Made by a program: the position numbers and the translations under genes. The notes below the pieces were generated by a model that was not told the DNA's origin, made no database searches, and saw only the letters and a program-made list of their open reading frames with translations. Shown here in pieces: positions 1 through 64,000 of a DNA stretch of 64,000 bases (its first letter is position 1; the number at the start of each line of letters is the position of its first letter). This DNA comes from Planctomycetota bacterium (lineage in GTDB: Bacteria > Planctomycetota > UBA1135 > UBA2386), in NCBI GenBank assembly GCA_016794565.1, contig JAEUHQ010000128.1, positions 1 to 64,000 of the forward strand, in the 5' to 3' direction.

Positions 1-2
1 CG

Positions 3-812
3 TCCGCACAGCGAGACGGTTGCCGGCCCGGTCAGCGCGGCTTCGCGCTGCTCGCGCTGCTCGGACTCGTCGGCATGTTCGGCATCGGGGCCCTGCTCGT
101 CGCGCAGCGCCTCGTGCCGACGTCGGCGCAGTTCGCCGACGACGCGGAGGACAACGTCGTGACGGTCGAACGGGCCGCGCGCGTCGCGTTCCGTCGCAAC
201 GGTGCGTTTCCCGCGAACCTCGCTTCGCTCGCCGCGGCGGCCGGGCTCGATTCGACGGCGCGCTGGCGAACCGACCCGTGGCTGCCGCCGACCGATCTCG
301 ACTGGCGGCGTCCGTCGACCGGCGCCACCGTGCGGAGTCGCGGCGCGGATCGACGGCTCGGCACCGTCGACGACGTCACTGCGACGATCCTCGCTGAGGA
401 CCTCGTGCGCGCGCGACAACGCGGACGGCTGCGCATGCTGCGCGCCGTGCTGCTGCGCAGCCAGTACTTCTTCGCCGCCGGCATGGGGGCCACGGAGATC
501 GCGGCGATGCGGACAGCGATGCACCAGAACGCGACTGCGCGCCGTTCGTGGGTGACCGCGGACACGACGGCCCGGGTCGCGCTGCAGGCCACGCTCGACG
601 ACTCGGCTGCCACGATCGCGGGTCTTCGCTCCGCCTACTCGTGCCCGGCGATCCCGACGCGCATCGTCGGCGCGGGGGGGCTCATGACGGCACTCGGGAT
701 CCCCGACTCGCGCGCGGTCGACGGAATCGGCAGGCGACTCGTGCGCGACGTCTCGCTCGGCGTCGCGGCGACCGGCTACGACCGGAGGAGGAACACCGAT
801 GACGACATGTGA
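3..812 (+). CDS. Pseudopilin-like protein, 5' end outside window
   Basis: The reading frame is open at the window edge, so the true start lies upstream; an internal ATG at 75 falls inside the hydrophobic helix and is not the start. The visible part begins with a prepilin-like peptide (Gln-Arg-Gly-Phe-Ala-Leu-Leu) followed by a hydrophobic segment. This fits a cleaved pseudopilin, except that the position of the usual Glu5 is Leu/Ala, as in GspK-type minor pseudopilins. A segment with Asn-Gly-Ala-Phe-Pro and Leu, also found in the next gene, and a Gly-Thr-Val-Asp-Asp loop recall the calcium loop of GspG-like proteins. It overlaps the next pseudopilin gene by 14 bp, so the two are probably co-transcribed. 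Which minor pseudopilin this is cannot be settled from this fragment. Confidence 0.7.
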   Translation, partial: SAQRDGCRPGQRGFALLALLGLVGMFGIGALLVAQRLVPTSAQFADDAEDNVVTVERAARVAFRRNGAFPANLASLAAAAGLDSTARWRTDPWLPPTDLDWRRPSTGATVRSRGADRRLGTVDDVTATILAEDLVRARQRGRLRMLRAVLLRSQYFFAAGMGATEIAAMRTAMHQNATARRSWVTADTTARVALQATLDDSAATIAGLRSAYSCPAIPTRIVGAGGLMTALGIPDSRAVDGIGRRLVRDVSLGVAATGYDRRRNTDDDM

Positions 813-1449
813 ACGGGAGCGCGGCTTCACGCTGCTCGAAGTGATCATCGTGCTCGGCATCCTCGGCCTCCTGCTCGGCGCCGCGGTTCCGCTGGTGAGC
901 GGTGTCGTGCAGGCCGATCGCCGACAGGAAGTGCGTCGCGAACTCGCGGACCTCGCTGCGGCCCTCGACTCGTACTGGACGGAGCACCAGGCGTTCCCCG
1001 CGACGCTGACGGCCGTGGACTTCGTCGGAGTGCACTTGCAACCCGGCGTCGACGGGACCGCGACCGTCGACCCGTTCGGAGCCGGGGCGAGCTACCGCTA
1101 CCGTGTGAACGCGGCTGCCGGCACCGCGACCGTGACCAGCGTCGGCGAGAACGGCCGCAACAACAACGGCAACGGCGACGACATCGTCGTGGTCGTGTAC
1201 GCGTCGGTGCCGGGACTCGCGAAGACGTGGCAGCGCTTCCGTCTCATCGTCGAGCTGCTCGCAAACCACATCGAGGCCGGCGGATCCGTCGCGGGGCCGT
1301 GGCCTTCGCTGCGAGCGAGCCTCGGCCTGCCGGCCGCGTACGACCGCGACGGTTTCGGCACCACGATGCAGTGGGACGCGCCGACCCACGCACTCACCAG
1401 CGCGGGACCCGACCGGAGTTTCGGGACCGCCGACGACATCACCATGTGA
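799..1449 (+). CDS. Type II secretion/type IV pilus pseudopilin (GspG-like)
   Basis: 216 residues. A short charged leader ends at Arg-Gly, followed by the classic prepilin motif Phe-Thr-Leu-Leu-Glu-Val and a hydrophobic helix (about residues 9-35), so a prepilin peptidase should cleave after Gly9 and methylate Phe. The C-terminal part carries two Asp-rich loops, one near Asn-Gly-Asp-Asp-Ile and one ending Gly-Thr-Ala-Asp-Asp-Ile-Thr, of the kind that bind calcium in major pseudopilins. It would form the inner-membrane-anchored pseudopilus. The start overlaps the upstream pseudopilin and the assembly-platform genes follow 7 bp downstream. GspG is the closest fit, but the protein is longer than the usual 140-150 residues. 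Confidence 0.85.
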   Translation: MTTCERERGFTLLEVIIVLGILGLLLGAAVPLVSGVVQADRRQEVRRELADLAAALDSYWTEHQAFPATLTAVDFVGVHLQPGVDGTATVDPFGAGASYRYRVNAAAGTATVTSVGENGRNNNGNGDDIVVVVYASVPGLAKTWQRFRLIVELLANHIEAGGSVAGPWPSLRASLGLPAAYDRDGFGTTMQWDAPTHALTSAGPDRSFGTADDITM

Positions 1450-1456
1450 GGCAGAC

Positions 1457-2899
1457 ATGCGAACCCTGGCCGTCATCGAGATCGAAGAAGGATCCCTGTC
1501 GCTCACGTTCGGCGTGCGCGTGGGGAACGATGCGCACGTCACACGGTGCCATCGCGTGCAGCTGCCCGACACGGGGCGCGAGGCGATGGTCAACGTGCTG
1601 CGACCGCTGGCCGGTGAGTTCCTGCAGGACGTCGACGGCGTGCACGTGATCCTCGGCGATCGTCGCACGCAGCACTTCGTCGCGGCGCTGCCGAAGATGC
1701 CGCACGCGGACGCCGTGGACTTCGCCGTGCGCGAAGGCATGCGCATGACGAGCATGCCGAACGCGGCGGAACTGCTGGTCGCGCCGCGGCTCGTGCGGAC
1801 GACCAAGGGAGGCAAGCTCGTCGTCGGCGCCACGGCGCTGCCGCGCAACGTCTGGGAACCGCTGCGTGAGGCGTTCGTCGCGAGCGGCATCGACGTGCTC
1901 GGCCTGCACTCGAGCGAAGCGTGCCTCGCCGCCGGCGGATTCGCGGCGCTTCGGCGCGCAGGCCTGTTGCGCTCCGAGGCGAGGACGGGCGAACGATTCG
2001 CCGTGGTCGAGTGCGGCGGCGGCCGCGCCCGGTTCGTTCTGTGCGACGGACGTTCGGCGGTGCAGGTCCGCCGTTTCATGGTGGGCACGGCGGAGAACAA
2101 CCCCGACGCGCTCGCCACACAGCTCGCGATGGAGCTGCCCCGCACCGTCGAGTGGTTGCGCGAGTCCGGTCACCAGGCGCCGACCACGCTCGTGCTCGGC
2201 AATCGTGTCGGTGTGCCCGAGGAATCGCTCGACACGATCCGCGGCGACCTCGAGCGCGTCGTCCGCGCGCCGGCCGTGACGATGACCGGTGCGTTCGTGC
2301 CGAGTCTCGCGAGCGTCGCGCTCCTGCGCGAGATCGCGTCCGGCGCGCAGTTGCCGTCGCTGCTCGCCACACCGCGCTTCCCGCCGCGGACCGCGTGGCT
2401 GCGAACGCTGTGGCTGCCCGCGGCCGTCGCGGCGGGCGGATTGTTGTCGCTGATCGCCATCGACCAGCATCGCGCGACGATCGCCGCGCGCGGCCGGATC
2501 GCGGAGACCCTGGAGGAACGCGAGGCCGTGCGCGAGCGCCTGGCCGAGGCGAACGTGCTCATCCGCACGCCGTTCCAGTCCGACGCGCGCATCAACCAGC
2601 TGGCCATGGCCCTCGGCATGCGCCGGCCCGTCAGCCGGCTCGTCGCCGAGGTCGCGAACGGTGCGACCACGAACGTGCTCCTCGACGGCCTCCAGTTCGC
2701 CAGCGACGACCGCGTCGTCGTCACGGGCGTCGTGACCGGGGGCACCCGTTCCGCTGCGCTCTCGACGCTCGCGGACTTCGCGACGTTCGTGCGCAGCCTG
2801 CCCTACCTCGACCCGGATGCGCAGGAGGACGTGGGCGAGGTGATCGGGCAGACGAACCAGTTCCGCTTCCGACTCAGCATGGCATGGAGGAGCACGTGA
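1457..2899 (+). CDS. GspL/PilM-PilN-like inner-membrane assembly protein
   Basis: 480 residues. The N-terminal 300 or so residues look like the actin-like cytoplasmic fold of PilM/GspL (strands with Val-Val-Glu-Cys-Gly-Gly-Gly in the middle). A single hydrophobic span lies at about 313-333, followed by a coiled segment rich in Arg/Glu and a C-terminal PilN-like domain. One protein thus covers PilM plus PilN, which is the architecture of GspL. In such systems it links the cytoplasmic ATPase to the periplasmic ring. It sits 7 bp after the pseudopilin gene, and its stop overlaps the GTG start of the next gene (GTGA). Assignment is by architecture, context and limited motif matching. Confidence 0.75.
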   Translation: MRTLAVIEIEEGSLSLTFGVRVGNDAHVTRCHRVQLPDTGREAMVNVLRPLAGEFLQDVDGVHVILGDRRTQHFVAALPKMPHADAVDFAVREGMRMTSMPNAAELLVAPRLVRTTKGGKLVVGATALPRNVWEPLREAFVASGIDVLGLHSSEACLAAGGFAALRRAGLLRSEARTGERFAVVECGGGRARFVLCDGRSAVQVRRFMVGTAENNPDALATQLAMELPRTVEWLRESGHQAPTTLVLGNRVGVPEESLDTIRGDLERVVRAPAVTMTGAFVPSLASVALLREIASGAQLPSLLATPRFPPRTAWLRTLWLPAAVAAGGLLSLIAIDQHRATIAARGRIAETLEEREAVRERLAEANVLIRTPFQSDARINQLAMALGMRRPVSRLVAEVANGATTNVLLDGLQFASDDRVVVTGVVTGGTRSAALSTLADFATFVRSLPYLDPDAQEDVGEVIGQTNQFRFRLSMAWRST

Positions 2900-3399
2900 A
2901 GGGTCTCCGAGGAGTGTCGCTCGTTCCGGCCGTCGCGCTCGTCGCGGTCGTCGCCCAGGCGCTGCTCGCCGGCGCGGCGACGTTGTCGCGGCGTGCGGCC
3001 GAGCACGAGCTGGAACGTGAGTCCGGAGTGACCGCGAGCTACACGGCGCAGCTCAGCCACGGCGTGCAGGGGCAGGCCGCGGCGGCAGTCGCCGGGCCCC
3101 ACGCCGAACTGCTGCCGAGCGCCGACGTCGCGGGCACCCTGCGAGTGCTGCAGAATCTCGGCGATCAGTGCAAGGTGACGCTCGCTTCGGTGAAGGCGGC
3201 GCCGTCGACGACCCCCGGCCGGCAGAGCTTCGCGATCACCGGCCGCGGGTCCCCGACGGACCTGTGCACCTTGTTCGCCGCGATCGAACGCCACGAGCGT
3301 CTGATGGTGATCGAAGCGGGCAAGGTGTCGCCCGGCACCGGGGACGAAGTGAGCTTCGAGATCGCGCTCTCGACGCACCACGCGGGGGGTGTGCGATGA
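2896..3399 (+). CDS. GspM/PilO-like inner-membrane protein
   Basis: 167 residues if it starts at GTG 2896. That start is preferred over ATG 2884 because GGAGG lies about 5 nt upstream and GTG/TGA form a 4-base overlap with the preceding gene. One N-terminal transmembrane helix is followed by a short coiled region and a periplasmic domain of PilO/GspM size. Its neighbours (GspL-like before, GspC/PilP-like after) give the PilMN-O-P-Q order, so it most likely pairs with the GspL-like protein in the inner-membrane platform. Sequence similarity alone would not identify it; the call rests on topology, length and position. Confidence 0.65.
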   Translation: MKGLRGVSLVPAVALVAVVAQALLAGAATLSRRAAEHELERESGVTASYTAQLSHGVQGQAAAAVAGPHAELLPSADVAGTLRVLQNLGDQCKVTLASVKAAPSTTPGRQSFAITGRGSPTDLCTLFAAIERHERLMVIEAGKVSPGTGDEVSFEIALSTHHAGGVR

Positions 3400-4013
3400 C
3401 CGCGCGTCGGACGAAGCGTCGACTCGGCCTCGGCAAGGCGCTGATGCTGCTCGGCCTCAGCGGTGCCGGCGCGGTGTGGTCGATGAGCGCATCTTCGAGC
3501 CCGTCCCCGGTCGACGGCGGGACGCCGACGGTGGACGCGGCGCCCGACGACGCCGACCTCCAGGAGCAGTCGGTGGTCGACGAGTCCGGGCACACGCTGC
3601 GGCAGGATCTTCTCGCCGAGTACGGTTCGTGCCCGGCGGGAACGCGCGTGCGCATGGCTTTCGCGACGCTGCTCGACGTCGCCATCGCTGCGGCGCCGGC
3701 GGTCGAGACCGCGGCCGGTCGTCGCTGGGTCGGCGCCGATCCGCCGGTGCTGCAGATCGGCGTCGTGATGGTCGGAGAGGCCGTGCGGCGGGCGGTCGTC
3801 AACGGCGTGGTCGTCGGGATCGGCGACCGCATCGCCGACGCGACGATCGTGTCGATCGAGCGCGACACCCTCGGTGTCGTGCAGGCCAACCGTCGCCTCA
3901 CCTACGACTTCGACAACGGCTATCCGCGCGAGTTCCGAGGGGAGCTGAAGCGACGCGGAACCGCCAACGCGGAGACCGCGAGTCCCGCCGCGCAACCTCA
4001 GGAGAATCGATGA
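3396..4013 (+). CDS. GspC/PilP-like periplasmic linker protein
   Basis: 205 residues. The ATG overlaps the previous stop (ATGA). A basic N-terminus and one hydrophobic span (about residues 14-30) precede a periplasmic part with a Pro/Ser/Asp-rich linker. The final 70 residues read like a homology-region or PilP beta-domain (Val-Gly-Asp-Arg-Ile-type turn, then Ile-Glu-Arg-Asp and Thr-Tyr-Asp-Phe). GspC and PilP connect the inner-membrane platform to the N-domains of the secretin, and the secretin gene starts here with a 4-base overlap, which fits. An Ala-rich stretch in the middle is unusual. Confidence in the exact family is moderate. Confidence 0.65.
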   Translation: MTARRTKRRLGLGKALMLLGLSGAGAVWSMSASSSPSPVDGGTPTVDAAPDDADLQEQSVVDESGHTLRQDLLAEYGSCPAGTRVRMAFATLLDVAIAAAPAVETAAGRRWVGADPPVLQIGVVMVGEAVRRAVVNGVVVGIGDRIADATIVSIERDTLGVVQANRRLTYDFDNGYPREFRGELKRRGTANAETASPAAQPQENR

Positions 4014-6223
4014 AGCCTCTTGCCTCCAAGTCCTCGCTCGCCGCCGCGGCGATCCTCGCGGCGTGTGCCACGACCGGGGGCGGTTCGCCGCCTCGCCTCG
4101 ACCACGAACAGGGCGCCGGCGCACCACGCTTCGAGCCGATGCTGGTCGTTCCGCTGCCGCCGCTGCAGCCGCAGGCCGCTGCGGGTCGCGCCGTCGAGGC
4201 GCTCCAGGCGCGCAAGACGCCGATCGGGGACGTGCTGCTCACGCTGTTCCGCGACTCGGACATCAACCTGCTGATCGATCCGTCCGTGCAGGCGACCGAG
4301 TGCACGTTCGACATCAAGCGCTCGACGATCGAAGAGGCCTTCGACGCGTTGTTGCGCAGCCAGGATCTCGCGTACGAATGGGAGGGCGGCTTCCTGCGCG
4401 TGCGGAACGTGGCCCGCGAGACGATCCACGTCGACCTGATGGAGAACGGCGCCGGCAACTCGTCGCAGTCGTCAGGGTCGAGTTCGTCGAGTTCTTCGTC
4501 CACCGCGGCGACGGGAACGGGTGCGCAGCAGAATGGCTTCTGGGACGAGATCGAGTCGAACTTGCCGACGCTGCTCGGACAGAACGCGTCGTTCGTCGTG
4601 AATCGCACGGCGTCGACGATCCACGTCGAGGCGCGGCCCAGCGGGATCGCGCGTCTGCGCGAGGTCGTCGGTGCGACGACGCGGCGGGCCAATCAGCAGG
4701 TCTCGCTCGAAGCACGCATCCTCGAAGTCCGCCTCGGCGACAACTACAGCCTCGGCGTGAACTGGTCTCTCCTGCCCGGCCTGTTCAACAGCAACAAGAC
4801 CGGCCTCGCGGGCGGCGGCTCCGTGATGCAGCAGGCGGCGGCGTCCGGCGGCACGGCGCTCACGTTCGGCATCCTCGACGGCGGCGACTTCTCGGTCTTC
4901 GTCGACGCCCTGGAGCAGCAGGGCCAGGTGCGGGTGCTCAGCAGTCCGCGCGTGTCGGCGATGAACAACCAGTCCGCGACGATCTCCGTCACGGACCAGA
5001 TCCCGTACATCACGCGCGACGTCATCGACGACCAGGGTGTGGCGCGCACGGAGTTCGGAGTCGAGTTCGCGCAGGCCGGCGTCGTCCTGAACGTCCGCCC
5101 GATGATCGGCGAGGACAGCATGATCTCGTGCTCGATCACGCCTCAGGTTCGCGAACAGACCGGCACCGTGGTGACGCCCGACGGCCTCGTCGTCGTCCCC
5201 GTCATCAGCGAGCGCGAGGCCACGACGACGGTCCGTGTCGCGGACGGCCAGGCGATCGCGCTCGGCGGTCTGCGCAGCACGCGGAAGAGCGAGACGCGGC
5301 AGGGCATCCCGTTCCTGATGAACGTGCCCTGGGTCGGCCAGCTCTTCTCGAGCACCGTGCAGGAGCGCACCGAGGTCGAGCTGATGATCGTGCTGGTGCC
5401 GCGGGTTCTCGACGACACGTGGATCGCGGAGGAGGTCGGTCGCGGTTCGCATCGCCTCGTGCAGCTGCGTCGCGGCTTCCAGTGGAACTCGATCTCCCTC
5501 GAGGGCTGCCGGCCGGAGGACTGGTCCGGCGGTTCGCTGCAAGGACGCGCGCAGGCGGCGGTCGCGCCGGAGGCGCGGATGCCGGTCGCGGCGCCGCGGG
5601 CGCTGCCGGCGGATCGCGGCACGACCGTGACCCGGAAGGGCCTCGCGGACCACATGCTGGCGGGCGTCGACGAACAGCTCGCGCGCGGCGACGTGACCGG
5701 TGCACTCGCGGTGATCGAACGCGCGATGTCGCTCGAGCCGTCGCGCGCGGATGCAGCGGTTGCCGCGGCCGTGCTGCTCGAACGTCGCGGTGAGCGTGCG
5801 CGAGCACGTTCGTTGTTCGACCGCGCGCTCGCGACCAACCCCGGCGACGTGGTCGGCCTCACCGGCCGGGGCGTGCTCGAACTCGACGACGGCTCGCCCT
5901 ACGCCGCGAGGCGTTACCTCGAACGGGCGCACGAGATCGGCAAGACCAGCCTGACGGCGGCCAATCTGGGCGCGGCGCTCGTGTCCCTCGGCGAACACCA
6001 GGCGGCGCGCGATCTGCTGCAGCCGCTCGCGGTCGACGGGGCACCGCCCGAGCTGTTCGCGAACCTCGCGTTCGCCCAGGTCTCGAGCGGGCATCCCGAC
6101 GAGGCGAAGGCGATGCTGGCGATGGCGCTGGCTGCCGGCGTCGATGCGCGCAATCCGCGCATCGTCGCCCTGGATCGCCTCGTGACGGAGGCGTTGCAGG
6201 CGGCCGCCGCGCCGAAGCCCTGA
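4010..6223 (+). CDS. Secretin lipoprotein with C-terminal TPR region
   Basis: 737 residues. The N-terminus is a lipoprotein signal (hydrophobic, then Leu-Ala-Ala-Cys19). An STN/N0-like domain at about 60-130 is followed by a Ser-rich linker (about 150-165), an N-domain and the secretin beta-domain at about 225-470. The latter has the typical Val-Pro-Val-Ile-Ser block, Ile-Ala-Leu-Gly-Gly-Leu and Gly-Ile-Pro-Phe-Leu-Met-Asn-Val-Pro-Trp-Val-Gly. It should form the outer-membrane channel of the secretion/pilus machine. Beyond the usual end (about 545-730) are repeated helical units rich in Ala/Leu with Asn-Pro-Gly-Asp turns, read as 4-5 TPRs. A secretin with its own TPRs is uncommon, because TPR pilotins such as PilF/PilW are normally separate. 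Last gene of the operon. Confidence 0.9.
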   Translation: MKPLASKSSLAAAAILAACATTGGGSPPRLDHEQGAGAPRFEPMLVVPLPPLQPQAAAGRAVEALQARKTPIGDVLLTLFRDSDINLLIDPSVQATECTFDIKRSTIEEAFDALLRSQDLAYEWEGGFLRVRNVARETIHVDLMENGAGNSSQSSGSSSSSSSSTAATGTGAQQNGFWDEIESNLPTLLGQNASFVVNRTASTIHVEARPSGIARLREVVGATTRRANQQVSLEARILEVRLGDNYSLGVNWSLLPGLFNSNKTGLAGGGSVMQQAAASGGTALTFGILDGGDFSVFVDALEQQGQVRVLSSPRVSAMNNQSATISVTDQIPYITRDVIDDQGVARTEFGVEFAQAGVVLNVRPMIGEDSMISCSITPQVREQTGTVVTPDGLVVVPVISEREATTTVRVADGQAIALGGLRSTRKSETRQGIPFLMNVPWVGQLFSSTVQERTEVELMIVLVPRVLDDTWIAEEVGRGSHRLVQLRRGFQWNSISLEGCRPEDWSGGSLQGRAQAAVAPEARMPVAAPRALPADRGTTVTRKGLADHMLAGVDEQLARGDVTGALAVIERAMSLEPSRADAAVAAAVLLERRGERARARSLFDRALATNPGDVVGLTGRGVLELDDGSPYAARRYLERAHEIGKTSLTAANLGAALVSLGEHQAARDLLQPLAVDGAPPELFANLAFAQVSSGHPDEAKAMLAMALAAGVDARNPRIVALDRLVTEALQAAAAPKP

Positions 6224-6274
6224 CCCGCGGTCCGCGTCGAGCTCGGCGCCGCCTCTGGCTGCACCCGCAGGTCG

Positions 6275-6300
6275 CCGGTCGGCGCGCGCGGGCCGACCGG
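6275..6300 (+). terminator. Hairpin after the secretin operon
   Basis: A perfect 9-bp inverted repeat (CCGGTCGGC / GCCGACCGG) with an 8-nt loop lies about 50 bp past the secretin stop. No T-tract follows, as is common in very GC-rich genomes, so termination is inferred from position and stem strength. Confidence 0.45.
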
Positions 6301-6394
6301 GACAGGCTGCTGGGCGCTGAAGTTGCCCGGGGTCTGTTCCCTCGCGGGTGCTCCGCGAAGCCCGGGCGCCACGCGAGGACCGCGGAGTCGCGGA

Positions 6395-6652
6395 TCAGTT
6401 GCGCGAGGGAGCGACGGGTGCCTCGCTCCTGTCCTCGGCTCCCATGTCGAGCGCGACGAGCGCAGCCAGGTAGACCGCCGTCTGCTCGGGCCACTGCGAG
6501 ACCAGTTCGCGCGCGACGGCGACGAAGTCGCGGAAGGGGATCACTTCTTCGCGGCCGCGCCGCAGCAGCTGGCTGCCGAAGTGGAGTGCGTGGGGAGTGG
6601 TGAGGCGCCGTAGCGAGGCGCGAGCGGCGGGATCGGGGAGGTTTCGGTTCAT
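6395..6652 (-). CDS. Small hypothetical protein
   Basis: 85 residues when started at ATG 6652; the frame stays open upstream, but the extension is Arg/Pro-rich and unlikely to be translated. The protein is soluble and mostly helical in appearance (Leu-Arg-Arg-Leu, Phe-Arg-Asp-Phe-Val-Ala-Val-Ala, Gln-Thr-Ala-Val-Tyr-Leu-Ala-Ala-Leu), with no signal peptide or membrane segment. No family is recognised. It runs toward the secretin operon and lies downstream of the selW-like gene on the same strand, about 200 bp away, so co-transcription with that gene is possible but not shown. Confidence 0.45.
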   Translation of the reverse strand: MNRNLPDPAARASLRRLTTPHALHFGSQLLRRGREEVIPFRDFVAVARELVSQWPEQTAVYLAALVALDMGAEDRSEAPVAPSRN

Positions 6653-6849
6653 GGGGGCGACCGCGCGCCGCGGTCTCGACACGATCGCGTGCGGCGGCAC
6701 GGAGAAGGTGCGCGGTCCGGGGGCAATCGGGGCGCGTCGCGTTCGCGGACGCCGCACGACGCCGGGTCGAGTCGTGACGGCTCGGTGCGATCAGCTGTGG
6801 TTCCGCGGCGGTCCGCACCATCGCGTGGTGGTCGCGCGGATTTTCGGCG

Positions 6850-7077
6850 TCACGGACCGCGGAGCGCAGCGAGGATCTCGTCGTGCTCGGGGAAGCGCTG
6901 CTCACGCCCGCGTTTGTCCCACACGACCCGGCCGTCCACCTTCACGAGGAAGTCGCCGCGGCCACCGGGCAGCTTGTCGACGTGCACGTCCGGCAGCGCA
7001 TGCCGGATCGCGGCGGCCAGACCGACCGCCTTCGGGAGGTAGTTTCAAACGACGCAGTATTCGATCGTCACGTCCAT
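6850..7077 (-). CDS. selW: SelW/Rdx-family selenoprotein (UGA read as Sec11)
   Basis: 75 residues when the in-frame TGA at 7045-7047 is read as selenocysteine. It starts at ATG 7077 and reads Met-Asp-Val-Thr-Ile-Glu-Tyr-Cys8-Val-Val-Sec11-Asn-Tyr-Leu-Pro-Lys-Ala. This is the CxxU redox motif and following helix of the SelW/SelT/Rdx thioredoxin-like family. The remainder matches the family all the way to the natural TGA at 6850: a Gly-Gly-Arg-Gly-Asp-Phe-Leu-Val strand, Val-Asp-Gly-Arg-Val-Val-Trp-Asp-Lys, Arg-Phe-Pro-Glu-His-Asp-Glu-Ile. The length is normal for bacterial Rdx proteins. A hairpin suited to be a SECIS begins 14 nt after the UGA. Ordinary gene calling sees only a 10-codon fragment. 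The role is probably a small thiol/selenol redox protein; its substrate is unknown. Confidence 0.9.
7012..7030 (-). promoter_or_regulatory. Predicted bacterial SECIS of the selW-like gene
   Basis: Read on the minus strand, 14 nt separate the UGA from GGCGGTC, loop GGTCT, GGCCGCC: seven pairs including one G-U wobble. The apical loop begins with G and contains GU, like the GGUC loop of the Escherichia coli fdhF element bound by SelB. The distance lies within the range accepted for bacterial SECIS elements. It is within the coding region, as expected. Confidence 0.8.
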
Positions 7078-7142
7078 CGCGCCGAGTCTAGGCCGGTGGC
7101 CGTCGGAGCCAAGGGCGCGGGCGGCCGGTGCGCGAAAGAGAT

Positions 7143-7176
7143 GGGCCCGCACGTCGTGGTTGCGCCGTGCGGGCCC
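7143..7176 (-). terminator. Hairpin downstream of the DUF423 gene
   Basis: A perfect 10-bp inverted repeat (GGGCCCGCAC / GTGCGGGCCC) with a 14-nt loop lies between the DUF423 gene and the selW-like gene, both on the minus strand. It would end transcription of the DUF423 gene before selW. There is no T-tract, so the function is inferred. Confidence 0.45.
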
Positions 7177-7301
7177 GTGCTCCGTGCCCGTCCCGTCGCA
7201 TTCGGGCTCCGAAGCGGCCGCAAGTGGAGTCGAACGCGGTCGTGGGCGCGATGGGCTCGACTGCGCAGACGCCGCGGATCATCGGCGGCGCCGACGGTCC
7301 G

Positions 7302-7673
7302 TCACTGCGATCGTGTCGTGCCCCGCACGAGCAGCGCGAGCCAGCCCAGGAGGAACGCGACGCCGCCGACCGGCGTGACGAAGACGAGCGGGTGCAGGCC
7401 GGTGAACACGAAGGCGTAGAGCGATCCCGAGAAGAGCAGGATGCCGAGCGCGAACAGCCGCGCCGCGGCGCGGGTCCGGAACCCCTGGACTTCGAGGACC
7501 CCGCACGCGAGCAGGGCCAGTGCGTGGTACATCTGCCAGCGAACGCCGGTCTCGAAGGTCTGCAGCGCTTCGGCCGGGAAGCGGGTCTTCATCGCGTGTG
7601 CGCCGAACGCGCCGAGGGCCACGCCGAGGCCCGCGAAGAGCGCCCCGAGGCGCACGGAACCGGATGCCGTCAT
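7302..7673 (-). CDS. DUF423 family membrane protein
   Basis: 123 residues, the normal length for the DUF423 (YgdD/YwdK) family. Four hydrophobic segments are visible, with the family signature near the N-terminus (Leu-Gly-Ala-Phe-Gly-Ala-His-Ala-Met-Lys) and Tyr-His-Ala-Leu-Ala-Leu-Leu at the second segment. It is an inner-membrane protein whose biochemical function is not established. It lies alone between a small Cys/His-rich lipoprotein gene and the selW-like gene, all on the minus strand. Confidence 0.85.
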   Translation of the reverse strand: MTASGSVRLGALFAGLGVALGAFGAHAMKTRFPAEALQTFETGVRWQMYHALALLACGVLEVQGFRTRAAARLFALGILLFSGSLYAFVFTGLHPLVFVTPVGGVAFLLGWLALLVRGTTRSQ

Positions 7674-7706
7674 CCGCTGGATGGTACCGGGGCGCCCGGC
7701 TCGGCG

Positions 7707-7838
7707 TCAGCGACAGTGGCGGACGGGGTGGCATCGCGGGCCGTCCCAGCAGTGGCGGTGGAAGTGGCAGGCGCCGAGGGATGCGCAGACCAGGGCGGCG
7801 ATCAGGAGGCGTAGGGAGCGACGTGCGGATTGGTTCAT
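7707..7838 (-). CDS. 43-residue His/Cys-rich lipoprotein
   Basis: Starting at ATG 7838, the peptide has a basic N-terminus, a hydrophobic stretch and the lipobox Leu-Gly-Ala-Cys. The mature part is only about 20 residues and is crowded with His and Cys (Cys-His-Phe-His-Arg-His-Cys, Pro-Arg-Cys-His, Arg-His-Cys at the end). That suggests metal binding or disulfides on a membrane-anchored peptide. The frame stays open upstream, but the signal peptide fixes the start. It runs 33 bp upstream of the DUF423 gene on the same strand and could share its transcript. No family is recognised. Confidence 0.55.
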   Translation of the reverse strand: MNQSARRSLRLLIAALVCASLGACHFHRHCWDGPRCHPVRHCR

Positions 7839-7942
7839 CAGAGGGTCTCCGGAACGGGGCCGCAGAGCGCGGGGTGTGTCCCGGCGTTGTCGCTGTGCCG
7901 GGGGCTTCGTCCCGGAGGCGGCTCGAGCCGATAACACGGGTC

Positions 7943-9868
7943 ATGCGTACGTACGTCGCTGTCCTTCTCTCGCTCTGGCTCGGCCGCGGTTCGACGGCCC
8001 AGGGCGACGGTGTGCCTCCCGAACTGCCTGCGGCCACCGCAGCGATGCGGCACGCTGCGCAGGATCTGAGGATCGGCGCCGGGCTCGTGGTCGTCCGCCG
8101 GGAAGGAGAGCTGCATCGCAGCGTGCACGGCGGCATGACCGCGGACGAAGTCCTGCCGATCGCATCGGCGAGCAAGTGGCTCGCCGTCGCCACCGTGCTG
8201 ACCTTCGTCGACGAGGGCAAACTGGATCTCGACGTGCCCGTGTCGCGCTACGTGAAGGAGTTCGATCGTGCGGACAAGGAGGCCCTGACGCTGCGCCAGT
8301 GCCTCGCGCACACCGGCGGTCTGCCGGCGCGGCTCGACGACCGCATGCGCGGCTTCGACATGGCGAAGTTCGCGGCGGCGGCCGCGGACGCCGGGCTGCG
8401 CGACAACCCGGGCGTGTCGTTCCGCTACGGCGGCACGGGCTTCCAGGTCGCCGCGGTCGCGTGCGAACGGATCGCCGGCAAGTCGTGGCACGAATTGTTC
8501 GCCCAGCGCATCGCGGTTCCGCTCGGTCTCGAGAACACGCGCTTTGGCACGCTCGTGCCCGCCGGCGGCGAACCGGGGACGGCGGCGCTGCCGTGGGTCG
8601 CGGGCGGCGCGGTGTCGACGCTCGCGGACTACGAACGCTTCGTGCGCATGCTGGTCGGCAAGGGCGAGTTCGACGGTCGCCGCATCCTGTCCGAAGCGAG
8701 CGTGCAGGCGATGTGGCGCGATCAGGTCCCGGAGCGCGTCGAAGTCCGCGCCGTTGGCTTCGAAGCGGCGGAGGTGCGCTACGGCCTCGGCACGTGGATC
8801 GAACGCCTCGCCGACGGCGGCGTGCGCGTCAGCGACCCGGGCGCGTTCGGCTTCACTCCGTGGATCGATCTCGATCTCGGGACGGGTGGCGTCGTCGCCG
8901 TTCGCGATCGCGTTGGCCGCGTCATGGGCCACGTTCGCTCGGTGCAGGACGTCGTCCGGCAGGCGGTGCGTGCGCCCGCGGTCGCTGGCACGTCGAGCGA
9001 AGTGACCCTCGAACACGGCGGCCGCGACCGGCACTACTCGCTGCACGTTCCGCCCGACGCGCAGGGCGCGGCGGGCCTGCCCCTGCTCGTGGTGTTGCAC
9101 GGCGGCGGCGGCAGCGGCGAACAGGCGCGTGCTGCGACCGGTCTCGCGGAGATCGGCACCCGGGCGGGGTTCGTCGTGGCGTTCCCCGACGGCACCGGCC
9201 CGATCCGCGGTCGCCTGCTCACGTGGAACTCCGGCGGCATCCAGGTCTACGCGAGCGAGCAGGGCGTCGACGACGTCGGGTTCCTGCGCGCGCTGGTGAC
9301 GGACGTGGCGAAGCGCGTCGCGATCGATCCGGACCGCGTGTTCGCGGCCGGACACAGCAACGGCGGCATGATGTGCCACCGTCTCGCGCGCGAGGCCGGC
9401 GACGTCTTCCGCGGCATCGCGGTCGTCTCGGGTGCGATGAACTTCACCGCGAAGGACGCCGCGTCGCCGATCGCGGTGCTCCTGATCCACGGCACCGCCG
9501 ACGACCACGTGCTCTTCCAGGGCGGGGCTCCGCGAACGGCGATCGGCCGCGCGGGCGATCGCACCGACGCCTCGGTGCAGGTCGCGATCGACTACTACGT
9601 CGTGCGCAATGCCGTGCTCGGCTACCCGGAGACGAAGGTCGACGGCAAGGTCCGCACCGACACGTACGCGGCGGCACGGGACGGCGGCGCCGGCGTGCCG
9701 GTGCGCCTGATCCGACTCGAAGGCGGCGGGCACGCGTGGCCCGGCTCGGCGGAGAAGACGCGCGCGATCGCCGATCAACCGTTCCCGTTCGACGCGTCGC
9801 GGGCGATCGTCGAGTTCTTCGCGTCGCTGCGGCCGCCGCCGCGCCTCGGCGCCGCGGCGCCGCGCTGA
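7943..9868 (+). CDS. Serine beta-lactamase-like hydrolase fused to a PHB-depolymerase/feruloyl-esterase-like domain
   Basis: 641 residues. A signal peptide (residues 1-20) is followed by a class C beta-lactamase/DD-peptidase-type domain (about 30-340). This has S75-A-S-K78 (SxxK), an Asp-Arg-Ala-Asp segment and a Tyr-Gly-Gly-Thr-Gly in the place of the second motif, where Tyr-x-Asn is usual. From about 350 the protein is an LpqC-like alpha/beta hydrolase of the polyhydroxybutyrate depolymerase/feruloyl esterase group. That part has Val-Leu-His-Gly-Gly-Gly-Gly as oxyanion region, Ala-Gly-His-Ser472-Asn-Gly-Gly as nucleophile elbow, a His-Gly-Thr-Ala-Asp-Asp acid site and a Gly-Gly-His-Ala-Trp-Pro histidine site. 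Each half is a full-length secreted esterase-type enzyme, so this looks like a two-headed exported hydrolase. Substrate unknown. Confidence 0.85.
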   Translation: MRTYVAVLLSLWLGRGSTAQGDGVPPELPAATAAMRHAAQDLRIGAGLVVVRREGELHRSVHGGMTADEVLPIASASKWLAVATVLTFVDEGKLDLDVPVSRYVKEFDRADKEALTLRQCLAHTGGLPARLDDRMRGFDMAKFAAAAADAGLRDNPGVSFRYGGTGFQVAAVACERIAGKSWHELFAQRIAVPLGLENTRFGTLVPAGGEPGTAALPWVAGGAVSTLADYERFVRMLVGKGEFDGRRILSEASVQAMWRDQVPERVEVRAVGFEAAEVRYGLGTWIERLADGGVRVSDPGAFGFTPWIDLDLGTGGVVAVRDRVGRVMGHVRSVQDVVRQAVRAPAVAGTSSEVTLEHGGRDRHYSLHVPPDAQGAAGLPLLVVLHGGGGSGEQARAATGLAEIGTRAGFVVAFPDGTGPIRGRLLTWNSGGIQVYASEQGVDDVGFLRALVTDVAKRVAIDPDRVFAAGHSNGGMMCHRLAREAGDVFRGIAVVSGAMNFTAKDAASPIAVLLIHGTADDHVLFQGGAPRTAIGRAGDRTDASVQVAIDYYVVRNAVLGYPETKVDGKVRTDTYAAARDGGAGVPVRLIRLEGGGHAWPGSAEKTRAIADQPFPFDASRAIVEFFASLRPPPRLGAAAPR

Positions 9869-9876
9869 CGCGGCGC
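9857..9876. terminator. Bidirectional hairpin with the stop codon in its loop
   Basis: GCGCCGCG, loop CTGA, CGCGGCGC: a perfect 8-bp stem whose loop holds the TGA of the beta-lactamase/esterase gene. It lies 6 bp from the end of the converging gene at 9882, so it can serve both directions. Confidence 0.5.
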
Positions 9877-9881
9877 GCCGG

Positions 9882-11522
9882 TCACCAGTAGAGGCGCCAG
9901 CACCAGCGGCGATCCGCGTAGCCGGTCGCCGTGCGAACCGATCCGAGTCCGTGTTCGCGCACGAGCGCGAGCAGCCCATCGTGCTGCTCTTCGCTCATGT
10001 CGGGCGCCATGGCGCCCGCGGCGTCGCGCGCACCGAAGAACCACCAGATCGCCGGTTGCGCGATCACCGAGTCGACGTCCCCGCGTCCGAGCCCGTTCAG
10101 TCCCGCCGGGAACGCGCGGCCGAGGTCGTCGAAGCCGGCGGCGGCAGGGAGTTCGGCCGGTGCGGGTTTCGCGGCGGCCGCGAGCAGTTCGGTGAGGCGG
10201 CGTTCGGCGTCGTCACCGCCGGCGATCGCGAAGACGTCGCGGCCGGTCGCGAACCAGAGGTCGTAGCGGAGGAAGTTGCCGTAGCGGCGGATCTGGCCGC
10301 CCTCGACGTCGATCGTCGCCGACTTGGTCAGCGTTGGCTTGCTGTTCGCGAGCAGCGTGTCGAGAGAGCGCGCGAACGCTGCGCCGTCGCGCAGTCCGAC
10401 GGTGAACGACCATGGAGTGCGTTCGGCGCGCTCGACGTCCTCCGGCGGCGCGACGACGAGACGGGTCTCGTCGGTGGTGTGCACGAGCAGATCGTCCATC
10501 ACGTCGATGCCGAGTTCCTGTTTCAGCTCCTCGCGCATCGACTGTCGGCCTTCGCGCCGCGGTTCGTCGGCTTCGATCACGGCCATCGCGGTGCGCCATG
10601 CGGCGCTCAGGTCGAAGCGACCGACCTTCCACGAACCGCTCCCGTCGACGAACCGTCGCAGCGCGGGCACACCCTGCGTCGCCGGGAAGAGCGCGGCGAA
10701 GAGACCTCGGTCGTCCGAGGTGAAGGCCTGCGCGAGTTCGACCTGCACGTGCGGGCCGGCGGTGCCGACGGTGAAGGTCGTCGCGCCGAGGCTGAACAGA
10801 CCGGCGGCCTTCGCCTGCGCGGCGGCACCCTGGCCGGCGAATTCGTGATCACTCGCCAGAATGGCCGCCGTGTCGAGGCGCACCTGGAGTGCGGGCGTGT
10901 TCGGCGCCGGGGCCTTGCCGGTGGCGCCCTTCGCGAGCTCGCGCGCCGCGCCGAGCGCCGCGCCGAGGGAGGCCTTGTCCGCCATCGCGAGCAGGATGCA
11001 CCCGTTCTCGACGATCGGTGCGGTGATCGCTTCGTCACCTTGCGCCCGAGCCTCGACCGTCGCGCCGGCCACGTCCACGTTCTCCCACGCACCGTGGAGC
11101 CCGTCCTGCAGGCGGCGCAGTTCCGTCGCGAGCGCCGCGAGGTCGCTGCGCCCGTCGCCTTCGATCACGACGACGGCTCGATCCATGTCGCGCGAGAACC
11201 CACGCCCCTCGCGGAGCCACGCCGCGACCCGCATCCGCCCGCCGAACGACAGCACTTCGGTCTTCGCGGTCGCGAGCGCGGCGTCGTCGGGCAGGAGGCG
11301 CCGCCACTGCGCGAAGAGTCCGCCGGCGTGCGGTTCCCACAGTTCGCGCCCCTTCTCGGATGCGAGCAGGCTGCCGAGGTTGGTCGGGCCGAGGCGCACG
11401 CGCCAGCCATCGGGACCGACGGTCTCCACGAGAAGGTGGGGCGGCGTCGCGGTGGCCGCGGTCTGGGCCGCAACGGCGGTCGCGAAGAATGCCGTTGCGA
11501 GAGCGGAGCGGAGGATGGACAT
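9882..11522 (-). CDS. Secreted protein of unknown function
   Basis: 546 residues with a clear signal peptide (residues 1-20, ending Val-Ala-Ala-Gln). The mature part is soluble, alternating amphipathic helices with strands, with no lipobox, repeats or recognised catalytic motif. Long periplasmic proteins of this kind, often annotated DUF3352-like, are frequent in Planctomycetota, and this is the best guess at family level. The C-terminus ends in an aromatic, Arg-rich tail (Arg-Arg-Trp-Cys-Trp-Arg-Leu-Tyr-Trp). It converges with the beta-lactamase/esterase gene and diverges from the AlkC gene. No function is proposed. Confidence 0.7.
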   Translation of the reverse strand: MSILRSALATAFFATAVAAQTAATATPPHLLVETVGPDGWRVRLGPTNLGSLLASEKGRELWEPHAGGLFAQWRRLLPDDAALATAKTEVLSFGGRMRVAAWLREGRGFSRDMDRAVVVIEGDGRSDLAALATELRRLQDGLHGAWENVDVAGATVEARAQGDEAITAPIVENGCILLAMADKASLGAALGAARELAKGATGKAPAPNTPALQVRLDTAAILASDHEFAGQGAAAQAKAAGLFSLGATTFTVGTAGPHVQVELAQAFTSDDRGLFAALFPATQGVPALRRFVDGSGSWKVGRFDLSAAWRTAMAVIEADEPRREGRQSMREELKQELGIDVMDDLLVHTTDETRLVVAPPEDVERAERTPWSFTVGLRDGAAFARSLDTLLANSKPTLTKSATIDVEGGQIRRYGNFLRYDLWFATGRDVFAIAGGDDAERRLTELLAAAAKPAPAELPAAAGFDDLGRAFPAGLNGLGRGDVDSVIAQPAIWWFFGARDAAGAMAPDMSEEQHDGLLALVREHGLGSVRTATGYADRRWCWRLYW

Positions 11523-11581
11523 GACCGCGGGAACATACGCGTGTCGGCACGGCGCGTCTTCTCCGCTACAAGGCGCGGGTC

Positions 11582-12709
11582 GTGGAACCCTTCAAGAACC
11601 GGATCGACGCAGCGCTCGTGCGTGCGGCTGCGAGCCACCTGCGCCGTGTGCACCGCGCCTTCCCGCACGAGCGTTTCGTCCGACTCGCGACCGATGGTCT
11701 CGCCGCGCTGGAGCTGAAGGCGCGGGTGCAGCACGTCGCGGCGGCGTTCGCGGCGACCTTGCCGGGTTCGTTCGCCGCGGCCGCCGACGTGCTCGAAGCG
11801 AGTCTCGCGCCGGCTCGTGCGGACACCGATCTCGGCGCGCTGCGCGTCGGGGACGACGGGCTCGCCGGGTGGATCGTGTGGCCGATGACGGACTTCGTCG
11901 CGACGAACGGCCTCTCCGATCCGCGCCGGGCGCTGCGCGCGTTGCACGCGATGACGCAACGCTTCACCGCCGAGTACGCCGTGCGCCCGTTCTTCGTCGA
12001 ACACGAGGCTCTCGTGCTCGCGACACTGCGCGAATGGGTGGGCGACCCGAGTGCGCACGTGCGGCGGCTCGTCAGCGAAGGCAGCCGGCCGCGACTGCCG
12101 TGGGGCCTGCAGCTGAGGTCGCTGATCGCCGATCCATCGCCCACGCTGCCGTTGCTCGAGGCGCTGCAGGACGATCCGAGCGAGTACGTGCGGCGCAGTG
12201 TCGCGAACCACCTGAACGACATCGCGAAGGACCATGCCGACGTCGTGGGCGCTTGGCTCGAGCGCCACCTCCCCGGAGCGTCACCGCAGCGGCGGGCCAT
12301 GCTCGGGCACGCGAGCCGCACGCTGGTGAAGCGGGGGGACCCGCGCGTGCTGCGGGCCCTCGGCCTGGGGCAGCCGCTTCGCGGCAGCGCGAGTCTCGTG
12401 CTTCGCCCGTCGACGGCGCGCATCGGGGACTCGGTTGCCGTGGTCGTCGTGCTGCGTTCGACGGCACGCACGGCCCAGTCGCTGGTCGTCGACTACCGGG
12501 TGCACCACGTGCTCGCTTCGGGCTCCACCGGTGCGAAGGTGTGGAAGGGATGGCGCGTCGATCTCGCTCCGCACGAGAAGCGCGAGCTCTCGAAGAAACA
12601 CTCGCTGCGTCAGGTCACGACGCGGCGGCTCCGCGCGGGTCGTCACGCCGTCGACCTCCTCGTGAACGGCAAGGTGGTGGCGAGAGCCGCGTTCGTGCTG
12701 CGCGCCTGA
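11582..12709 (+). CDS. alkC: AlkC-type DNA alkylation repair glycosylase with C-terminal Ig-like domain
   Basis: 375 residues from GTG 11582. The N-terminal 260 residues show the HEAT-like helical repeats of the AlkC branch (COG4335). Family blocks include Glu-Pro-Phe-Lys-Asn, Glu-Leu-Lys-Ala-Arg, Ile-Val-Trp-Pro-Met-Thr-Asp, Arg-Phe-Thr-Ala-Glu-Tyr-Ala, His-Val-Arg-Arg-Leu-Val-Ser-Glu-Gly, Pro-Arg-Leu-Pro-Trp and Tyr-Val-Arg-Arg-Ser-Val-Ala-Asn-His. The last 100 residues are beta-rich and read as an Ig-like domain, as described for longer AlkC proteins. The enzyme excises alkylated bases without flipping them, as the first step of base excision repair. It stands alone, divergent from the secreted protein gene. 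Confidence 0.85.
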   Translation: MEPFKNRIDAALVRAAASHLRRVHRAFPHERFVRLATDGLAALELKARVQHVAAAFAATLPGSFAAAADVLEASLAPARADTDLGALRVGDDGLAGWIVWPMTDFVATNGLSDPRRALRALHAMTQRFTAEYAVRPFFVEHEALVLATLREWVGDPSAHVRRLVSEGSRPRLPWGLQLRSLIADPSPTLPLLEALQDDPSEYVRRSVANHLNDIAKDHADVVGAWLERHLPGASPQRRAMLGHASRTLVKRGDPRVLRALGLGQPLRGSASLVLRPSTARIGDSVAVVVVLRSTARTAQSLVVDYRVHHVLASGSTGAKVWKGWRVDLAPHEKRELSKKHSLRQVTTRRLRAGRHAVDLLVNGKVVARAAFVLRA

Positions 12710-12788
12710 CCCGGCGGCGGCGCGCTTCGATGCATGGTGCAGAGAACCGCCGAGGGCACGGGCTCGCGGGTCGCGGCCGCGCGCCGCG

Positions 12789-14837
12789 TCAGCCCTTCTT
12801 CTCGTCCTTCTTCGGCTCCTCGCCCGCGAACGCTCGCGGCAACGCACCGCCGCCGGCTGGCGAGCACGCGACGTGGTGCGATCCGGCGGCTTCGGCTTCG
12901 ACCCAGACGCGCACGGTGGTCGCGGCGTCGACCGCCGGGATCGTCGCGCCGAACACGCCGTCGTTCGCCGCGCCGTCGCCGTGCCGCCCGTCGTCGAACA
13001 TCGTCTCGGGCGTGAACGCCCCGAACGTGTCGCGGCCGACGTGCAGCCGCACTGCCGCGAGTTCGGCGCCGCCGACGCGGCACGCCACCGCGATCGTGCG
13101 CGTGCCGTCCGTGTTCGTCTGCACGCGCGCCGTGAGTTCACCGGTCTCGGGCCACGGGCCCTGCATCGCCGCGTCGTCGAGGATCGCCTTGCGGCGCTGG
13201 GCGACGACCGCCATCAGCGAACGTGGCGCCGGCGCGCCGTCGTCGCTCTTCGCGAACGCCTGCACGAACGCTGCGTACCCGTAGAGCGCGTGTGCATCGT
13301 GCTTCACCAGGTCGTCGATCGCCGCTCGCCGTCGATCGATGCGCGCGCCGAGATCCTGCGCGGTGAACACGTCCTTCGCGAGCACGCGCAGGTTGGCGAG
13401 GTAGCGCTGCCGCCACGCCGGCACCTCGAGCAGGCGCCGCATCAGCGGCCGGTCGGCGCGGTTCGCCATCTCGAGAGGCGTCGCCGCGGTCGAGCCCGGG
13501 CCGCCGCCCGGGCGTCGGCCGCCCGGACCGCGCGGGGGACCGTCGGGGCCGTCGCGCCGATCGCGGCCCGGCACCGGGCCGGGTCCGCCGCCGGGTCCGC
13601 CGCCGGGGCGGCTGCGCTGGCCGAGCAGCACTTCGTTGTTGTCGCGCGGGATCGGGTGGAAGCGGCCGTGCGGGTCGCGGTAGAGCAGGTAGTCGCTCGC
13701 TCGGGACTCGTAGCCGTCGTCGTCGGCGAAGGCGTTGTCCATCGCGAGGAACCACAGCGACGCGTCGACATCGAGATGCTGGGGGAGGATGCGTTCGAGA
13801 TCCTCGGCGGGCGTGCGTTCGAGGACCGAGCACAGGTCGACGAGGCCCGCCCACGCCTTGTCCGCCTTCTCGCCGCTGCCGGACTTGAGCTGGTAGCTGC
13901 GTCGGTACGTCCCCGGGTCCTCGCCGAGCCATCGCAGGCCGCCGCCGCCGGAGAAGTCGGGCGGCACCTTGAAGCGGTCGCCCTTCGTCGTGCCGAAGTG
14001 ATCGCGCAGGAAGTCCTTGTCGAACTGCTGCACCGCCGCGTAGATGCCGAAGTCCTCGCCGTTCACGACGAGTCGGACGAGCGCCACTCGCGGGGCGGGG
14101 AAGAACCGGTTCGCGATCTCGCCGTGGATCGCTTCGCGGAGGAAGGACGGGTCCTCGTGACTGTTCAGGAGGTCGAGGTTGCGGAACCCGAGCAGGTTCT
14201 GGTCCTCGTGCACGAAGTCGAAGGCGAGGTCGAACGACTTCTTCCTGCCGCGCGCCATCTGGTACGACGTGTTGCCGCGGAAGCCGAGACCGACGTCCTC
14301 GTACACCCTGCCGTCGACGGTGACCTTCGCCGGGATCGCGACATCGGTGCGATAGAACGCGGTCAGCTCGTCGAACCAGTCGGCGTCGGGGAAGTCGAGG
14401 AAGAACGTGCGGACGCAGTCGGGGTCGAACAGCGGGCGGTCGGCGAACTTCGCGACGTCGCCGAGTGCGACGCGGCGGCCGTTCTTCGGCGTTGCGTCGT
14501 CGCGAGCCGGTTCGTCGACATCAGGGGGAGGACCGCCTGGACCGAAACCACCCGGACCGAAGCCACCGGGACCAGGACCGCCGGGGCCCGGCCGTTGCGG
14601 CCGGTTCTCCACGATCCAGGCGCGCGCGGCCTTCCGCTCGGCGGCGTCGAGCCGATGGTTGCCGTCGCGATCGAAGCGCTCGACGACTTCGAGGTTCTGA
14701 CCCATCGGGCCGCCAGGACCCCCGGGACCGCCCGGGCCCATGCCCCGGCCGCCGCGATCGGGCGGGTCCTGCGCAGTGGCGACCGACGCCAGGGCCGAGC
14801 AGAGGGCGAGCGACAGCAGCCGGCAGGTTCCGTTCAT
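12789..14837 (-). CDS. CotH-family secreted protein with EF-hand-like loop and Gly/Pro-rich linkers
   Basis: 682 residues from ATG 14837, where the signal peptide begins (ends near Ala-Thr-Ala-Gln). After the signal comes a Gly-Pro-rich segment. Then an Asp-rich loop (Phe-Asp-Arg-Asp-Gly-Asn-His-Arg-Leu-Asp) of EF-hand type suggests calcium binding, followed by a second Gly-Pro linker. From about residue 130 the CotH kinase-like domain begins: Gly-Phe-Arg-Gly-Asn-Thr-Ser, Lys-Lys-Ser-Phe, Asn-Leu-Asp-Leu-Leu-Asn-Ser, Asp-Asn-Asn-Glu in the active-site region. A third Gly/Arg/Pro-rich insert splits the domain at about 400-445. The C-terminus has a Mfd-like beta domain (Asp-Asp-Gly-Arg-His-Gly-Asp-Gly) and a Lys/Glu tail. 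CotH proteins phosphorylate secreted proteins in spore coats; the target here is unknown. Confidence 0.85.
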   Translation of the reverse strand: MNGTCRLLSLALCSALASVATAQDPPDRGGRGMGPGGPGGPGGPMGQNLEVVERFDRDGNHRLDAAERKAARAWIVENRPQRPGPGGPGPGGFGPGGFGPGGPPPDVDEPARDDATPKNGRRVALGDVAKFADRPLFDPDCVRTFFLDFPDADWFDELTAFYRTDVAIPAKVTVDGRVYEDVGLGFRGNTSYQMARGRKKSFDLAFDFVHEDQNLLGFRNLDLLNSHEDPSFLREAIHGEIANRFFPAPRVALVRLVVNGEDFGIYAAVQQFDKDFLRDHFGTTKGDRFKVPPDFSGGGGLRWLGEDPGTYRRSYQLKSGSGEKADKAWAGLVDLCSVLERTPAEDLERILPQHLDVDASLWFLAMDNAFADDDGYESRASDYLLYRDPHGRFHPIPRDNNEVLLGQRSRPGGGPGGGPGPVPGRDRRDGPDGPPRGPGGRRPGGGPGSTAATPLEMANRADRPLMRRLLEVPAWRQRYLANLRVLAKDVFTAQDLGARIDRRRAAIDDLVKHDAHALYGYAAFVQAFAKSDDGAPAPRSLMAVVAQRRKAILDDAAMQGPWPETGELTARVQTNTDGTRTIAVACRVGGAELAAVRLHVGRDTFGAFTPETMFDDGRHGDGAANDGVFGATIPAVDAATTVRVWVEAEAAGSHHVACSPAGGGALPRAFAGEEPKKDEKKG

Positions 14838-14927
14838 GAGGGCGCGGGTTACGCGCACCTCGTCGGCATTCCAACGATCGCCCGGAAATCGGGCTGCGGG
14901 AAGTGCCGACGGCGCGGCTCCGGCGGT

Positions 14928-15971
14928 TCAGCGCCGGCGCGGCAGGCGCATCTCGATGCCGACGAGGCCGTTCGACGGCGGCAGCTGCCACAGGCTCCCG
15001 CCGTGTGCCTGCACGATCGCGTCGGCGGTCGGCAGCCCGAGGTGCGCGCCGACCGTCTGGCCGTCGCGAACGTCCTCGGACATCACTTCGAGGCAGATCT
15101 TGGTGGGTGCCGTGATCGTCGTCCGGCCGGCGTGCAGGAACCGGATGCACACGTCGCCCGAAGCGCCGTTCGGGTCGAGGTCGACGATCGGCGTGCCCTC
15201 GGCGTGCTGGCTCGTGTGGTTCAGGAGTTCTTCGATCGCGAGCGTCACGAGGGTCGGATCGCCGTGGATCGGCGCGGTCGGCGAGCCCACCACGTGCACG
15301 CCGGGAGCGTTCTGCACCGCGGCACGCAGCAGATCGGCGATGTCCACGTCGCGACGCCGCAGTTGCAGACCCCCGGCGCGGGCGCGCTGCAGCACGGAGG
15401 CGCGCTCCGTGAGCCGAACGAGCCGGCGAGCGCCGTCGCCGATGGCGCGCAGCAGCAACTTGCGATCGTCGTCGGACAGGTCGTAGTCCGCCGACAGCAT
15501 CTCCACCGCGGGAAGGATCGCGCTGAGCGGCGTGCGGATCTCGTGCGCCATCAGGTCCAGCAGGCCGCTCTTCATCTGCTCCATCTGCTCCGCGCCCTTG
15601 AGACGCAGGAAGACGCGGATCTTCGCGAGCAGCTCTGCCGCGTCGAACGGCTTGCCGAGGTGGTCGTCGGCGCCGGCGTCGTAGCCGCGGACGCGGTCCC
15701 GGGTCTCGCCGTGGCCGGAGACGAGCAGGATCTTCGCGTGCGCCAGCGCCGGCGACGCACGCATGCGCCGGCACGTCTCGTAGCCGTCCATGCCCGGCAT
15801 GGAGATGTCGAGCAGCACGATGTCCGGTCGCTCCCGCAGCGCGATGGCGAGCCCTTCGGCGCCGTCGTTCGCGACGAGGACCCGGTGGCCCGCCGACAGC
15901 ACTTCCGTGGTCACCGCCGTCGCGACCGGGTCGTCGTCGATCACGAGGATGCGCGGCAGCGTGGTCAGCAT
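14928..15971 (-). CDS. Receiver-histidine kinase with degenerate ATPase domain
   Basis: 347 residues. An N-terminal receiver domain carries the acidic pocket Asp-Asp-Asp, phospho-acceptor Asp55 (Leu-Leu-Asp-Ile-Ser-Met-Pro) and Lys in Gly-Lys-Pro-Phe. A HisKA segment follows with His143 in Met-Ala-His-Glu-Ile-Arg-Thr-Pro. The C-terminal ATPase-like domain lacks a clear N box and the Asp-x-Gly-x-Gly motif; only a [14 protein letters not shown] end resembles a normal kinase. It may therefore be catalytically dead or work as a phosphatase or scaffold. It overlaps the hybrid kinase gene by 7 bp and ends the FIST operon, so it is the likely output or cross-partner of that kinase. No DNA-binding domain is present. 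Confidence 0.8.
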
Positions 15972-17797
15972 GGCACGCTCCCGTTCGTCCGCAGGATGGC
16001 CTCGAGCTCACCCGTCACGCGACCCAGTTCGGTGAGCAGGCGGTCGATCGCCGGTTCGAGTGCGTCGACGCGGCCGTCGCGGCCGATGCTCTCGACGTCG
16101 ATCGCGAGCGTCCGGGCGCGCGCGGCGCCGACGTATGCGCAGGCGGACTTGAGCGAGTGGGCTGCGAGCCGGGCGTCCTGTGGATTCCCCAGGCGAACGG
16201 CGTCGCGCAGGCGGGTCGCGAGGTGTTCGCTGCTGCCGAGGAAGGCGCGCACGACGCGAGCCGCGCTGTTCGGGTCGTCCGGACGGAGCCGGCGCAGCGA
16301 TGCGATCGCCTCCGGATCGACGGCCGGACTGGTCGCCGTGCGCCGCTGCGCCGCCGCTTCCCGCCAACGCGCGAGGCGGGTCCACAGTTCGCGCAGCTCG
16401 AACGGCTTCGCGAGGTAGTCGTCCATGCCCGCGTCGAGGCAGCGACGTTCGTCGTCGGGCATCGCGTTCGCGGTGAGGGCGACGATCGGGATCCGAGGCT
16501 GACCGGTGCGTGCTTCGCCCGTCCGGATCTCGCGCGTCGTCGCGAAGCCGTCGAGCTCGGGCATCTGGCAGTCCATCAGCACGAGGTCCCACCTGCCCGC
16601 GCGCAGGGCCTCGAGCACGCGCAGACCGTCGGGCACGACGTGCGCGGAGCAGCCGCACAGTGCCAGCATGTCGACGCAGACCTCCTGGTTGACCGCGTTG
16701 TCCTCCGCGACCAGCACCGAGAGGCCCAGCGGAGCCAGGGTCTCGCGCTGCGCCTGGCCCGGGAAGTCGCGCGGTGGGAGGACGCGCGGCGTCGACGGAT
16801 CGCCGGCCTGGCCGCCCGCGGGTCGCGTTTGCGCGGGCGCGGCGCCTTCGGGTGCCGTCGCGAGCGGCACCTCGAACCAGAAGAGCGAACCGATCGCGGG
16901 ACGGCTCTCGGCGCCGATGCGTCCGTGCATCGCGCCGACCAGCTGGCGCGAGATCGCCAGGCCGAGCCCGGTGCCCCCGTACCGGCGCGACATCGAACCG
17001 TCGGCCTGCGAGAACGACTGGAAGAGGCGCGGCATCGCTTCGGGCGCGATCCCGATCCCCGTGTCCTGGACTTCGAATCGCAGCACGTCGGGATCGTCGT
17101 CGCGGCATCGCACACGCACGACGACCGACCCGCGTTCCGTGAACTTCACCGCGTTGCCGACGAGGTTGACGAGGACCTGGCGCAGCCTGGACGGATCGCC
17201 GAGCACCGTTCGCGGGATCGAGGGATCGACGGATCCGGTCAGCGCGACGCCCTTCATCTCGGCGCGGCCGCTCATCAGCTCGATCGCCCGCTCCACGACG
17301 CCGCGCAGGTCGAATGCGATCTCCTCGAGTTCGAGCCGGCCCGCCTCGATCTTCGAGAAGTCGAGGATGTCGTCGAGGATGACCATCAGCGACTGTGCCG
17401 AGTGCTGGACGGTGCGCACGTAGCGGACCTGGCGCGGCGTCAGGTCGGTGCGCGCCAGCAGGTCGGCCATGCCGAGCACGCCGTTCATCGGAGTGCGCAG
17501 CTCGTGGCTCATGTTCGCGAGGAACTGGGACTTCGCCGAGTTCGCCTGGTCGGCCTGCTCCTTGGCGCTCTGGAGGGCCGTGTTGGACGCGGCGAGTTCC
17601 GCGAGCGCCTTCTCCAGCGCGCTGGTCCGTTCGCGCACTTTCGTCTCGAGACCGGTCGCCGCCTGGAACAACGAGAACGCGTCGTCCTGCAGGTCCATCG
17701 ATCTCTCCACGCGCTGCATCAGGGCGTGGTTGATCTTGCGCTGGCGCGAGAGTTCGCGCTCCAGCTCCGCGATCCGGTCCTCGGCGGCCTGGTTCAT
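15965..17797 (-). CDS. Cytoplasmic hybrid histidine kinase (coiled coil-HisKA-HATPase-REC-Hpt)
   Basis: 610 residues with no membrane segment or PAS domain. A coiled coil (about 1-90) leads into HisKA with His98 (Met-Ser-His-Glu-Leu-Arg-Thr-Pro). The ATPase domain is complete: Asn box Asn-Leu-Val-Gly-Asn-Ala-Val-Lys-Phe, Asp-Thr-Gly-Ile-Gly-Ile, Gly-Thr-Gly-Leu-Gly-Leu-Ala-Ile. The receiver domain has Asp409 (Leu-Met-Asp-Cys-Gln-Met-Pro) and the C-terminal Hpt has His547 (Ala-His-Ser-Leu-Lys-Ser). The phosphorelay needs an outside receiver, and the gene overlapping its 3' end supplies one. Since the kinase has no sensor domain, the FIST protein encoded just upstream (ATGA overlap) most likely senses for it, as NosP does for NahK. 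Confidence 0.9.
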
Positions 17798-18948
17798 CGG
17801 GCTCCGCGAGAACCGATCGCGACGCCGGTGAACGTCTGGTTCACGTGCATCGCGTTGAACTGTTCGCCGTAGGTGCTGAACCCGATGACGTTGTTGGCGG
17901 CGAGGATCGCACCGACGCGGCCCTTGAGGTCGCTGCGCGTCATCTCGAGATTGCGCAGCACGCAGTCGCAGCCGAGCACGAGGCGCGGCGGTCCGAGCCG
18001 CGCGGCGAGGTTGCCGAAGGTCCCTTCGAGGTCCTGCACCAGGTCGACGCCCTGGGCGACGGTGAGCACCAGTCCTTCTTCGATCGCGCAGAAGAAGGTG
18101 AGGCTCTCGTCCTCGTTGACCTTCTGGATCGAACGCACGTAGTGCTGGCCGCCGATGCGTACGACGACGGGATGGGTGGCGAAGATCAGCGGCGTGAGCT
18201 TGTCGACTTCGAGACCGACCATCTGTGCGTATTCGCGCCCGGCTGGTTCGCCGTTCACCTCGGTCACGACCCGCCGCGACACGTCGGCCTTCGTGACGAC
18301 CATCTTCTTGTCCGACGGCACGAAGTGCTGCGTGCGGAAGACCTCGAACGGACTGCCCGGCTGAACGAGCGCGAACACGGCGGCGTCCGCGTGGAACCGG
18401 CCTTCGTGGTAGACGCGAGTGCGTCGGAACGCGAGCCCGTCGCCCGCGGACCCCCCGAAGAGCGGGATCGACCCGAGCTTCTGGAACAGGGCGCTGACCA
18501 CCGCCTCTTCGCGCATCGAGAGCCCGTCGACGAGCAGGAGGCCGAACGTGTTCGTGCTGTCGGCCTGGCTCGCGCCGCGCCCGAGTTCGCGCCGCAGCGT
18601 CGCGACCAGTTCGTGACCGCGGTGGAACTCGAAGTTCGCGAGGTCGTCGAGGCGCCCGGCGGCGACGCGGAAGTCGGGCCCTTCGAGGCTGACGCCGGTG
18701 AGCGTTCCGTCGAGGTAGCCGAGCGGGGAGATCTCGCCGGCCGTGGTGCAACCGATCGTCGTCGTGCCGCCGAAGTGCCGCGCGAGCGCCGGACCGAGGC
18801 GGTCCAGGTCGTACGACGCCGCGCAGAAGAACACCACGAGCCCGTCGGCGGGCGCGCCGATCGCCTCGAACAGTTCGCGCACCGCGGTGTCGGGGTCCGG
18901 CGACGTGGAGACTCCCTTCCGGATGGCGAGGTCGGTGATCGTCGGCAT
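17794..18948 (-). CDS. FIST-domain sensor protein (NosP-like)
   Basis: 384 residues from ATG 18948; an in-frame codon at 18993 is less likely. Both FIST_N (about 30-220; Phe-Phe-Cys-Ala-Ala-Ser, [11 protein letters not shown], Gly-Gly-Ser-Ala-Gly-Asp) and FIST_C (about 225-370; Gly-Cys-Asp-Cys-Val-Leu-Arg, [10 protein letters not shown]) are recognisable. FIST proteins are cytoplasmic ligand sensors, and the best-known, NosP, binds haem and nitric oxide and controls an adjacent hybrid kinase. The gene opens a three-gene operon with such a kinase. Haem binding cannot be judged from sequence here; amino acids or other small ligands remain possible. Confidence 0.85.
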
Positions 18949-18990
18949 GGGTGCTCGGGTGGGCGGGGTCGTGCGGAAGCGCGCGCAGGG

Positions 18991-19029
18991 CAAGCCCCGG
19001 TGTCATCGACACCTCGCCGAGGGGGCTTG
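18991..19029. promoter_or_regulatory. Nested inverted repeat in a divergent intergenic region
   Basis: An outer 8-bp stem (CAAGCCCC, 18991-18998; GGGGCTTG, 19022-19029) encloses a directly stacked 5-bp hairpin GGTGT-CATCG-ACACC (18999-19013) and an unpaired 8-nt strand. It lies 43 bp upstream of the FIST start and 86 bp upstream of the isochorismatase start. It could be an RNA leader element for either operon or a protein-binding site. No known riboswitch class was recognised. Confidence 0.4.
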
Positions 19030-19115
19030 AGTCGTACCCGGGCTCCGGCGTGTCCATGGCTCCCGCTCAGGGATGGGCCGGCCGGTGCGCCGCGCCCACA
19101 ACCCCGAGGACTCCG

Positions 19116-19790
19116 ATGCCCGACTACAAGAAGCTCTTCACTCCGCACGACTCCGCGCTCGTCCTGATCGACTTCCAGCCGCAGATGCTCTTCGGCGTCG
19201 CCAACATCGATCGGGCGACGCTGGTCAACAACGTCGTGATGCTCGCCAAGGTCGCGAAGGAGTTCGGCGTGCCGACGGTGCTCACGTCCGTGGAGACCGA
19301 GGGTTTCAGCGGCTACGTGCTGCCGCAGATCCTCGACGTGTTTCCCGGCCAGGAGGTGGTGGAACGCACGTCGATGAACTCGTGGGACGACGCCGGCTTC
19401 CGCAAGGCGATCGAGGCCACGGGCAGGAAGAAGATCCTGCTGACCGGTCTGTGGACGGAGGTCTGCATCACCTGGCCGACGCTCAGCATGCTCGACGCCG
19501 GCTACCAGATCTACACGGTCGACGACTGCTGCGGCGGCACCTCCGTCGCAGCGCACGAAGCAGCGCTGTCGCGCATGGTGCAGGCCGGCGCCACGCGGCT
19601 CACGACCATCGGCGGACTGCTCGAGTGGCAGCGCGACTGGGCGAACAAGGAACACTACGACGCCCTGATGGGCATCCTGAAGCAGCACGCGGGCGCGTAC
19701 GGCGCCGGCGTCGAGTACGCCTACACGATGGTGCACAAGGCGCCGCAGTCGGCGAAGAAGCCCCAGGTCGTGAAGGGCAGGAAGCACTGA
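19116..19790 (+). CDS. Isochorismatase-family (YcaC-like) hydrolase
   Basis: 224 residues from ATG 19116, preceded by GAGGA. The isochorismatase fold is clear: Leu-Val-Leu-Ile-Asp19-Phe-Gln-Pro-Gln with the catalytic Asp, Met-Asn-Ser-Trp-Asp-Asp, Ala-Ile-Glu-Ala-Thr-Gly-Arg-Lys-Lys, and Cys117 in Leu-Trp-Thr-Glu-Val-Cys-Ile-Thr-Trp. Length and spacing match the YcaC subgroup, whose natural substrates are uncertain, rather than nicotinamidase or true isochorismatase. It is the first gene of a tight four-gene operon (7-9 bp gaps) with an amidohydrolase, a porin and an ABM protein, so a role in degrading an amide or similar compound taken up through the porin is a reasonable inference. Confidence 0.85.
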   Translation: MPDYKKLFTPHDSALVLIDFQPQMLFGVANIDRATLVNNVVMLAKVAKEFGVPTVLTSVETEGFSGYVLPQILDVFPGQEVVERTSMNSWDDAGFRKAIEATGRKKILLTGLWTEVCITWPTLSMLDAGYQIYTVDDCCGGTSVAAHEAALSRMVQAGATRLTTIGGLLEWQRDWANKEHYDALMGILKQHAGAYGAGVEYAYTMVHKAPQSAKKPQVVKGRKH

Positions 19791-19797
19791 GTCCGCC

Positions 19798-21642
19798 ATG
19801 GCCACCACCGCCGACGGCGTTCGCCACGCGGACCTGATCCTGCACGGCGCGCGCATCGCCACGATGGATCCGTCGCGCCCGTCCGCGAGCGCCGTCGCGG
19901 TGCGCGACGGCCGCTTCGTCGCGGTGGGTGATGCCGACGAAGTGATGCGACTGCGCGGCCCGCTCACCCGCGTGATCGACGCCGGCGGGCGGACCGTGAT
20001 CCCGGGGCTGAACGACTCGCACATCCACGTCGTGCGCGGCGGCCTCAACTACAACCTCGAGCTGCGCTGGGACGGCGTGCCGTCGCTCGCGGACGCCCTT
20101 CGCATGCTGAAGGACCAGGCCGCGCGCACGCCGGCGCCGCAGTGGGTGCGCGTCGTCGGCGGATGGAGCGAGTTCCAGTTCGCCGAACGCCGCATGCCGA
20201 CGCTCGCGGAGATCAACGCGGCGGCGCCCGACACGCCGGTGTTCGTGCTGCACCTCTACGACCGCGCCCTCTTGAACCGCGCCGCACTGCGCGCCGTCGG
20301 CTACGGCAAGGACACGCCGGATCCGCCGGGCGCGGAGATCCAGCGCGACGCGAAGGGCGAGCCGACCGGCATGCTCATCGCGCGGCCCAACGCGGGCATC
20401 CTCTATCGCACGCTCGCGATGGGGCCGAAGCTGGCGCCCGACGACCAGCGCAACTCGACGCGCCACTTCCTGCGCGAACTGAACCGCCTCGGCATCACGA
20501 GCATCATCGACGCCGGCGGCGGCTTCCAGCGCTACCCCGACGACTACCAGGTCGTCGAGGACCTGCATCGCCGCGGCGAACTGACGGTGCGTGTCGCCTA
20601 CAACCTGTTCACGCAGCGGCCGAAGGAGGAACTCGACGACTTCCGCCGTTGGACGGGCAGCACGTCGCCGGGGCGCGGCGACGACTTCTACCGGATGAAC
20701 GGCGCCGGCGAGATGCTGGTCTACACCGCGGCCGACTTCGAGGACTTCCTCGAACCGCGGCCGGACCTGCCCGGCGCGGTCGAAGGCGAACTCGAGGGCG
20801 TCGTGCGCCTGCTCGCCGAGAAGCGCTGGCCGTTCCGTCTGCACGCGACGTACGAGGAGTCGATCCGCCGCTTCCTCGACGTGTTCGAGCGCGTCGACCG
20901 CGACGTGCCGTTGCACGGACTGCACTGGTTCCTCGACCACGCGGAGACGATCTCGGAGCGCAGCATCGAACGGGTGCGCGCGCTCGGCGGCGGCATCGCG
21001 ATCCAGCATCGGATGGCGTTCCAGGGCGAGTACTTCCTCGAGCGCTACGGTGCCGCGGCGACCGCGGCGACGCCGCCGATCCGCCGCATGCTCGAGATGG
21101 GCGTGCCGGTCGGCGCGGGCACCGATGCGACGCGCGTCGCGAGCTACAACCCGTTCGTCGCGCTGTTCTGGCTCGTCACCGGGAAGACGGTCGGCGGCAC
21201 GTCGATGTGGTCGCCGGAGAACCGGCTCGACCGCACCGAAGCGCTGCGTCTCTACACGGTCGGTTCGGCGTGGTTCTCGAGCGAGGACGGCCGGAAGGGC
21301 GCGATCGCGAACGGCCAGCTCGCCGATCTCGCGGTGCTCACGGCCGACTACTTCTCGATTCCCGACGCGGAGATCAAGCGCCTGGAGTCCGTGCTGACGA
21401 TCGTCGGCGGGCGCGTGGTGCACGGCGCGGGCGGGTTCGCGTCGCTGGCGCCGTCGCTGCCGCCCGTGAGTCCGTCGTGGTCGCCGGTTCGCACCTACGG
21501 CGGCTACCACGTGGCGCGCACCGCGCCGTCGTTCGTGCACCGCTGCGCGTCGAAACTCGCCGGGCTGCTGCCCGGCGCGCGCCCGACGATTGCGGACGGC
21601 GGGCTCTTCGGCGTCCGCGGCTGCGACTGCTTCGCCTTCTGA
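19798..21642 (+). CDS. YtcJ-like metal-dependent amidohydrolase
   Basis: 614 residues, typical for the COG1574 (YtcJ/NfdA) branch of the amidohydrolase superfamily. The metal-site motifs are present: Asn-Asp-Ser-His-Ile-His near residue 75 (HxH), Arg-Leu-His-Ala-Thr-Tyr-Glu, Leu-Asp-His-Ala-Glu and Gly-Ala-Gly-Thr-Asp-Ala. A small beta-sandwich made of both ends surrounds the barrel. There is no signal peptide, so it is cytoplasmic. It follows the isochorismatase-like gene by 7 bp and precedes the porin gene by 8 bp. Hydrolysis of an amide, formamide or cyclic compound is expected; the substrate is unknown. The C-terminal 60 residues (Cys-rich end Arg-Gly-Cys-Asp-Cys) extend past the usual fold. 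Confidence 0.85.
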   Translation: MATTADGVRHADLILHGARIATMDPSRPSASAVAVRDGRFVAVGDADEVMRLRGPLTRVIDAGGRTVIPGLNDSHIHVVRGGLNYNLELRWDGVPSLADALRMLKDQAARTPAPQWVRVVGGWSEFQFAERRMPTLAEINAAAPDTPVFVLHLYDRALLNRAALRAVGYGKDTPDPPGAEIQRDAKGEPTGMLIARPNAGILYRTLAMGPKLAPDDQRNSTRHFLRELNRLGITSIIDAGGGFQRYPDDYQVVEDLHRRGELTVRVAYNLFTQRPKEELDDFRRWTGSTSPGRGDDFYRMNGAGEMLVYTAADFEDFLEPRPDLPGAVEGELEGVVRLLAEKRWPFRLHATYEESIRRFLDVFERVDRDVPLHGLHWFLDHAETISERSIERVRALGGGIAIQHRMAFQGEYFLERYGAAATAATPPIRRMLEMGVPVGAGTDATRVASYNPFVALFWLVTGKTVGGTSMWSPENRLDRTEALRLYTVGSAWFSSEDGRKGAIANGQLADLAVLTADYFSIPDAEIKRLESVLTIVGGRVVHGAGGFASLAPSLPPVSPSWSPVRTYGGYHVARTAPSFVHRCASKLAGLLPGARPTIADGGLFGVRGCDCFAF

Positions 21643-21650
21643 GCGGTGTC

Positions 21651-22898
21651 GTGCTCCTCCCGGTCTCGATGCTCGCCGTCGCGCTGCGCCCGCAGTCGCC
21701 GACGGCGCCGACCTTCGAGTTCGGCGGTTCGCTGCGCGAACGCTACGAACGGGTCGACCCGGCGCGCTTCGGTGCGGGGCCGCAGGACGACGACGGGTAC
21801 TTCCTCCACCGCGCGCTGCTGCACGGGTCGTGGGGCGAAGGCCGCGACGTGCACGCGTTCGCCGAACTGCAGGCCGCGTTCGTGACCGACCGCACCGGCG
21901 GGCCGCGATCCACCGACGAGGATCGCTGCGACCTGCATCAGGCGTGGCTCGACGTGCGTGCGCGGCCCGACGGCGACGCCACCGTGACGACACGCATCGG
22001 CCGTTCCGAAGTCGCGTACGGCAGCCAGCGGCTCGTGTCCGTGCGCGAAGGCCCGAACGTGCGGCTCGCGTTCGACGGCGCGCGCGTGATGTTGCGCGAC
22101 GGCGAGTGGAAGCTCGACGCGTTCGTGCTGCGCCCGGTCGAAGTGGATCCGGGCGAGTTCGACGACGCGGACCTCGACCAGACCTTGTTCGGCGCGTATG
22201 CGACGCTCCCGGTGCTGCCCGCGGGCGGTGTCGACGTCTACTGCCTCGCGCTGCACCGCGCGGATGCGCAGTTCGAACAGGGCATCGCGAACGAGCGACG
22301 CTGGTCGGTCGGAGCGCGTGTCTTCGGCAAACCCCGGCCGTGGGACTACGACTGCGAGGCGGTGTGGCAGGCGGGGCGCTGGGGCAACGGCGGCATCGCG
22401 GCGTGGACGGTCGCGACCGACGTCGGGCTCACGCTGGCTCTGCCGACGGCGCCGCGGCTCGGCCTCAAGGTCGACGTCGCGAGCGGCGACCGCGATCCGG
22501 GAACCGACTCGCTGCAGACGTTCCATGCGTTGTTCCCGCGCGGTTCGTACTTCGGCGAGCCCGCCCTGATCGGGCCGGCGAACCTGTTCGACGTGCACCC
22601 GTCCCTCGCGTTCGCGGTCGCGGACGCTGTGCGGTTGTCCGTGGACGCCGACTGGTTCTGGCGGCAGAGCACGGCCGACGGCGTGTATGGCGCCGGCCTC
22701 ACGCCGCTGCGGCCGGGCGCCGCGTCCGCGCGGCGCTACGTCGGCAACCAGTTGCAGGTCTCGTGCGAGTGCACGCTGCGGGCCGGCTGGACGGCGACGT
22801 TCGTCTGGGCGCGCTTCTTCTCGGGCTCGTGGCTCGACGACACGGGCGCGGGCGACGACGTGGACTACCTGGGCATCTGGACGACGGTGCGATTCTGA
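21651..22898 (+). CDS. Alginate-export-type outer-membrane porin
   Basis: 415 residues from GTG 21651. That start gives a short hydrophobic N-terminus usable as a signal peptide; ATG 21669 would cut it in half. The mature protein is made of alternating strands with the alginate_export family pattern: Ser-Leu-Arg-Glu-Arg-Tyr-Glu near the N-terminus, Phe-Leu-His-Arg-Ala-Leu-Leu, Arg-Ile-Gly-Arg-Ser-Glu-Val-Ala-Tyr-Gly, Gly-Leu-Lys-Val-Asp-Val-Ala-Ser-Gly-Asp. It ends in Arg-Phe, a usual barrel C-terminus. It would form a beta-barrel channel for an anionic or organic solute. Its place between a cytoplasmic amidohydrolase and an ABM protein suggests it imports the operon's substrate rather than exporting alginate. 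Confidence 0.75.
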   Translation: MLLPVSMLAVALRPQSPTAPTFEFGGSLRERYERVDPARFGAGPQDDDGYFLHRALLHGSWGEGRDVHAFAELQAAFVTDRTGGPRSTDEDRCDLHQAWLDVRARPDGDATVTTRIGRSEVAYGSQRLVSVREGPNVRLAFDGARVMLRDGEWKLDAFVLRPVEVDPGEFDDADLDQTLFGAYATLPVLPAGGVDVYCLALHRADAQFEQGIANERRWSVGARVFGKPRPWDYDCEAVWQAGRWGNGGIAAWTVATDVGLTLALPTAPRLGLKVDVASGDRDPGTDSLQTFHALFPRGSYFGEPALIGPANLFDVHPSLAFAVADAVRLSVDADWFWRQSTADGVYGAGLTPLRPGAASARRYVGNQLQVSCECTLRAGWTATFVWARFFSGSWLDDTGAGDDVDYLGIWTTVRF

Positions 22899-22907
22899 GA
22901 GGACACG

Positions 22908-23447
22908 ATGGGCGACGACGACTCGAACGCGGTGAAGGTGGTGTACGAATGGCGGCTCGTCGCGGGCGGACGCGACGCGTTCTCGAAGTGGCTCGAGACG
23001 TTCGCCGCCGATGCGGCGGCCGCGCCGGGCTACGAGGGCTCCAGCGTGTTCTCCGCGGCGGAGGACTTGCTCTTCCTCGTGCGGTTCGGAGATCGTGCGG
23101 CGCTCGAGACCTGGCAGTCGCGGCCTCGCACGATGCACCTGCTCGCCGCGGCGAACGACTTCGCTCGCGGTGGACCGCGGCCGCAGCAGCGCAGTGGCCT
23201 CGAGACCTGGTTCTCGTTGCCGGGTGCTCCGCCGCACGCGCCGCCGCCGCGGTGGAAGATGGCGCTCGTCACCTGGTGCGCGCTGCTGCCGCAGGTGCTG
23301 CTGATCGGCGAGGTGATGCCGCACGAACTGCCGAAGGTCGTGAAGTCGATGCTCGGCACCGCGATCCCGGTCGTGATGCTGACCTGGGTCGTGATGCCGT
23401 GGCTGTCGCGTGTGCTGCGCCGCTGGTTGTTCGCCGCGTCGGCGTGA
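22908..23447 (+). CDS. ABM-domain (dimeric alpha-beta barrel) membrane protein
   Basis: 179 residues. The N-terminal 95 residues fit the antibiotic biosynthesis monooxygenase fold (Val-Tyr-Glu-Trp-Arg-Leu-Val, Trp-Leu-Glu-Thr-Phe-Ala-Ala-Asp-Ala, Gly-Tyr-Glu-Gly-Ser-Ser, Leu-Val-Arg-Phe-Gly-Asp). Two hydrophobic segments follow (about 115-135 and 150-172) with a basic C-terminus. ABM proteins bound to the membrane by such a tail are a known but uncharacterised group. Last gene of the four-gene operon, 9 bp after the porin gene. A small oxidative or stress role linked to the same pathway is possible. Confidence 0.75.
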   Translation: MGDDDSNAVKVVYEWRLVAGGRDAFSKWLETFAADAAAAPGYEGSSVFSAAEDLLFLVRFGDRAALETWQSRPRTMHLLAAANDFARGGPRPQQRSGLETWFSLPGAPPHAPPPRWKMALVTWCALLPQVLLIGEVMPHELPKVVKSMLGTAIPVVMLTWVVMPWLSRVLRRWLFAASA

Positions 23448-23450
23448 CGC

Positions 23451-24275
23451 TCAGCCGGTGTGAGCCGCGGGGGCGGCCGCGCCGGCCTTCGCTGGCGTCG
23501 CGATCGCGTCGAGCGCCCAGTGCAGCGAGTGGTCGGCGACTTCCTCCCAGCCGCGGGTGCCGAGCAGGAAGTGGTCGCGCCCGGCGAACTCGTGGAAGTC
23601 CGTGTGGGCCGGCGAGCGGCGGTAGGCGCGCCAGTTCGTCCGGTTCAACGACGCCGGGATGATGTGGTCCTTCTCGCCGGCGATCAGCAAGAGCGGCGGG
23701 CGGCTCTTCCGGAAGTCGACGCGTGCCCCGCGGCCGAGTCCGGCGCGCGCGAACCGCCGTGACTCGGGCACGACCTGTTCTTCCCAGTGCCGCTGCTGCT
23801 CGGCGGGCGGCAGCGTGTTGACGAACGCGTAGCGGAAATGGTCGAGGCTCATCAGGTACGGCCGGTTCGCGGAGACGAACGGCGTCAGCGCGGGCCAGGT
23901 CGAGCGCAGGAACGACCACTTGAAGCTCAGCACGCCCGGCGGCGGCACGGAGTCGATCGCGACGCCGCACGCACCGAGCTGGCGTTGCAGCAGGATCTGC
24001 GTGAGCAGCCCGCCGAAGGAGTGGCCGATCACGATCGGCGGTGCGTCGCAGGCGCGGATCGCGCGTTCGAAGACCTCGATCACGGCCGGCAGCGTCACCG
24101 CCGCCGTCGCGGGGTCGGGATGCCGCGCGCGCAGGACGGCTGGCTCCGCGTCGCGATGCGGATAGGCGGGCGCGACGCAGCGGTGGCCCAGCGCTTCGAA
24201 GCGGCGGACCCAGGGGTCCCAGCACTTGCGGGTGACGAAGGCGCCGTGGACGAACACGATCGGTGGCTTCTGCAT
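23451..24275 (-). CDS. Alpha/beta hydrolase
   Basis: 274 residues from ATG 24275, which has GGAG at 10 nt; a GTG at 24284 has the same GGAG too close. The fold is plain: His-Gly-Ala-Phe oxyanion strand, Ile-Gly-His-Ser-Phe-Gly-Gly nucleophile elbow, Gly-Glu-Lys-Asp-His-Ile-Ile acid region and Gly-Arg-Asp-His-Phe histidine. There is no signal peptide. It converges with the ABM gene, with only 3 bp between stops. It may act on the same pathway, but being on the other strand it is not in that operon. Substrate unknown. Confidence 0.8.
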   Translation of the reverse strand: MQKPPIVFVHGAFVTRKCWDPWVRRFEALGHRCVAPAYPHRDAEPAVLRARHPDPATAAVTLPAVIEVFERAIRACDAPPIVIGHSFGGLLTQILLQRQLGACGVAIDSVPPPGVLSFKWSFLRSTWPALTPFVSANRPYLMSLDHFRYAFVNTLPPAEQQRHWEEQVVPESRRFARAGLGRGARVDFRKSRPPLLLIAGEKDHIIPASLNRTNWRAYRRSPAHTDFHEFAGRDHFLLGTRGWEEVADHSLHWALDAIATPAKAGAAAPAAHTG

Positions 24276-24322
24276 CGGGGACACGCTCCGCCACTACTGG
24301 GCGAAACGGGTGGACACCCGCG

Positions 24323-27300
24323 TCAGTCGGCGCGGACGCTGCGAAGCCACGCGTCGAGGTCGACCCAGTAGCCGAGGGTCGTCGGCTGCTCGGCGACCGG
24401 CAGTGTGCCGACGAGGTGCGCGTCCCGCAGCGGCGCGAATTCGGGCGCGGTCACCACGCGGCTCGCATAGTCGAGCAGCAGTCGCCGCGTCGGCTCGTCG
24501 GCGTACTCCCAGCGATCGATGCGGAACGCGAGATCGTCGCGCAACCACTCGACGGCGCGGCGACGGAACGCGGCTGCGGCCTCCGTGTCGTTCGCGACGG
24601 CGGCGGCGCGCAGCGCGGTCGCCGCTGCGTGCAGCAGGACGCCGCCGCGCACGTCGCGACCGAGCATCGGTTCCATCGCGAGCGCAGAAGCGTACCACTC
24701 GACGGCGGTGGCGTGGCGGCCGAAGGCGTCGTGGTGCCGCGCGACCATCACGCGTTCGTCGGGCCGCGCCTTGGTCGCCGTGTCGCCGGGCGAGACGGTC
24801 GGTGCGGCGAGTGCGGCCAGATGCTCAGCCGACGCGCGCATCTGCTTCGCGTGGCGGACGGTCACCGGGTCCTTCGCCATTGCCTCGAAACGGGCGATTT
24901 CCGGCAGGGCGTCGTCGATGCGGCCGCGTGCCAGCAGCGTCTGCGCCAGCGCCCCGCGCGACTTCGCGTCTTCGGGATCGAGCCGCATCGCCGCCGAGAA
25001 CTGTTCGATCGCCGCATCGAGCTGCCAGTCGATGGCGAGCGTCACGCCGAAGTCGTAGTGCTCCTGGTGGCCGTTCGGCGCCCTCCGCACGGCTTCGGCG
25101 TGTGCGGCGAGGGACTCGGTCATGCGCGAGTCGCGGCGCAGGGCGCCGGCGAGCGTGTTGAACCAGCGGGCGATCCCGGGTTCGAGATCGAGCGCCTTGC
25201 GTGCGGCGGCGAGGGACTCGGCGTGCCTCCCGAACGGGGCCAGCACGAGGGACAGGTTGCTCCAGTTCTCGGGGCTCGTCGGATCCGCGGCGACCGCCTT
25301 CTCGAGCAAGGGCAGCGCCTTGCCGTGATCGCCGGTCCGGAACGCGAGCAGGCCGCGGTGTGCGTTGGCCTGCGGCGCGTCCGGCCGCAGCGTGTCGGCG
25401 GTGTCGAGGAGCGCGAGAGCATCGGCGTGGCGGCGTTGCTCGATCCTGACCGCGGCGAGCGCGATCGTGGCGTCGAAGTCGTTCGGCGATTCCGCCAGCA
25501 GCCTCTCGAACTCGCGGCTCGCCTCGTCGTGCTTGTCGAGCATGTAGAGGCAGCGGCCGAGGTTGTTGTGCAGCCAGACGCCGCTCGGATCCACCTCGAT
25601 CGCCTTGCGGAGATGCACCTCCGCGTCGACGAAGCGATCGCAGCGGACGAGTGCGAGTCCGAGGAACTCGTGCGGCGCGGGCAGGTCCGGTCGCAGCGCG
25701 ATGGCGCACTGGAACCAGCGGATCGCGTCCGCCGGCGCCGTCCTGCAACACAGGAGGCCGATCGCCAGGTTGATCCACGGGTCGCCCGGGTGCTTCTCGA
25801 CCATGCGCTGCAGCAACGGCATCGCGTCGCCGCCCTCGTGCTGGAGGCGCATGGCCAGCATCACGAGGACGGAAACCGGCTGCGTCTGCACGTCCGCGGT
25901 CTCGGCGAGTGCGGTGAGGTCGTCCTTCCGGTCCCACACCGCGTCGTCCCGGACGCGATTGCGCCATCCGCTCGGGTCGAGATCGACGAGGCGGCTGATG
26001 GCGAGCAGGCGGCGGCGCACGCCCGGCTCCGCGTCCAGCGCCCAGTCGTCGATTGCCGCGAGCAGAGCCGGTCGGATGCTGGTGCCTGCCAGGCTCGCGG
26101 CGGCGGTTGCATCGTCGGCGGAGTCGACGAATCGGTACCCGGCGAGAAGCTCGGCGTACCGCGTCGCGACGGCCCCGGGGACAGCCTGATCGAGGCGCCG
26201 CCCGGTCAGGCTGAGGCGCGGCGTCGACCGCAGGCGCTCGAGTTCTTCGACGAGGGCGAACTCGGCCACCGCGTGGTCCACACGTGTGCGCAGATCGGGT
26301 GGCGCGTCGGGCGGCATGCGGGCAGCCGCGCGGGCCAGTGCTTCGCGCGCCGTCGTCCAGTCGCTCACGAGCCCGGACTCCCGGACCGTGTTCATCTCGC
26401 TCTCGACTGCGAGCAGCGTCCGCGTGTGCGTCGCGCGCACGTCGAGCGCCACCGCCACGAGCGCAATTGCGAGCACGGCACACCCCGCCGCGGTCACCGC
26501 CATCGCGGGGCGACGGCGCGCCCATCGCCACGCTCTCGCGTACCAGCGCTCCGGCCGCGCTCGGATGCCTTCGCCGCGCAGGAACGCTTCGAGGTCCTCA
26601 GCCAGCAGCGCCGCGGTGCGGTACCGCAGGTGCGGTTCCTTGCGCAGGCACTGCAGGCAGATCGTCTCGAGGTCGCGGGGGATCGACCCGTCGATCGCGC
26701 GCGGGCGCACGGGTTCGTCCTCGAGCAGGCGGCGCGAAGAGTCGGTCGTCGAGTCCGAGGGGAACGGCGGGCGCCCCGTCAGCAACTCGTAGAGGACTGC
26801 GCCAATGCCGTGCACGTCGGTCGCCGGTCCGATGTCTGCCGCGCGCCCGGCGAGCTGCTCCGGCGCCATGTAGCTCGGTGTTCCCGCGGTCGACCCCGTC
26901 GACGAGGCACCTTCGGCGCCGAGCCGAAGTGCGAGCCCGAAGTCGGAGACCTTCGGCGTGCCGCTCCCCGTGAGGAGGATGTTCGATGGTTTCAGGTCGC
27001 GGTGCACGATCCCGTGTCGGTGCGCGAACTCGATCGCGTGGGCGATCGTCGCGGCGAGCTGCGCGTTGTCGCGGGCCGCCATGCGTTCGCCCCGGGAGCG
27101 CGAGGCCAGGCTCGGCCCGTCGACGATCTCCATCACGTAGAACGGCTGACCGCCGACGTCGCCGAAATCGAACACGGCGACGATGTTCGGGTGGCAGAGC
27201 TGCGCGACGTACTCCGCCTCGCGCTGGAAGCGCCGCTGTTCGCGGTCGCTCGCGAACGGACCCGTCAGCAGCATCTTCACGGCGACGTCGCGCTGCAGCC

Positions 27301-27595
27301 GTTCCTGGCGGGCGCGGTATACGATGCCCATGCCGCCACGCCCGATCTCGCTCTCGATGGTGTAGCCCGGGATCTGCGGGAACGGCGCTCCGTCGTCGCC
27401 GATGGTCGGCACACGGTCCGGGAAGAGATCGTCGACCTCCGCCTGGATGCTGCGCACTTCGCGCCATCGCTGCCGCACCTCGTCGATCAGGTCGGGGCGC
27501 GCGGCGCACACGTCCTCGATCGTCCCGCCGGACTCGAGCAGGTGCTCGAGCAGTCGCTGGACCGTTTCGCCGTCGCCGGCTCCCTTGGCGCTCAT
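24323..27595 (-). CDS. Pkn-type Ser/Thr protein kinase with transmembrane helix and TPRs
   Basis: 1090 residues. The kinase domain (about 75-340) has the Gly loop Gly-Arg-Gly-Gly-Met-Gly (85-90), Lys107 in Val-Ala-Val-Lys, catalytic Asp200 in His-Arg-Asp-Leu-Lys-Pro-Ser-Asn and Asp-Phe-Gly at 218-220, so it should be active. A transmembrane helix lies at about 365-385. The remaining 700 residues hold many helical repeats, at least eight recognisable as TPRs in the 600-900 region. These are usually protein-binding, and by topology would be outside the cytoplasm. The start overlaps the stop of an ECF sigma gene (ATGA), the typical planctomycete pairing in which the kinase and sigma factor are co-regulated or linked by phosphorylation. 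Confidence 0.9.
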   Translation of the reverse strand: MSAKGAGDGETVQRLLEHLLESGGTIEDVCAARPDLIDEVRQRWREVRSIQAEVDDLFPDRVPTIGDDGAPFPQIPGYTIESEIGRGGMGIVYRARQERLQRDVAVKMLLTGPFASDREQRRFQREAEYVAQLCHPNIVAVFDFGDVGGQPFYVMEIVDGPSLASRSRGERMAARDNAQLAATIAHAIEFAHRHGIVHRDLKPSNILLTGSGTPKVSDFGLALRLGAEGASSTGSTAGTPSYMAPEQLAGRAADIGPATDVHGIGAVLYELLTGRPPFPSDSTTDSSRRLLEDEPVRPRAIDGSIPRDLETICLQCLRKEPHLRYRTAALLAEDLEAFLRGEGIRARPERWYARAWRWARRRPAMAVTAAGCAVLAIALVAVALDVRATHTRTLLAVESEMNTVRESGLVSDWTTAREALARAAARMPPDAPPDLRTRVDHAVAEFALVEELERLRSTPRLSLTGRRLDQAVPGAVATRYAELLAGYRFVDSADDATAAASLAGTSIRPALLAAIDDWALDAEPGVRRRLLAISRLVDLDPSGWRNRVRDDAVWDRKDDLTALAETADVQTQPVSVLVMLAMRLQHEGGDAMPLLQRMVEKHPGDPWINLAIGLLCCRTAPADAIRWFQCAIALRPDLPAPHEFLGLALVRCDRFVDAEVHLRKAIEVDPSGVWLHNNLGRCLYMLDKHDEASREFERLLAESPNDFDATIALAAVRIEQRRHADALALLDTADTLRPDAPQANAHRGLLAFRTGDHGKALPLLEKAVAADPTSPENWSNLSLVLAPFGRHAESLAAARKALDLEPGIARWFNTLAGALRRDSRMTESLAAHAEAVRRAPNGHQEHYDFGVTLAIDWQLDAAIEQFSAAMRLDPEDAKSRGALAQTLLARGRIDDALPEIARFEAMAKDPVTVRHAKQMRASAEHLAALAAPTVSPGDTATKARPDERVMVARHHDAFGRHATAVEWYASALAMEPMLGRDVRGGVLLHAAATALRAAAVANDTEAAAAFRRRAVEWLRDDLAFRIDRWEYADEPTRRLLLDYASRVVTAPEFAPLRDAHLVGTLPVAEQPTTLGYWVDLDAWLRSVRAD

Positions 27596-28209
27596 GCTCC
27601 GTCACTCTCCGCGCCTTCGGGGCGGAGGTCGTGCAGGCCTTCGGCGAGGAGGAGCAGTGCCCTGTTGATCCGGCGCTGCACGGTCTTGGTCGACACCTCG
27701 AGCACGTCGGCGGCCTCGCCGTGCGACAGGCCCTGGATCCGCACGAGGCTGAACGCTTCGCGTTCGTCTTCGGGCAGGTCGTCGATGGCTTCGAGGATGC
27801 GCACCGACGCCGGGGAGAGACGCGAGGCGCTCGGGGGCGGAGCCGCTGCCGGTTCTTCGCCGAGCGTCACGGGCGGCGGTCGGTTGTCGAGATTGCGAGC
27901 GAGCTCGTTCAGTTCCCACCGCATGTGCTGGCTCGCGAGGCCGAAGAACTGCCGCACGTTGCCGGGGCGCACCGCGCGCATCGCCTTCAGCAGTCGCTCG
28001 ACGACGGCGGACAGGAGTTCCTCCGGCCTCAGGTTCACGGGCGGCCGCGCGAGGCGCGGATAGCGGCGCAGCAGCAGATTCGTGCACAGCATGTGCAGGC
28101 GTCGCACCGACTGGTCGAGCAGCTCGCGCACGAGCGTGTCGGCGCGGCTCTCGTCGGCGATGGCGTCCAGGTAGCGCTGGACGACGATCGTGGTGGGGTC
28201 GGGCGCCAT
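27592..28209 (-). CDS. ECF sigma factor (planctomycete type)
   Basis: 205 residues from ATG 28209; upstream in-frame codons are less likely. Region 2 lies at about 35-110 (Tyr-Pro-Arg-Leu, Leu-Leu-Ser-Ala-Val-Val-Glu-Arg-Leu, Phe-Phe-Gly-Leu-Ala-Ser). Region 4 is the clear helix-turn-helix near the end (Leu-Ser-His-Gly-Glu-Ala-Ala-Asp-Val-Leu, Val-Ser-Thr-Lys-Thr-Val-Gln-Arg-Arg). No anti-sigma gene is adjacent. Instead the Ser/Thr kinase overlaps by four bases, a pairing characteristic of Planctomycetota, in which kinase signalling is thought to control the sigma factor. Targets are unknown. Confidence 0.85.
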   Translation of the reverse strand: MAPDPTTIVVQRYLDAIADESRADTLVRELLDQSVRRLHMLCTNLLLRRYPRLARPPVNLRPEELLSAVVERLLKAMRAVRPGNVRQFFGLASQHMRWELNELARNLDNRPPPVTLGEEPAAAPPPSASRLSPASVRILEAIDDLPEDEREAFSLVRIQGLSHGEAADVLEVSTKTVQRRINRALLLLAEGLHDLRPEGAESDGA

Positions 28210-28370
28210 CGCCGCGGGATCATAGGCGCGCCTCGCCGCCGCGGCTGCGACGTTCGCGCGAGGAACGGACAGGACGTGGCCGAGTTCGTGCACGGCGTCT
28301 CCGGCGGGGCGACGGCGCCGAGTCTCGGCGCCGGTGGACCCCGGCTCTGAGCGGAGGGAGTGGACAGCGC

Positions 28371-29114
28371 TCAGGTCGCGAAGCCGCCGTCGATCGTGAG
28401 GCAGGCGCCGGTCATGAACGCCGACTCGGGCCCGGCGAGCCAGGCGACGAGCGAGGCGATCTCCTCCGGCCGACCGTAGCGCGCGAGCGCCAGCATCGCC
28501 CTCAGGCGATCGGCGAACGCCCCTTCGGGCGGGTTCATGTCCGTGCCGACCGGCCCCGGCTGGACCGCGTTCACGGTGATGCCACGCGAACCGAGATCAC
28601 GGGCGAGCCCGCGGGTGAGGCCGGCGACCGCGGCCTTGCTCATGGCGTACACGGCGCCGCCGACGACGGGCATGCGATCGGCGTTCACGCTGCCGATGTT
28701 CACGATGCGTCCACCTTCGTGCAGCAGCGGCACGGCCGCTTTGCTGGCCACGAACACGGCGCGCGCGTTCACCGCCATCAGCCGGTCGTACTCGTCGAGG
28801 GAGAACGTGTCGATCGGCGCGAAGTGCGCGACGCCGGCGTTGTTCACCAGCACGTCGAGTCCGCCGAGCGCCTTCGCCGCTGCACCGACGGCATTCGTGA
28901 GCGCGGCGGCGTCGGCTGCGTCCGCGGCGAACGCGAACGCCTTGCCGCCGCCCGTGCGGATGGCGTCGACGACCGCGTCGGCCTTCGCCTTCGAAGTCGA
29001 GTACGTGATCGCGACGGCGGCGCCGTCGGCGGCGAGACGGCGCGCGATCGCGGCGCCGATTCCACGAGAGCCACCGGTGACGAGTGCGGCCTTGCCTTGC
29101 AGGGATCGGGTCAT
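28371..29114 (-). CDS. Short-chain dehydrogenase/reductase (SDR), 3-oxoacyl-ACP reductase-like
   Basis: 247 residues, the normal length of a classical SDR. Motifs in order: Thr-Gly-Gly-Ser-Arg-Gly-Ile-Gly cofactor site, Val-Asn-Asn-Ala-Gly, catalytic Ser in Ile-Gly-Ser-Val-Asn, Tyr-Ala-Met-Ser-Lys (YxxxK) and Val-Gln-Pro-Gly-Pro-Val. The Ser/Arg after the second Gly of the cofactor motif suggests NADP(H) use. It is monocistronic, divergent from the alpha/beta hydrolase at 29327. FabG-like sequence does not by itself prove a fatty-acid role; many such enzymes act on other carbonyls. Confidence 0.85.
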   Translation of the reverse strand: MTRSLQGKAALVTGGSRGIGAAIARRLAADGAAVAITYSTSKAKADAVVDAIRTGGGKAFAFAADAADAAALTNAVGAAAKALGGLDVLVNNAGVAHFAPIDTFSLDEYDRLMAVNARAVFVASKAAVPLLHEGGRIVNIGSVNADRMPVVGGAVYAMSKAAVAGLTRGLARDLGSRGITVNAVQPGPVGTDMNPPEGAFADRLRAMLALARYGRPEEIASLVAWLAGPESAFMTGACLTIDGGFAT

Positions 29115-29326
29115 GTGCGACTGAGCGTTCGCAGAGGACAGGTTGGGAGCGCATGCCGACTCCCGACCCGTTCCGTGTCGCAGCCGTCGTCGCGTCGTTC
29201 GCGCTCGGTGCCCGCGGCGTCGGTCGCCAGGTGCTGCAGCAGGGTCGTCGACGAATGGTCACCGCGGCTCGCGAAACGATTCGCCCGGTGTCCAGCCCGC
29301 CCGCTCAGTGACGCGGAGTGGACGTC

Positions 29327-30286
29327 ATGAACCAACCGCAACAGACCGGGTCGACCTGGACCCGCCGCGACGTCGTCGTCGCCGGACTCGGATTCGCTGT
29401 GGCCGCGTGCGCGACCACGCCGGGTGCGGCGCCGTCGGCCGAGAGAATCCGAGGAACACGCACGATGGGCACGATCACGACCGCCGACGGCACTTCGATC
29501 TTCTACAAGGACTGGGGCGCCGGGCAGCCCGTCGTGTTCAGCCACGGCTGGCCGCTCACGGCCGATGCATGGGACGAGCAGATGGTGTTCCTCGCGGAGC
29601 ACGGGTTCCGCTGCATCGCGCACGATCGCCGCAGCCACGGGCGCTCCGGTCAGACCTGGCACGGCAACGAGATGGACACGTACGCCGACGATCTCGCGAA
29701 GCTGTGCGAGTCGCTCGACCTGAAGAACGCGATCCACGTCGGCCACTCGACCGGCGGCGGCGAGGTCGCGCGCTACATCGGACGGCACGGCACGAAGCGC
29801 GTCGCGAAGGCCGTGCTGATCGGCGCCGTCACGCCGCAGATGGTGAAGTCCCCCGGCAACCCCGACGGCCTGCCGATGTCCGTGTTCGACGGGATCCGCA
29901 AGCAGACGCGCGCGGACCGTTCCCAGTTCTTCCTCGACCTGCCGACGCCGTTCTTCGGCGGCAATCGCCCCGGCAAGACCGTGTCGGACGGTGTTCGCCA
30001 GGACTTCTGGCGACAGGGCATGCAGGGCGGCATCAAGGGCATCCTCGACTGCATCAAGGCCTTCAGCGAGACGGACTTCACGAAGGACCTCGCGCGCTTC
30101 GACGTGCCGACGCTGCTGATCCACGGCGACGACGACCAGATCGTTCCGATCGACATCTCGGCGCGCCGGGCCGTGAAGATGGTGAAGGGCGCCGAGCTGA
30201 AGGTGTACGCCGGCGCCGACCACGGGCTGTGCGTCACGCACGCGGACCGCGTCAACGCCGATCTCCTGGCCTTCTGCCGAGCGTAG
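29327..30286 (+). CDS. Exported chloroperoxidase-like alpha/beta hydrolase
   Basis: 319 residues from ATG 29327, with GGAG at 9 nt. The first 35 residues carry [11 protein letters not shown] and an Ala-Ala-Cys lipobox, so it looks like a Tat-exported lipoprotein. The enzyme part matches cofactor-free non-haem chloroperoxidases/esterases: Phe-Ser-His-Gly-Trp-Pro-Leu, Gly-His-Ser-Thr-Gly-Gly-Gly nucleophile, Asp-Asp-Asp-Gln-Ile-Val-Pro acid and Ala-Asp-His-Gly-Leu histidine. Members act as esterases and can perhydrolyse in vitro. An internal ATG at 29465 would give an unexported version. It is followed 4 bp later by dps, so the two may share a transcript in oxidative stress. Confidence 0.85.
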
Positions 30287-30290
30287 CCCG

Positions 30291-30791
30291 ATGTCCGCTC
30301 CGAACGAACTCGCGCCGACGCGCCACGATCTTCCCGAGTCCGTGCGCGCGGCGGTCGTCGCGCTGTGCAACGCGCGACTCGCCGACGCGGTCGACCTCTA
30401 CACCCAGACCAAGCAGGCGCACTGGAACGTGCGCGGCCCGAACTTCATCGCGCTGCACGAGCTGTTCGACGAGATCGGCGAGGACGTCGAGGAGTACGTC
30501 GACCTCACGGCCGAGCGCGCCGTGCAGCTCGGCGGCACAGCGCTCGGCACGGCGCGGCTTGCCGCGGCCGCCAGCACGTTGGCCGAGTACCCTCGCGCGG
30601 CCCGCACGGGACGCGAACACGTCGAAGCCATGGCCGACGCGCTGGCGACGTACGGCCGCTCGGTCCGTTCCGCCATCGACGCTGCGGACCGTCTCGGCGA
30701 CAAGGACGCGGCGGACCTGTTCACCGAGATATCGCGCGGCGTCGACCGCTGGCTGTGGGCGGTCGAGGCGCACGTGCGCGCGAACGCGTGA
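30291..30791 (+). CDS. dps: Dps-family ferritin-like DNA protection protein
   Basis: 166 residues, the usual Dps length. The inter-subunit ferroxidase residues are in place: Lys-Gln-Ala-His-Trp-Asn-Val-Arg-Gly-Pro with His, then Leu-His-Glu-Leu-Phe-Asp-Glu-Ile with the second His and acidic ligands, then Asp-Val-Glu-Glu-Tyr-Val-Asp. It should form a dodecamer that stores iron while using peroxide. The N-terminal tail is short and not Lys-rich, so DNA binding is uncertain. It starts 4 bp after the chloroperoxidase-like gene. Confidence 0.9.
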   Translation: MSAPNELAPTRHDLPESVRAAVVALCNARLADAVDLYTQTKQAHWNVRGPNFIALHELFDEIGEDVEEYVDLTAERAVQLGGTALGTARLAAAASTLAEYPRAARTGREHVEAMADALATYGRSVRSAIDAADRLGDKDAADLFTEISRGVDRWLWAVEAHVRANA

Positions 30792-30840
30792 CCCCACGTC
30801 GCTGCCGCGTCGCGCCGCTGCGCGGTAGGCTCGCCGCCCC

Positions 30841-31773
30841 ATGAGCCCCTTCCGAGTCCTAGCGCGATCCGCCCTCGCCGCGGCGCTCGCGGCGATGCCA
30901 GGGTGCACCAGCCAGACGACCGCCACGCGTCTGCGCGCGGTCGGTGACCTGCCTTCCGAAGTCGCCGTGCTCCCCATGGTGCGCACGAACCTCGGTCCCG
31001 AGATCGCGGACCTGCTGCGCGAACGCATCGGCGGTGCGTTCGCGGCGCGCGGCTATCGCCGCATCGACGAAGCGTGGATCGACCAGCGCCTGTCCCAGGC
31101 GGGCATGCAGCCGCAGCGGTCCGAGTGGATCGACTCCGACATGCGGCTCGTCGCGATCGCGAGGTCGCTCGGCATCGCCGGAGTCGTGGTCCTCGAGGAC
31201 TTCGAGAGCGATGCCGTCACCACCGGCGTCTACAACGAACGGTCGCTGCACGGTCGCGTGCGCGTCATCGACGTGCGACGCGGAGAGACGACGTGGAGCT
31301 ACTGGGTCGACAGCTCCGCGATGGGCGGCGCACTGCTGCAGAGCGGGCAGATCTTCGACGCGATCGGCGACACGTTCGGCGGGAGCCTGCGCGCCGAGAC
31401 CGTTCGCTTCGCGAGCCTCGTTTCGCTCGCCGTTGCCGAGGAGATGCCCAGGGCTCGCGACGAACATCGACCGGGGCGCCGCCCCGTGGTGGACGCCGTC
31501 GAGGCGACGGGCGACGGTGCGGCGGCCGTCGCGGCGCCGACGACCATCGAGGTCGCGGTGCGTGGAACGCCCGATTGCCGGGCATTCGCGAGTCTGCCCG
31601 GGTGTCTCGGGCGGTACCCGTTGAGCGAAGAGTCCCCGGGTCGCTACGTCGGGACGCTGCCGGTGCCCCGTCCCGCGACGCGCGTCGTCGTGTCCGTGCG
31701 GGATCGCTTCGGAGTCACGAGTCGCGCGCACTTCGCGGACGTGGCGTCGGGCGGCGTCGGGGGTGGAACGTGA
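30841..31773 (+). CDS. GNA1162/DUF799-like lipoprotein
   Basis: 310 residues with a lipoprotein signal ending Met-Pro-Gly-Cys. The first 180 mature residues resemble the GNA1162/DUF799 lipoproteins related to curli and CsgG-like assemblies: Val-Ala-Val-Leu-Pro-Met, Leu-Leu-Arg-Glu-Arg-Ile, Gly-Tyr-Arg-Arg-Ile-Asp, then a segment with Gly-Arg-Val-Arg-Val-Ile-Asp-Val. A C-terminal beta-like region follows, of unknown kind. The stop overlaps the start of a second lipoprotein with similar architecture (Val-Leu-Pro-Leu-Arg-Asp), suggesting the pair work together at the membrane. Function unknown. Confidence 0.65.
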   Translation: MSPFRVLARSALAAALAAMPGCTSQTTATRLRAVGDLPSEVAVLPMVRTNLGPEIADLLRERIGGAFAARGYRRIDEAWIDQRLSQAGMQPQRSEWIDSDMRLVAIARSLGIAGVVVLEDFESDAVTTGVYNERSLHGRVRVIDVRRGETTWSYWVDSSAMGGALLQSGQIFDAIGDTFGGSLRAETVRFASLVSLAVAEEMPRARDEHRPGRRPVVDAVEATGDGAAAVAAPTTIEVAVRGTPDCRAFASLPGCLGRYPLSEESPGRYVGTLPVPRPATRVVVSVRDRFGVTSRAHFADVASGGVGGGT

Positions 31774-32795
31774 GGATGTTCGCGCCGTTCGCCCTGCTCC
31801 TGGCGGCGGGCGCGTGTTCCGTTCCGTCGATCGTGCGTGTCTCGCGCGACGACCACTTCGCGTTGCGCGCCAGCGAACCGCTCCGCATCGCCGTGCTGCC
31901 GCTGCGCGACGCGGTGCCGGCGCCGAGCCTCTTCTTCTATCTGGGACGACCGTTCGTGTGGGCAGCGCGCGCCGTCACGCTCGACTTCCGCGGCTCGATG
32001 CCGACGACGGAGTCCGCGGCGGACACCATGCGGAGTCTGCTGTCGGCGCGCCTCGTGGGGGAGAGCACCGAGATCGTCGACCACGTGCAGCTCGACTGTG
32101 CGCTGCGTTCGCGCACGTGCGACGGCACCGCGGCGTCGTTCGCGACGCTCGCGCAGGAACTGGACGTGGACGCGGTGATCGAGGGTGAACTGCACGGTCT
32201 CGGCGCAGGCTGGGCGGTCGTGCGCACCAACCGTGAGCTCGCGGGTGTCGTCCGCCTCCGCGACGGCATGACCGGGGCGGTGCTGTTCTCCGCCGACGTC
32301 GCGATCGGCAACGGCGCGGGGATCGACCACGGGCCCACCGGGTGGGTCAGTCTCGTCGCGACGCCCCTGGCGGCGCTCGATTCGGGGCCGTACACCGAGA
32401 TGGCGATCGACTGGGCCGAGGTCGTGGGGCGCGAACTGCTCGGCACGAGCGTGCTCGCCGGCGCGAACGGCGAGCCGGTCGTCGCGAACGTCGTCGTCAC
32501 CGCACCGGAACGCCGACTCGGAGCCGGCGACGACATCGAGGTCGCGGCGGACGGGTCGCCCGGCGCTTCCGTGCACTTCCATCTCGGGTCGCTGCACCGC
32601 CAGATCCCGATGTTCGCGGCCGAGACCCTCGACGACGGCCGCGTCCGCTACCGCGGCGTCTACCGGGTCCGTGTCGGCGACCGCGCCGCGGAGGCGCCGA
32701 TCGCCGTGCACCTGCTGTGGCCGGGCGGCGGGGAAGCGGCGCAGTCGGCATCGCGCCTCGTCGACGTGTTCGCCTTGCCATCGCCGCCGCGCTGA
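31770..32795 (+). CDS. Second lipoprotein of a GNA1162-like pair
   Basis: 341 residues from GTG 31770, which overlaps the previous TGA and has GGGTGG upstream; ATG 31776 would leave the GAGG too close. The signal ends Ala-Gly-Ala-Cys. As in the preceding protein, the mature N-terminus reads Ile-Ala-Val-Leu-Pro-Leu, later Leu-Asp-Val-Asp-Ala-Val-Ile-Glu-Gly-Glu-Leu and a Gly-Ala-Val-Leu-Phe-Ser-Ala-Asp-Val strand, consistent with the same fold. The last 110 residues are beta-rich. It is tentatively part of a two-lipoprotein envelope complex; no family beyond this is certain. Confidence 0.6.
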   Translation: MRMFAPFALLLAAGACSVPSIVRVSRDDHFALRASEPLRIAVLPLRDAVPAPSLFFYLGRPFVWAARAVTLDFRGSMPTTESAADTMRSLLSARLVGESTEIVDHVQLDCALRSRTCDGTAASFATLAQELDVDAVIEGELHGLGAGWAVVRTNRELAGVVRLRDGMTGAVLFSADVAIGNGAGIDHGPTGWVSLVATPLAALDSGPYTEMAIDWAEVVGRELLGTSVLAGANGEPVVANVVVTAPERRLGAGDDIEVAADGSPGASVHFHLGSLHRQIPMFAAETLDDGRVRYRGVYRVRVGDRAAEAPIAVHLLWPGGGEAAQSASRLVDVFALPSPPR

Positions 32796-32905
32796 GCGCC
32801 GCGGGCGCCGTTGTTCCTGCTCGCCTGGTCCTTTCCCCACCTGGGCGCGCGACCGGACACTCCCTAGTCTGTGCAGCCCGGGGGTCCGCCGACGCGGATC
32901 GCCTG

Positions 32906-32937
32906 GCCGGGGCTGCCCCCTGCCGGCAGGCCCCGGC
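32906..32937. promoter_or_regulatory. Strong hairpin upstream of the surface-protein gene
   Basis: GCCGGGGCTGCC pairs over 12 bp with GGCAG(G)CCCCGGC, with one bulged G and a 7-nt loop. It lies 110 nt after the lipoprotein stop and 40 nt before the ATG at 32977. It may be the terminator of the lipoprotein operon or a leader structure of the surface-protein mRNA; sequence alone cannot decide. Confidence 0.45.
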
Positions 32938-32976
32938 GACACCCTCGTTCCAAGTCCCTCGAGACACGCAACCCCG

Positions 32977-34929
32977 ATGAAACTCCTCACACCTCTCTTC
33001 TCGACGCTCGCCGCCGCGCTACTGGCCGGTGCGGCGTCGGCACAGATCGTCGCCACCACCAACGCGACCACCGACACCATCGTCGGCTTCAGCCCTGTCG
33101 ACGGCTCGCTCGTCAGCTCGGACGTGATCTCTGTCGCCCCGACGACGAGCGTCTCCGCGATCGCGGTCGGCCTCGAGATCTGGGTCAGCGAACAGACGGG
33201 CGATCGCGTGGTTCGCTACGACCACGGCGGCAACGTGCTCGGCGTGATCGGGCCGACGTTCCCCGGCGGCGGACTCGACAACATCCGCGGCATCGCGTTC
33301 ATCAACAACACGGTCTACGTCACGAACTCCGGCACCGCGAACGGCGCCCCGGGCAACGCGGTGGTCTGCTTCGACACGTCCGGCAACTACCTGTTCCACT
33401 TCCTCACACCGAACGCTCCCTCGCCGTTCTCGGTGATGCCTTGGCAAGGCGACATCCTGGTGACAGGCAGCTCCAACGACGACGTGCACCGCTACACGCT
33501 CGCCGGTACCTCGGTGGGCACGTTCCACAACTCGACGCTGTCGTTCACGCACCAGCTCGCCCCGGCGTCGGACGGCAACGTCTGGTGCGGAGTGTTCACG
33601 ACGGGCGTCGTCGCCAAGTTCGATGCGAACACCGGACTGCAGCTGTCGTCGTTCCCGGCTTCGGGCGCACGCGGTGTGTTCGAACTGCAGAACGGCAACG
33701 TCATGTGGACCAACTCGTCCGGCGTGCACATCTACGACGTCGGTACGTCGACGTCGACGCAGGTGTTCGCCGGCGGCTCCTACCACCTCAACCTGCTCCC
33801 GACCGGCGTGTCGTTCCACAAGCCGTACGGTGCGGGCTGCCACGCGTACGTGCAGGACAACTCGAACTTCCTGCAGCTGTTCGACACGGTTCCGCTCGCG
33901 AAGGCTGCACTGGACGGCAACGCGCTGCGGTTCACCTTCACGGGCAACGGGTACGCCGCGACTTGGCTGCCCGGGGTCGCGGGCTCGATGTACGTTCCCC
34001 CGACTCCTGCTGCGACAGTCGTCGCGGACGCTTCTGCAACGACGACCACGTTCACGCCGTCCGCGGCGATCCCGGTGCCGGGTGGGACCGCGGCATCGTG
34101 GACGATCTCGTCGGAAGGCGTGCTGACCGCGGGTTCGCCCGGCAACCAGGGCTCCCTGTCGACCGTGACTCTCGCGAACACTGCCGCGGCGACCGGCCTC
34201 GCGTTCTACAACTGGATCAACCAGAACCCGACGGAGGCCGGCAGCGGCAAGATCAAGACGGAGGAGGTCGGCGGTGTGCTCTGCGTGACGTTCGACGGCG
34301 TCGAGCTGGCATCCGGCACGCCGACCGTCGCGCCGAGCACCTACCAGTGGCAGATCGACATGGCCACGGGTGACGTGACGATGCTCTGGACGTCGCTCTC
34401 GGTCAGCAACTCGACCAGCGACATGCTCGTCGGCTGCACTCTCGCCGGCGCCGGCATCACACCGGTGTCGCAGGTCCTGTCCAGTGCCAACGGGCACCTG
34501 ATCGCACCCGATGGCATCCAGCTGCCGCTGCAGCTGTCGGCAGCGCCTCCGCCCGTCATCAACCCGAGCACGGTCTCGACCTACTCGATCACCAACCTGC
34601 CGGAGATCGCTCCCGGTTCCGGAACCTACCTGTGGGCGCTGCTGCTGAGCGTCAACCCGTTGCCCGCCGGCTTCGACCTGCTGGGCATCCTCACGACGGT
34701 GCCGGGCTGCAGCACCTACCTCAGCACGTGGGACATCATCCTGAGCGGTGTGACGCTGTCGCCGACCGCGGGGGTGCCGATCACGTTCTCGACGCCGGTG
34801 TTCGCCCCGGGCGACGCCATCGGCGCGCAGGCTGCCGCGTTGTTCGATGCGAGCTTCCCGCTGTTGAACGGCGAGGCCGGCGGCTTCGTGTTCAGCAACG
34901 GCGTGCTGAGCACGACGTTCGTGCAGTGA
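32977..34929 (+). CDS. Large secreted beta-propeller-type protein
   Basis: 650 residues with a signal peptide (residues 1-24, ending Ala-Ser-Ala-Gln). The next 300 residues are repeated strands with Val-Arg-Tyr-Asp, Gly-Asn-Val-Leu-Gly, Ile-Arg-Gly-Ile-Ala-Phe, Val-Val-Cys-Phe-Asp and Gly-Asn-Tyr-Leu elements. These are typical of an NHL/WD-like beta-propeller. The rest is a set of beta domains rich in Thr, Ser, Ala and Asn and poor in charged residues. Such Thr/Ser-rich exported proteins are numerous in Planctomycetota. The C-terminus ends in a hydrophobic/aromatic strand (Thr-Thr-Phe-Val-Gln). No enzyme motif is seen; a surface or cell-wall protein is likely. It stands alone between two hairpins. 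Confidence 0.75.
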   Translation: MKLLTPLFSTLAAALLAGAASAQIVATTNATTDTIVGFSPVDGSLVSSDVISVAPTTSVSAIAVGLEIWVSEQTGDRVVRYDHGGNVLGVIGPTFPGGGLDNIRGIAFINNTVYVTNSGTANGAPGNAVVCFDTSGNYLFHFLTPNAPSPFSVMPWQGDILVTGSSNDDVHRYTLAGTSVGTFHNSTLSFTHQLAPASDGNVWCGVFTTGVVAKFDANTGLQLSSFPASGARGVFELQNGNVMWTNSSGVHIYDVGTSTSTQVFAGGSYHLNLLPTGVSFHKPYGAGCHAYVQDNSNFLQLFDTVPLAKAALDGNALRFTFTGNGYAATWLPGVAGSMYVPPTPAATVVADASATTTTFTPSAAIPVPGGTAASWTISSEGVLTAGSPGNQGSLSTVTLANTAAATGLAFYNWINQNPTEAGSGKIKTEEVGGVLCVTFDGVELASGTPTVAPSTYQWQIDMATGDVTMLWTSLSVSNSTSDMLVGCTLAGAGITPVSQVLSSANGHLIAPDGIQLPLQLSAAPPPVINPSTVSTYSITNLPEIAPGSGTYLWALLLSVNPLPAGFDLLGILTTVPGCSTYLSTWDIILSGVTLSPTAGVPITFSTPVFAPGDAIGAQAAALFDASFPLLNGEAGGFVFSNGVLSTTFVQ

Positions 34930-34943
34930 ACCGCGCTCGGCAA

Positions 34944-34963
34944 CGCCGGCGGGTTCGCCGGCG
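34944..34963. terminator. Bidirectional hairpin between convergent genes
   Basis: CGCCGGCG, loop GGTT, CGCCGGCG: a perfect 8-bp stem 15 bp after the surface-protein stop and 9 bp before the end of the converging CBS gene. It is the likely terminator for both; no T-tract is present. Confidence 0.5.
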
Positions 34964-34971
34964 GCGCCGGG

Positions 34972-35472
34972 TCACGCGCCGGCTGCCGTCTCCGCGGCAT
35001 CCTTGGTCGCGGGAGGCGCGCCGCGAGCCGGCACGGTCGCCCGGGGACGGCACGCGCCGCGCAGTGCCGTGAGCGCATCCTTCGCAAGGCGAGGATCGTT
35101 CGCGCTCGCGATCGCGAGGTCGTTCAGCGACAGGATGCCGAGCAGCTTCCCGGCCGCATCCACGACCGGAAGGCGGTGCACCTGGCGCTGCGCCATTTTC
35201 GCGGCCGCCGCCGCAACGTCCTCGTCGGGCGAACACGTGACGACGTCCCGCGACATCGCGTCGGCGACGCGGAGTTCGGAGAGCGCGCGCCCGCGCGTCC
35301 ACCCGGCCATGCAGATGTCGCGGTCCGTGATCGCGGCGACGACACGTCCGTCCGCGTGAACGACCGGCAGCATGCCACAGTCGTGTTCCCACATGGGGCG
35401 GGCGGCGGCGGCGAGCGAGTCCTGCGGGCCGCAGCTGTGAACGACGGAACACATGAGTTCGCGGATCTTCAT
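34972..35472 (-). CDS. Two-CBS-domain protein
   Basis: 166 residues from ATG 35472, chosen because AAAGGAGG sits at an ideal distance. Two CBS repeats fill residues 1-125: each has the Met-Pro/Leu-Pro-Val-Val-x-Ala-Asp-Gly strand, and they end in Ile-Thr-Asp-Arg-Asp-Ile and Leu-Ser-Leu-Asn-Asp-Leu. Such stand-alone CBS pairs bind AMP, ATP or similar and act as energy or nucleotide sensors on partner proteins. The Ala/Arg-rich tail (about 130-166) is unstructured. No partner gene is adjacent; the outer-membrane lipoprotein upstream is on the same strand with about 105 bp between. Confidence 0.8.
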   Translation of the reverse strand: MKIRELMCSVVHSCGPQDSLAAAARPMWEHDCGMLPVVHADGRVVAAITDRDICMAGWTRGRALSELRVADAMSRDVVTCSPDEDVAAAAAKMAQRQVHRLPVVDAAGKLLGILSLNDLAIASANDPRLAKDALTALRGACRPRATVPARGAPPATKDAAETAAGA

Positions 35473-35579
35473 GAGCGCCTCCTTTCGTTGCGCATCCGGC
35501 AGCAGACACCAGGCGCTGCCGCATGGCCATGGGGGGGCGTGCGTAGGCAGCTCGGACCGCCCCGCCCAACGTGCGCGCG

Positions 35580-37244
35580 TCAGCTCTTCGTGACTGCCTC
35601 GAGCAACTTGCCGAGCGGGACGGAGATGCCGACGAACACCGACCACGACTCGGGCCGGCGGCTGCTGCCCACGGGGTCCCAGTAGCGGACGCCCACGACC
35701 ACGTCGAGGTTGCCGGTGATCGGGATCGCTGCATCGATGCGCCCCGAGAGTGTGCCGATCGAGTTGTACTGCGGTCGCCGTTCGTCGACGTACTGCACGT
35801 CGTCGGTGTCGATCTGCGGGAAGTCGAACAGGCCGTAGTAGAGGCCGGTGTAGAGCGTCGCGAGCCGGAACTCGTTTGCTGCGACCTCGAGCGGGAACGA
35901 CCAGGCGGTGCCGAGCCCGCCCTCGACGTGCGGGTGTGCGTCGATGGAGTCGGAGTCGGTGACGAACCCGGTGCCGAGTTCGAGATTGATCGTGCCGCGG
36001 GGGCGCTTGGCGAGTCGTCGGTCGCGAGCGATGGCTTCCGCACTCTCGAGGCCGATGCCGGCGAGGTTCCAGCCCACCAAGGTCTCGACCGTGATGTCGC
36101 CGCCGACTGCGGACGACTGCGAGTCGATCTTGTCGTTGTTGGTGAGTCGGATGCGGCCTTCGTAGTCGTCGGGCAGGAGCCAGTCGGGAAGGAAGCGGAG
36201 GCCATAGTCGGGAGTCCGCTCGAGACTGTTCTCCGGGGCGAGCCACGCCATCCGACCGAAGAAGTCCATCTCGAGATAGAAGTCGGGCCGGCCGTCCGCG
36301 CGCGCGAGCCGGAAGCGCTCCCCCGAGCCGTTCTGGTCCGGCGGCACGGCAGTCACGACGTAGGGCGACAGCGTGACGAGGCCCGCGTGCGCGCGGAACC
36401 ACGGCGAGGGGAAGACGGTCGGTGTCTCCTGCGCCTTCGCGACGGCGTTCTGGGCGCCGATCAGTTCCTTCTCCGCGTCGGCGAGCGCAGGGGAGGACGG
36501 CGTCGCGGTCGGCGCGAGCACGGCCTTGGCCTTCTGCAGGGCGGCAGCGGCGCCTTCGAGGATCGGCACCTTCGGCCCGTTCGCGTCCTTCTTCTTCTCC
36601 GCGTCGAGCAAGGCCGTGACGCGCGCGATCTCGCCGTCGACCAGGACCTTCAGCTGACCGTGCTTCGTCGCGTTCGCCGTCGGGTCCTGGGGCTCGGACT
36701 TCTGCAGCGCTTCCCTGGCGTGATCGATCGCGATCGCGAGCGCATCCGGCGTCGCTGCCGTCTGGACCGCCGAGAGGGCGTCGAGGACCGGGCGTTTCTT
36801 GGCGGCGGTGATTCCCGGAGCCGGACTCGGCGTTGCCGTCCTGGCCGCCTCGTCGATCTCCTGCGTCCGGGCATCGAGCCGGGTCACCAGGTCCCGGCGC
36901 GCGGCCACGTTCGCCAACACCCGGGCGACGGCTTCGCGAGCTGCGGTCAGTTCACCTTCGGCTTCGGCGTAGCCCTGCGGACTCTTCAAGTACGAAGACG
37001 CCGCGCGGCACGAGGTTGCGACTCGGCGGGCGGTCTGTTCGCCGCGGATGTAGGCCAGTTTCAGGATCGCCGCGTCGGGGCCGTCCGCCTGCGCGGCGCG
37101 CGACGAGAACGTCTGCGCGATCCAGTCCGCCTCGTCGGCGAGGCGCGCGCGCCGTTCGGCGAAGCGCTGCGGCGTGCAACTTGCGAAGACCAGCAGGGCG
37201 GCGAAAACGGAGAACGGCGTTCCCCACGGCTGGACGCTCCTCAT
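35580..37244 (-). CDS. Outer-membrane lipoprotein with coiled coil and C-terminal beta-barrel-like domain
   Basis: 554 residues from ATG 37244. The lipobox is Val-Phe-Ala-Ser-Cys. The first half is Ala/Glu/Arg-rich and mostly helical, with heptad-like stretches (about 35-270) suggesting a periplasmic coiled coil. The second half (about 290-554) alternates short polar turns and aromatic strands and ends with Val-Gly-Ile-Ser-Val-Pro-Leu-Gly, consistent with a small outer-membrane barrel. A barrel preceded by a long helical region could span periplasm and outer membrane. No family is recognised. It lies between the CBS gene (same strand) and the divergent TetR gene. Confidence 0.6.
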   Translation of the reverse strand: MRSVQPWGTPFSVFAALLVFASCTPQRFAERRARLADEADWIAQTFSSRAAQADGPDAAILKLAYIRGEQTARRVATSCRAASSYLKSPQGYAEAEGELTAAREAVARVLANVAARRDLVTRLDARTQEIDEAARTATPSPAPGITAAKKRPVLDALSAVQTAATPDALAIAIDHAREALQKSEPQDPTANATKHGQLKVLVDGEIARVTALLDAEKKKDANGPKVPILEGAAAALQKAKAVLAPTATPSSPALADAEKELIGAQNAVAKAQETPTVFPSPWFRAHAGLVTLSPYVVTAVPPDQNGSGERFRLARADGRPDFYLEMDFFGRMAWLAPENSLERTPDYGLRFLPDWLLPDDYEGRIRLTNNDKIDSQSSAVGGDITVETLVGWNLAGIGLESAEAIARDRRLAKRPRGTINLELGTGFVTDSDSIDAHPHVEGGLGTAWSFPLEVAANEFRLATLYTGLYYGLFDFPQIDTDDVQYVDERRPQYNSIGTLSGRIDAAIPITGNLDVVVGVRYWDPVGSSRRPESWSVFVGISVPLGKLLEAVTKS

Positions 37245-37466
37245 GGCGGGTATGCGATCCCGCCCGCGCGGACCAGTCAACGGACTGGTGCATCCCGTGG
37301 ATCAGCTACCGGATGGTGAGGTGGGACGGTCGGAACACCACGAGCGATAGTGTTGCCCCCGGGGGCCGATCCACGCCTTGCATCATTCCCGGGGGAGTGC
37401 GAGACCGCTCCCACGCACCAGGGCTTGCCGCGGGCCCCCTCTGCGCCCAGACTGCGCCACCCCGCC

Positions 37467-37490
37467 AATACCGAACAGTCGGTTTTGGCT
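37467..37490. promoter_or_regulatory. Putative TetR operator of the efflux operon
   Basis: An imperfect inverted repeat, CCAATACCGA-ACAG-TCGGTTTTGG (9 of 10 positions paired), lies 35 bp upstream of the GTG start of the tetR gene. Size, symmetry and position fit an autoregulatory TetR operator covering the promoter of tetR-emrAB-OMF. Confidence 0.55.
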
Positions 37491-37524
37491 CTGGCTGCGA
37501 TTCCCGAGCCACCGCGCCTTTCCC

Positions 37525-38100
37525 GTGCAGACCCAGGATCCCGCGAAACGCCGCCTCATTCTCGCCAGCGCCGCGCGGCTCTTCGCCGAGCAGCCGTTCC
37601 ACGACGTGACGCTCGAGCAGGTGGCGACGGCGGCGCGCGTCGGCAAGGGCACTCTCTACGTCTACTTCGCCAGCAAGGACCAGCTCTACACCGCCGCGGT
37701 CGCCGAAGGGTTGTCGGATCTCGCCGGCACGATCGACGAACGGCTCCGCGTGACTCCGGCGGATGCGCCCGTGCGGCTGTCGGCGATCGTCGAGGAACTG
37801 CTCGGCTTCTCGCGCCGCTATCCGCACCTCTTCGCCCTGATGCGGTCCGGACACCCGATCGCCGGCTCCGGCGAACTGGACGCCGCGCGCCGACGCGTCG
37901 CTTCGCGCATCGAGGTCGTGCTGCGCGACGGCGTCGAGCGCGGCCAGATCGACGACCCGCGCCCGGACCTCACCGCGCAGTTCGCGCTCGCGATGGTGCG
38001 GGCTTCGTTGCTCTACGGCCCCGTCGACGCGCCGCACGCCGACCTCGCCGCACAGATCCTCCGTGTCCTGCTCCGCGGCGTCGCCGCCGCCCCGAACTGA
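37525..38100 (+). CDS. TetR-family repressor of the efflux operon
   Basis: 191 residues from GTG 37525; the longer frame to 37378 would run through the operator and adds an odd Arg/Pro-rich leader. The helix-turn-helix is at about 8-55 (Ile-Leu-Ala-Ser-Ala-Ala-Arg-Leu-Phe, Val-Thr-Leu-Glu-Gln-Val-Ala, Thr-Leu-Tyr-Val-Tyr-Phe-Ala-Ser-Lys). The rest is the helical ligand/dimer domain. It lies 8 bp before the emrA-like gene and should repress the whole operon, releasing it on binding a toxic compound carried by the pump. Confidence 0.85.
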   Translation: MQTQDPAKRRLILASAARLFAEQPFHDVTLEQVATAARVGKGTLYVYFASKDQLYTAAVAEGLSDLAGTIDERLRVTPADAPVRLSAIVEELLGFSRRYPHLFALMRSGHPIAGSGELDAARRRVASRIEVVLRDGVERGQIDDPRPDLTAQFALAMVRASLLYGPVDAPHADLAAQILRVLLRGVAAAPN

Positions 38101-38108
38101 ACCCGATC

Positions 38109-39257
38109 ATGTCCGCGACTCCTCCCGCATCGAGTGTGCCCGGCCGTCGTCGTCGCCGTCCCGTCGTACTCGCCGTCGTGGCGGCGATCGTCGTGGCGGC
38201 CGCGGTGTTCTTCGTCTCGCGGCTCGGCACCGAGTCCACGGACGATGCGTTCATCGACGGCAACGTCTTCCGCATCGGCGCGGAGGTCGCCGGTCGCATC
38301 GCGCGTGTGCACGTCGTCGACAACCAGGACGTGGCGGCAGGCGACGCGATCGCCGAGATCGACCCTGCGGAGTTCGAAGCGGCCGTCGATGGCGCGCGCG
38401 CAGCCGTGGCGCTCGCGAGGGCGAGGCTGCGCGAAGCGGAGGTGCAGGTGACGCTGGTGGAGGCCGAGACGGCTGCCGGAGTCACGCGCGCCGCCGCGGG
38501 CGTGCAGGCGGCCGAGGCGAGGCTCGCGCAGAGCGACGCGGATCTCGCGGCGTCGCGCGCCGAGGCCCACCGGACGACCGCGGACCGCGATCGCTACCAG
38601 CAGCTCAGCGACCGCGCGGTGTCGCCGCAGCGTCGCGACGCGATCGAAGAGGCCGCGACCTCTGCCGAGGCGGCGCTGCGGGCGGTGGAACAGCGCATCG
38701 CGTGGGCGACGGCGGACCTGGCCGCAGCGCGCGCCGACACGGCGACGGCGGAGGCGCATCGGAAGCAGGTCGACACGGCGCAAGCCGCGGTCGAGCGTTG
38801 CCGTGCCGAGGTGGCGGGAGCAGAGGCGTCGCTGCGCGGGGCCGAACTGCGTCTCGCGCACACGAAGTTCGTCGCCCCTGCCGCGGGGCGTGTGACCCGC
38901 AAGGCCGTACTGGTCGGCACGTACGTCGACGAAGGGCAGACGGTGGCCTCCGTCGTCGCGAAGGACGTGTGGGTCGTCGCGAACTTCAAGGAGACCCAGC
39001 TCGGCGCGGTGCGGCCGGGCCTGTCCGTGCTCGTGCACGTCGACGCGTTCGGAGTCGCCCTGCGAGCCCATGTCGACAGCATCCAGGCCGGCACCGGCGC
39101 GCGCTTCAGCCTGTTGCCGCCGGAGAACGCGACGGGCAACTACGTGAAGGTCGTGCAGCGTGTGCCCGTGAAGATCGTGTTCGACGAACCGGCCGAGCGC
39201 GATCGCTGGTCGCTGGTGCCGGGAATGTCGGTGGTGCCGGTGGTCACGACGCGATGA
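38109..39257 (+). CDS. emrA: EmrA-type membrane fusion protein
   Basis: 382 residues. A basic N-terminus and one transmembrane helix (about 20-38) are followed by the HlyD/EmrA signature: Ser-Thr-Asp-Asp-Ala-Phe-Ile-Asp-Gly, a lipoyl half-motif (Gly-Arg-Ile), a long coiled hairpin (about 80-240), then Val-Ala-Pro-Ala-Ala-Gly-Arg-Val and a beta-barrel domain ending in Val-Pro-Gly-Met-Ser-Val. It would join the MFS pump in the inner membrane to the outer-membrane channel. Stop and next start overlap (ATGA). Drug specificity is not visible from sequence. Confidence 0.9.
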   Translation: MSATPPASSVPGRRRRRPVVLAVVAAIVVAAAVFFVSRLGTESTDDAFIDGNVFRIGAEVAGRIARVHVVDNQDVAAGDAIAEIDPAEFEAAVDGARAAVALARARLREAEVQVTLVEAETAAGVTRAAAGVQAAEARLAQSDADLAASRAEAHRTTADRDRYQQLSDRAVSPQRRDAIEEAATSAEAALRAVEQRIAWATADLAAARADTATAEAHRKQVDTAQAAVERCRAEVAGAEASLRGAELRLAHTKFVAPAAGRVTRKAVLVGTYVDEGQTVASVVAKDVWVVANFKETQLGAVRPGLSVLVHVDAFGVALRAHVDSIQAGTGARFSLLPPENATGNYVKVVQRVPVKIVFDEPAERDRWSLVPGMSVVPVVTTR

Positions 39258-40855
39258 GCCAGGGGCCGGCAGCACGCGCCGCGGCGCACGAGGCGTTCCA
39301 CGCGCCGTTCAATCCTTGGCTGATCGCCGTCGTCGCGACGCTGGCGACGTTCATGGAGGTGCTCGACACGAGCATCGCGAACGTCTCGCTGCCGCACATC
39401 GCCGGCAACCTCGGCGCGAGCATCAACGACAGCACGTGGGTGCTGACCAGCTACCTCGTCGCCAACGCCATCGTGCTGCCAGCGACGGCGTGGTTGTCGT
39501 CGCTCATCGGGCGCCGCAACTACTACATGCTGTCCGTGGCGCTGTTCACGCTGAGTTCGCTGCTCTGCGGGATCGCGCCGAATCTCGAGACGCTGGTGTT
39601 CTTCCGCCTGCTGCAGGGCCTGGCGGGCGGCGGCCTGCAGCCGCTGACGCAGGCGATCCTCGTCGACACCTTCCCGCCGCGGATGCGGGGCATGGGCATG
39701 GCCGCGTTCGGCATGACGGTCGTCGTCGCGCCCGTCATCGGACCGACTCTCGGCGGATGGATCACCGACAACTACACGTGGCGCTGGGTGTTCCTGATCA
39801 ACATCCCGGTGGGCGCACTGGCGCTCTTCCTCAGTTCGCGCTTCATCACCGACCCTCCGTTCCTGCTGCGGCGTACCGGCCCGGATCGCTGGAGCGGCGA
39901 CTTCCTCGGCCTCGGCGCGATCGCCGTCGGTCTCGGCGCGATGCAGATGCTGCTCGACCTCGGCGAACGGGAGGACTGGTTCGCCAGCGATCTCGTCCGC
40001 GTGTCCGCGGTGCTCACGGTCGTCGGGCTCGTGTTCGGCGTCTGGCGCGCGTTCGTGCACCGGCAACCGATGATCGACTTCCGGGTGCTCGCGAACCGCA
40101 ACCTCGCCCTGTCGTGCGTCTACATGCTGATCTTCGGCGCGGTGCTGTACGGCACGACCGCGCTGCTGCCCCTGCTGATGCAGGAGCACCTCGGCTACAC
40201 GGCCGAACTCAGCGGGCTCGTGTTGTCGCCCGGCGGTCTCGTGATCGCGGTGCTGATGCCGTTCATCGGGTGGGTCGTCGGTCGTGTCGACGCGCGCTGG
40301 ATGATCCTCTTCGGCATCCTGATGATCTCGTGGTCGCTCGAGTGGATGTCGAAGCTGTCGCTCGACGTCGACTTCGCGACGCTCGTCTCCGCGCGCATGC
40401 TGCAGGGGTTCGGGCTCGCGTTCGTCTTCGTGCCGATCAACACCATCGCCTACGCGACGATCGCGGCCGAACGACGCAACGCCGCGTCGGGGCTCATCAG
40501 CATCGCCCGGAACGTCGGCGGCAGTCTCGGCATCGGCATCACGTCCACGATGGTCGCGCGCATGTCGCAGGTGCATCGAACGCATCTGGCTGAGCACGTC
40601 ACGGCGACCGATCCCGCCGCGACCGCGGTGCACGAAGCGCTGCGGGCCCGGTTCCTCGCGGAGAACGCGGACCCCGCGCAGGCGGACGCCTTCGTGACCG
40701 CCGCGATGGGCGAGATGGTCGACCGCCACGCCGCGATGCTCGCGTACGTCGACCAGTTCGCCGCGCTCGCCGTGGCCTTCTTGTTCCTCGTCCCGGTCGT
40801 GCTGCTGATGCAGCGCGCCCGACCCGCCCACCGACCCGAGCTCGTCGTCGAATGA
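39254..40855 (+). CDS. emrB: EmrB/QacA-type MFS efflux pump (DHA2)
   Basis: 533 residues with fourteen hydrophobic segments, as in the DHA2 drug-proton antiporters. Typical motifs are present: Asp-Thr-Ser-Ile-Ala-Asn-Val in helix 1 (motif D1), Ile-Gly-Arg-Arg in the 2-3 loop (motif A), Arg-Leu-Leu-Gln-Gly-Leu-Ala-Gly-Gly-Gly, and Gly-Pro-Thr-Leu-Gly-Gly-Trp-Ile in motif C. It should expel amphiphilic toxic compounds using the proton gradient, in complex with EmrA-like and OMF proteins encoded on either side, each with a four-base overlap. Confidence 0.92.
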   Translation: MSQGPAARAAAHEAFHAPFNPWLIAVVATLATFMEVLDTSIANVSLPHIAGNLGASINDSTWVLTSYLVANAIVLPATAWLSSLIGRRNYYMLSVALFTLSSLLCGIAPNLETLVFFRLLQGLAGGGLQPLTQAILVDTFPPRMRGMGMAAFGMTVVVAPVIGPTLGGWITDNYTWRWVFLINIPVGALALFLSSRFITDPPFLLRRTGPDRWSGDFLGLGAIAVGLGAMQMLLDLGEREDWFASDLVRVSAVLTVVGLVFGVWRAFVHRQPMIDFRVLANRNLALSCVYMLIFGAVLYGTTALLPLLMQEHLGYTAELSGLVLSPGGLVIAVLMPFIGWVVGRVDARWMILFGILMISWSLEWMSKLSLDVDFATLVSARMLQGFGLAFVFVPINTIAYATIAAERRNAASGLISIARNVGGSLGIGITSTMVARMSQVHRTHLAEHVTATDPAATAVHEALRARFLAENADPAQADAFVTAAMGEMVDRHAAMLAYVDQFAALAVAFLFLVPVVLLMQRARPAHRPELVVE

Positions 40856-42342
40856 AGCGCCGCACCGCCCTCGTCCTGTCCCTCGGTATCGGCGGCTGCA
40901 CCGTCGGCCCCGACTACGACGCCCCCGACCTCGCGGTACCCGCCGCGTTCGCAGGGCGGGACGTCGGAACGTCCGCAGTGGCGCCGGTCGACGATGCCTG
41001 GTGGCGCTCCTTCGGCGACGCGGTCTTGGACCGACTCGTCGCGCGGGCGCTGCGCGGCAACACCGACGTGCGCATCGCGGTGGCTCGACTCCGCGAGGCG
41101 CGCGCCATCGCGACCCGCACGAGCGCCGAGGCTCTGCCGCGGCTCGACGTCGACGGCTCCTACAGCAACTCGCAGTTCGCGAAGAACGGCTTCCTGCGCA
41201 ACATCATCGGCGGCGGCAGCGGGAGCCTGCCCGGCGCGGTCTTCCCCGGGCAACGCATCGATCTCCACCAGGTGGACCTCGACGCGTCGTGGGAGCTCGA
41301 CCTGTTCGGCGGCGTGCGGCGAGCGCGCGAGGCCGCGGCCGCGGATCTCGCCGGTGCCGAACACGACCTGCACGCGGTGCTGGTCTCGCTGCTCGGCGAA
41401 GTGGCGAGCGGCTACTTCGAGCTGCGCGGTCTGCAGGAGCGGCTCGCGGTCGCCACGCGAACCGCGGAGGATCGGCGGGCCGCCCGCGACGTTCTCGCCG
41501 AGCAGGTGCGCGCCGGAGTCGCGGACGAACTCGATCTCGCCCGCGCCGAGACCGATCTCGCGACCGCACGATCGCACGTCCCCGACCTCGAGTCCCGCGT
41601 GCACGGCGCGCTGCGCCGGCTCGAGGTGCTGGCGGGAACCATGCCGGGCACGCTGACCGCGGACCTCGCGGTTCCGCGCGCGATGCCGGCGATGCCCGAG
41701 GCCCTCGGCGCCGGCATCCCGTCGGACGTGCTGCGCCGCCGTCCGGACGTCCAGGCCGCGGAGCGTCGCCTCGCGGCTGCGGTGGCGCGCGTCGGCGTGG
41801 CCGCCGCGGATCTGTATCCGCGGTTCAGCCTCACCGGCCAGTTCGGTCTGCAGAGCCTGCGTCTCGGCGATCTGGCCGAGTCGGACAGTGTGTTCTGGCT
41901 CCTGGGGCCGTCGGTGCGGTGGCCGTTGTTCGACTTCGGCCGCGTCCGCGCGCGCATCGACGCGGCCGACGCGCGGGCGGCGGCCGCGCTCTCCGACTAC
42001 GAAGGCGCGGTGCTGCGAGCGCTCGCCGACGTCGAGATCGCGCTGGTGCGCCTCGTGCGCGACCGCCGACGGGCGGTCGACCTCGCCGAGGCGCGTGGGG
42101 CGGCGGAACGGGCGCGTTCGCTGGCCGAGGAGCGCCATCGGAGCGGCGTGCTCGAGTACCTCGACCTGCTGGACAGCCAGCGCGTGTTCGACGAGGCGCG
42201 CGACCGCGAACTGGTCGCGATGCAGGACGTCGCACTCGACGTCGTCGGCCTCTTCAAGGCGCTCGGCGGCGGCTGGGAGATCGCCGACACGAGCCCGGTC
42301 GGTGATGTCGACGACGTGCGCGTGACGAAGAGCGTCCGCTGA
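40852..42342 (+). CDS. NodT-family outer-membrane efflux lipoprotein
   Basis: 496 residues. The lipobox Gly-Ile-Gly-Gly-Cys-Thr-Val-Gly-Pro-Asp-Tyr is the classic start of the TolC-like NodT/OprM group. Two homologous halves, each with coiled-coil helices and strands, form the trimeric channel (Trp-Trp-Arg-Ser-Phe-Gly-Asp, Leu-Asp-Ala-Ser-Trp-Glu-Leu-Asp-Leu-Phe-Gly, Ser-Asp-Val-Leu-Arg-Arg-Arg-Pro-Asp-Val, Trp-Pro-Leu-Phe-Asp-Phe-Gly). It completes a tripartite EmrAB pump in one operon, which implies a true outer membrane. End of the operon. Confidence 0.92.
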   Translation: MKRRTALVLSLGIGGCTVGPDYDAPDLAVPAAFAGRDVGTSAVAPVDDAWWRSFGDAVLDRLVARALRGNTDVRIAVARLREARAIATRTSAEALPRLDVDGSYSNSQFAKNGFLRNIIGGGSGSLPGAVFPGQRIDLHQVDLDASWELDLFGGVRRAREAAAADLAGAEHDLHAVLVSLLGEVASGYFELRGLQERLAVATRTAEDRRAARDVLAEQVRAGVADELDLARAETDLATARSHVPDLESRVHGALRRLEVLAGTMPGTLTADLAVPRAMPAMPEALGAGIPSDVLRRRPDVQAAERRLAAAVARVGVAAADLYPRFSLTGQFGLQSLRLGDLAESDSVFWLLGPSVRWPLFDFGRVRARIDAADARAAAALSDYEGAVLRALADVEIALVRLVRDRRRAVDLAEARGAAERARSLAEERHRSGVLEYLDLLDSQRVFDEARDRELVAMQDVALDVVGLFKALGGGWEIADTSPVGDVDDVRVTKSVR

Positions 42343-42419
42343 CGCGCGAGTGCGGCCGACGCCGTCGGCAGAGGGTTCGTGGTCGATCCGATTCGGCGCG
42401 CAGGTGGGACCTCACGACG

Positions 42420-42593
42420 ATGCCGGCACAGCCGGCCAAGGACGATCCGGGCGTCGTCGCCCTTAGCGCGATGATCGAGTTCGTGAACGACTTCGGCGAG
42501 AAGACCGACAAGGAACTGAACGGCGACCGCGACGTGCGGCAGCCCGGTGCGATCCGCCCTTGGCAAGAGCGGTTCAAGTCCTCGCTGCAGTAG
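42420..42593 (+). CDS. Small unknown protein (57 residues)
   Basis: A frame from ATG 42420 to TAG encodes a charged 57-residue peptide: Met-Pro-Ala-Gln-Pro-Ala-Lys-Asp-Asp-Pro, then a helix with Met-Ile-Glu-Phe-Val-Asn-Asp-Phe-Gly-Glu-Lys, and Trp-Gln-Glu-Arg-Phe-Lys-Ser-Ser-Leu-Gln at the end. Its composition is like real soluble protein and unlike the Arg-rich overlapping frames. No strong ribosome site is seen. It sits in a 267-bp gap between the efflux operon and the glycosyltransferase gene. No family is recognised; it could be a fragment. Confidence 0.4.
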   Translation: MPAQPAKDDPGVVALSAMIEFVNDFGEKTDKELNGDRDVRQPGAIRPWQERFKSSLQ

Positions 42594-42609
42594 TGTCGAC
42601 CAACGAACC

Positions 42610-43653
42610 GTGACCCTGCGAACGGAGCCGGCGAGCAGCGCGTCCCGCCACGAGCCCGGCGGATCGTGTGTGCCGTCGGGCATCGGATCCGCGTCGCGGC
42701 CGGCGACGACCGTCGTGGTCCTCACGTGGAACGGCACTGCCGACACGGTGGAGTGCCTGCGTTCGCTGTGCCCGCAGTTGCGCGGCGGCGACCGTGTCCT
42801 CGTGGTCGACAACGGCTCTGCCGACGACGTCGGATTCGCGGTGCGGGCAGTCGATCCGCGCATCGAGTTCCTGGCGAACGGCACGAACCTCGGGTTCGCG
42901 GGCGGCAACAACGTGGGGCTGCGCGCCGCGCTCGCCGGCGACGCCGCCTGGGTCCTCGTCCTCAACAACGACACGATCCTCGACCCGGGAACCCTGGACG
43001 CGACGGTGCGCGGTGCCGAAGAACTGCGGCGTGCACTCCCGGCGATCGGCGTCGTGCAGCCCGTTCTCGTCCGCGCCGATGCGCCGGGCGTGATCGATTC
43101 GTGCGGCCTGGAAATCGGTCGTCTGCCGGGGGCGCGCGATCTCGCCGCCGGTCGGTCGACGGCGACGCTGCCGGACGCGCCCGTGGAGATCTTCGGGACG
43201 TGCGGCGCCGCGACGTTCGTGCATCGCGATGCTCTGGAGCACGCCGGGCTGTTCGACGAAGCGCTGTTCGTCCTGTTCGAGGACACCGACCTCGCGTTCC
43301 GTCTGCGCGCCGCCGGCTTCCGCGCGGCGCTCCTTCCCTTGGTGCACGTGCGGCACAAGCGAGGGGTGTCGGCAGGGGCGCGCAGTGGCGATGCGGCGCA
43401 GAAGAGGAAGTTCTGGGTGCAGCGGAACCTCGTCGCGCTCGCGCTGCGCTGGTGGCCGATCGGTGCGCTCCTGGGCGCGGCGCCGGTGCTGGCATGGCGT
43501 GCGCTGCAGGCGTTCGTACTCCGCCGCGGCCCGTGTCGCCCGCTCTGGTCGCAGAGCGTCCGCGCCCGTCGCGAGGCCCGGCGCCGGTTCCACGACGCCG
43601 GCGGCGATCGCTGGTTCGGACGTACGTTCGGCGAGTTGTCGCTCCGTCGCTGA
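42610..43653 (+). CDS. Family 2 glycosyltransferase
   Basis: 347 residues from GTG 42610; the start is uncertain because the first 40 residues are not part of the fold. The GT-A fold begins at Thr-Val-Val-Val-Leu-Thr-Trp-Asn-Gly. The remaining signatures are Val-Val-Asp-Asn-Gly-Ser-Ala-Asp, Asn-Leu-Gly-Phe-Ala-Gly-Gly-Asn-Asn and Leu-Asn-Asn-Asp-Thr as the metal-binding (DxD-like) site, with Gly-Leu-Phe-Asp-Glu and Glu-Asp-Thr-Asp-Leu near the catalytic base. This is the rhamnosyltransferase-like WcaA/GT2 group. With the neighbouring methyltransferase and flippase it belongs to surface polysaccharide or O-glycan synthesis. Confidence 0.85.
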   Translation: MTLRTEPASSASRHEPGGSCVPSGIGSASRPATTVVVLTWNGTADTVECLRSLCPQLRGGDRVLVVDNGSADDVGFAVRAVDPRIEFLANGTNLGFAGGNNVGLRAALAGDAAWVLVLNNDTILDPGTLDATVRGAEELRRALPAIGVVQPVLVRADAPGVIDSCGLEIGRLPGARDLAAGRSTATLPDAPVEIFGTCGAATFVHRDALEHAGLFDEALFVLFEDTDLAFRLRAAGFRAALLPLVHVRHKRGVSAGARSGDAAQKRKFWVQRNLVALALRWWPIGALLGAAPVLAWRALQAFVLRRGPCRPLWSQSVRARREARRRFHDAGGDRWFGRTFGELSLRR

Positions 43654-43674
43654 GCAGGCTGCGATCGCGTTCGA

Positions 43675-44769
43675 TCAGCGGCGCGCGACCAGCACGATCT
43701 CTTCGCCCGACTCGGGCCGCGCGCGAAGGCCGAGGAACGCGCGGTACTGCAGCAGCCGCGCTGCGAGGCTGTCGCCGAGGCTCGCGCGGGCGCCCCACGT
43801 CCAGTGTCCGGTCCTCCGGATGCTGCGGCTCGCTAGGAACTGCGAACGGCCGGCGCGTACGGTCGTCTTCACGCTCTCCTCGACGAAGCCCGCGGCGCGC
43901 ACTGCGGCGCGCAGCGATGCGCAGGTGTAGAGGCGCAGATGTCTCGGCGGATCGAGCGCGAGCCAATGACGGCCGTAGCGTCGGTGCCCGAAGCTCGCGA
44001 TGTTCGGCGTCACGAGCACGAGTCGTCCGCCCGGGGCGAGTAGGTCCCGGCACGCGCGCAGCACCTCCGCGGGATCGTCGACGTGTTCGATCACGTGGCA
44101 CATGCCGATCGCGTCGAAGCTCGCGGGAGCGAACCCGAGCTGCTGGATCGTGCCGCAGGTGACCGGGAGGCCGCGCTGCCGTGCAGCCTGGACGGCGTTC
44201 GGGTCGGCGTCGATGCCCTGCACGTTCCAGCCGAACTCGCGCATGGTCGCGAGGTGGTCGCCGTTCCCGCAGCCGATCTCGAGGAACCGGCCGCCGGGCA
44301 TCGGTTGCAGATGGAATGCCTGGAGGTCCACGCGCGTTGCGAGGTCCGGGTGCAGGAGGAGCAGGCGGCCGAGCCAGCGTCGCACGACGCCGCATTCGTC
44401 GCGGCGATGGTGGTAGCGCAGGGCGAGGTAGCCGGTTCGCAACCAGCGAAACAGGTGGTCGTCCCAGCGGAGCCGCGGGTGCTCCGGCACGCTGCTCGCT
44501 TCGCTACCCGGTGCACCGCCAGTCGGCGTCGCCTTCGCATGCGTGTAGTAGGTCTCGTAGGCCTTGCCCAGGTCCGCTGCCGTCGGCCGCGGGTCGAGCC
44601 AGGCCGTGCCGCAGCCGTTCGTGCCGCAGGCGCGCACCGACCACTGCCCGCCGGCGTCGAACAGGGCGTCGGTCAGGTCCGCGTGCAGTACGGCGCCGGC
44701 ACCGCCGCACACGGGACAGGACGCCGCTCGCGTCGTCTGGATCGAACTGCGTCCCGCCGCGGAAGGCAC
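43675..44769 (-). CDS. SAM-dependent methyltransferase with N-terminal zinc-ribbon
   Basis: 364 residues. An N-terminal Cys-Pro-Val-Cys knuckle and a later Cys-Gly-Thr-Asn-Gly-Cys-Gly form a zinc-ribbon-like start, common in the sugar/glycan methyltransferases of this group. The class I fold follows: Phe-Leu-Glu-Ile-Gly-Cys-Gly-Asn-Gly-Asp (motif I), Gly-Ile-Asp-Ala-Asp (acidic loop), Phe-Asp-Ala-Ile-Gly-Met-Cys-His-Val-Ile-Glu-His (motif II region) and Leu-Ala-Pro-Gly-Gly-Arg-Leu (motif III). It is on the strand opposite to the glycosyltransferase and flippase but between them, so a role in the same polysaccharide is likely. Confidence 0.85.
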   Translation of the reverse strand: MPSAAGRSSIQTTRAASCPVCGGAGAVLHADLTDALFDAGGQWSVRACGTNGCGTAWLDPRPTAADLGKAYETYYTHAKATPTGGAPGSEASSVPEHPRLRWDDHLFRWLRTGYLALRYHHRRDECGVVRRWLGRLLLLHPDLATRVDLQAFHLQPMPGGRFLEIGCGNGDHLATMREFGWNVQGIDADPNAVQAARQRGLPVTCGTIQQLGFAPASFDAIGMCHVIEHVDDPAEVLRACRDLLAPGGRLVLVTPNIASFGHRRYGRHWLALDPPRHLRLYTCASLRAAVRAAGFVEESVKTTVRAGRSQFLASRSIRRTGHWTWGARASLGDSLAARLLQYRAFLGLRARPESGEEIVLVARR

Positions 44770-44842
44770 GGCCGGATTAGAGCAGACGCGCGGTCGGAAT
44801 CACTCCAGTCCGCGACGGCCTTGCCCCGATGACGCCGTTGTC

Positions 44843-46330
44843 ATGGGCGGGACCTCGCGCCGACCGGTTGGAGACTTGGCCGGCAGAACGTCGCGCGGCG
44901 CGGCCCTCACTCTCGTCGGCGACCTCGCCGTCAAGGTGCTCGCACTGGCCGTCACGGCCGTGGTCGCGACGCGACTCGACGCCGGAACCTACGGGCTCGT
45001 TCTGCTCGCGATCGCTGTGCACGGACTCGTCGACGTGCTCACGAATCCGGTGCTGGCCACGGTGCTGTTGCGCGAACCGGACCTGACCGGCCGCCTCGTC
45101 GACGTCGCGTGGACGATCGCGGTGCTGCGCGGCGTCGTGCTGACCGTCCTGTTCTGGGTCTTCACACCGTGGCTGGCGGCGTTCTGGCCGGACTCGGCCG
45201 AGACGCTGACGGCCTACTTCCGGCTGCTGGCGTTCTCGTTCGCGCTGAACGGGATCACCAACCTGCATCCCGTGCACCTGCGCCTCGGCCTGCGCTTCCT
45301 GCCGGCCTTCCTGCTCGAGAGCGTGTCGCCCGTGGTCAGCAGCGTGTTCGCCCTCGCCGCTCTCTCGCTCTCGCCCGAACCCGTGTGGCTGATCGCCGCA
45401 CAGCTCGCCGGCCCCGCAGCGTCTGCGCTCGTCTCGCTGCTGCTGGTCTCGCCGCGACCGCGGTTCGTCTTGGATCAGCAGGCTTGCGCGCGTCTCTGGC
45501 GGGGTTCGGCCCCGTTGCTGCAGAACGGCGTGCTCGGGTACTTGCTGCTCGCAGGGGACGCGATCTTCGTCGAGTACCTGGCCGGCGCCGCAGCGCTCGG
45601 CGTCTACGGCATGGCGCAGCGCTGGTCGCAGATGCCGATGAAGATGGTCGTCCAGCGCATCCAGAACGTGCTCATGCCGGTCTACGTGCTGTTGCGCGAC
45701 GACCACGCGCGGGCTCGGCACGTGCTTGCCTCGTCGCTGAGCACGATGCTCGCCGCGGTCGGTCTGCTCTCGGGGCTCGTCTTCGTGTTCGCGGACGACT
45801 TCTTCGTGCTCCTCGACGGCAGCGCATGGAGCGAAGCCGGCGCCGTCGCCCGTGCGTTCGTTCCGTTCTGTCTTGCGTTCGCCGTGAACGGCTGCCTCGG
45901 TGCGGTGCTGCTCGTGCACGGGAAACTGCAGTGGCTGAACCGGATCATGGCGCTCCAGGTGACGGGCTTCTTCCCGGCGATGTACGCCGGTCACGCTGCG
46001 TTCGGGCTGCCCGGCGTCGCGGCGGGCGCGTCCCTCGTCGCGCTCGGGACCTGTTCGACTATGGTGGTCCTGACTGCGAAGCTGCTCGAGATGCCGCGAC
46101 GCGAGTTCGGCGCCGTGATGGCGGTGCCCGTCGTCACGAGTGCCGTCGCGGTCGCGACGGGATGGCTCGGAGTGCTCCCCGTGACGAACGCACCCGTGCG
46201 TCTCGCCGTCGGCAGTGCGATCGCGGTCGTGGTGTTCTTCGTGAGCTGGGAGCTGACGAGCCGCCATCCGGTCGCGCCGCGGCTGCAGCACCGCTCGCTG
46301 CTGCAGCTCGCTCGCATGCTGGCACGGTGA
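44843..46330 (+). CDS. Wzx-like polysaccharide flippase
   Basis: 495 residues from ATG 44843. Twelve or more hydrophobic segments without charged gaps give the MATE/MVF-type topology of Wzx/RfbX oligosaccharide flippases (Arg-Gly-Ala-Ala-Leu-Thr-Leu-Val-Gly at the start, Gly-Leu-Val-Leu-Leu-Ala, Pro-Met-Lys-Met-Val in the middle). It should move lipid-linked glycan units across the inner membrane. It diverges from the methyltransferase by 73 bp. The polymerase and ligase are not in this window, so the glycan locus is incomplete here. Confidence 0.85.
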   Translation: MGGTSRRPVGDLAGRTSRGAALTLVGDLAVKVLALAVTAVVATRLDAGTYGLVLLAIAVHGLVDVLTNPVLATVLLREPDLTGRLVDVAWTIAVLRGVVLTVLFWVFTPWLAAFWPDSAETLTAYFRLLAFSFALNGITNLHPVHLRLGLRFLPAFLLESVSPVVSSVFALAALSLSPEPVWLIAAQLAGPAASALVSLLLVSPRPRFVLDQQACARLWRGSAPLLQNGVLGYLLLAGDAIFVEYLAGAAALGVYGMAQRWSQMPMKMVVQRIQNVLMPVYVLLRDDHARARHVLASSLSTMLAAVGLLSGLVFVFADDFFVLLDGSAWSEAGAVARAFVPFCLAFAVNGCLGAVLLVHGKLQWLNRIMALQVTGFFPAMYAGHAAFGLPGVAAGASLVALGTCSTMVVLTAKLLEMPRREFGAVMAVPVVTSAVAVATGWLGVLPVTNAPVRLAVGSAIAVVVFFVSWELTSRHPVAPRLQHRSLLQLARMLAR

Positions 46331-46369
46331 CACGCGCGCGTTGTCGCGTCGCGCGGTGCGGCGAGCCGG

Positions 46370-47113
46370 TCAGAGGGCGTCGCGCTTGCGGCGGGGGCCG
46401 CGACCGTCGGCCGTGCTCGGGGTGATGCCTTGCTGAGGCTCCGGCGTCGACCCTGCCGGCGTCGGTTCTTCGCCGGGCTTCACGTCCGGTGCCGGTTCCT
46501 TCGAGCTCGGCCCCTTGGTGTGGATGAAGGTCCACAGCTTCGCGAAGAAGGTGGTGACGACGACGGACACGCCGAGTCCCACCATCCAATTGACCTTCAC
46601 GCGGACCCACGCGAGCAGCGGGAACGCCCAGGACTCGACGAGGGGACGCGCCGAGAAGCCGTTCTCGGTTTGCCGGAACGCTCCGCCAGCATTGCACTCC
46701 AGCCAGGGCCACACGAGGGCGTGCACCGTGGCGACGGTGATGCCGAGCCAGTAGATCGCGCCGTGAACGGCGCTGCGGGCCTTCGTGACCGGACGACGGA
46801 TGCCGAAATGGCCCCCTGTGACCTGGAAGCACTCGAGCCCGCCGACGATCGCGAGCAGCACCACGGCCGCGACGACGAGGCAGGAAACCGTGGAGACGAT
46901 CTGCATGACGCCGATCGTCCCGAAGGCGGCGCCGATGCCCTCCGCGGCGGACAGTCCGGTGGCCGACTCGTAGACGATCAGGTCGCGCGCGATGAGGGCG
47001 ACGAACAGACCGATGAGGATCGTGGTCGCCTTGCCGTAGGCGTGCCGGACGAGCGTCGCGGTGCGACCGACGGACTCCGCCGCGAGGCCGGCGATCTTGG
47101 ACAGGGTGTTCAT
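46370..47113 (-). CDS. Multi-pass membrane protein of unknown function
   Basis: 247 residues from ATG 47113, which overlaps the stop of the binding-protein gene (ATGA). Four hydrophobic spans are seen (about 30-50, 70-95, 115-140, 165-190), the last followed by a Lys/Glu/Pro-rich cytoplasmic-type tail that ends Arg-Arg-Lys-Arg-Asp-Ala-Leu. Its gene is coupled to that of a periplasmic-binding-type protein, so the two may form a receptor-membrane pair. It has no transporter motifs and is not an ABC permease. No family is recognised. Confidence 0.6.
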   Translation of the reverse strand: MNTLSKIAGLAAESVGRTATLVRHAYGKATTILIGLFVALIARDLIVYESATGLSAAEGIGAAFGTIGVMQIVSTVSCLVVAAVVLLAIVGGLECFQVTGGHFGIRRPVTKARSAVHGAIYWLGITVATVHALVWPWLECNAGGAFRQTENGFSARPLVESWAFPLLAWVRVKVNWMVGLGVSVVVTTFFAKLWTFIHTKGPSSKEPAPDVKPGEEPTPAGSTPEPQQGITPSTADGRGPRRKRDAL

Positions 47114-48417
47114 CGGCGGGCCTCCTGTTCCATCTGCTTGCGCAGGTACTCGACCGCCTCGCTCTTCGTCTTGTTGCACTTCGCGGAGTCGCAACTCAGT
47201 TTCTCCGCGGCGTTGGCTCCGCTGCGCAGCATGTAGTACGTCGTCATGGCGTCCTTCGGCTGCTTCAGACTCTCCCGCAGGGACCTCCGGGTGATCGGCG
47301 CCGGTTGCGGGGAATGCAGCGTGTTCTGTTCCCGAACCGACTCGAGCAGCGTCTTTGCGGCAGTGAGTCCAGTGCGCTCGTAGCCGAGGCGGAGGGAGGG
47401 CGGGCTTGTGGCGCCGTACAACGCCTGCACGACGCTGTTCCATTGCGCCGGTGTGAAGTCCGTCTCGGCGACCTTGCCCGCCGGCGGTGGAAGTGAAGGC
47501 GACACCTTCTCCGATGCGTCGAGGGGAAACAGGATGTACGTCGGCGCGCCGCCGGCGTCGGTGCCCGCGAGCATCTGCACGCAGGAATCCGTCAGCAGCA
47601 GCGACACGGCCGGAGGTTTGCCGCCGGAGATCCGAGACAACCGCTGCGGGTGCAGGCTGTGGCGAACGCGCCGTGCCATGTCGGGATAGCCGAGGAAGCA
47701 GACGACGTTGGCGTCCTGGGCGACGACTTCGTTCGCGATGCGGTCCGGGTCCCAGGTCGCGGACGTCACCGCGAGCTTCACGAGGAGATTCCCCGCCGCC
47801 TGTTCGACCATGTACTCGAGCGGCAAGACGTAGTCGCGGATCGCGGCGTCGTCCTCGTACACGAGGAGGCAGCGCGAACACTTCAATTGACGCAGCGCCA
47901 CTTCGACCGCAGCGGCCTGCAGTGCGTCGCTCGCGATCACGCGCGTGATCCCGGCCTCGTCGCCGCCCTCGTCGTTGCGATCGATGAGCACGCTGGTCGA
48001 GACGGGCAGCACGACCGGGATGCCCGCGGCCCGATACACGGGATAGGCCGCTGCAGTGCACGTGGAACTCGTGTGGCCGACGACGGCGACGACTGCCGGG
48101 TCCGCGGCGAATCGCTTCGCGAGCGTCAGTGCGCGTTGCGGGTCCTCGTTGTCGTCCCACCATTCGAACTGGAATCCGCTCAGCGCGTCGTTGTCCGAGA
48201 GAAGGGACGCGAAGCCGGCCGCCATCGCGGGGCCGCTGATCACTTCGCGGTTGCTGAAGTCCTGTGCGGTCACGGTCCGGCCGGAGCCGGCGACTCCGCG
48301 GCCGACGATCACGATCTTCGGCTTTGCGTCCTTCGACAGTGGTCGAGGTTCGTCCGAACTGGCGAAGATCGCGGTCAGGATCGCCGCGAGTCCCGCGGCA
48401 GAGGTGCGTTCGTTCAT
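47110..48417 (-). CDS. Leu/Ile/Val-type periplasmic-binding protein (PBP1 fold) without ABC genes
   Basis: 435 residues from ATG 48417. A weak signal peptide (Ala/Leu/Ile-rich, ending near Ala-Ser) leads to a two-lobe type 1 binding fold: Ile-Val-Ile-Val-Gly-Arg, Gly-Pro-Ala-Met-Ala-Ala-Gly, Arg-Ala-Leu-Thr-Leu-Ala-Lys-Arg-Phe, Val-Val-Gly-His-Thr-Ser-Ser, Tyr-Arg-Ala-Ala-Gly-Ile-Pro-Val, Val-Tyr-Glu-Asp-Asp. The Cys-x-x-Cys in the middle (Lys-Cys-Ser-Arg-Cys) is unusual. Such proteins normally feed an ABC transporter, yet the overlapping neighbour is a small membrane protein with no ABC features. A receptor role is a fair alternative. Confidence 0.75.
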   Translation of the reverse strand: MNERTSAAGLAAILTAIFASSDEPRPLSKDAKPKIVIVGRGVAGSGRTVTAQDFSNREVISGPAMAAGFASLLSDNDALSGFQFEWWDDNEDPQRALTLAKRFAADPAVVAVVGHTSSTCTAAAYPVYRAAGIPVVLPVSTSVLIDRNDEGGDEAGITRVIASDALQAAAVEVALRQLKCSRCLLVYEDDAAIRDYVLPLEYMVEQAAGNLLVKLAVTSATWDPDRIANEVVAQDANVVCFLGYPDMARRVRHSLHPQRLSRISGGKPPAVSLLLTDSCVQMLAGTDAGGAPTYILFPLDASEKVSPSLPPPAGKVAETDFTPAQWNSVVQALYGATSPPSLRLGYERTGLTAAKTLLESVREQNTLHSPQPAPITRRSLRESLKQPKDAMTTYYMLRSGANAAEKLSCDSAKCNKTKSEAVEYLRKQMEQEARR

Positions 48418-48737
48418 GGGCGTTTCACGACGAGCCGGGTCCGGCTCGACAAGGCAAGGGTGAAGGGGACGAACCGGGCGCCGCGGACACGAGGTGGCGG
48501 CGGTGGCACGCCGCGTCCGTGGGGGTGGAGGGTCCGGTCGCTCTCTCCCGTGAGGCCGGCTCCCTTCGTAGGTACCCGGCCGCCTTACCGGTCCCGCCCG
48601 CTGCGCGAGGCCCGCCGAGGAGCATCGCCTTGTCCACCAAGAGCTTCGGCGCCCGGCGAGAAATTCGCGCGCTGCCTTTGCGCGGCCTTGCGCACCCCGG
48701 TGCGCGGCGCCTGTCCCGCGTTCCCGCTCAGGCAGGC
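48418..48737. other. Intergenic region, 320 bp
   Basis: No convincing coding frame on either strand; frames that remain open are Arg/Pro-rich shadows. A hairpin at 48690-48705 (GCGCAC, loop CCCG, GTGCGC) lies 33 bp before the alpha/beta-hydrolase start. Divergent promoters for the binding-protein operon and the hydrolase should lie here, but no clear -35/-10 pair was found. Confidence 0.6.
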
Positions 48738-49736
48738 ATGAAGACACGAATGCGAGCGATGGCGGTGGCGCTGGCGGCGATGCTCGGCACTGGCTGCTCG
48801 ACGTCCGGCGAGCGAACCACTGCGGCCCCACACGAGACGCTGCCGGCCGGGTGCGAGGCGCGGGTCGCGCGCGTCGGTGACGTCGACGTGCGGTACCTGG
48901 TCGCGGGCAAGGGTGATGCGGTCGTTCTGCTGCACGGGTACGCGCAGACGAGCCACATGTGGCTGCCGCTGATCGAGGTGTTGAGCCGCGACCACCTGGT
49001 GATCGCGCCCGACCTGCGCGGCGCCGGCGGTTCGTCGAGACCCGAGTCGGGCTACGACAAGAAGACGATGGCCGCCGACGTGCACGCCCTCGTGCGTTCG
49101 CTCGGCATCGAGCGCGCGGCGATCGTCGGCCACGACATCGGCCTGATGGTCGCGTACGCCTATGCGGCGCAGTTCCCCGCGGCGACCGAGCGGGTCGTCC
49201 TGATGGACGCGTTCCTGCCGGGCATCGGCGAGTGGAAGGACGTGTGGTTGATGCGCGATCTGTGGCACTTCCACTTCCACGGCGAAGTCCCCCTCGCCCT
49301 CGTCGCCGGGCGCGAACGGATCTACTTCGAACACTTCTGGAACGACTTCGCCGCGGACCGTTCGCACAGCGTGTCCGAAGCGGACCGGGTGCTCTATGCG
49401 GCCGCGTACTCGCAGCCCGGAGCGATGCGGGCGGGGTTCGAGTACTTCCGGGCGTTCGAGCAGGACGCCAGGGACTTCGCGGCCATGGCGCAGCAACCGC
49501 TGTCGATGCCCGTGCTGGTCATCAGCGGCGAGAAGGCGAGCGGGCAGGTCCTGGTGACACAGACGCGGCTCGTGGCGAAGGACGTGCGCGGCGAAATCGT
49601 TCCCGGCGTCGGTCACTGGCTGATGGACGAAGCGCGACAGAGCGTGGTCCCGCGCATCGCCGCGTTCGTCGCGGAGGCTGGCCCGGCTGCGATGCAGCCG
49701 ACGAACACAGGGGCGGCGCGCGCATCCCGGGGATAG
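48738..49736 (+). CDS. Alpha/beta hydrolase lipoprotein, dehalogenase/epoxide-hydrolase type
   Basis: 332 residues with lipobox Gly-Thr-Gly-Cys. The nucleophile elbow reads Val-Gly-His-Asp-Ile-Gly, with Asp rather than Ser, as in haloalkane and fluoroacetate dehalogenases and epoxide hydrolases. Leu-Leu-His-Gly-Tyr is the oxyanion side, Asp-Leu-Arg-Gly-Ala-Gly-Gly-Ser is typical of epoxide hydrolases, and the base is in Gly-Val-Gly-His-Trp-Leu. An epoxide- or halide-type substrate at the membrane surface is expected. It lies 10 bp before the DedA-rhodanese gene, so they may be co-expressed. Confidence 0.85.
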   Translation: MKTRMRAMAVALAAMLGTGCSTSGERTTAAPHETLPAGCEARVARVGDVDVRYLVAGKGDAVVLLHGYAQTSHMWLPLIEVLSRDHLVIAPDLRGAGGSSRPESGYDKKTMAADVHALVRSLGIERAAIVGHDIGLMVAYAYAAQFPAATERVVLMDAFLPGIGEWKDVWLMRDLWHFHFHGEVPLALVAGRERIYFEHFWNDFAADRSHSVSEADRVLYAAAYSQPGAMRAGFEYFRAFEQDARDFAAMAQQPLSMPVLVISGEKASGQVLVTQTRLVAKDVRGEIVPGVGHWLMDEARQSVVPRIAAFVAEAGPAAMQPTNTGAARASRG

Positions 49737-49746
49737 CGTCCCGGCG

Positions 49747-50706
49747 ATGCAGGAGTTGTCGGACTTCCTCGTCGGGCACGGCTACGTCGTGGTGTTCTCC
49801 TGGGTGCTGTTCGCGCAGGCGGGTGTGCCCGTGCCCGAGGTCCCGCTGCTCCTCGTCGGCGGTGCGCTCGCGGGGGCGGGTCGCCTCGATTTCGCCGCGC
49901 TGCTGCTCCTCTCGGTCGCCGCTTCGGTTCTCGGCGACTCGGTCTGGTACGCGCTCGGCCGCCGATACGGCGCCGGTGTCCTGGGCCTCTTGTGCCGGGT
50001 GTCGCTCGAGCCCGACTCGTGTGTGCGCCGCACCCGCGAGACGTTCGCGCTCCGCGGCGGATCGACGCTGGTGTGGGGCAAGTTCGTGCCGGGGATCGCG
50101 ACGGTGGCGCCGCCCATGGCCGGGCTGTCGCGCATGCCGTTCGCGAGGTTCTTCGTGCTGACGGCAGTCGGCGCGTCGGCATGGTGCGCGGTGTGGCTCC
50201 TGCTCGGGTACGCATGGCACGATCGGCTCGAGCGGATGGCCGAAGGCGCCGCGGCGACCGGCGGCTGGCTGCTCGCCGCGTTCGTCGCGGTGATCACCGC
50301 CTGGATCGGTGCGCGGTGGGTGCGGCGATGGCGCTTCCTGCACGATCTCCGCGCGGCCCGCATCGCGCCGCACGAACTGCAGCGACTGCAGACCGAGGGC
50401 ACGCCGGTGTTCGTCGTCGACCTCCGGCACGCGGAGGACTTCGCCGCGGACCCGCACGTGCTCCCCGGCGCCCTGCGGATCGACGCCGAGGATCTCGCGG
50501 CGCGCCACGTCGAGATCCCGCGCGATCGCGACATCGTCCTCTACTGTACGTGACCCAACGAGGCGACGAGCGCCCGTGTGGCGCTCCTCCTGCACGGTCG
50601 CGGCATCACCCGCGTGCGTCCGCTGCTCGGCGGTCTCGGCGCCTGGCGGGACGCGGGCTTCCGGGTCGATCGGGTCGACGACTCCCCCGACGCGTCATCG
50701 CGCTGA
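49747..50706 (+). CDS. DedA membrane protein fused to a rhodanese domain; predicted selenoprotein (Sec269)
   Basis: 319 residues when the TGA at 50551-50553 is read as selenocysteine. The DedA/SNARE-associated domain (about 1-200) has several membrane spans and the family motif Lys-Phe-Val-Pro-Gly. A rhodanese domain follows from about 215 (Val-Phe-Val-Val-Asp-Leu-Arg, Leu-Pro-Gly-Ala-Leu-Arg-Ile). It reaches Ile-Val-Leu-Tyr-Cys267-Thr-Sec269-Pro-Asn-Glu-Ala, then Thr-Ser-Ala-Arg-Val-Ala-Leu and Val-Arg-Pro-Leu-Leu-Gly-Gly-Leu-Gly-Ala-Trp to the true stop at 50706. Known DedA-rhodanese proteins have Tyr-Cys-x-Cys-Pro-Asn-Glu-Ala here, so Sec replaces the second Cys. A SECIS-like hairpin follows. 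Ending at the TGA would delete half of the rhodanese domain. It may be a redox or sulfur/selenium transfer protein; substrate unknown. Confidence 0.85.
50568..50586 (+). promoter_or_regulatory. Predicted bacterial SECIS of the DedA-rhodanese gene
   Basis: Fourteen nt after the UGA comes GAGCGCC, loop CGTGT, GGCGCTC: seven perfect Watson-Crick pairs. Loop positions 2-3 are GU and the fifth is U, as in the selW element (GGTCT). Spacing, stem and loop length are identical to those of that element. Confidence 0.8.
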
Positions 50707-50736
50707 CGCGACGCGCCGGGGCCGCCGCCCGCGTCA
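50704..50736. terminator. Possible hairpin between convergent genes
   Basis: TGACGCG at the end of the DedA-rhodanese gene pairs perfectly with CGCGTCA 19 nt later, just before the stop of the converging SDR gene. It is a weak candidate for a shared terminator because the loop is long. Confidence 0.3.
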
Positions 50737-50738
50737 CG

Positions 50739-51494
50739 TCACTGCGCCGTGAAGCCGCCGTCGACGGCGATGGTCTGCCCGGTGACGAACGACGCCTGCG
50801 GCGAACTCAGCCACACGACCGCGTCCGCGATCTCCTCGGGCTTGCCGACCCGGCCGATCGGGTGCAGGGAGGCCAGGAGGTCGCGCGGCACCGACTCGGT
50901 GAACCGGTCGAACATCGGCGTCTCGATGGCCGCCGGCGCCACCGCGTTCACCCGGATGCCCTGCTTCGCGTACTCGAGCGCCGCGTTCTTCGTGAGGCCG
51001 ATCACCGCGTGTTTGCTCGCGACGTAGGGCCCCGCGCCCGGCATGCCGATCAGGCCGGCGACCGAACTCGTGTTGACGATCACGCCGCCGCCGCCGCGCA
51101 GCATCGCCGGGATCTCGTGCTTCAGGCTCAGGTAGACGCCCTTCACGTTGATCGCGAACACACGATCGAAGTCGGCGTCGTCCTGTTCGGCGGTCGGCTT
51201 CACGACCGCGCTCTCGATGCCGGCGTTGTTGAACGCGATGTCGAGGCGGCCATGGGCGCGCAGTGTCGCCGCGACGAGGTTCTTCACGTCCGCGTCGTTC
51301 GCGACGTCCGCGCGGACGAAGGTGGCGGTGCCGCCGGCCTTCTCGATCAGGGCGACGGTCTCCTTGCCTTCCTTCTCGCGACGTCCGCTGACGACGACCT
51401 TGGCGCCGGCGCGGGCGTAGGCGATGGCGGTCGCGCGGCCGATGCCGCTGGTTCCGCCGGTGACGAGTGCAATCTTGTCCTGCAGGGTCTTCAT
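50739..51494 (-). CDS. Short-chain dehydrogenase/reductase (SDR)
   Basis: 251 residues. All classical SDR motifs are present: Thr-Gly-Gly-Thr-Ser-Gly-Ile-Gly, Phe-Asn-Asn-Ala-Gly-Ile, Ser-Ser of Val-Asn-Thr-Ser-Ser-Val-Ala, Tyr-Val-Ala-Ser-Lys and Val-Ala-Pro-Ala-Ala-Ile. Similar enzymes reduce cyclohexanone-, glucose- or acyl-type carbonyls; the substrate cannot be told. It lies downstream of a TetR gene on the same strand, and a TetR-like palindrome sits 26 bp before its start, over a TTGACC -35-like sequence, so regulation by that TetR is likely. Confidence 0.88.
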   Translation of the reverse strand: MKTLQDKIALVTGGTSGIGRATAIAYARAGAKVVVSGRREKEGKETVALIEKAGGTATFVRADVANDADVKNLVAATLRAHGRLDIAFNNAGIESAVVKPTAEQDDADFDRVFAINVKGVYLSLKHEIPAMLRGGGGVIVNTSSVAGLIGMPGAGPYVASKHAVIGLTKNAALEYAKQGIRVNAVAPAAIETPMFDRFTESVPRDLLASLHPIGRVGKPEEIADAVVWLSSPQASFVTGQTIAVDGGFTAQ

Positions 51495-51520
51495 GGTTCT
51501 GTTCGGGTTCGGTCATTCCG

Positions 51521-51532
51521 GACCGATCGGTC
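51521..51532. promoter_or_regulatory. Putative TetR operator upstream of the SDR gene
   Basis: GACCGATCGGTC is a perfect 12-bp palindrome of the form often bound by TetR proteins. Read toward the SDR gene, it overlaps TTGACC, a -35-like hexamer. The sub-sequence GATCGGTCA (51525-51533) recurs with one change as GAACGGTCA (52181-52189) in the promoter of the tetR gene. Confidence 0.55.
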
Positions 51533-51582
51533 AAAAATTGATCGGAGAAGAGCGGAGGGAGTGGATCGGTGGACGGGCGGCG

Positions 51583-52164
51583 TCAGCGCGCGAGTGCGGC
51601 GACGGCCTGGTCGCGAAGCGCCTGCAGCTGCCGGCGGGTCGCGCGCTGCTTCCCGAGCACGTTGATCGCGACGACGATCCCGAGCAGGAACGTGGCGAGC
51701 GCGCGCGGGTCGGCCTTGCGCGGGATCTCGCCGAGGGTGCGCGCACGATCGAGCGTGGCCGCGAGCAGCGACTCCATGCGTTCGTGATGCTGGCGCAGCA
51801 GGTCGGCGACCGATTCGTCGTGCGGGGCGAGTTCGATGTTGGCGTTCACGCACAAGCAGCCGCGCCGGCCGTCGCGGGCCGTGTGCCGGAGCACTTCGTC
51901 GAGGAACTCGACGACCGCGCGATACGGCGACGCCGCTCCGGCGAGGTGTGCGGTGAGCTCTTCGAGAGTCTCGTGCTGGTAGCGGCGCAGAGCCGCGAGG
52001 TAGAGCGAGTGCTTGTCGCCGAAGGTCGCGTAGAGGCTCGCCTTCTGGATTCCCATGGCAGCGACCAGGTGCTGCAGCGAAGTCGCGTCGTAGCCACGCT
52101 GCCAGAACACCTCGAGGGCTCTCTGCAGGGCGTCGTCGACGTCGAACTCCTTGGGGCGGGCCAC
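51583..52164 (-). CDS. TetR-family repressor
   Basis: 193 residues from GTG 52164, giving the usual Val/Met-Ala-Arg-Pro-Lys-Glu-Phe-Asp start; the frame continues upstream but would cover the promoter. The helix-turn-helix reads Ala-Leu-Glu-Val-Phe-Trp-Gln-Arg-Gly-Tyr, Thr-Ser-Leu-Gln-His-Leu and Lys-Ala-Ser-Leu-Tyr-Ala-Thr-Phe-Gly-Asp-Lys. The C-terminal domain has a Cys-Leu-Cys-Val-Asn-Ala-Asn segment, seen in the AcrR/YxaF-like subgroup. It likely represses itself and the SDR gene 88 bp downstream; operator-like sites are found before both genes. Confidence 0.85.
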   Translation of the reverse strand: MARPKEFDVDDALQRALEVFWQRGYDATSLQHLVAAMGIQKASLYATFGDKHSLYLAALRRYQHETLEELTAHLAGAASPYRAVVEFLDEVLRHTARDGRRGCLCVNANIELAPHDESVADLLRQHHERMESLLAATLDRARTLGEIPRKADPRALATFLLGIVVAINVLGKQRATRRQLQALRDQAVAALAR

Positions 52165-52174
52165 GAGGGCGCGG

Positions 52175-52202
52175 ATACTAGAACGGTCAGTACGGAATGC
52201 AA
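52175..52202 (-). promoter_or_regulatory. Promoter of the tetR gene with operator-like half-site
   Basis: On the minus strand, TTGCAT and TAGTAT are 16 nt apart and lie just before the GTG at 52164. The spacer holds TGACCGTTC, matching the TGACCGATC half of the palindrome before the SDR gene at 8 of 9 positions. The promoter call is inference from sequence. Confidence 0.45.
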
Positions 52203-52524
52203 GCCGCTTCCGAGGTCGATGCACCCCGGACCGTCGCCGGCGCCCGCGATCGTCTCGCGCGGTCCGCCGCGCCGAGGTTGCCTCGTGCGGGTGCGCAGCG
52301 GGAGTCCGGCGGTGTCCCGGGTCGCGTCGTGGTGCTCACGCGCGTTCGGCCGGCTGGCATGCAACGGGCGAGAGCGCGCGACCCGTCGGCGAACGAGGCG
52401 TGCAAACCTGCGGTTGAGGCGTCGGCTCGCCGCGGGCTTTTGGTACCTTGTCGGGCTGCCCTGGTCGGGCGGCGGCGGTTCCACTCTTGGCGTCGACACA
52501 CGACCGGCCGACACGAGACCCGCG

Positions 52525-55500
52525 TTGACCACCGATCCACAGTCCAGCCGACGACCGGCGCCGCGATGGCTGCGTCGCACGCTGCGCGTGCTGCTCATCG
52601 GCCTCTCGGCGCTGCTCGTGCTGCTGGTGATCGTCTGGTGTTTCCGCCGGCAACTGCTCGTGCCGGTCCTGCGGCCGCGGCTCGAGGCGATGATCCGGCA
52701 GGCGGTGCAGGCAGAGCGCGTGTCGATCGGCGCCGTGGGCGGCGACTGGCTCACCGGCATCGAGGTCGGCGACCTCGAGATCGCAGGTGCCGCGGCGCCG
52801 CCGATGTCCCTTCGTGGTGCCCGGATCGAAGCCGGATACTCGTTGTGGGACCTGTGGCGCGGCGACCCCCGCGGCCTGCGCGTCGCCAGGATCACGGTTG
52901 CCGAGGCCGATCTCGATCTGCGGACGGCGCTCGGCGAACCCGAACCCGAACCCGAACGCGAACGCGAATGCGCCGCGGGTGGCGCCTTCGACTTCGGATC
53001 GCTCGAGCCGTTGCTTCGTCTCTGCGCAGGCGGGGCCAGCGTGCACGTCGCGATGCTGCGTCTGCAGGCGCCCCAGGGGGAACGCGCCGGGCCGCTGATG
53101 CTCGAACTGCGCCCGGGCACCGAGGCGCGCGAACTGGTCGCGAGTTTGGCCGGCGTCGACCTGGAGGTGCGGATGGCCGCGGCGTCGCCGGCAACTGCGC
53201 CGATCACGGCCCGCGTCGACGTGCGGGACCCGGGGGCGTTGCTGGACCTGTTCGGCCTCGGCGCGGGCGTGCGGGGCGGTTCGATGCACGCCGAGGTCGA
53301 CGTTCGCGGCGAGCCTTGGCGCCTCGACACGCGCGTCGACCTGACCGATCTCGTGCACGGCGGCCAGCGTCTCGCCTCGAGCCACGTCGTTGCCCACCTG
53401 GACGGCGGCGGACTCGCCGTCGAGAGTGCATCGATCGATCTGCCCGGGGTCGCTGCCGAACTGCGGGCAGTGAGCGTGCCGGGTGTGTTCGCGGGCGGTG
53501 CCGACCTGTGGCAGGGCCTCACGGGACGGTTCGCCGTGCGCATCGACGACTTGTCGGACCACGCGGCTCTCCTGCCGGCCTCCTGGCGCACGCTGCTGCC
53601 GATCCGCGGCGAACTGCGCGGCGACGCCGAGAACGGCCGTCTCCGGTTGAACCCGTGCCATCTCACCGCGCGCGGCGCCGACCTGCAGATCGAACGCGGT
53701 TCGTTCCCTCTGGTCAGCGCCGACTGGCGGGTCGCCGAGGGTTCGCTGCGCGGGACGCTGACCCTCGACGGGTTCACCCAGGACCTGCCGTGGCTCGGCA
53801 CCACCACGGCCAACGGGCGCGTGGTCGTCACGGTGTCCGGCAGTGCGCGGGCCCCGCACGCCGCGGCCGAGATCGATCTGGGTGCGTGCCGGAGTGCGCG
53901 CGGATCGCTGGCTGTCGCGCGCGGCACGGTGCGGATCGACACCGATGCGATCGTGGCCGAGCGACTGCGGGTCGAGGATCTGCGGATCGCGGCCGTGGCC
54001 GGCGAGGCTTCGACGCACGTCACGGTCGACGCGACCTGTCGGTTGCGCGACGGCGAGGTCGATCCCGACTCGCTGCGCACGCACATCGAAGCGTCCAGCG
54101 CGGTGCTCGCGGACCTGCTGGCGCCGCACTTCGCCGAGGCAGGGTTCGGTCCGGCGCCGTCCGGCGAAGCGACGCTCGAACTGGTCGCGCGGCACGACGC
54201 GGGCGGCCTCGCGATCGACGCGTTGCGCCTCCGCACCGCGGCGTCCTCACCGATCCGGATCGACCTCGTCGGCGAAGGCGTGCTGCCGCTGCACTGGTCG
54301 GGCGCGGCGCTGCGAGCCGTGGATGCGGGCGAGTTCGTGCTGCGCGCCCGAGTCGAGCGGCCGGCCGCCGAAGCGCTGCCGGCGCTCGCGTTCCAGGGCA
54401 CGTTGCAGCTCGATGCTCGCTCGGCGAGCGCACGCGAACTCGTCGTCACGATGGGCGAGGCTTCGGTGCACGGCGAGATCGTGGCGGGCCAGGGATTCGC
54501 CGCGCTGCTCGACCCCGCCGTCGACTTCGCGGCGACGGCGCTGCGCGGCGAACTGTCCTTCGACGCCGTCGATCTGGCGGCGCTGCCCGCGAGCTGGTTT
54601 CCCGGCCTCGCGCTGCGCGGCAGGCTCACCGGTTCGTTGCGCGCCGCCGGCCCTGCCGGTCGGCTCGAACCTGAGATGCATGTGTCGTGGACCGAAGGCA
54701 GCCTGCAGGGTGGGGGCGTGCCGACCCTCATGGACGCCGCGGTGCGCATCGAACTGACGCCGGGCGAACCGGCGGCGCCGGCGATGCTGCTCACCGCGAC
54801 CGCGTCGGCTTCGCTCGCGCCCGAGTTCGCGCCCGACCGCGCGATCGCCCTCGCGTTCCGCCTGCGGTGCGACGAGAACGGCACGGTACTGGAGCCGACG
54901 ACCCTGAAGGTCGGCGGCGGCGAGGTCGCGATCGACCTCGCTTCGAACCTGCGGCGTGCCGATGTGCGCGCGCTGCTCGGCGGCGGCGGCGCGATCGGCG
55001 ACGCCACCCTGACCGGGACGATCGGCCTGCGCGCGTTCTCACTCGCCCAACTGCCGTCCGCGTGGGGCGGCAGCGGCGCGCTGCGCGGCGTCGTCGAGGG
55101 GGACGTCGTGCTGGACGGAACGCTCGCGAGCGTCGCCGGCCCGGCGATCGTCCGCAGCGGCACACTGCGGGTGCGCGACGGAGAGGGGAAGTTCGGCAAC
55201 CTGCCGCGGCTCGAGCACGTGGCGGCGGAAGTCGGGTTCACGCCGGGCGAACTGGCGCTGCGTTCGTTCACGGGAACGCTCGGTGCGGGCCGCCTCGAGT
55301 CGCAGGGCACGCTGCGCGCGCGCGGCGCGTCGTTCGCCGAATCCTGGGACGATGCCGCGCTCGACTTCCGACTCGCCGGAGACGACGTGCTGCTCTATCG
55401 CGCCGACGGCACCAAGGTGCGAGCCACCCTGAACGTCACCGCCACCGGCACCCTGCGGGCGATCGCGGTGGCGGGCGACGTCGAACTGGGGCGCGGCAGC

Positions 55501-56262
55501 AAGTTCGTGCGCCGCCTGTCTCTGCTTCCCGATCTCAGCGCCCGCGGCGGAGCCACCGCGCAGCAGGGGTTCACGTTGTTCGAGGTGCCGCCGCCGATCG
55601 GCGATCGCGTCACGTTCGACGTCGCGATCCAGACGCGCGAAGCCTTCGAGGTGCGAACGTCCGTGGTCGACGGCGACATCGAAGTCGCCGCGCGCCTGCG
55701 CGGCACGGCCGCCGCACCGCGGCTCGAGGGCAACCTGTCGGTGCAGGGCGGCACGTTGCGATTCCCGGGCGCCAACCTGCGGATCGAGAGCGGTCTCCTG
55801 ACCTTCTCACCGAGCGAACCGTCGTTCCCGCAGTTGCTGCTCCAGGCCGAAGGCAAGCGCATGGGCATCGCGGTGTCGATGGCGGTCAGCGGTCGCTACG
55901 ACCGACCGCAGGTCGTGTTGTCGTCGGTGCCGCCGCTGCCGCCGGAGGATCTCGTCGTGCTGCTCTCGACCGGTCAGCTGCCGAGCACGCTCGCGGGGCG
56001 CGGGTCCGAAGGGCAGGCGCGTTTCGTGGGCGGTTACCTCGCGAAGGAGATCTTCGAGAGCTACTTCGGCAGCGACAGCACGGAGAAGGGCAGCAGTGCG
56101 TTCGATCGCCTGACGATCGAGAGTGGCCGCGAGGTGAGCAAGAACGGCGTCGAGAGCGTGCTGGTCGAGTACGAACTGCTCCCGGACTTCGCGGTGCAGG
56201 CGGAGCGCGACCAGCACGAGGACTACAACCTGGGCCTGGTGCTGCGATTCCGGTTCCGATGA
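52525..56262 (+). CDS. tamB: TamB-like translocation/assembly or lipid-transport protein
   Basis: 1245 residues from TTG 52525 (Thr-Thr-Asp-Pro-Gln follows); no better start is near. A basic N-terminus and one transmembrane helix (about 20-42) precede the AsmA/TamB-type beta-rich body. It repeats Val-Arg-Ile-Glu, Leu-Arg-Gly-x-Leu and Gly-x-Val-x-Val strands over about 1100 residues, forming a long beta-taco groove. A Glu-Pro/Glu-Arg tandem (about 138-148) is an odd insert. The C-terminal DUF490 domain ends in Leu-Gly-Leu-Val-Leu-Arg-Phe-Arg. It overlaps the Omp85 gene by four bases. It should bridge inner and outer membrane, with roles in barrel assembly or phospholipid transport. Confidence 0.85.
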   Translation: MTTDPQSSRRPAPRWLRRTLRVLLIGLSALLVLLVIVWCFRRQLLVPVLRPRLEAMIRQAVQAERVSIGAVGGDWLTGIEVGDLEIAGAAAPPMSLRGARIEAGYSLWDLWRGDPRGLRVARITVAEADLDLRTALGEPEPEPERERECAAGGAFDFGSLEPLLRLCAGGASVHVAMLRLQAPQGERAGPLMLELRPGTEARELVASLAGVDLEVRMAAASPATAPITARVDVRDPGALLDLFGLGAGVRGGSMHAEVDVRGEPWRLDTRVDLTDLVHGGQRLASSHVVAHLDGGGLAVESASIDLPGVAAELRAVSVPGVFAGGADLWQGLTGRFAVRIDDLSDHAALLPASWRTLLPIRGELRGDAENGRLRLNPCHLTARGADLQIERGSFPLVSADWRVAEGSLRGTLTLDGFTQDLPWLGTTTANGRVVVTVSGSARAPHAAAEIDLGACRSARGSLAVARGTVRIDTDAIVAERLRVEDLRIAAVAGEASTHVTVDATCRLRDGEVDPDSLRTHIEASSAVLADLLAPHFAEAGFGPAPSGEATLELVARHDAGGLAIDALRLRTAASSPIRIDLVGEGVLPLHWSGAALRAVDAGEFVLRARVERPAAEALPALAFQGTLQLDARSASARELVVTMGEASVHGEIVAGQGFAALLDPAVDFAATALRGELSFDAVDLAALPASWFPGLALRGRLTGSLRAAGPAGRLEPEMHVSWTEGSLQGGGVPTLMDAAVRIELTPGEPAAPAMLLTATASASLAPEFAPDRAIALAFRLRCDENGTVLEPTTLKVGGGEVAIDLASNLRRADVRALLGGGGAIGDATLTGTIGLRAFSLAQLPSAWGGSGALRGVVEGDVVLDGTLASVAGPAIVRSGTLRVRDGEGKFGNLPRLEHVAAEVGFTPGELALRSFTGTLGAGRLESQGTLRARGASFAESWDDAALDFRLAGDDVLLYRADGTKVRATLNVTATGTLRAIAVAGDVELGRGSKFVRRLSLLPDLSARGGATAQQGFTLFEVPPPIGDRVTFDVAIQTREAFEVRTSVVDGDIEVAARLRGTAAAPRLEGNLSVQGGTLRFPGANLRIESGLLTFSPSEPSFPQLLLQAEGKRMGIAVSMAVSGRYDRPQVVLSSVPPLPPEDLVVLLSTGQLPSTLAGRGSEGQARFVGGYLAKEIFESYFGSDSTEKGSSAFDRLTIESGREVSKNGVESVLVEYELLPDFAVQAERDQHEDYNLGLVLRFRFR

Positions 56263-58349
56263 GCGTCGTCGTCCGCCGCGAATCTCGAGGCCTCCCGTTC
56301 GCCCTCCTGCTCTGCGCGGGATGCAGCGTGCTGGACCCGGGCTACCTGGCGGACACGCCGGGCCGCTCCGGCAGGCCCCCGGTCGAAGTGACGGTCGACG
56401 TCGTCGGCAACGACGGCCTCGGCGAGGGTCTGCTGCGGAAACAGGCCGAGGACCACCTGTTCGATCTGTCGCGCGATCCGACCCGCGAGTCGGCAGCCTA
56501 CGACGCCGCCATCGAGATCGAGGATCGTTATCGCAGCGAGGGCTACCCCGTCGCGAAGGTGCGCTACGAGTACACGCCGCCGGCCGACGAGGGGCCGTGG
56601 CCCGCGGCAGTGCACGTGCGGTTCGTCGTGGAGGAGGGGCCGCTGGTCACCGTCGAGATGACGTTGCGCGGCAACGTCGCGTTCGGCACCGCCGAGCTGC
56701 TGTCCCTGTGGACCCGAAAGCGCGTCGGCGCACTGAGCCTCGGCGGCACGGCGTTCGTCGAGGCCGAAGTGCATGCGTTCGCCGAGCAGCTGCGCACGTT
56801 CTATCGCGGCCACGGCCGCCTCGACGCGACGGTCGACGAGCCTCGCATCGAGGTGGACCTCGCCCGAGCCTCCGCCAAGGTCGCAATCGAGATCCGCGAA
56901 GGACCCGTGCACACCATCGCTGCAGTCGATGTCGCGCCGGCGTTGCGCGAACTCCTCGGCGACGAACTGCCGCCGCCGCCGGTCGGTGCGATCTACACGC
57001 CGGCGGCGGCGGAGGACTATCGCGTCGCGCTGCGCTCCGCGCTGCGTCACCTCGGGCATGCCGATCCGCGCCTCGACGTCGAGGCGACGCCGATCGCCGG
57101 TGCGCCCGCCACGTGGCACGTGCGCGTCGACGGCGACGCCGGGCCCGTCAGCACCATCGCGTCGGTGATCGTCCGCGGGAACGACAAGACGATGGATGCG
57201 GTGGTCCTCGGCAAGATCGATCTCGCGGCGGGAGATCGCTACGACGGCGCGAAGATCGACGACGGCCTGCGGCGCCTCTATCGCGGCGGTCTCTTCCGCA
57301 AGGTCACGGTGCTCGAGACTCCGGTCGCGAACGACGCCGAACGGATCGATCTGGCGGTCCAGGTGGACGAGAATCCGTCGCGGGCGCTCGAGTTCCTGGC
57401 GGGCTACGGCTCGTACGAGCAACTGCGCGGCGGCCTTCGCTTCGAGGAGCGCAACCTGCTCGGCACCGGCCGCGGCATCGCGTTCGACAACCGCCTGTCC
57501 ATGAAGGGTTACTCCACCGGGGTCACCGCGACGGACGACGACTTTCTCGGCACCGGTTCGACGCTGAGCGTGGGCGCGGAGTACTTCCGCCGCGAGGAGC
57601 CGTCGTTCACCGACGAAGCGGCCGGCACGACCACGGCGCTCGCGCATCCGCTGGCGGAGGGTCTGACGGCGCGCATCGGCTACACCTATCGCAACCGCAC
57701 GGGCGCCAGCGCCTTCACCGCGCTGCCGCGCGACCAGCTCGTCGACTACGTCGAGGGCAAGGTGTTCGTCGAGTTGCGCAACGACCGGCGGGACAACCTG
57801 CTCTTCCCGCGGCGCGGACATGCCGAGTTCCTCTCGTTCGAGAGCCTCGATCCGGCGTTCGGCTCGAGCGTCGATCTGGACCGGCTGTCGTTCCGCACCG
57901 CGCTGCACTTCGCCCTTTGGGAGCCGGTGCACCTCGTGCTGCGCAGCGAGCAGAGTGCCCTGTGGCCGCACGAGGGCGGCGCGCTGGTGCCGTTGCAGGA
58001 GCGCTGGTTCAGCGGCGGCGAGAGCTCGGTGCGGTCGTACCGCGAGTCGCAGCTCGGCCCGCGGGACGCCGAGGGCAACCCGGTCGGCGGCCAGTTCGCG
58101 AACCTCTTCGGGGCCGAAATCCGGTTCCCGATCTGGAGGACGCTCGAAGCCGCTGTGTTCGCCGATGCCGGCAACGTCGGCGCCCGCGTACAGGACTTCT
58201 CGCTCGACGACATGGGCTACGGCGTCGGTGCCGGCCTTCGGCTCCTGTTGCCGATCGGACCGGTCCGTCTGGACTCGGCGTGGAACCCGGATCCGCTGCC
58301 GGACGAGCGCGGCTGGGTGCTGCATCTGGCCGTCGGCTACCCGTTCTGA
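56259..58349 (+). CDS. Omp85-family outer-membrane protein with lipobox (TamA/TamL-like)
   Basis: 696 residues. The N-terminus has Leu-Leu-Leu-Cys-Ala-Gly-Cys, a lipoprotein lipobox, unlike Escherichia coli TamA but like the TamL lipoproteins of Bacteroidota. Three or so POTRA domains follow (about 45-340; Val-Arg-Gly-Asn-Asp-Lys and Asp-Gly-Leu-Arg-Arg-Leu-Tyr-Arg-Gly-Gly-Leu-Phe are clear in the last). The barrel (about 350-696) has Glu-Glu-Arg-Asn-Leu-Leu-Gly-Thr-Gly, the loop 6 Val-Arg-Ser-Tyr motif (here Ser-Val-Arg-Ser-Tyr-Arg-Glu-Ser) and the C-terminal Phe. Together with the overlapping tamB-like gene it forms a TAM-like pair. Confidence 0.9.
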   Translation: MSVVVRRESRGLPFALLLCAGCSVLDPGYLADTPGRSGRPPVEVTVDVVGNDGLGEGLLRKQAEDHLFDLSRDPTRESAAYDAAIEIEDRYRSEGYPVAKVRYEYTPPADEGPWPAAVHVRFVVEEGPLVTVEMTLRGNVAFGTAELLSLWTRKRVGALSLGGTAFVEAEVHAFAEQLRTFYRGHGRLDATVDEPRIEVDLARASAKVAIEIREGPVHTIAAVDVAPALRELLGDELPPPPVGAIYTPAAAEDYRVALRSALRHLGHADPRLDVEATPIAGAPATWHVRVDGDAGPVSTIASVIVRGNDKTMDAVVLGKIDLAAGDRYDGAKIDDGLRRLYRGGLFRKVTVLETPVANDAERIDLAVQVDENPSRALEFLAGYGSYEQLRGGLRFEERNLLGTGRGIAFDNRLSMKGYSTGVTATDDDFLGTGSTLSVGAEYFRREEPSFTDEAAGTTTALAHPLAEGLTARIGYTYRNRTGASAFTALPRDQLVDYVEGKVFVELRNDRRDNLLFPRRGHAEFLSFESLDPAFGSSVDLDRLSFRTALHFALWEPVHLVLRSEQSALWPHEGGALVPLQERWFSGGESSVRSYRESQLGPRDAEGNPVGGQFANLFGAEIRFPIWRTLEAAVFADAGNVGARVQDFSLDDMGYGVGAGLRLLLPIGPVRLDSAWNPDPLPDERGWVLHLAVGYPF

Positions 58350-58450
58350 CCCCGACGCCGGGCGCTGCTGCGTTCCGCGGCGGACCTCGCACGGCCGCGG
58401 CTCGCCGGCGCAGCGGTTGACCCGTGCGCAGCGATGCACGAGACTCCGGT

Positions 58451-60355
58451 ATGTACTCCGCGCCCGCCTCGTCCGAGCCACTGCCCGATTCCGACTCCGA
58501 GGCGACTCCCGTCGATGCCTTTGCCGCGGTTCCGGCCGCACTCGTCGCCGCCCTTCGCCGGCGCGGTTTCACGCAGCTCACCGAGGTGCAGAAGGCGATC
58601 CTCGCCGCTGACGACGGCGCTCGCGACCTGCGCATCTCGTCGCAGACCGGTTCGGGCAAGACCGTGGCCATCGGCTTCGCGCTGGCCTCGCAGCTCGACG
58701 ATCCTGCGCGCGTCGGACCGACCACGCTGCTCGTCACGCCGACGCGCGAGCTGGCGGCGCAGGTGCAGGAGGAGATGTCGTGGCTGTTCGCCGACCGGCC
58801 GGGCATCTCCTGCGAAGTCGTGACGGGCGGCACGAGCATCGTGCGCGAACGCACGCAGCTGCGGCGGCGGCCTGCGATCCTCGTCGGTACGCCGGGCCGG
58901 CTGCTCGATCACCTTCGCACCGGCGCGCTCGACCTCGGCTCGGTGCGGCAGCTCGTGCTCGACGAAGCCGATCAGATGCTCGACCTCGGCTTCAAGGACG
59001 AACTCGACGGCATCCTCGAGCAGTTGCCGGAGAAGCGGCGCACGCACCTCGTGTCCGCGACGTTTCCGCACGCGGTGAAGGCGCTCGCCGATCGCTTCCA
59101 GAACGATGCCTTGCACGTCGCGGGCAGCGCCCACGGCGCGGCGCACGCCGACATCGAACACGTTGCGCTCAAGATCGGATCGCGCGATCACTACGCCGTG
59201 CTCGTCAACCTGCTGTTGCTCGCCGGCGACGAACGCACGCTCGTGTTCGTGCGCACCCGCGAGGACACCACCGCGCTGGCCGACAAACTCGCCGCCGACG
59301 GCTTCCTCGTACTGCCGATCAACGGCGAGCTGGCGCAGGCCCAGCGCACGCGCACGCTGCAGGCGTTCCGACGCGGAGCGATCCACACGCTGATCGCGAC
59401 CGACGTCGCGGCGCGCGGGCTCGACATCAACGACGTGACGACGGTCGTGCACGTCGATCCGCCGATCGACCCCGCCACGTACGTGCACCGCAGCGGCCGC
59501 ACGGGCCGCGCGGGCCAGAAGGGACGCAGCGTCATGCTGGTCGTGAAGTCCCGGGAGAGCAGGACCCGGCGCCTCTACTCGGCGGCGAAGGTCGACGCCG
59601 TGTGGGAATCACCGCCCGGCGCCGAAGAGGTCGCCGCGCACCAGCTCGAGCGCGCCGGCGAACGGGCTCGCGCGGCGTTGGCCGCGGCGAGCACGGGAAC
59701 CGCGGCCCAGCGCGAGGCGGCGGTGCGCCTGCTGCAGGGTCGTGACGCGGAACACGTCGTCGCGGTACTGCTCGGGCAGGCCGCGGTGGGTGTGCGCGCG
59801 CCGTTCGAGGTCACCGGGGCGCGGGCGCCGGAGGTTCGTGTGGCGGCGCCTGCGGGCGAGCGAACTGCGGCGCCGCAGCCGCCGGATCCGCCGGTGGCTG
59901 CATCGACGACGCCAGCGCATGGGGTTTCTGCGGCGGAAGCGCCGCCGCCGCTGCCAACGCGCCGCCTGACCGCGGAGCAGCGCGGGCGCTCCGGAGCGTC
60001 GCCGTCGTGGCGGCGCGAAAGCGCGGGAGCGGAGCCGGCGCGTGCAACGGCCGGGCCGACAGTGGTGTCGCCGGGGTTCACGCGCTTCCGGCTCAACTGG
60101 GGTGCCCGCGACGGCGCCGACGCGCGCCGCGTGCTCGCGCACGTGTGCCGGCGCGGCGGTCTCGAGAGCCACATGGTGGGTGCGATCACCGTGCACTTCG
60201 CTGCGACGACGTTCGAAGTCTCGACGGTCGCGGTTCGTTCGTTCCTCGAGCGCGTCAAGCCGCGCGATCGACGCGACCCGCACCTCGTCATCTCGCTCGA
60301 CACGGGCAGGCCGCACGCTGCGGTCCGCAAGCGCGATACGTCCGCCGAAGCCTGA
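58451..60355 (+). CDS. DEAD-box RNA helicase with DbpA-like C-terminal RNA-binding domain
   Basis: 634 residues from ATG 58451 (a GTG at 58424 is possible). The helicase core (about 20-380) is complete: Q motif Gly-Phe-Thr-Gln-Leu-Thr-Glu-Val-Gln, motif I Ser-Gln-Thr-Gly-Ser-Gly-Lys-Thr, Asp-Glu-Ala-Asp, Ser-Ala-Thr, and motif VI His-Arg-Ser-Gly-Arg-Thr-Gly-Arg. A flexible Pro/Ala/Arg-rich linker (about 440-550) leads to a DbpA/CsdA-type RRM-like domain (Phe-Thr-Arg-Phe-Arg-Leu-Asn-Trp, Ser-Phe-Leu-Glu-Arg-Val). In DbpA this domain targets 23S rRNA hairpin 92, so ribosome assembly is a reasonable role. It is a single gene. Confidence 0.88.
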   Translation: MYSAPASSEPLPDSDSEATPVDAFAAVPAALVAALRRRGFTQLTEVQKAILAADDGARDLRISSQTGSGKTVAIGFALASQLDDPARVGPTTLLVTPTRELAAQVQEEMSWLFADRPGISCEVVTGGTSIVRERTQLRRRPAILVGTPGRLLDHLRTGALDLGSVRQLVLDEADQMLDLGFKDELDGILEQLPEKRRTHLVSATFPHAVKALADRFQNDALHVAGSAHGAAHADIEHVALKIGSRDHYAVLVNLLLLAGDERTLVFVRTREDTTALADKLAADGFLVLPINGELAQAQRTRTLQAFRRGAIHTLIATDVAARGLDINDVTTVVHVDPPIDPATYVHRSGRTGRAGQKGRSVMLVVKSRESRTRRLYSAAKVDAVWESPPGAEEVAAHQLERAGERARAALAAASTGTAAQREAAVRLLQGRDAEHVVAVLLGQAAVGVRAPFEVTGARAPEVRVAAPAGERTAAPQPPDPPVAASTTPAHGVSAAEAPPPLPTRRLTAEQRGRSGASPSWRRESAGAEPARATAGPTVVSPGFTRFRLNWGARDGADARRVLAHVCRRGGLESHMVGAITVHFAATTFEVSTVAVRSFLERVKPRDRRDPHLVISLDTGRPHAAVRKRDTSAEA

Positions 60356-60407
60356 TCCGCGCGACTGCCGGAGCGGCGGATTGGCCGGCCCCGGCGCGTT
60401 CCCGGCG

Positions 60408-62072
60408 TCAGGCGCTGATCGTCTGCACCGACCCCTGGAAGTCGACGAACTCGAAGGCTGGCGACCCGCTCCCGACCTCCGCATAGCTGCGGGCATAGGC
60501 GCGCAGCAGATCCACGGCCACCATCTCGCCGAGAAGGAGCGACTCCGTGCCATCCGAGCGCCAATGGACGCCGGCGATGTTGCGGCCGAGAGCGATGTTG
60601 GAGGCCAGCTTGTCGAGTTCGCCCTGCACGGTCAGCGTGCCCGCATGCGGAACGATGCGTTCGTTGCCGGTCGCGTCGACCGCGATGTCCACGGGGTTCG
60701 GGAACGGGACGCCGACGTTGCCGAACAGGGCTTTCAGGATCGTGACGCAGGCACCGGCCACCGTCGCGTGCCCGGCCCCGTAGGCCGGGTGCATGGGCGA
60801 ACCCTCGGGGAACGCCATCGGCAGCAGGGCCGTGCCGTGGCGCGCGACCGTGTGCGCGACCGCCTGGCTGCCCATCAGCGCCGCCGGCAGGCCGAACGAC
60901 TTCCGGCCGCTGCGTTGGGCCTCGATCCGGCCGGCGTAGGCTTCGGGCCGCAGCCGCAGATGCACGTACCACTTCTGGTACCAGACCGCCTTCAGCGCCA
61001 ACGTCGCCACTTCACACATCATCCCGATGTGGCCCGGGTCGCCGAGCGTGCCGAACCCTTGCTGACGCCTCGTCGCGGCGTACGGGTTGTGCCGTCCCGG
61101 TCCCGACCCGATCCCGCCGCCCACCGACGACGCAGCGCCCGTTCCCTGCAGCAGCATCAGGCAGGCGTTGAAGTAGCCCTGGAAGAGCACGTCGACGTGC
61201 ACCCACTGCGACAGGTCCCGCCCGTTGCGCAGGTAGCGCAACACCGGGTCGAAGTGGCTCGGCACGAAGTCGCGCGGCGCGCCGTTCTGCACGTGCCGCC
61301 ATTCGTCCCAGTCGGTCATGAAGTCCGTGCCGGCGCGCAGCGTGCGGTTGCGCTGCTCGAAGCCCTGCACACCGAAGGGCACCGGGTGGATGAGGAACTG
61401 CGACAAGTACGGGCCCGCCGCGTCACCCGGCGTGAGACCGCGGAACAGCAGCGCCGACGTGATCTTGCCCATGCCGTCCACCGCCGCGAGATCGGCGTTG
61501 CGTCCGGTCTCGGCCTGGCGCTCGGCGCGCGCCGGGCCGTGCAGGTTGCCGAGTTCGCTGGCGGCCTGCGCGGCGAGCGGATGGCTGCCGTACTGGCTGA
61601 ACGGCACATCGCGCAGCAGTGCCATCCAGTAGTTCTCGACGATCTCGAAGGTCTCCCCGGCGCTGCCGATGGCCGGTGCCTTCGGGATCTCGTACTGCTG
61701 AGGATCGCCGCCGACCACCGCGAAGGCCCGACCGGCGACCGGGTTGACCAGCTTGCGGGTGGTGGCGCCGTTGCCCAGTTGCGAAGCCGGGATCGCCTCC
61801 AGGGCTCCCAGCACCTGGTGGCGCGGCTGCCCGAGCGCCGCGACGAACGCGGCGAAGGCGGTCGGGTCCACGAGCCCGGTTGTCGCATCGTGCGGCAGAC
61901 CCTTCGTGAAGCTGCCGGCGCGGTCGGCGCGCGCGAAGTCGCCGTTGTCGGCGTGCGCCTTCGGCACATCCGCGATCAGGGTCTTGGCGACGTTGACGCG
62001 GTGCTTCTGCGCGTTCTCTTGCACCGACCCGGTGTTGTCGAAGCGTTTGGGATCGACGGGAATGGCGGCCAT
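60408..62072 (-). CDS. Vanadium-dependent haloperoxidase (PAP2-like fold)
   Basis: 554 residues from ATG 62072, with GAGGAG ideally placed upstream. It has no signal peptide. The vanadate-binding set is visible: Lys367 and Arg375 (Lys-Trp-Tyr-Val-His-Leu-Arg-Leu-Arg-Pro, seven residues between), His435 in Ala-Gly-His-Ala-Thr-Val-Ala, Arg497 and His503 in Gly-Arg-Asn-Ile-Ala-Gly-Val-His. Those spacings (8, 60, 62, 6) are nearer to the algal bromoperoxidases as I recall them than to fungal chloroperoxidase. It should oxidise bromide or iodide with peroxide. It runs in the same direction as the SUMF1-fold operon upstream, with 220 bp between. Confidence 0.85.
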   Translation of the reverse strand: MAAIPVDPKRFDNTGSVQENAQKHRVNVAKTLIADVPKAHADNGDFARADRAGSFTKGLPHDATTGLVDPTAFAAFVAALGQPRHQVLGALEAIPASQLGNGATTRKLVNPVAGRAFAVVGGDPQQYEIPKAPAIGSAGETFEIVENYWMALLRDVPFSQYGSHPLAAQAASELGNLHGPARAERQAETGRNADLAAVDGMGKITSALLFRGLTPGDAAGPYLSQFLIHPVPFGVQGFEQRNRTLRAGTDFMTDWDEWRHVQNGAPRDFVPSHFDPVLRYLRNGRDLSQWVHVDVLFQGYFNACLMLLQGTGAASSVGGGIGSGPGRHNPYAATRRQQGFGTLGDPGHIGMMCEVATLALKAVWYQKWYVHLRLRPEAYAGRIEAQRSGRKSFGLPAALMGSQAVAHTVARHGTALLPMAFPEGSPMHPAYGAGHATVAGACVTILKALFGNVGVPFPNPVDIAVDATGNERIVPHAGTLTVQGELDKLASNIALGRNIAGVHWRSDGTESLLLGEMVAVDLLRAYARSYAEVGSGSPAFEFVDFQGSVQTISA

Positions 62073-62292
62073 GGTTCTCCTCGTGCCGGCGGTGTTCGAG
62101 TGACGTGCACCGTCCCGGCAGCCGGCCTGCGGGACGTCGCCGTTCGAAGGCCGGACGCGGCACAGGCATCCCGGCGGCTCGGTGAGGAACGAGAACCGCG
62201 ATCCGAAGGCGCAGACTCGCGCGATGTTTCGAGCGTCGCCGACTGCGTTGCACGGAGCGCTCGGGCTCGGCCGGGTACGGTCCGCGGGGCGC

Positions 62293-62712
62293 TTACGCGA
62301 TCGCTTCGGTGCCGCCCCTGGCGCCGGTCGCACCCTCGGTCCACACGCCGAGGAACAGCCTGCCGGCGTCGTCTTCCTTCTCGACTGCGTAGTAGATCGC
62401 GCCGCCGGTCTCCACGCGGATCCACTTGCGCTCTTCGCGGTCCCAGAGCGACTCCTTGGGATCGTCGAGTCGGATGAGGTAGTCGAAGATCGGGAGGTCG
62501 AACGGCACCGCTTCGACGTGTTCGCTCAGGACCCGGTTCTGCGCCGCGACCGTGCCGACGCTGGTGACCCGCCTGCTGGTGTCGGCGGCTCGGATGACGG
62601 CCTGGAGTTCCAGGTCCTTCTCGGACTCCACCGGGTCCAGCTTCGGAGCCGTGCTCCCGTCGGTCGCCTCGGTCGTGTAGAGCTGGTAGTGGATTGCAAT
62701 GGTCGAGCTCAT
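62293..62712 (-). CDS. Unknown 139-residue protein of the SUMF1-fold operon
   Basis: Start ATG 62712 overlaps the preceding stop (ATGA) and has AGGAA upstream. The protein is soluble and strand-rich (Ile-Ala-Ile-His-Tyr-Gln-Leu-Tyr, Pro-Phe-Asp-Leu-Pro-Ile-Phe-Asp-Tyr-Leu, Gly-Ala-Ile-Tyr-Tyr-Ala-Val-Glu-Lys) with several Asp/Glu pairs and Lys-Trp-Ile-Arg-Val-Glu. It has no signal, Cys or membrane segment and belongs to no family I recognise. Last gene of the three-gene operon; translational coupling suggests it acts with the 305-residue protein. Confidence 0.6.
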   Translation of the reverse strand: MSSTIAIHYQLYTTEATDGSTAPKLDPVESEKDLELQAVIRAADTSRRVTSVGTVAAQNRVLSEHVEAVPFDLPIFDYLIRLDDPKESLWDREERKWIRVETGGAIYYAVEKEDDAGRLFLGVWTEGATGARGGTEAIA

Positions 62713-63626
62713 TGGAGTTCCTTCGCCGTGAGTTGGGGTGCGGGGAGCGTGGGGTCGTCGCGCAGAGCCAGCGCAACCAGATCGGTGAAGTGCGCGGCGA
62801 GCTGGGAAGTGTCCATCGCGGCGTGAACGTGATCGATCACCGCCAGGATCACCGGCGCCGGAACCAACAGCTTCAGGTTGTTCGAGCTGTAGCTGCCCCA
62901 GCTTCGCGACGTGCGGTCCCAGTAGAGCGATGCGAAGAACTGCGCGCCGCCGACGAACGTGCGGAGGATCGGCGTCCAGAACTTCGTCTCGATGCGGCAG
63001 TGGAGGAAGAGCAGGACTGCTTCCGCGAAGCAGAAGTAGTTGGCGCTGTCCGGCACGCCGTGCATCGCCAGGTCGTCCGTGCCTTCGACCGGATCCAGGA
63101 GTCCGGTCCGGATCTCGCCGCCGACGAAGGCGGCCAGGGTCTGCTCGAACCTGCGGATCGGGAACACGCTGCCCACCTGCGGCGGAAACGCCTCGAGCAG
63201 CGCGCGGCGGCAACGCTCCTCGACCGCGACGATCTGCTCGCGCAACTTCGTGGAATCGCCCATCGGCGGCACGCGCGGCGGATCGAACGGTCGCCGCTGC
63301 ACTCCGTAACCCGCGCGCTGCTTCACGCGGTGGATCAGGTACTGGGTCAGATCCTCGATCTGCAGGGCACTCTCGACGTTGCCGTCGTGCCGCAGCTGCG
63401 TGGGATCGGTGCACCGGTCGAACGTGCACATCGCGAACGCGAGCTTCGGCAGGGCCGAGAGCCGACCCTCGCGCTTCAACCGCTGCTCGAATGCTCCGAT
63501 CCGGCGTTTGCGGCGGTCGAACACATCGAACGGTGCCCGGCCGCCGCTGTCCCGGCGCTTCGTGTCCTTCTTCCTGGCGAGACCGCTCCGTGCGGGTTCC
63601 GGTTCCGTGCTGTCGTGCTTCGTCAT
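62709..63626 (-). CDS. Unknown 305-residue protein of the SUMF1-fold operon
   Basis: Start ATG 63626 overlaps the stop of the SUMF1-fold gene (ATGA). The first 45 residues are highly basic and disordered (Arg-Arg-Lys-Arg-Arg). The rest is mainly helical with aromatic patches (Tyr-Phe-Cys-Phe-Ala-Glu-Ala, Leu-Phe-Leu-His-Cys, Phe-Ala-Ser-Leu-Tyr-Trp-Asp, Trp-Gly-Ser-Tyr-Ser-Ser-Asn-Asn). Not a known enzyme family by eye; no membrane helix or signal peptide. It lies between a SUMF1-fold gene and a small unknown, both coupled by four-base overlaps, so a complex is likely. Confidence 0.55.
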   Translation of the reverse strand: MTKHDSTEPEPARSGLARKKDTKRRDSGGRAPFDVFDRRKRRIGAFEQRLKREGRLSALPKLAFAMCTFDRCTDPTQLRHDGNVESALQIEDLTQYLIHRVKQRAGYGVQRRPFDPPRVPPMGDSTKLREQIVAVEERCRRALLEAFPPQVGSVFPIRRFEQTLAAFVGGEIRTGLLDPVEGTDDLAMHGVPDSANYFCFAEAVLLFLHCRIETKFWTPILRTFVGGAQFFASLYWDRTSRSWGSYSSNNLKLLVPAPVILAVIDHVHAAMDTSQLAAHFTDLVALALRDDPTLPAPQLTAKELQ

Positions 63627-64000
63627 CGGGTGGCGCTCCTTGCGCAGCGAAAGCCGCGCGTATGGGCAGATTGGGTTGGGCCGATGGCCGTGAGCCGCGT
63701 GAGACCCAGGTCGGCGTCCGGGCGGACAGCCATCACGTCGAACGAGTGGCCCGCGACGACGCGGTGGTCCGTGCGCGGAATCAGCCCGCCGGGGCCTTCG
63801 TCGACGCCGGGCGAACCGGTCCATTCGGCGACGTTCCCGAAGAGCTCGAGTACGCCCTCCGGTGTCGCGCTGTCCGGATGCGCATCGACGGCGGCGGCGT
63901 GGGCGAGGTAGAGCTCGAAGCCCGCGATGCCCGTCAGCCGCTCCACGCGCGGCGCATTCACGTTGCCGTGCATGCCCTCGTTGCCCCACGGGTAGCGGCG
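63623..64000 (-). CDS. SUMF1/FGE-fold protein, N-terminus outside window
   Basis: The 3' 125 codons of a gene that continues past the window edge. The visible part has the formylglycine-generating-enzyme/SUMF1 pattern: Tyr-Pro-Trp-Gly-Asn-Glu, Gly-Asn-Val-Ala-Glu-Trp and Gly-Phe-Arg-Cys-Ala-Arg near the end. The usual Arg-Gly-Gly-Ser-Trp segment is Ala-Gly-His-Ser-Phe here, and the copper-binding Cys pair of genuine sulfatase-activating FGE is not seen. It is therefore more likely a binding or other oxidoreductase member of the family. It starts a three-gene overlapping operon. Confidence 0.75.
   Translation of the reverse strand, partial: RRYPWGNEGMHGNVNAPRVERLTGIAGFELYLAHAAAVDAHPDSATPEGVLELFGNVAEWTGSPGVDEGPGGLIPRTDHRVVAGHSFDVMAVRPDADLGLTRLTAIGPTQSAHTRGFRCARSATR

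Follow-up and report, generated by a model that had tools for sequence, protein, structure and literature searches.

Within the window, by which we mean the whole stretch of 64,000 nt analysed here, a 319-residue frame on the plus strand (49747–50706) carries an N-terminal DedA (VTT) membrane domain and a C-terminal rhodanese domain in one chain and is open apart from a single TGA. The gene starts with ATG at 49747 and has its final stop, likewise TGA, at 50704–50706. The internal TGA at 50551–50553 (plus strand) is codon 269, in the context ...DIVLYCT*PNEATSARVALLLHGRGITRVRPLLGGLGAWR..., and the loop around it reads YCT-U-PNEA when UGA is taken as selenocysteine (Sec). The original prediction had the DedA frame running into a TGA inside the rhodanese domain and continuing for 50 further codons, and both are observed: the 50 codons 3′ of the TGA are unbroken, and the Pfam rhodanese match to the read-through protein spans the TGA. 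We assign the following features:

49747–50706, plus strand: predicted DedA (VTT)–rhodanese selenoprotein gene with one UGA read through (319 residues; Pfam, relatives)
49831–50211, plus strand: VTT/DedA membrane domain, residues 29–155 (Pfam VTT_dom, PF09335, E 3.7e-16; helical model, pLDDT 91.5)
49993–50022, plus strand: Cys83-x8-Cys92 motif (LCRVSLEPDSC), near-invariant in the fusions and missing from DedA-only paralogues
50368–50652, plus strand: rhodanese domain, residues 208–302 (Pfam Rhodanese, PF00581, E 4.4e-10; Foldseek match 3tp9, rmsd 1.5)
50545–50547, plus strand: Cys267, canonical rhodanese catalytic Cys position (alignment to solved rhodaneses; invariant)
50551–50553, plus strand: UGA codon, almost certainly read as Sec269 (relatives, SECIS hairpin, SelB co-occurrence)
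50568–50586, plus strand: predicted bacterial SECIS hairpin, stem GAGCGCC/GGCGCUC, loop CGUGU (folding, conservation, constraints of PMC13188914)
48264–49736, plus strand: open frame with an alpha/beta-hydrolase gene (Pfam Abhydrolase_1), ending 10 nt upstream of the DedA start

The alpha/beta-hydrolase frame and the DedA–rhodanese gene could possibly share a transcript. Just downstream and in the same direction lies a long frame (51424–58349, plus strand) that by eye is TamB-like up to 56262, after which comes an Omp85 gene containing a POTRA repeat (56259–58349). An Omp85 gene on the contig of the window has orthologues at 60–64% in four genomes of the host's family, so the contig fits this family.

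The coding character of the frame persists beyond the TGA. GC contents at the three codon positions are about the same on either side (0.75/0.51/0.91 before, 0.80/0.60/0.88 after), and residues 270–308 share 69–77% identity with the nearest five Sec forms in the comparison, against 45–48% over the DedA part. A first search of the collection yielded 51 loci, of which almost all have Cys (YCTCPNEA), but one of its patterns spelled YCTCPNEA, which biased it towards Cys; whole-genome searches that read through stops are without this bias. In the read-through search of 396 genomes of Acidobacteriota (the phylum of L051) the fusion was found in 71 genomes, and 32 loci, including one stand-alone rhodanese (L155), have a TGA precisely at the codon of the window TGA, which in full-length copies lies near residue 269. 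A TGA at the identical position in 32 other loci argues that it did not arise by chance. At codon 269, 58 full-length relatives align with Cys, and nearly all non-Sec loci read in the relatives have Cys there, so that, as is characteristic of selenoproteins, an in-frame UGA faces the Cys of homologues between flanks conserved on both sides.

The host genome is a metagenome-assembled genome (MAG) of 223 contigs (5.07 Mb, 92.84% complete), in which the genes for Sec synthesis and decoding expected for bacterial selenoproteins are all found above curated cut-offs (tRNA-Sec 76.5 bits, SelB 352, SelA 462, SelD 353). Its SelD (L018, G000:C35:10536–11453), the gene of which adjoins selA, is itself a selenoprotein with an in-frame TGA at GSG-U-AAK. 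Across the Acidobacteriota set, SelB above cut-off occurs in 28 of 29 Sec-form genomes, G527 being the sole exception, versus 1 of 21 Cys-form genomes (Fisher p 9e-12, a value that ignores species relatedness).

A hairpin (GAGCGCC-CGUGU-GGCGCUC) with a 7-bp stem and a 5-nt loop begins 14 nt 3′ of the UGA, placing its loop 21 nt after this codon, and the 45 nt downstream of the UGA have an MFE of −17.0 kcal/mol. The window hairpin lies within every published limit for bacterial SECIS elements, which are a loop of 3–9 nt with a G in loop positions 1–2, a stem of 4–16 bp, a distance of 16–37 nt between UGA and loop and an MFE of at most −7.5 (PMC13188914). In the 33 Sec forms it is kept far beyond the expectation from synonymous recoding, with a mean stem of 5.18 bp compared to 1.63 bp when synonymous codons are drawn from the Cys forms, the highest mean among 2000 such simulations being 2.82. 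The loop CG[GU]G[CU] is found in 31 of the 33 Sec forms and its Arg codon (CGG/CGU) in nearly all of them, while Gln, Leu, Lys or Met is frequent at this place among the Cys forms; in the Cys forms the hairpin is eroded, 30 of 58 displaying no stem whatever. Covariation is modest, since the stem scarcely varies (RNAalifold and pair counting; the score was reached by 9 of 500 shuffles, and double changes occur in only two pairs), and the case for the hairpin rests on the recoding control and the comparison with Cys forms. The single-sequence fold has a z-score of −0.22, and an Rfam scan of the 64,000-nt window gave no matches, as expected given that bacterial SECIS elements vary.

Taken as a true stop, the TGA would leave a truncated DedA protein, and taken as a sequencing or assembly error it would stand for TGC or TGT, which differ from TGA by a single base, in a genome that is a MAG of many contigs. 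Both versions of this reading are very improbable, as 32 relatives share the TGA, frame and protein conservation run on past it, the SECIS hairpin is retained in the Sec forms and SelB co-occurs with them. Also very improbable is a reading in which near-cognate read-through or general recoding places some other residue, such as Cys or Trp, at the UGA. An open frame by itself cannot separate Sec from another residue, but the gene's own final TGA shows that there is no wholesale reassignment of UGA, every one of the 58 full-length non-Sec relatives whose loop is CxC/CxU has Cys, the usual exchange partner of Sec, and the genome holds a complete Sec pathway. The UGA is thus almost certainly read through with Sec at a sulfur-handling active site, as judged from comparative sequence evidence. 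The prediction from the window alone had been that Sec replaces the second Cys of a Cys-x-Cys-Pro-Asn-Glu-Ala motif known from Cys fusions. This motif indeed recurs as YCTCPNEA in the Cys relatives, the comparison proposed at the time, with Cys homologues aligning to Sec269, yielded the 58 full-length proteins, and the replacement itself is supported by the Sec machinery, by the 32 TGA and 58 Cys relatives, and in addition by the conserved hairpin and the co-occurrence with SelB.

In the window's own phylum, none of 392 sampled genomes but the host carries the fusion gene, which makes the fusion look horizontally acquired. The fusion was found in 22 of 398 genomes of Pseudomonadota (the phylum of L066), with an internal stop in none of them. 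In the tree, the window protein groups with the Sec form L111 (54% identical, SH-aLRT 85), and up to nine changes between Sec and Cys, at least three of them forced, are placed within the family. Sampling and tree together suggest that the Sec form was gained horizontally from Acidobacteriota. The repeated natural exchange also provides matched pairs in which the contribution of selenium can be measured.

Turning to the active site, alignment to solved rhodaneses shows that the invariant Cys267 opens the loop and coincides with the canonical catalytic Cys of active rhodanese sulfurtransferases, with Sec269 two residues further on. The predicted structure is confident (pLDDT 91.5), and the best Foldseek match of its rhodanese part is the rhodanese domain of 3tp9 (rmsd 1.5), compared to which the loop CTUPNEAT is about two residues longer; it does not conform to the classical six-residue CxxGxR type.

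CxU rhodanese selenoproteins are already known, as NF041203 and as "Rhodanese-like domain-containing protein form 3" (PMC13188914, Table 1). NF041203 (rhodanese_LYCAU), in which Sec likewise sits two residues past the canonical Cys (LYCxU), is the best NCBIfam match of the window's rhodanese part (E 1.7e-19), and the window protein shares its Cys-x-Sec at the active site, although the score of 69.8 bits stays under the curated cut-off of 115; the other fusions tested and the stand-alone L155 score 79.2–90.2. This model covers 126 positions and has no membrane domain, whereas the window rhodanese, with its CTUPNEA loop, is fused to the C-terminal side of a DedA domain. DedA–rhodanese fusions with Cys are also known (PMC10127716, PMC12893004), among them PA1209 of P. 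aeruginosa (PMC12893004). Annotated as "DedA family protein/thiosulfate sulfurtransferase GlpE", they have the same domain order, and the Cys forms read share the Cys83/Cys92 motif and the CxC loop with the window protein; they differ in having Cys for Sec, mostly lack the SECIS hairpin and, in Acidobacteriota, mostly reside in genomes without SelB. TsoB (NF045694, described as rhodanese/DsbD fusion-like; PMC13188914) resembles the window protein in combining a rhodanese selenoprotein with a membrane redox-type domain, but by its description in the review table it is set apart by another membrane domain and a UxxxxU motif. The original prediction knew of no described Sec form of a DedA–rhodanese fusion. 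This holds for the 119 selenoprotein families of a 2026 review (PMC13188914), none of which is DedA/VTT, for the deep-Sep paper, where DedA goes unmentioned, and for NCBIfam 20.0, which has no matching model for such a selenoprotein, but the CxU motif as such is not new. What is new is the fusion to a membrane domain, together with the spread of this fusion.

A second pair of Cys residues in the DedA part is newly noticed here. Of 90 fusion proteins, 89 have Cys83 and Cys92 (LCRxSLxPDxC); both residues are missing from E. coli YghB and from 24 DedA-only paralogues. Five proteins are devoid of the second Cys of the rhodanese loop (L156, L158, L159, L160, L164), and four of these five also lack Cys92 (joint loss, p 9e-7, ignoring shared descent). 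Exceptions to the paired loss are L159, where the loop reads CNR but Cys92 is retained, and L185 from Pseudomonadota, with CVC and Thr at position 92. Since the pair is confined to fusions and is mostly lost together with the Cys at the Sec position, a thiol/selenol relay between the domains is suggested. A net positive charge both behind the final membrane helix and within the Cys83/Cys92 loop suggests, by the positive-inside rule, that the rhodanese and this loop both face the cytoplasm. The four paralogues without Cys92 (L156, L158, L160, L164) have CSS or CAS in place of the second active-site Cys; L156 also contains an in-frame TAG and may be a broken gene.

We are highly confident of the Sec identity and of a DedA–rhodanese architecture in which the CxU site acts in redox chemistry, as far as sequence comparison can establish them. 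In mechanistic terms, SelB and tRNA-Sec, directed by the downstream hairpin, would decode the UGA as Sec and give a 319-residue membrane-anchored selenorhodanese with the loop Cys267-Thr-Sec269. As in other rhodaneses, Cys267 would take up sulfane sulfur as a persulfide, which Sec269 could then attack, releasing sulfide and forming a Cys267–Sec269 selenenylsulfide, and Cys83/Cys92 of the DedA domain might re-reduce this bond or hand the oxidation on. With Sec instead of Cys the resolving step would be faster, and the protein would act as a membrane-coupled thiol/persulfide relay and not as a plain undecaprenyl-phosphate flippase. This exact relay from Cys267/Sec269 to Cys83/Cys92 is put forward tentatively. 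Equally provisional is the broader proposal that the proteins form an undescribed membrane selenoprotein family, common in Sec-using Acidobacteriota, in which the CxU site and Cys83/Cys92 form a relay that drives or gates DedA transport.

Two other roles have to be weighed against the proposed relay. In the first, the membrane domain moves a sulfur or selenium compound (selenite, sulfite, thiosulfate, polysulfide) that is then captured or reduced inside the cell by the CxU rhodanese. A rhodanese is reportedly able, according to one study, to hold selenium as perselenide, and in L101 (4401–5318, from an Anaerolineaceae MAG) the same CTCPNEA rhodanese module is attached at the C-terminal end of a Na+/H+ exchanger, which means that membrane transporters of more than one kind carry such a rhodanese. 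Many fusions, on the other hand, are Cys forms in genomes without Sec use, which means that a selenium-specific cargo is not required, and a search for conserved neighbours of the fusions with a crude ORF caller on GC-rich DNA found no shared partner, be it a transport or a selenium gene; we regard this role as doubtful. The second role accepts the insertion of Sec but makes the protein chiefly a flippase of the COG0586 type for undecaprenyl-phosphate (UndP) or lipids, its selenorhodanese being a redox sensor or incidental. DedA–rhodanese fusions have been placed in COG0586, although their link to UndP was called unclear (PMC10127716), and the window protein shares the VTT fold with the UndP flippases of this group (E. 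coli YghB, UptA). Its matches to the DedA and UptA models are weak, however, scoring far under the curated cut-offs (55.8 versus 236 and 40.9 versus 250, respectively). At the positions of E39, D51, R130 and R136, which are among the residues described as essential for UndP flippases of the YghB type (PMC10127716), the window protein carries Ala, Val, Lys and Ala, respectively, leaving it without the key acidic and basic residues while it has the Cys pair absent from YghB; D51 and R136 are missing nearly family-wide, in an alignment at 28% identity whose columns may shift. A simple flippase is not supported by this remote alignment, and a mainly flippase-type function appears unlikely.

With the membrane-coupled selenorhodanese as the preferred reading, the selenoproteome gains a membrane-transport-type family for which the evolutionary evidence goes beyond one reading frame, the Sec arrangement recurring in about thirty other bacterial genomes, where it seems not to have been described. 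Under standard annotation such genes would end at the UGA, and the rhodanese active site would be missing from the annotated protein. For DedA–rhodanese fusions in general, the combination of Cys83/Cys92 with Cys267/Sec269 offers a testable redox hypothesis.

Several related loci deserve separate mention. L148–L151 and L154 are divergent Sec-fusion paralogues in which the Pro after Sec is replaced (UAREA, ULNEA, UQREA, ULREA, UAKDA), with Sec, Cys83 and Cys92 kept. L155 (3556–3939) encodes a stand-alone 127-aa rhodanese selenoprotein whose loop reads YCTUPNEATSAR and whose gene has a similar hairpin; a copy of the fusion is encoded in this genome as well. In the window's family, L103 (G019:C30:165655–165921, minus strand) is a rhodanese with TGA at the canonical Cys position (YVMYUGSGGRSS), probably a selenorhodanese of the UxxG type, unlike the CxU kind.
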